From positions 1 through 12,953 of the forward strand of contig QNBQ01000014.1 in assembly GCA_003645735.1 (NCBI GenBank): a stretch of DNA of 12,953 bases, given 5' to 3'. The notes under the pieces were generated by a model that was not told the DNA's origin, made no database searches, and saw nothing but the letters and a program-made list of their open reading frames with translations. Of this stretch, positions 1 to 12,953 are shown piece after piece. Source of the stretch: Candidatus Poribacteria bacterium (GTDB taxonomy: Bacteria > Poribacteria > WGA-4E > B28-G17). Made by a program: the position numbers and the translations under genes. Every line of letters begins with the position of its first letter. The stretch's first letter is position 1.

Positions 1-502
1 CCTTCTCCTCAGGAGAGGGCAAGCGCTGGGGCAGGAGCCAGAGGAGAGCGAGGGCGGGGAGGAAGATCAGGGAGATCAAGGCCGGCTTCGGGAGGGAAGG
101 TTTGAGCTTTCTGAGGTCTACCCGGCTGAGCTGCTCCGATGCGTCCCTCAACATCAGCTCTTTCAAGCTGCTTTCGATCCTCCCCTCCACAAGCTCATAG
201 GCCGTGGAGAGCCGTTCCTCCAGATCGAAGAAGGAATCCAACCTCCTCGCCGTCTCATCTAACGGGATGGATCGGAGGAGCTTATAGAGGAAGACGATCG
301 ACGGGAGGCCCAGGGGGAGCAGGTTGAGGGGAGTTGGGGGGAGCCCGATCAGCCAAGCGATCGTCCATCCGGCCACACATAGACCCAGCCCCAACGGCAG
401 GCAGAGCCTCAACGAGGCCACGGCCTCCGTCAGCGCCAATCTCCTCCGGGCAACCCTCAGCTTCTGGAGGATAAACCTTTCGGATTCGGCCATCTCGCCC
501 AT
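1..502 (-). CDS. Membrane protein, DUF4175-like N-terminal part (partial, runs off left edge)
   Basis: This minus-strand frame is open from an ATG at 502 to the window edge and shows 167 residues. Residues about 33-53 and 60-76 are hydrophobic (two likely membrane helices). They are followed by a soluble, charged stretch and a third hydrophobic segment at about 141-157. The stretch at about 85-104 (ARRLDSFFDLEERLSTAYEL) resembles the 'D..l.L..RlsTAlEl' motif that I associate with DUF4175-type membrane proteins often found near MoxR/VWA (Bat-like) genes; that assignment comes from memory. The start has a GGTGGG sequence just upstream and a promoter 17 nt further out. An in-frame ATG at 493 is an alternative start. 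The C-terminus and true length are unknown. That it is a coding gene is fairly sure; the family is tentative. Confidence 0.68.
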   Translation of the reverse strand, partial: MGEMAESERFILQKLRVARRRLALTEAVASLRLCLPLGLGLCVAGWTIAWLIGLPPTPLNLLPLGLPSIVFLYKLLRSIPLDETARRLDSFFDLEERLSTAYELVEGRIESSLKELMLRDASEQLSRVDLRKLKPSLPKPALISLIFLPALALLWLLPQRLPSPEEK

Positions 503-518
503 CACCGTCCCACCAGTT

Positions 519-547
519 AGTATACCAGCCGGGGCGTATGAGGTCAA
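519..547 (-). promoter_or_regulatory. Sigma70-type promoter for the leftmost gene
   Basis: On the minus strand, TTGACC (547-542), a 17-nt spacer and TATACT (524-519) match the bacterial housekeeping consensus well. The predicted start near 512 leaves only about 10 nt before the ATG at 502, so the leader would be very short. The rest of 503-639, between this gene and the CRISPR array, holds nothing else I can recognise. Confidence 0.5.
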
Positions 548-639
548 TTCCCGCTTCGACCGACGCCTGTTCCTCACAGAGTCTGAAGAAACGGGGTAGG
601 ATTACATCTGCGGGGGTTATCTTTGGATAGTGAAGGCGG

Positions 640-675
640 GTCACAATCCCCTATAGAACGGGTCTCATTTGCCAC
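640..675 (-). repeat. Degenerate terminal CRISPR repeat
   Basis: This is the leftmost repeat. It differs from the other eight at positions 4 and 33 (plus-strand numbering). It marks the likely trailer end of the array. Confidence 0.85.
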
Positions 676-819
676 AATGCTCAAGCAGGCGGTGGAAAAC
701 GGAAAGAACGAGTCGCAATCCCCTATAGAACGGGTCTCATTTGTCACCCGGGCGGGCCTGAATGAGCACGCCCCGCGCCGCTCGTCGCAATCCCCTATAG
801 AACGGGTCTCATTTGTCAC

Positions 820-856
820 TTGGTCTCAATCCCCTGACCAAGCCCTTCGGCTACAG
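820..856. repeat. Spacer 3, carrying a partial CRISPR repeat
   Basis: Bases 823-835 (GTCTCAATCCCCT) match the first 13 bases of the repeat at 12 of 13 positions. After that the sequence diverges. The 6-bp arms TTGGTC (820-825) and GACCAA (836-841) flank it. None of the other seven spacers shows repeat-like sequence by eye. Confidence 0.75.
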
Positions 857-1329
857 GTCGCAATCCCCTATAGAACGGGTCTCATTTGTCACAGGAAATC
901 CTCCACCACTGGCGGGAAGGATGGGCATGGTCGCAATCCCCTATAGAACGGGTCTCATTTGTCACTAGATTGATCGACCCCAGTTGGGAAACCCGAGAGT
1001 GTCGCAATCCCCTATAGAACGGGTCTCATTTGTCACCCGTAGAATCGAGGGCGCCGAAGACAACATCGAGGTGTCGCAATCCCCTATAGAACGGGTCTCA
1101 TTTGTCACACGTCAACGTTGTGGATGTTATCGATCTAGTTAAGGAGTCGCAATCCCCTATAGAACGGGTCTCATTTGTCACCATACAAAAAGGCTGAGGA
1201 TATCAGGGGACAAGGGGGTCGCAATCCCCTATAGAACGGGTCTCATTTGTCACAGCCCCCCTCCGGAACGCCCATGAATACTGGGCCGAAAACCCCTAAA
1301 GTGCTAACCTCCCCTCAGAGGGGGATCAG

Positions 1330-1352
1330 AATAGTTTGCTTTGCAAGCTATT
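1330..1352 (+). terminator. Hairpin followed by a T-run
   Basis: AATAGTTTGC and GCAAGCTATT pair over 10 positions (one T-G wobble) with a TTT loop and run directly into a TTTTT tract at 1351-1355 on the plus strand. This has the form of a weak intrinsic terminator, but no plus-strand gene lies just upstream. It may instead be internal structure of the surrounding inverted-repeat element. Confidence 0.3.
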
Positions 1353-1415
1353 TTTCGAGTTGTCAAAGATCGAAAATCCAAGTTTCATGCGGGTTGAGAC
1401 CCATCCGACCCCTCG

Positions 1416-1458
1416 GTGCTAACCTCCCCCCTTTTTCGGGGGTTTCGGAGGTTAGCAC
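1416..1458. repeat. 12-bp perfect stem-loop
   Basis: GTGCTAACCTCC (1416-1427) pairs perfectly with GGAGGTTAGCAC (1447-1458). Within it, a CCCCC/GGGGG inner stem flanks a T-rich loop. The same 12-mer also occurs at 1301-1312. The three copies form the core of the candidate element at 1297-1462. Confidence 0.85.
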
Positions 1459-1462
1459 TTTA

Positions 1463-1491
1463 AGCTTAACACAGGTTAAGGGAAATGTCAA
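1463..1491 (-). promoter_or_regulatory. Possible CRISPR leader promoter
   Basis: The minus strand shows a perfect -35 TTGACA (1491-1486), 17 nt, then a poor -10 TAAGCT (1468-1463). Transcription would start near 1456, at the outer edge of the inverted-repeat element, and run about 200 nt to the first repeat. A second perfect TTGACA lies at 1366-1361 but has no -10 at a usable distance. Both are tentative. Confidence 0.28.
1465..1480. promoter_or_regulatory. Small inverted repeat, possible operator
   Basis: CTTAAC, 4 nt, GTTAAG forms a perfect 6-bp inverted repeat overlapping the -10 and spacer of the proposed leader promoter. It could bind a dimeric regulator, though it is short enough to be chance. 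Confidence 0.25.
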
Positions 1492-1554
1492 GGCGTTCGC
1501 GGCGGCCGGTCATATGGGCGGGGATCAAACACACAGCCGTTCCTGGTGAAGGCA

Positions 1555-1584
1555 TTGAAACTCGATGACAGCCTGGGTTAGAAT
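1555..1584 (+). promoter_or_regulatory. Promoter of the MFS-phosphate-sugar operon
   Basis: TTGAAA (1555-1560), an 18-nt spacer and TAGAAT (1579-1584) give a good sigma70 match, placing the transcript start near 1591, about 27 nt before the first ATG. Confidence 0.5.
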
Positions 1585-1617
1585 AGACCCGGAAATGCCG
1601 CTAGATGGTGAAAAGCG

Positions 1618-2817
1618 ATGAGAAGCGATAGGAAAAAGGAGATCTTCTCCGGCATAACGAGGAACGTTTTCGTCTTGGGGGTCGTCAGCCTGTTGACCGA
1701 CGCCAGCACCGAGATCATCTACCCGCTGCTCCCCATTTTCCTGACGGAGGTGCTCAAGGCCGGGACGGTGTTCGTGGGGGCGGTGGAGGGGATAGCGGAA
1801 AGCACCGCCAGCTTCTTCAGGATCTTCTCCGGATGGCTCTCGGACAGGATCGCCAGGAGAAAGGCGCTGGCCGTCATAGGATACGGGATATCGAGCCTGA
1901 CGAGGCCGGCGATAGCCTCCGCGACCGCCGGATGGCACGTGCTTTTGGCGAGGTTCGTCGATAGGATCGGGAAGGGCGTCAGAGGGGCGCCCAGGGACGC
2001 GCTTCTGGCCGATTCGACCGATAAAGCGAAGCTGGGCAAAGCGTTCGGCTTCCACCGTAGCATGGATCACGCCGGGGCGGTGGTGGGGCCGATCATAGCC
2101 TTCCTTCTCTTGGCCGCCTTCCCCGGCAACTACAGGGCGGTTTTCTGGTTCGCGACCATCCCCGCCGTCCTCTCCGTCCTGACCCTCGCCCTCTTCGCCC
2201 AGGAGAGAAAGGGCGAGGCCGTCGAGCCTAGGAAGATCTCGCTATCGCTGAGACCCTTCGACAGAAGGTTCAAGCTCTACCTCGTCATCCTCTTCATCTT
2301 CACCCTGGGCAACTCGAGCGACGCCTTCCTGCTGTTGAGGGCGAAGAGCTTGGGGGTATCCGACAGAATGATCCCCATTTTGTGGGCGCTCTTCCACGTC
2401 GTGAAGGTCATCACCTCGACGCCGGGCGGGGGATTGTCGGACAGGATAGGCAGGAGGAGGGTGATCCTGATGGGTTGGGGCCTTTACGGGCTGATCTACC
2501 TGGGGTTCGCCTTCGCAACCCAGCACCTCCACATCTGGCTCCTGTTCCTCGTCTACGCCGTCTATTACGGGCTGACGGAGGGGACGGAGAAGGCGCTGGT
2601 GGCCGATCTGGTTCCCTCCAGGCTGAGGGGGACGGCCTACGGGCTTTACAGCTTCGCGATAGGCGTCGGCGCCCTGCCGGCCAGCCTGATCCTGGGCGCG
2701 CTTTGGAGGATCGTCGGGCCTCAGCTGGCCTTCTCCTTCGGGGCAGCGATGGCGCTCGTGGCCATGGCCCTCTTCTACGCCCTGGTGAGAACCGATGTGA
2801 AGGAAGCTTTGAGTTGA
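1618..2817 (+). CDS. MFS transporter
   Basis: This 399-residue integral membrane protein has about 12 hydrophobic segments in two halves, the usual size for the major facilitator superfamily. The loop after helix 2 carries the classic motif A as GWLSDRIARRK (72-82). Its counterpart in the second half is GGLSDRIGRRR (271-281). A stretch at 116-129 (RIGKGVRGAPRDAL) is typical of a bacterial MFS subfamily of unknown substrate. The N-terminus has TDASTEIIYPLLP at 27-39. It probably exports or imports a small molecule by proton coupling; the substrate cannot be read from sequence. It is the first gene of a presumed operon, 57 nt ahead of the DUF47 gene. The ATG at 1618 lacks a strong ribosome-binding site, but no better start precedes it. 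Its placement beside phosphate genes suggests, without proving, a link to phosphate or sugar-phosphate transport. Confidence 0.9.
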   Translation: MRSDRKKEIFSGITRNVFVLGVVSLLTDASTEIIYPLLPIFLTEVLKAGTVFVGAVEGIAESTASFFRIFSGWLSDRIARRKALAVIGYGISSLTRPAIASATAGWHVLLARFVDRIGKGVRGAPRDALLADSTDKAKLGKAFGFHRSMDHAGAVVGPIIAFLLLAAFPGNYRAVFWFATIPAVLSVLTLALFAQERKGEAVEPRKISLSLRPFDRRFKLYLVILFIFTLGNSSDAFLLLRAKSLGVSDRMIPILWALFHVVKVITSTPGGGLSDRIGRRRVILMGWGLYGLIYLGFAFATQHLHIWLLFLVYAVYYGLTEGTEKALVADLVPSRLRGTAYGLYSFAIGVGALPASLILGALWRIVGPQLAFSFGAAMALVAMALFYALVRTDVKEALS

Positions 2818-2874
2818 AAGGCCCGCCGGGGAAATGGTATCCTTCTTGGGGAGGAAACGGATGAGGAGGTTGAG

Positions 2875-3555
2875 ATGAGGGGAAGGCTCATATTCGGCCT
2901 TTTCGGAAGGTCGCCCTTCAAACCCCTTCACGACCACATGATGAAGGTCAAGGAGTGCACCTCCCTCATAAAGCCGCTTTTCAACGCCCTGATAGCGGGC
3001 GATCTCGAGGAGATGCGCAGGATCGCCCAGGAGGTCTCCAAAGCCGAACACGAGGCCGACAAGATAAAAAACGAGATCAGATCCCACCTTCCCAAAAGCA
3101 TCTTCCTCCCCGTCGCCAGGGAGGATATCCTGGTCTTTTTGAGGGAGCAGGACGCCATAGCCGACGCCGCCGAGGAGGTGGCCCTCTTCCTGACCCTGAG
3201 GGAGCTGAGGATACACGACAAGATAAGGGGGCCTTTGATGGAGCTTGTGGACAAGGTCCTGGACACGAGCGACACGGCCGCCAAGGCCACGAGCGAGATA
3301 CATCTGCTTTTCGAAACGGCCTTCAGGGGGAAGGAGAAGGAGAGGGTCTTATCGATCATATCCGAGGTGGAGCGGAAGAAATGGGAGGCGGATATGGCCA
3401 GGTTATCCTTTGCAAGGAGCATCTTCGAGATCGAAGAGGAGCTCGATCCGACCACGATCTACCTGCTGCTTGAGATCTCCTCCGGCTTGAGACGGATAGC
3501 CCACCACGCCGAAAACGCCTGCGATTACCTCAGGATGATGCTTTCAAAGGGGTGA
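2875..3555 (+). CDS. DUF47 family PhoU-like phosphate transport regulator
   Basis: This 226-residue, almost wholly helical cytoplasmic protein matches the DUF47/TIGR00153 family, distant relatives of PhoU that sit beside PiT phosphate permeases and are thought to modulate them. Family features visible are KAEHEADKIKNEIR at 56-69, HLPKSIFLPVAREDIL at 71-86, the acidic QDAIADAAEE at 92-101 and a C-terminal AHHAENACDYLR at 209-220. The acidic clusters are the likely metal-binding sites. Length is standard for the family. The start has an AGGAGG site (2864-2869) 5 nt upstream. The gene ends 20 nt before the PiT start, so the two are almost certainly co-translated and act as a pair. Confidence 0.93.
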   Translation: MRGRLIFGLFGRSPFKPLHDHMMKVKECTSLIKPLFNALIAGDLEEMRRIAQEVSKAEHEADKIKNEIRSHLPKSIFLPVAREDILVFLREQDAIADAAEEVALFLTLRELRIHDKIRGPLMELVDKVLDTSDTAAKATSEIHLLFETAFRGKEKERVLSIISEVERKKWEADMARLSFARSIFEIEEELDPTTIYLLLEISSGLRRIAHHAENACDYLRMMLSKG

Positions 3556-3575
3556 TGTGACAGGGGAGGTAGGTG

Positions 3576-4808
3576 ATGCACGAGTATTGGATCTTGGGGG
3601 CCGCCGGTGTGCTGGGGCTTTACATGGCCTGGAACATCGGTGCCAACGACGTGGCCAACGCCTTCGGCACATCGGTCGGCTCCGGGGCTCTCACGCTGAG
3701 GAAGGCGCTGATAGTAGCGGCGATATTCGAGTTTTCGGGCGCCTTCTTCGTCGGAGCGCACGTGACCGATACGGTCAGGAAGGGGATCGTCGACCCGATG
3801 CTCTTCCAAAACGACCCCGACCTGTTCCTTTACGGGATGTTATCGGCGCTGCTGGCGGCGAGCATATGGATCAACATCGCCACCTACTTCGGCCTTCCCG
3901 TCTCGACCACCCACTCGATCGTCGGCGCCATAGTCGGCTTCGGCCTGGCGAGCGGGGCGGGGTCGATCTCCTGGATGAAGCTCGTCCACATCGTCCTCAG
4001 CTGGATCATCTCCCCCATAGCCGGGGGGATCATCGCATACCTCGTCTTCCTGGCCGTCCAAAGGAAGGTCCTAAGCTCCGAAAGCCCCGCGGCGTCCGCC
4101 GTCAGGTTCATACCCGTGATCGCCCTGCTCACCTTCTCATCGCTCGCCCTGGCGATGATCTACAAAGGCCTGAAGCCCCTAAAGCTGAACCTGCCCGCCC
4201 CCAAGGCCGCCGTGGTCTCCCTTGCCGTCGGGTTTATCGGCATGATCGCCTTCTACGTCGCCCTGAGGAGGTTCAGGAAGGAGACGAACCACGAATACGA
4301 TTTCGTCGAGCGGAACTTCAAATACCTACAGGTTCTGACCGCCTGTTACGACTCGTTCGCACACGGCGCGAACGACGTCGCCAACGCCGTGGGGCCGGTT
4401 GCAGCGATATTCGCCATAGTCAAAACCGGCCGGATAGCGGCGAAGGTCCCCGTCTCGCCGATCATCCTGGCCATAGGAGGCCTGGGGATAGTGATAGGGC
4501 TTGCAACCTGGGGCTACAAGGTGATAGAGACGATCGGCAGGAGGATAACCGAGCTCACCCCCACCAGGGGGTTTGCGACCGAGTTCGCCTCCGCCACCGT
4601 TGTGCTTTTCTGCTCGAAGCTGGGCCTGCCTGTCAGCACCACCCACGCCCAGGTCGGCTGCACGGTCGGGGTCGGCCTCGCAAGAGGGATAGCCGCCATA
4701 AACCTGAGGGTGGTGAGGAACATAATCCTGTCCTGGATCGCCACCCTCCCCATTTCGGCCGCCATAGCGGCCGGGATATACGAGCTGCTCGTCCATCTCT
4801 TCAAATGA
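3576..4808 (+). CDS. PiT family inorganic phosphate permease
   Basis: This 410-residue inner-membrane transporter takes up phosphate, usually as a metal-phosphate complex or with a coupling ion. It shows the internal duplication of the PiT family: GANDVANA at 22-29 and 264-271, and LPVSTTH at 107-113 and 351-357. The signature VERNFKYLQVLTACYDSFAH lies at 244-263, just before the second GANDVANA. About ten hydrophobic segments flank a short hydrophilic centre. The ATG at 3576 is preferred over the in-frame GTG at 3573 because GGAGG (3565-3569) lies 6 nt before the ATG and only 3 nt before the GTG. It follows its usual partner DUF47 and precedes sugar-related genes by 22 nt. Confidence 0.95.
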   Translation: MHEYWILGAAGVLGLYMAWNIGANDVANAFGTSVGSGALTLRKALIVAAIFEFSGAFFVGAHVTDTVRKGIVDPMLFQNDPDLFLYGMLSALLAASIWINIATYFGLPVSTTHSIVGAIVGFGLASGAGSISWMKLVHIVLSWIISPIAGGIIAYLVFLAVQRKVLSSESPAASAVRFIPVIALLTFSSLALAMIYKGLKPLKLNLPAPKAAVVSLAVGFIGMIAFYVALRRFRKETNHEYDFVERNFKYLQVLTACYDSFAHGANDVANAVGPVAAIFAIVKTGRIAAKVPVSPIILAIGGLGIVIGLATWGYKVIETIGRRITELTPTRGFATEFASATVVLFCSKLGLPVSTTHAQVGCTVGVGLARGIAAINLRVVRNIILSWIATLPISAAIAAGIYELLVHLFK

Positions 4809-4830
4809 ACCGGCTTAAGGGAGGTGTCGA

Positions 4831-5769
4831 ATGGGGGTCGAAAAGGTCGAATACGGCGGATGGCCGAACTGTTACAGGCTTTTCAACGATCAGATAGAGC
4901 TCATCGCCACCTCGGACGTGGGGCCGAGGATCATAAGGTTGGCCTTCATAGGCGATGAGAACCTGTTCGCCGAGTTCGAGGAACAGATGGGGATGACCGG
5001 CGGGGATGAGTGGAGGATATACGGGGGACACAGGCTGTGGCACGCCCCCGAATCCAAGCCCCGCACCTATTACCCCGACAACTCCCCCGTCCAGGTCGAA
5101 GCCGAGGGGTTCAAATTAAAGCTCACCCAGCCGGTCGAGGAGACGACCGGGATAGGCAAGGAGATCGAGATAAGGCTCCTTCCAAGCTCGCCCGTCGCCG
5201 AGGTCATCCACAGGCTGAGGAACGAGAACCTGTGGGCCGTCAAGCTCGCCCCCTGGGCGCTTACGGCCATGGCCCCGGGCGGATACGCCATCATACCCCA
5301 GCCGGAATACATACCCCACGAGGAGAAGCTGCTTCCGGCCAGGCCGATGGCGATCTGGCACTACACCGATATGTCCGACCCGAGGTGGAGGTGGGGCAGG
5401 AGGTTCATCCTGTTGAAACAGTCCCCCTCGATGTCAAAACCGTTGAAGCTCGGGGTCGGGAACGAACAGGGCTGGGCGGCATACAGGAAGGATGACAAAC
5501 TCTTCCTGAAGAGATACACCCATTTCGAGGGGATGGAATACCCCGACTTCGGCTGCTCGACCGAGGTGTTCACGAACGACAGGATGCTGGAGCTTGAAAC
5601 GCTGGGGCCGTTCGTGGAGCTTCAGCCGGGGGAGGTCGTCGAACACGTCGAGATCTGGGGCCTCTTCAGGGTCCCCGATATGGGCGAGAGCGAGGAGGAG
5701 ATGGACGAGAGGTTGAGGGCCTTCGTGGCGATGTTGGACGCAGCGATCTCGGAGGAAAGGGAGGGCTGA
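4831..5769 (+). CDS. DUF4380-like, galactose-mutarotase-fold protein
   Basis: This 312-residue predicted soluble protein has no signal peptide. It is mostly beta-strand and resembles DUF4380 and other galactose-mutarotase-fold proteins that bind or epimerise sugars. Supporting points are TSDVGPRII at 27-35, GGHRLWHAPE at 65-74, a middle region with conserved Trp and Pro residues (PWALTAMAPGG, 141-151), and a C-terminal LGPFVELQPGE...EHVEIW at 258-276 that is typical of the fold. No catalytic pair can be assigned with confidence. It has a strong GGAGG site (4820-4824) 6 nt before the ATG. It ends 3 nt before the oxidoreductase gene, so the two are translationally coupled and probably work on the same sugar or derivative. 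The family call comes from remembered motifs. Confidence 0.72.
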   Translation: MGVEKVEYGGWPNCYRLFNDQIELIATSDVGPRIIRLAFIGDENLFAEFEEQMGMTGGDEWRIYGGHRLWHAPESKPRTYYPDNSPVQVEAEGFKLKLTQPVEETTGIGKEIEIRLLPSSPVAEVIHRLRNENLWAVKLAPWALTAMAPGGYAIIPQPEYIPHEEKLLPARPMAIWHYTDMSDPRWRWGRRFILLKQSPSMSKPLKLGVGNEQGWAAYRKDDKLFLKRYTHFEGMEYPDFGCSTEVFTNDRMLELETLGPFVELQPGEVVEHVEIWGLFRVPDMGESEEEMDERLRAFVAMLDAAISEEREG

Positions 5770-5772
5770 GGG

Positions 5773-6834
5773 ATGGAGGTCGTCAGGCTCGGATACGTCG
5801 GGGCCGGCTTCATGGCCCAGAAGGTTCACCTGCCTAACTTCGCTTCCATTTCAAATTGCCGGCTGGTCGCGCTGGCCGAGGTCAGGGAACGGCTGGGGAG
5901 GGAGGTGGCGAAGCGGTTCGGGATACCCAAGCTTTACAGGCATCACACCGAGCTTCTGGACGATCCCGAGATCGACGCCGTGGCCGTCTCGGCCCACTTC
6001 GCCGCCCAGGGGGAGATCGCCAGGGACGCGCTGCTGGCGGGGAAACACGTCTTCATGGAGAAGCCCATGGCCGTCAGCCTGGAGCAGGGCAGGAGGATAA
6101 TCGAGGCTTCGAAGCGGACGGGGGCCAGGCTGATGGTCGCATACATGAAGCGGTTCGACGCCGGATACGAGCTGGGCAAGGAGTTCGTGGATCGATTCAG
6201 GAAAAGCGGCGAGCTGGGGAGGATCACCCTGGTCCGGGTTCACTACTTCGGCGGCGATTGGGTCTGCGGCCTTGACACCCCCTTCACCTCCACCGACGAG
6301 CCGCCCCCGCCTCCCCCATACATCAAGCCCGATTGGCTCCCCGACGAGCATTACGGGAGGTTCGTCGGCTTCCTCCAGCAATACGTCCACGCCTTCAACT
6401 TCGTCAGGTGGCTGCTGGACGCCGGGGAGAACGCGGGGGTGAGGGTCGTCGACCTGGACGAGGACGGATACACCGGGGTGATCGTCCTGAGGGTCGGAGG
6501 GGTGAGGGCCGTCCTGGAGACGGGCGGGATAGCCCATCACCGATGGGACGAGCACACACAGGTCTATTTCGAGCGGGGCTGGGTTCACATGTGGTCCCCG
6601 CCGCTGCTTCAGCGTAACCAGCCGGCGGAGGTGGAGGTATACCTGGGGGGCGATCGACACGAATACAGGCGGCCGCTTCCGGCGGAGAGGTGGTCCTGGT
6701 CATACAAGCGGGAGGCGGAACACTTCATCCGCTGCCTCCTGACCGGCGAGCCCTTCAGATCGCCCGGCGAGGACGCACTGACGGACATAAGGCTGTGCGA
6801 GGAGGTCTACAAGAGGTGGCTTAACATCGCCTGA
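5773..6834 (+). CDS. Gfo/Idh/MocA family oxidoreductase
   Basis: This 353-residue NAD(P)-dependent sugar or inositol dehydrogenase-like enzyme has an N-terminal Rossmann fold beginning RLGYVGAGFMA (5-15). The family motif EKPMA is at 96-100, with the catalytic-type Lys at 97. YMKRFDAGY follows at 124-132, and a C-terminal alpha/beta domain holds HAFNFVRWLL (206-215). A run of six prolines at 177-182, then YIKPDWLPDEHYG, lies in the substrate-facing domain and looks like an inserted loop. Length is normal for the family. The 3-nt gap from the DUF4380-like gene argues for a shared pathway. The exact substrate is unknown. It is the last gene of the operon, and no clear terminator is visible in the 124 nt after it. 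Confidence 0.92.
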   Translation: MEVVRLGYVGAGFMAQKVHLPNFASISNCRLVALAEVRERLGREVAKRFGIPKLYRHHTELLDDPEIDAVAVSAHFAAQGEIARDALLAGKHVFMEKPMAVSLEQGRRIIEASKRTGARLMVAYMKRFDAGYELGKEFVDRFRKSGELGRITLVRVHYFGGDWVCGLDTPFTSTDEPPPPPPYIKPDWLPDEHYGRFVGFLQQYVHAFNFVRWLLDAGENAGVRVVDLDEDGYTGVIVLRVGGVRAVLETGGIAHHRWDEHTQVYFERGWVHMWSPPLLQRNQPAEVEVYLGGDRHEYRRPLPAERWSWSYKREAEHFIRCLLTGEPFRSPGEDALTDIRLCEEVYKRWLNIA

Positions 6835-6870
6835 TCCCGTCAACCGCCCCTTTAAGCCCCAGCCAAGCAG

Positions 6871-6882
6871 GTGAATTTTCAC
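6871..6882. promoter_or_regulatory. Inverted repeat next to the ATPase promoter
   Basis: GTGAA, 2 nt, TTCAC forms a 5-bp inverted repeat ending immediately before the -35 hexamer of the ATPase gene. It is a possible operator but is short. Confidence 0.25.
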
Positions 6883-6911
6883 TTGACGTTTTCATTTTTG
6901 TCACTTAGAAT
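6883..6911 (+). promoter_or_regulatory. Promoter of the AAA ATPase gene
   Basis: TTGACG (6883-6888), a 17-nt spacer and TAGAAT (6906-6911) match the sigma70 consensus closely within an AT-rich island. The start near 6918 would give a leader of about 40 nt with no clear Shine-Dalgarno sequence before the ATG at 6959. Confidence 0.55.
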
Positions 6912-6958
6912 TAACATAAACGCCGAATTTTTGACCTCCACAGTTAACAAGACTGGAC

Positions 6959-8359
6959 ATGTCCAACGCCGAGGTTTTAATTCAGATCAACCATTGGTGG
7001 GCGAGGGGGGATGTTCGGCCTGAGCTGTTGGAGAAGGTCGAGCGGGCGGTGTTTCCCCATATCCTTGAGGCGCTCGGTGAGAGGCAGATCGTGTTGATCC
7101 AAGGCCCGAGGCGAACGGGGAAGACCTCCCTTATGTTCCAGCTCATCCATCATCTCATAAGGTCTGGGGTCGATCCGAGGCGTATCCTCTACGCCTCCAT
7201 GGATGATCCCCTTCTCGATAAAAGCTCGCTTTTCCAAGATATCATCGATCTGTTCGAAACCACCTTGCTTGGACAACCGCTTCTTGAGAGTTCCGAGAAG
7301 CTCTACCTGTTCCTGGATGAGATCGCTCATTTCGAAGGCTGGGAGCTGATGGTTAAGCGGTTTTACGATCAGAGATACCCGTTCAAGTTCATCCTCTCCA
7401 GCTCCTCATCGGCCTTCTTGGAAAGCCGATCGAAGGAGAGCCTGGTCGGCAGGGCGATCGTGTTTCACCTCCTTCCTTTCTCCTTCTCGGAATACGCCCA
7501 GCTCAAGGGCAAGGAGCGGATAAGGAAGTGGAGGGAGATCCTCGAACCCCTGTGGACTCGATTCTTCCTGGAAGGGGATGCCGATAGGCTGATCAAAGGG
7601 CTTCGGGAGGTGGATAGGGAGCAGAGGCTGATGGGAAGGGAGATCGAGCTGATTTTGAGGGAATACTTGTATGAAGGCGGCTTCCCGGAGTTCCTACAGC
7701 TGAGAAGCCCCCTCCTCCGCTCCAGATATTTCTGGGAGAACGTGGTCGAGAGGGTGCTCTACCATGATATACCGGAGATCTTCCGCGTCGAGGATAGGGA
7801 GCTGTTGCAGAGGATCTTCATCTATTGCGTTTCGCACAGCGGCAGCATAGTCAACATCGTGGAGCTGGGCAGGGATTTCGGCGCCCCGAGGCAAACCATC
7901 TCGAACTACCTGAACTACCTCAAATCCTCCCTCCTGATCCGCCCGTTGGTCAGATACGCCAGGACGGCTGCCGGGAGGTTGAGGGGCTTCAAAAAGGTAT
8001 ACGCATGCGATAGCGGATTAATGGTCCACCTTCAAAGGTTGACCAGGGAGCAAGTGGAGAGCCGAGGGCTGTGGGGGGTGCTGGCGGAGATCGCCGTCCT
8101 CGCCCAGCTTCAACGTTACCATCCTCACGCCCACATCTACTACTACCGCGAGCGTGATAGGGAGGTCGATTTTGTGATAGAGCTGAACGGGAGGCTGATT
8201 CCTTTGGAGGTGAAGTATCGCAGGGAGGTTGAAATCCCCAACGGCCTACGTCTCTTCAAGAGGCGGTTCAAAACCGAATTCGAAATCCTCATAACTAAGG
8301 ATCAACTGCTCACCTCCGGGACGGTTCTGTTCGTTCCGCTTCGCCTTTTCCTCTGCTGA
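6959..8359 (+). CDS. AAA_14/DUF4143 family ATPase
   Basis: This 466-residue predicted cytoplasmic ATPase starts with the family-typical HWWARG (12-17). A P-loop GPRRTGKTS is at 49-57, Walker B LYLFLDEI at 115-122, and a sensor-like run of serines at 147-151. The C-terminal half is DUF4143: a region around 302-322 resembles a helix-turn-helix (ELGRDFGAPRQTISNYLNYL), and a PD-(D/E)XK-like nuclease fold follows, with Glu377, Asp404 and Glu417/Lys419 as candidate active-site residues. This family is widespread, multicopy and poorly understood, and is sometimes called archaeal-type or prokaryotic DEXX ATPase. The gene has its own promoter and is not part of the preceding operon. Its last 50 nt overlap the tail of the decayed exporter gene on the opposite strand. 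Confidence 0.92.
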   Translation: MSNAEVLIQINHWWARGDVRPELLEKVERAVFPHILEALGERQIVLIQGPRRTGKTSLMFQLIHHLIRSGVDPRRILYASMDDPLLDKSSLFQDIIDLFETTLLGQPLLESSEKLYLFLDEIAHFEGWELMVKRFYDQRYPFKFILSSSSSAFLESRSKESLVGRAIVFHLLPFSFSEYAQLKGKERIRKWREILEPLWTRFFLEGDADRLIKGLREVDREQRLMGREIELILREYLYEGGFPEFLQLRSPLLRSRYFWENVVERVLYHDIPEIFRVEDRELLQRIFIYCVSHSGSIVNIVELGRDFGAPRQTISNYLNYLKSSLLIRPLVRYARTAAGRLRGFKKVYACDSGLMVHLQRLTREQVESRGLWGVLAEIAVLAQLQRYHPHAHIYYYRERDREVDFVIELNGRLIPLEVKYRREVEIPNGLRLFKRRFKTEFEILITKDQLLTSGTVLFVPLRLFLC

Positions 8360-9009
8360 GGCCTCCCCTTGCGATCCCGAAAGCGGGGGCCAGGAAGAGG
8401 AGGGTGGTGATGAAGCAGGAGCCGATCCCTATGGTCAGGACCGTCCCCATGCTCGCCATGCCCCGGTGTGTCATGAAGATGAGCGAGCCGAAGCCTATCA
8501 TGGTGGTCAGCGAGGTCAGAAGTATCGCCTTGCCGGTGTTGGCGAATATCGTCCTGACCCCGCCGCCCCCCTCCACCCTATAGCGATGGATGAGGTGCAC
8601 CCCGTCATCTATCCCTATCCCGATGATAAGCGGCAGGGCGATGACGTTGTTGAAGTTGAGCTTCATACCGGCTAATTTGGTCAGCCCGGCCATCCAAGCC
8701 GTCCCGGCGATAAGGGGAACCATCGCCATAAAGGCCAGAAGCGGGTTTTTAAAATCGATCAGCAGCAGAACGACCACCGCGGCCACGGCCAGGATCAGCG
8801 CCCGCTTCCCATCCTCGCCATGGCGTAATCGGGGCTCATATCGAATCCATCCAGAAGCTCGTGGTAAAGCTTGACGGAGGGCATCCCCTTGGGTTCGAGG
8901 CTCAGCATATCGTATTCGAACTTCAGTTTAGTCGCCTGATAGCCGAGGAAGGCCGTTATGAGGATCGCCGCTCCGACGCCGAACCATCCCGTTCGCCCGT
9001 AGCTTTCGC
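8310..9009 (-). pseudogene. RND/MMPL family exporter remnant
   Basis: Two fragments of the second half of an RND (HpnN-like/MMPL) transporter lie here. The first (9009 to about 8825) has a helix equivalent to TM7 followed by LKFEYDMLSLEPKG and FDMSPDYAM. The frame then shifts near 8820 and resumes as GEDGKRALILAV..., with five helices equivalent to TM8-12 including the conserved GIGIDDGVHL, and stops at 8310. Such proteins are usually near 750-900 residues. The entire first half and the second periplasmic domain are missing, so no functional pump can be made. It lies downstream of the LolA-like and barrel remnants on the same strand, matching a known lipid/envelope export gene order. The five-helix fragment has a possible GTG start at 8786 but is unlikely to work alone. 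Confidence 0.8.
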
Positions 9010-9459
9010 TCATTATAGGCGAACTCGCCACAGAGGCCGACGCCTAGAAGCTCGCCTATGAAGTCGAACCCGTAAAGCCACCTTCCCTCCTCCAGGTGGT
9101 GAAGGCGAGGTAGTCGGTCGATTTGTGGACCGTCCCGGCGAGGGTGAGCGATAGATCGAAACGTCCCAGGCCCCACTTCAGCTTGAAAAGCTTCTTCGAA
9201 TCCTTCCACTCCTCCCCGGCGCGTAGATCAACACTGCCTCTCCCCGTTCCCCCACCGGCAGATCAGCCCTCAAGGCGGTGTGGCCCGGCTGCTCATAGGT
9301 GGGGTCGGGCAGATCTTTAACGTTGAAGATGTTGGTCGGGTTCCAGGCGTATCCCGTTCCGAGGGATATCTGCTGTTCGCCCACGGTCAGGTCGAACCGT
9401 TTGAAGGAGAGCTTCAGGTAGGCGTTGTCGAGGAAGCTTCTGTCCTCATAGCGGCTATA
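9010..9459 (-). pseudogene. Outer-membrane beta-barrel protein remnant
   Basis: Reading across three frames recovers one barrel-like protein segment. Frame A has YSRYEDRSFLDNAYL, GEQQISLGTGYAWNP and DPTYEQPGHTALRADL. A one-base shift near 9214, in a GGGGAGGAG run, leads to KLFKLKWGLGRFDLSLTLAG and STDYLAFTTW. Another shift near 9085 leads to WLYGFDFIGELLGVGLCGEF. The alternating aromatic pattern and the GxQ...G.GYAWNPT motif resemble porin-like proteins encoded with RND exporters. The signal peptide, N-terminus and C-terminal strands are missing. Both ends abut other broken genes directly. Confidence 0.65.
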
Positions 9460-9667
9460 GGGACAAAGCTTTTCTTATCGACCCAAGTTCGTAGACGAAC
9501 GTTCGTTTCCCGCCCGACCCGGAGATCACCGTCATCCTCGCCTCGGCCCTGACGCTCTCCCGGCTCATCAATTCGTTCACCCTCTTTACGATCTCCTCAC
9601 CGGTCAGCTCTGAGGGCGCGCCGGCGGGAGCATACAGGACGAGCAGGAAAGCCGCTGAAACGATCAT
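9455..9667 (-). pseudogene. Outer-membrane lipoprotein-sorting protein (LolA-like), truncated
   Basis: This 70-codon frame begins with a signal peptide (MIVSAAFLLVLYAPAGA) and continues with ELTGEEIVKRVNELM and RAEARMTVIS, the start of the LolA-like 'outer membrane lipoprotein-sorting protein' family found beside RND exporters. Homology stops near residue 63. The frame then hits a stop at 9455 as barrel sequence begins. Full members are roughly 230-260 residues, so most of the protein is gone. It starts 28 nt after the upstream GH130-glycosyltransferase gene and retains AGGTGG and GGGAGG ribosome-binding-like sequence. It may still be translated into a short secreted peptide. Confidence 0.72.
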
Positions 9668-9695
9668 CTTCCACCTAGCTCCACCTCCCTCGGCC

Positions 9696-11963
9696 TCATC
9701 CCGGGAACAGCACCCCGTCCTTATCGTCCAGGGGGTAGAATATCGGGCCGTTTTTCTCCCAGAGCCTCATCCACTCGTCCGCCGAGCTGAGCTCCCTCAC
9801 GCCCCTTAGGAAATCGTCGAGCTTTATCCTCGCCAGCGCGAGCTGTGGTATCTCGCCGTAGGCGGTGTAGGTGACGTAGATGTAATCGCCGATCAGCGTC
9901 AGCCGCGGATCCTCGCATCCCCCTATCTCCCTGCAGATGCCGTAATTCCTGATGTGATCCCTCCTCCTCTCCTCCTCGTCCCGGGGCAGCTCGTGGTATT
10001 CCAGCTCCGGCAGGAGTATGGGATAGGGAAGCCTGCCGTCTATGTGGAGGCCGTCCCTGCTCCAGGCGAGCCCTATCCTGGAGATGCCGTCGTATCCCAG
10101 CGCCCTGTAGAGGATGTAGGTGATCCCGCCGATCCTGATGGCCCCGGCGTTGTAGACCAGCCTCTCCCATTTGACCTTCCCCCCGTTCACCTCGATCTCG
10201 GCGTCGGGCCGCGGTTTGAGGATCGGGTTGCCCGGGAACCTCCTGAGCCTCCCGCAGGGCGGGTATCGGACGGGGCTGAGGATCGCCTTGAAGACCTCCA
10301 GCAGCTGGGTGGCGACCCTGCCCGGCGAGTTCCGATAGGCGAAGGATCTCGCCTTGGAGAGAAGCTCCTCCCTGAACCGCTCGTCGTTCAGGACGAGCCT
10401 GATCGCATCTTTGAGCCCCTCGTCGTCCCTGTATTTCAAAACCTCCCATCTGAAGGGCGCGAAGAACCTGTTCTCCCTGGCGATGACGGGGGTTCCCCAG
10501 CCTATTATCTGGAAGCAGGTGGATGAAAGCACGGCCCCCTCGCCCTCAACGCCCTCGCCCTTGTCGAGCACGACGGCATCCGAGGCGGCTACGTATTCGG
10601 CCCTCCTCATCCAGGACGATATCTCGATCCTGATCTCATCGTATCCCCTTTCGAACCCCAGCTCCTTCAACCTCCCCTCGAGCTTCCTCCTCTCCTCCTC
10701 GTCGTAGACCAAGGCGAGCAGGTATATCCTCGGATCTTCCTCCCTCAGCTCGCTCAACGCCCGGAACGGGGTGACGAAATCATACTCGCCGAAGGTCAGG
10801 ATGATCCTCTTCTCCTCCGGCAGCCCCAGCTTTCTCCTCGCCCCGAGCTTATCGATCCTCAAAACCGGGTGGCAGGGGAAATCGGTCAGGTAAATCCTTT
10901 CTCGAGGGTAGAAACGGGCCATAAACTCGTTTTGCTCGGGGAGGAAGTTGATCACCGCATCGACATACTCCAGGCACCTCCAGAAGATATGTCCCTCCGG
11001 CTTGGGCTTGTTGTCGTGGTTGAGCAGCGCGATCTTAACCCCTTTGGATCTGATCTTGGGGAGCAGATCGAGCAGCTCCTCGCAGGGCAACATCCCCAGA
11101 TCCTCCAACAACAACAGGTTTATCCCCTCCTCATCTATCGCCCTGAGCAGCGGATCAGGGTCGAGCGGCTTTAGTCCTTCGACCTTCCTTCCGGCCGTCG
11201 CGTAGCATCTCGTGACGAACTCCTCGTCCTCCACCTCAAGCGGCCTGCCGTGAGGAGCCTCCCTGTAATGGGTGAAGACCCTCACGTGATATCCGTGATC
11301 GCGGAGCCACTCGACTATGGGGGCGGTGTGACGGGCCACGCCGCCGTCCGTGTTCCACGAGCCCATCACGGCGATCCTCATCTGAGGCTCGCAAATCCAC
11401 CTCTTCGGGTCTTCCCTCACCTCCTCCGGGATGAGGTCGGCGACCTTTCCCTCGGCGACGCAGATCACCTCGTCGGCCACGCCGTAGTAGACGAGTATCT
11501 CGTCGTCCTCATTGAGCGTCTCAGTTGAATCCTTGTATTTCGGGACGACGCCGCACGTGAAGACCACGTTCGGAACCCATCCGTTGAGCTGATAGCTCCT
11601 CTCCTCGTCCGTCTCATCCTCGCCGCCCGGCTCGATGATGGGGTTGGGCGATCTGTAGATTATCCTCCTCGGGTTTTCGAGATCGCTCAGGACGACCCCC
11701 AGGCTGTAGATCCTTTCCCCGTCCCTCGTCCCGACGCCGTGGTATATCTGCAGCCATCCGAACTCCGTTTTGAGCGGCGGGGCTCCGGCGCCTATCTTCC
11801 CGGAGTCCCAGCTCCCCGGCCTGGGGATCATGAACGTCTCCCCCACCGGGTTCGAGCTTTCGAGATCCCCCATTGAGACGATCTGCATGTCCGGGGGTAT
11901 CCTGTGGATCAGGATCGCCCTCCCCGCCAGCTCCGGGAAGATCTTCATGAATTCCCTGTCCAT
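9696..11963 (-). CDS. GH130-glycosyltransferase fusion with circularly permuted GH130
   Basis: A 755-residue protein without a signal peptide. Residues 7-180 are the C-terminal half of a GH130 beta-mannoside phosphorylase/hydrolase propeller: FPELAGRAILIHR at 9-21, KIGAGAPPLKTEFGW at 56-70, YHGV at 74-77, PNVVFTCG at 131-138, VYYGVAD at 158-164. Residues 195-562 are a GT-B (GT4-like) glycosyltransferase: MRIAVMGSW, GGVARHT at 207-213, and a late helix-rich end IIGWGTPVIARENRFFAPF at 486-504. Residues 570-755 are the N-terminal half of GH130: FPGNPILKP at 576-584, VYNAGAI at 603-609, YILYRALGY at 616-624, IGLAWSRDG at 630-638, and CEDPRLT at 683-689 with the likely catalytic Asp685. This half ends at KDGVLFPG, just where the first half takes up. 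It could build or cleave mannosides while transferring sugars. The start has GGGGAGG 6-7 nt upstream. Confidence 0.85.
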   Translation of the reverse strand: MDREFMKIFPELAGRAILIHRIPPDMQIVSMGDLESSNPVGETFMIPRPGSWDSGKIGAGAPPLKTEFGWLQIYHGVGTRDGERIYSLGVVLSDLENPRRIIYRSPNPIIEPGGEDETDEERSYQLNGWVPNVVFTCGVVPKYKDSTETLNEDDEILVYYGVADEVICVAEGKVADLIPEEVREDPKRWICEPQMRIAVMGSWNTDGGVARHTAPIVEWLRDHGYHVRVFTHYREAPHGRPLEVEDEEFVTRCYATAGRKVEGLKPLDPDPLLRAIDEEGINLLLLEDLGMLPCEELLDLLPKIRSKGVKIALLNHDNKPKPEGHIFWRCLEYVDAVINFLPEQNEFMARFYPRERIYLTDFPCHPVLRIDKLGARRKLGLPEEKRIILTFGEYDFVTPFRALSELREEDPRIYLLALVYDEEERRKLEGRLKELGFERGYDEIRIEISSWMRRAEYVAASDAVVLDKGEGVEGEGAVLSSTCFQIIGWGTPVIARENRFFAPFRWEVLKYRDDEGLKDAIRLVLNDERFREELLSKARSFAYRNSPGRVATQLLEVFKAILSPVRYPPCGRLRRFPGNPILKPRPDAEIEVNGGKVKWERLVYNAGAIRIGGITYILYRALGYDGISRIGLAWSRDGLHIDGRLPYPILLPELEYHELPRDEEERRRDHIRNYGICREIGGCEDPRLTLIGDYIYVTYTAYGEIPQLALARIKLDDFLRGVRELSSADEWMRLWEKNGPIFYPLDDKDGVLFPG

Positions 11964-11980
11964 CTCGCACCTCCCCTCTG

Positions 11981-12010
11981 ATGATAACCCCCTCGACCCG
12001 ATCCTGTCAA
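11981..12010 (-). promoter_or_regulatory. Promoter of the GH130-glycosyltransferase gene
   Basis: On the minus strand, a perfect TTGACA (12010-12005), an 18-nt spacer and TATCAT (11986-11981) form a strong sigma70 match. Transcription would start near 11974, just ahead of the ribosome-binding sequence. Confidence 0.55.
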
Positions 12011-12024
12011 GGCTTGCCTTGGAG

Positions 12025-12053
12025 TTGACTTTCCCGCTCGGGTGTGTTATCGT
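12025..12053 (+). promoter_or_regulatory. Promoter of the secreted-protein gene
   Basis: TTGACT (12025-12030), a 17-nt spacer and TATCGT (12048-12053) form a fair sigma70 match. The start near 12060 gives a leader of about 27 nt. It sits back to back with the promoter of the divergent fusion gene, with 14 nt between the two -35 boxes. Confidence 0.45.
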
Positions 12054-12086
12054 TTTAGGCAGCAGATCTTCAGCAGGAGGTGTGGG

Positions 12087-12896
12087 ATGTCAGGTAGGGT
12101 TAAGATCCTCGTGCTTTTCCTCGGCCTCGGGGTCGCCCTTCCCAGCTGGGCGGGGAAGATCGGCGACGTGGGGATCTTCTGCGACAACACCAGCTGGATA
12201 GACGCGGCCGCCGCGAGGCGCATAGCCGAAAGCCTCGTCAAAGAGGTCACCTCGGCGAGGAGCGTCAAGATCTACAACCTGGACGGCATCGCCCAGTTCG
12301 CCAAGGAGAACACGGGCGACGGAGAGGTCGACGTGATCATGACCTTCGGTTACTTCCCCGAGAGCATCTATCCGCCGGGAAACGCCAAGCCGGACGGCTC
12401 CATAGCCGAGCTGTTCCTGGAGGACGGGAACATGTTCCTCAACACCGCCGATTACATCTTCTACGTCTCCAAGGGAGGGGGCGTGAACGCGACCGGCGGC
12501 CTGCAGAACATGATGGACATCCCCGGCATCACGATGTGGGGCGATAACACCGCCGTCACCCCCACCGACGACGGCAAGAAGTTCATGCCATCGCTCAAGC
12601 CCTATCCCACCTGGAGGCCGTTCCACCTGAACGAGCTTCAAGACCCCTGGGAGGCCGAGACGATCTTCGCGGTCGATCAGTCCGGCACCAAGGCCGATCC
12701 GGTCGTGGTGAAGGATAAGGAGACGGGCGGCAGGATAGCGATCGCCTTCCAGGTCGGCCTCGATAAGGTCCCCGAGGATCTGAGGACGAAATGCCTCATC
12801 GAGTTCTTCAACAACTGGCTCTCGTCCATACCAGAGGCCGCCCCGGTCAACCCCAAGGACAGCCTGCCTATCACCTGGGGGGCTTTGAAGAGGTGA
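12087..12896 (+). CDS. Secreted protein of unknown function
   Basis: This 269-residue protein has a clear signal peptide (MSGRVKILVLFLGLGVALPSWA, cleavage likely after A22 or G23). I do not recognise the family with certainty. The alternating strand/helix pattern, with VGIFCDNTSWIDAAAARRI near the mature N-terminus, VDVIMTFGYFPESIY in the middle and GGRIAIAFQVG near 210-220, suggests an alpha/beta fold similar in outline to class I glutamine-amidotransferase-like (ThuA-like) proteins. That is only an impression. The C-terminus (PKDSLPITWGALKR) is a distinct tail after a proline-rich linker. The ATG at 12087 is chosen over an upstream GTG at 12042 because AGGAGG (12075-12080) lies 6 nt before it and the signal peptide begins there. 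It is divergent from the GH130 fusion. Confidence 0.85.
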   Translation: MSGRVKILVLFLGLGVALPSWAGKIGDVGIFCDNTSWIDAAAARRIAESLVKEVTSARSVKIYNLDGIAQFAKENTGDGEVDVIMTFGYFPESIYPPGNAKPDGSIAELFLEDGNMFLNTADYIFYVSKGGGVNATGGLQNMMDIPGITMWGDNTAVTPTDDGKKFMPSLKPYPTWRPFHLNELQDPWEAETIFAVDQSGTKADPVVVKDKETGGRIAIAFQVGLDKVPEDLRTKCLIEFFNNWLSSIPEAAPVNPKDSLPITWGALKR

Positions 12897-12906
12897 TCGA
12901 TTCACC

Positions 12907-12942
12907 GCGCCCCACGTCGCGTATATCCGCGGCGTGGGGCGC
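12907..12942 (+). terminator. Strong hairpin after the secreted-protein gene
   Basis: GCGCCCCACG (12907-12916) pairs perfectly with CGTGGGGCGC (12933-12942). An inner CGCG/CGCG stem joined by a T-G wobble brings the stem to about 15 bp, with a TATATC loop. It lies 10 nt past the stop codon. There is no T-run after it, so it is either a T-less terminator or a transcript-stabilising 3' structure. Confidence 0.6.
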
Positions 12943-12953
12943 TCAACCGACCC

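Follow-up and report, generated by a model that had tools for sequence, protein, structure and literature searches.

The closest described relatives of the protein considered here are Teth514_1788 and Teth514_1789 from Thermoanaerobacter sp. X514 (PDB 9fj8, 9gph and 7fip), GH130 beta-1,2-oligomannan and beta-1,2-mannobiose phosphorylases that give its best sequence matches in the PDB (Teth514_1788 matches residues 7-175 with an i-E of 2.4e-25). Both are stand-alone proteins in the ordinary order, with no glycosyltransferase (GT) lobe, whereas the protein in our window - the whole stretch of DNA analysed, 12,953 bases - is rotated around such a lobe. A parallel is offered by the GT108 mannosyltransferase-phosphorylases of Leishmania (PDB 6q50 and 6q4y), where, according to the portion of PMC8950772 consulted, both activities lie within one propeller. 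In the consulted portion of PMC8790579, GH130 and GT4 are separate genes. No paper on GT-GH130 fusions or on permuted GH130 proteins was found in the literature searched (listings opened in part), nor one joining circular permutation with a glycoside phosphorylase.

Domain order and complementarity of the GH130 halves

The gene is a 755-codon open reading frame on the minus strand (9696..11963, stop codon at 9696-9698), uninterrupted by internal stops. Directly 5' of its ATG, reading of the sequence picks out GGGGAGG (11970..11976, minus), which resembles a Shine-Dalgarno sequence and presumably functions as one. PF04041 matches the protein in two stretches (102.7 bits against a cut-off of 26; whole-protein E 2.4e-29), with weak GT4 matches in Pfam between them. 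The chain begins with the GH130 C-half, the second part of the propeller (residues 1-186; 11406..11963, minus), continues with a GT4-like GT-B lobe (residues 195-565; 10269..11381, minus) and finishes with the GH130 N-half, the first part of the propeller (residues 572-755; 9699..10250, minus). This order had been proposed in a sequence-only reading of the window, and Pfam, our section map of the matches and a GH130 profile all confirm it. By sequence and key residues the protein belongs to GH130. Against the NCBIfam GH130 equivalogs the protein scores 149 bits at best, relative to a cut-off of 450, though the split order may depress such whole-length scores.

The GH130 profile was built from nine ordinary GH130 rows (eight distinct, L062 being a duplicate of L018) and has 286 positions. 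Window residues 8-176 match profile positions 139-286 and residues 573-754 match positions 1-141, so that the two halves are complementary with nothing missing: every position is represented and three occur twice, in keeping with the earlier claim that the halves show almost no overlap. When the C-half of P0001 was moved by script behind the N-half, the protein matched as a single domain with 186.6 bits, compared to 119.0 and 62.4 bits for the halves. P0004 and P0005, two further permuted proteins introduced below, also match as one domain once rearranged to the usual order, and the match of a third, P0003, remains split in two. Such a split is seen in unpermuted controls too (n=4): P0011 matches as one domain, and the loop-bearing P0006, P0010 and P0031 are split at the same place.

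Permuted and unpermuted relatives

Some 5.8 billion proteins were searched, of which 7,994 candidates were scored and 56 returned as matches. The section map shows the C-GT-N order in four (P0003, P0004, P0005 and P0002, the last being the protein of the window itself) and the GT-N-C order in 27 (P0006-P0032, with P0020 and P0022 being shorter pieces); in the remaining 25 this GT was undetected. Both the order of the window protein and the unpermuted fusion envisaged in the sequence-only reading thus exist in the database, and the permuted kind is not unique, having four distinct members there when the window's own protein is included. A second search, with a profile of the permuted proteins, gave full coverage for these four and for no further protein among the 120 matches listed of 306, domain order in this case being read from coverage alone. 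As an aside, GH130 lies at the C-terminus behind some 850 residues in many proteins of about 1,110-1,240 amino acids (P0034, P0048 and P0069, for example). The front part of these has no Pfam match in the three tested, and the sources, where named, include Tepidanaerobacter, Thermosediminibacter and Syntrophomonas.

Could the permuted gene nonetheless be an artefact, in which the contig misjoins two normal GT-GH130 copies? The source assembly (G000) is a fragmented draft of 538 contigs and 76.6% completeness, which leaves room for such an error. However, P0003, P0004 and P0005 come from several public sources, are 73-80% identical to the window protein and share its order and its end points, and the cluster identical to the window protein (P0002) comes with a contig that, at 20,663 bases, exceeds the window in length. 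A gene encoding a protein 81% identical to that of the window is moreover present in the only other genome of the family searched (G001), amid different neighbours: a xylose-isomerase-like TIM-barrel gene precedes it at a distance of 17 bp, and 13 bp behind it follows a gene that is truncated at the contig end and carries a phosphoglucomutase/phosphomannomutase domain. This copy does not represent a fifth kind, since it is 97% identical (733/757) to P0003. Comparison of the window and G001 copies over 755 codons gives a dN of 0.123, a dS of 1.04 and a dN/dS of about 0.12, rough values given a dS near 1; by part, dN/dS is 0.11 for the C-half, 0.13 for the GT and 0.09 for the N-half, so the low ratio extends along the full length. 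Finally, a search of the flanks, both for the window and for locus L008, detected no second copy or remnant (best tblastn E 0.91). Given the further permuted proteins, the G001 copy, the purifying dN/dS and the remnant-free flanks, we reject a misjoin, whose probability we consider very low; these comparisons indicate that the gene is real and a misjoin very unlikely.

Within the window's phylum, a GT-GH130 protein was found in only two of the 84 genomes searched (G000 and G001), permuted in both, and two more have GH130-like or weak matches only. PF04041 itself occurs in nine of the 84, above the cut-off in eight, some of these matches being short repeats.

The unpermuted fusions (P0006-P0032) consist of the same two domains as the window protein, but in GT-N-C order. 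P0006, for instance, shares 61% identity with the window protein across the GT and N-half, and 60% across the C-half. They include P0011 from a Thermoprotei archaeon and P0031 from Dictyoglomus (taxon labels of relatives are as given in the records), and are named 'glycosidase' or 'predicted GH43/DUF377 family glycosyl hydrolase' in their sources. We generated a phylogeny of 29 rows: the four permuted proteins, rearranged by script into GT-N-C order, together with 25 unpermuted ones. It excludes the duplicate P0002, the two shorter pieces (P0020 and P0022) and P0033-P0057. All permuted proteins group in a single clade with full support (100/100), and upon midpoint rooting this clade lies inside the unpermuted set. 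Its sister group is unsure, with supports of about 80 and long branches alongside. Because the permuted clade is single and falls within the unpermuted set, the tree indicates that the permuted order is derived from the GT-N-C order.

Scans of genome contigs point further back. A first scan retrieved no relatives, and a second, based on an alignment of the shared part, gave six loci, all of them unpermuted, cut by a contig end, broken or unfused. At four loci (L018, L050, L055 and L056, in genomes G089, G084 and G088) an unfused GT gene precedes a separate GH130 gene, the bins being labelled Omnitrophota, Spirochaetales and Aenigmatarchaeota. Such adjacent genes likely reflect the arrangement that preceded fusion. 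On a Spirochaetales contig (L014), a fused unpermuted gene and a stand-alone GH130 are adjacent. Their neighbours are genes for a solute-binding protein and a LacI-type regulator, both assigned by family match, and permease-like open reading frames recognised by reading. The likely stages can be aligned with one another: separate adjacent genes, fusion, insertion of a loop and rotation through that loop. A pairing of the GT lobe with beta-mannoside phosphorylases is further suggested by this family, which occurs in bins labelled as belonging to several bacterial and archaeal phyla.

The loop and the new chain ends

The VLFP (or VLY) and HR motifs are 34-37 residues apart in 24 of the 27 unpermuted proteins, the exceptions being P0011 (11), P0021 (14) and P0019 (29); in P0025, P0026 and P0030 the spacing was counted by hand from the sequence strings. 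The additional residues form a loop ending in FPEL, the site of both termini in the permuted proteins. These start inside the loop, at MDREFMKIFPEL, and stop just ahead of it, at KDGVLFPG, P0004 being five residues longer. For the window protein, the ends are as previously read, KDGVLFPG at the C-terminus and MDREFMKIFPELAGR at the N-terminus. At the opposite junction, each of the four permuted proteins has an 18-residue linker from the C-half to the GT lobe, within the range of the old C-terminal tail plus old N-terminal lead in 15 unpermuted proteins (7-23 residues, median 15). The features expected of a natural circular permutant are thereby found together: the same parts rotated, old ends joined, new ends in a loop and unpermuted homologues.

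The sequence-only reading had also drawn attention to a Phe-Pro motif and the 7-mer TTCCCGG/CCGGGAA, present at both ends of the gene (9701-9707 and 11933-11939), taking them as the trace of a trimmed tandem duplication. The motifs are where they were said to be, but the interpretation does not survive comparison. LFP flanks the loop on both sides in 20 of the 27 unpermuted proteins, so both Phe-Pro motifs were most likely present before the rotation, and the 7-mer carries little weight because it occurs six times in the window. On these two grounds we rule out the shared motif and 7-mer as a duplication scar. The standard route to circular permutation is an in-frame duplication whose outer pieces are then lost. 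No tandem-duplication intermediate was seen in a search that admitted proteins up to 1.75 times the query length, a full double copy being longer than this.

Predicted propeller, active site and GT lobe

An AlphaFold2 model of the permuted protein as a single chain has a pLDDT of 88 and a pTM of 0.87. Homologous counterparts of 26 of the 27 secondary-structure elements in the model of an unpermuted relative recur in it, although the alignments behind the two predictions share sequences and are thus not independent. A short helix in the C-half (31-35) is present in the permuted model and absent from the unpermuted control. In the unpermuted model, the sole stretch with pLDDT below 50 is the loop that holds the new ends of the permuted proteins. 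Fold searches with the whole permuted model gave only GT matches among the 50 best listed for each; as these searches were filled with GT matches, we tested the propeller through the model of the unpermuted relative, to which the five-bladed Teth514_1788 and Teth514_1789 are 40% identical. Judging from the pTM and the matched elements, the two halves would close into one five-bladed ring. As a prediction, then, the models support the earlier proposal of a reassembled propeller with the transferase as a lobe between its halves.

The active site would likewise be assembled from both ends of the chain. In the part of PMC4264767 consulted, the subsite -1 mannose of Teth514_1788 is held by Asn28, Asp92 and Asp281 (PDB chain numbering runs one ahead of these residue numbers). 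By alignment, N605 (10149..10151, minus), in the C-terminal arm, corresponds to Asn28, and D164 (11472..11474, minus), in the N-terminal arm, to Asp281. D685, in the EDPR motif of the C-terminal arm (9909..9911, minus), corresponds to Asp92 and to Asp98 of Teth514_1789, and is the candidate catalytic acid. The subsite -1 Asn, Asp and Asp are thus conserved between the window protein and the two Thermoanaerobacter phosphorylases, and are contributed by one arm (N605 and D685) and the other (D164).

An alternative is that the order is real, but that the halves do not make a working ring within one chain, the protein being a degenerate leftover or else a domain swap between chains. A ring built from two chain ends could in principle arise either within a chain or between chains. 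Yet the single-chain model reaches its pTM of 0.87, N605, D685 and D164 are invariant in all four permuted proteins and both GH130 halves are under purifying selection, and we consider this alternative improbable as a whole, although a domain-swapped dimer could exist. A ring closed within the chain remains our preferred reading.

R21, K56 and H75 of the window protein, candidates for the three phosphate-binding residues, are kept in Teth514_1789, and likewise in Teth514_1788 save for an Arg at K56. According to the part of PMC4599007 consulted, GH130 phosphorylases bind phosphate through contacts from three basic residues, in place of which the GH130 hydrolases have a pair of glutamates. The same part describes Lys199 of BT3780 as a conserved lysine for beta-1,2 specificity, for which K748 is, by position only, a candidate counterpart. 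The reaction is most likely reversible inverting phosphorolysis of a beta-mannoside, and the linkage, by kinship, is probably beta-1,2. Onward flow of mannose 1-phosphate is described for N-glycan use in Bacteroides in the consulted part of PMC4264767; the phosphomannomutase-type neighbour in G001 would carry mannose 1-phosphate onward.

What can be said of the GT lobe? It is conserved and has a GT-B fold, and is GT4 by fold only. Its scores against GT4-type Pfam models lie below the curated cut-offs (22.1 against 29.7, 18.4 against 28.5 and 17.3 against 25 bits). GT4 enzymes carry an E-x7-E motif near the donor site. In an 11-row alignment this motif was not seen in the lobe, the places expected from the following G-x-P being occupied by A477 and an invariant Q485. 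PimA, a GDP-mannose-dependent GT4 mannosyltransferase (PDB 2gej), is tied within 1 Z with BshA as a structural match at 17% identity, and differs from the window protein in this same E-x7-E pattern. Since the motif is not shown, catalysis by the lobe is doubtful.

The lobe could accordingly be a structural or glycan-binding scaffold and the protein a single-activity phosphorylase, a reading to which we give somewhat less than an even chance, and under which the permutation is unchanged. The invariant Gln at the place of the second Glu and the sub-threshold Pfam scores favour it, as does the far greater divergence of the GT region in the Dictyoglomus-type proteins P0023-P0032, where the best piece scores 29-80 bits relative to 379-528 bits in 15 nearer full-length relatives (P0006-P0019 and P0021). 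In that branch the GH130 part is well kept and the GT region strongly diverged; GT activity may have been lost there. At the other extreme is a two-site enzyme, in which a beta-mannan would be built or primed from nucleotide sugar and trimmed to mannose 1-phosphate by one and the same chain, the rotation having been selected because a double tether aligns the sites. This we hold to be rather unlikely.

Leaving the role of the lobe aside, we consider it highly probable that the window gene encodes a functional natural circular permutant of a GT4-like/beta-mannoside phosphorylase fusion, both chain ends of which form one propeller. The ancestral fusion would have consisted of the GT lobe, the GH130 N-half and the GH130 C-half, with a flexible loop in mid-propeller. 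In one lineage, an in-frame connection of about 18 residues would have come to link the old C-terminus with the old N-terminus, new start and stop codons arising in the loop, presumably by duplication and subsequent loss of the outer pieces. The resulting chain, with the C-half first, the GT lobe next and the N-half last, would fold so that both ends enter one five-bladed GH130 propeller, whose active site would draw on D164 from the N-terminal arm and N605 and D685 from the C-terminal arm, and to which the GT lobe would be tethered at either end. Phosphorolysis of a beta-mannoside would yield alpha-mannose 1-phosphate, and the GT4-like lobe would act on the same glycan; substrate, activity, the part played by the lobe and coupling between the lobes are what we infer.

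The protein is a clean natural case of circular permutation, with a propeller predicted to be built from both chain ends; it is a clear variant and not a new class. A permuted catalytic beta-propeller with extant unpermuted and unfused relatives provides a test case for change of topology without loss of function and, as the nearest unpermuted enzymes are about 60% identical, the effects of rotation and double tethering on stability and activity are directly measurable.

The rest of the window contains a CRISPR-like array (635-1254) in which nine repeats, spaced 71-73 bases apart, have a core of about 36 bases in common; no Cas protein was found by Pfam among the nine window proteins scanned. 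A divergently oriented neighbour of the permuted gene (12042-12896, plus) encodes a 284-residue protein that matches no Pfam or NCBIfam model at the thresholds applied. Beyond the stop codon of the permuted gene (8310-9690, minus) are decayed-looking LolA-like, outer-membrane-protein and MMPL (HpnN-like) pieces, the MMPL piece having a family match and the others being recognised by reading. Elsewhere, a PhoU-like DUF47 gene is followed by a PHO4 phosphate transporter (2875-4808), and a further gene (4831-5769) encodes a protein that resembles the TTE1925 mutarotase family, with a score of 352.6 bits where the cut-off is 550.
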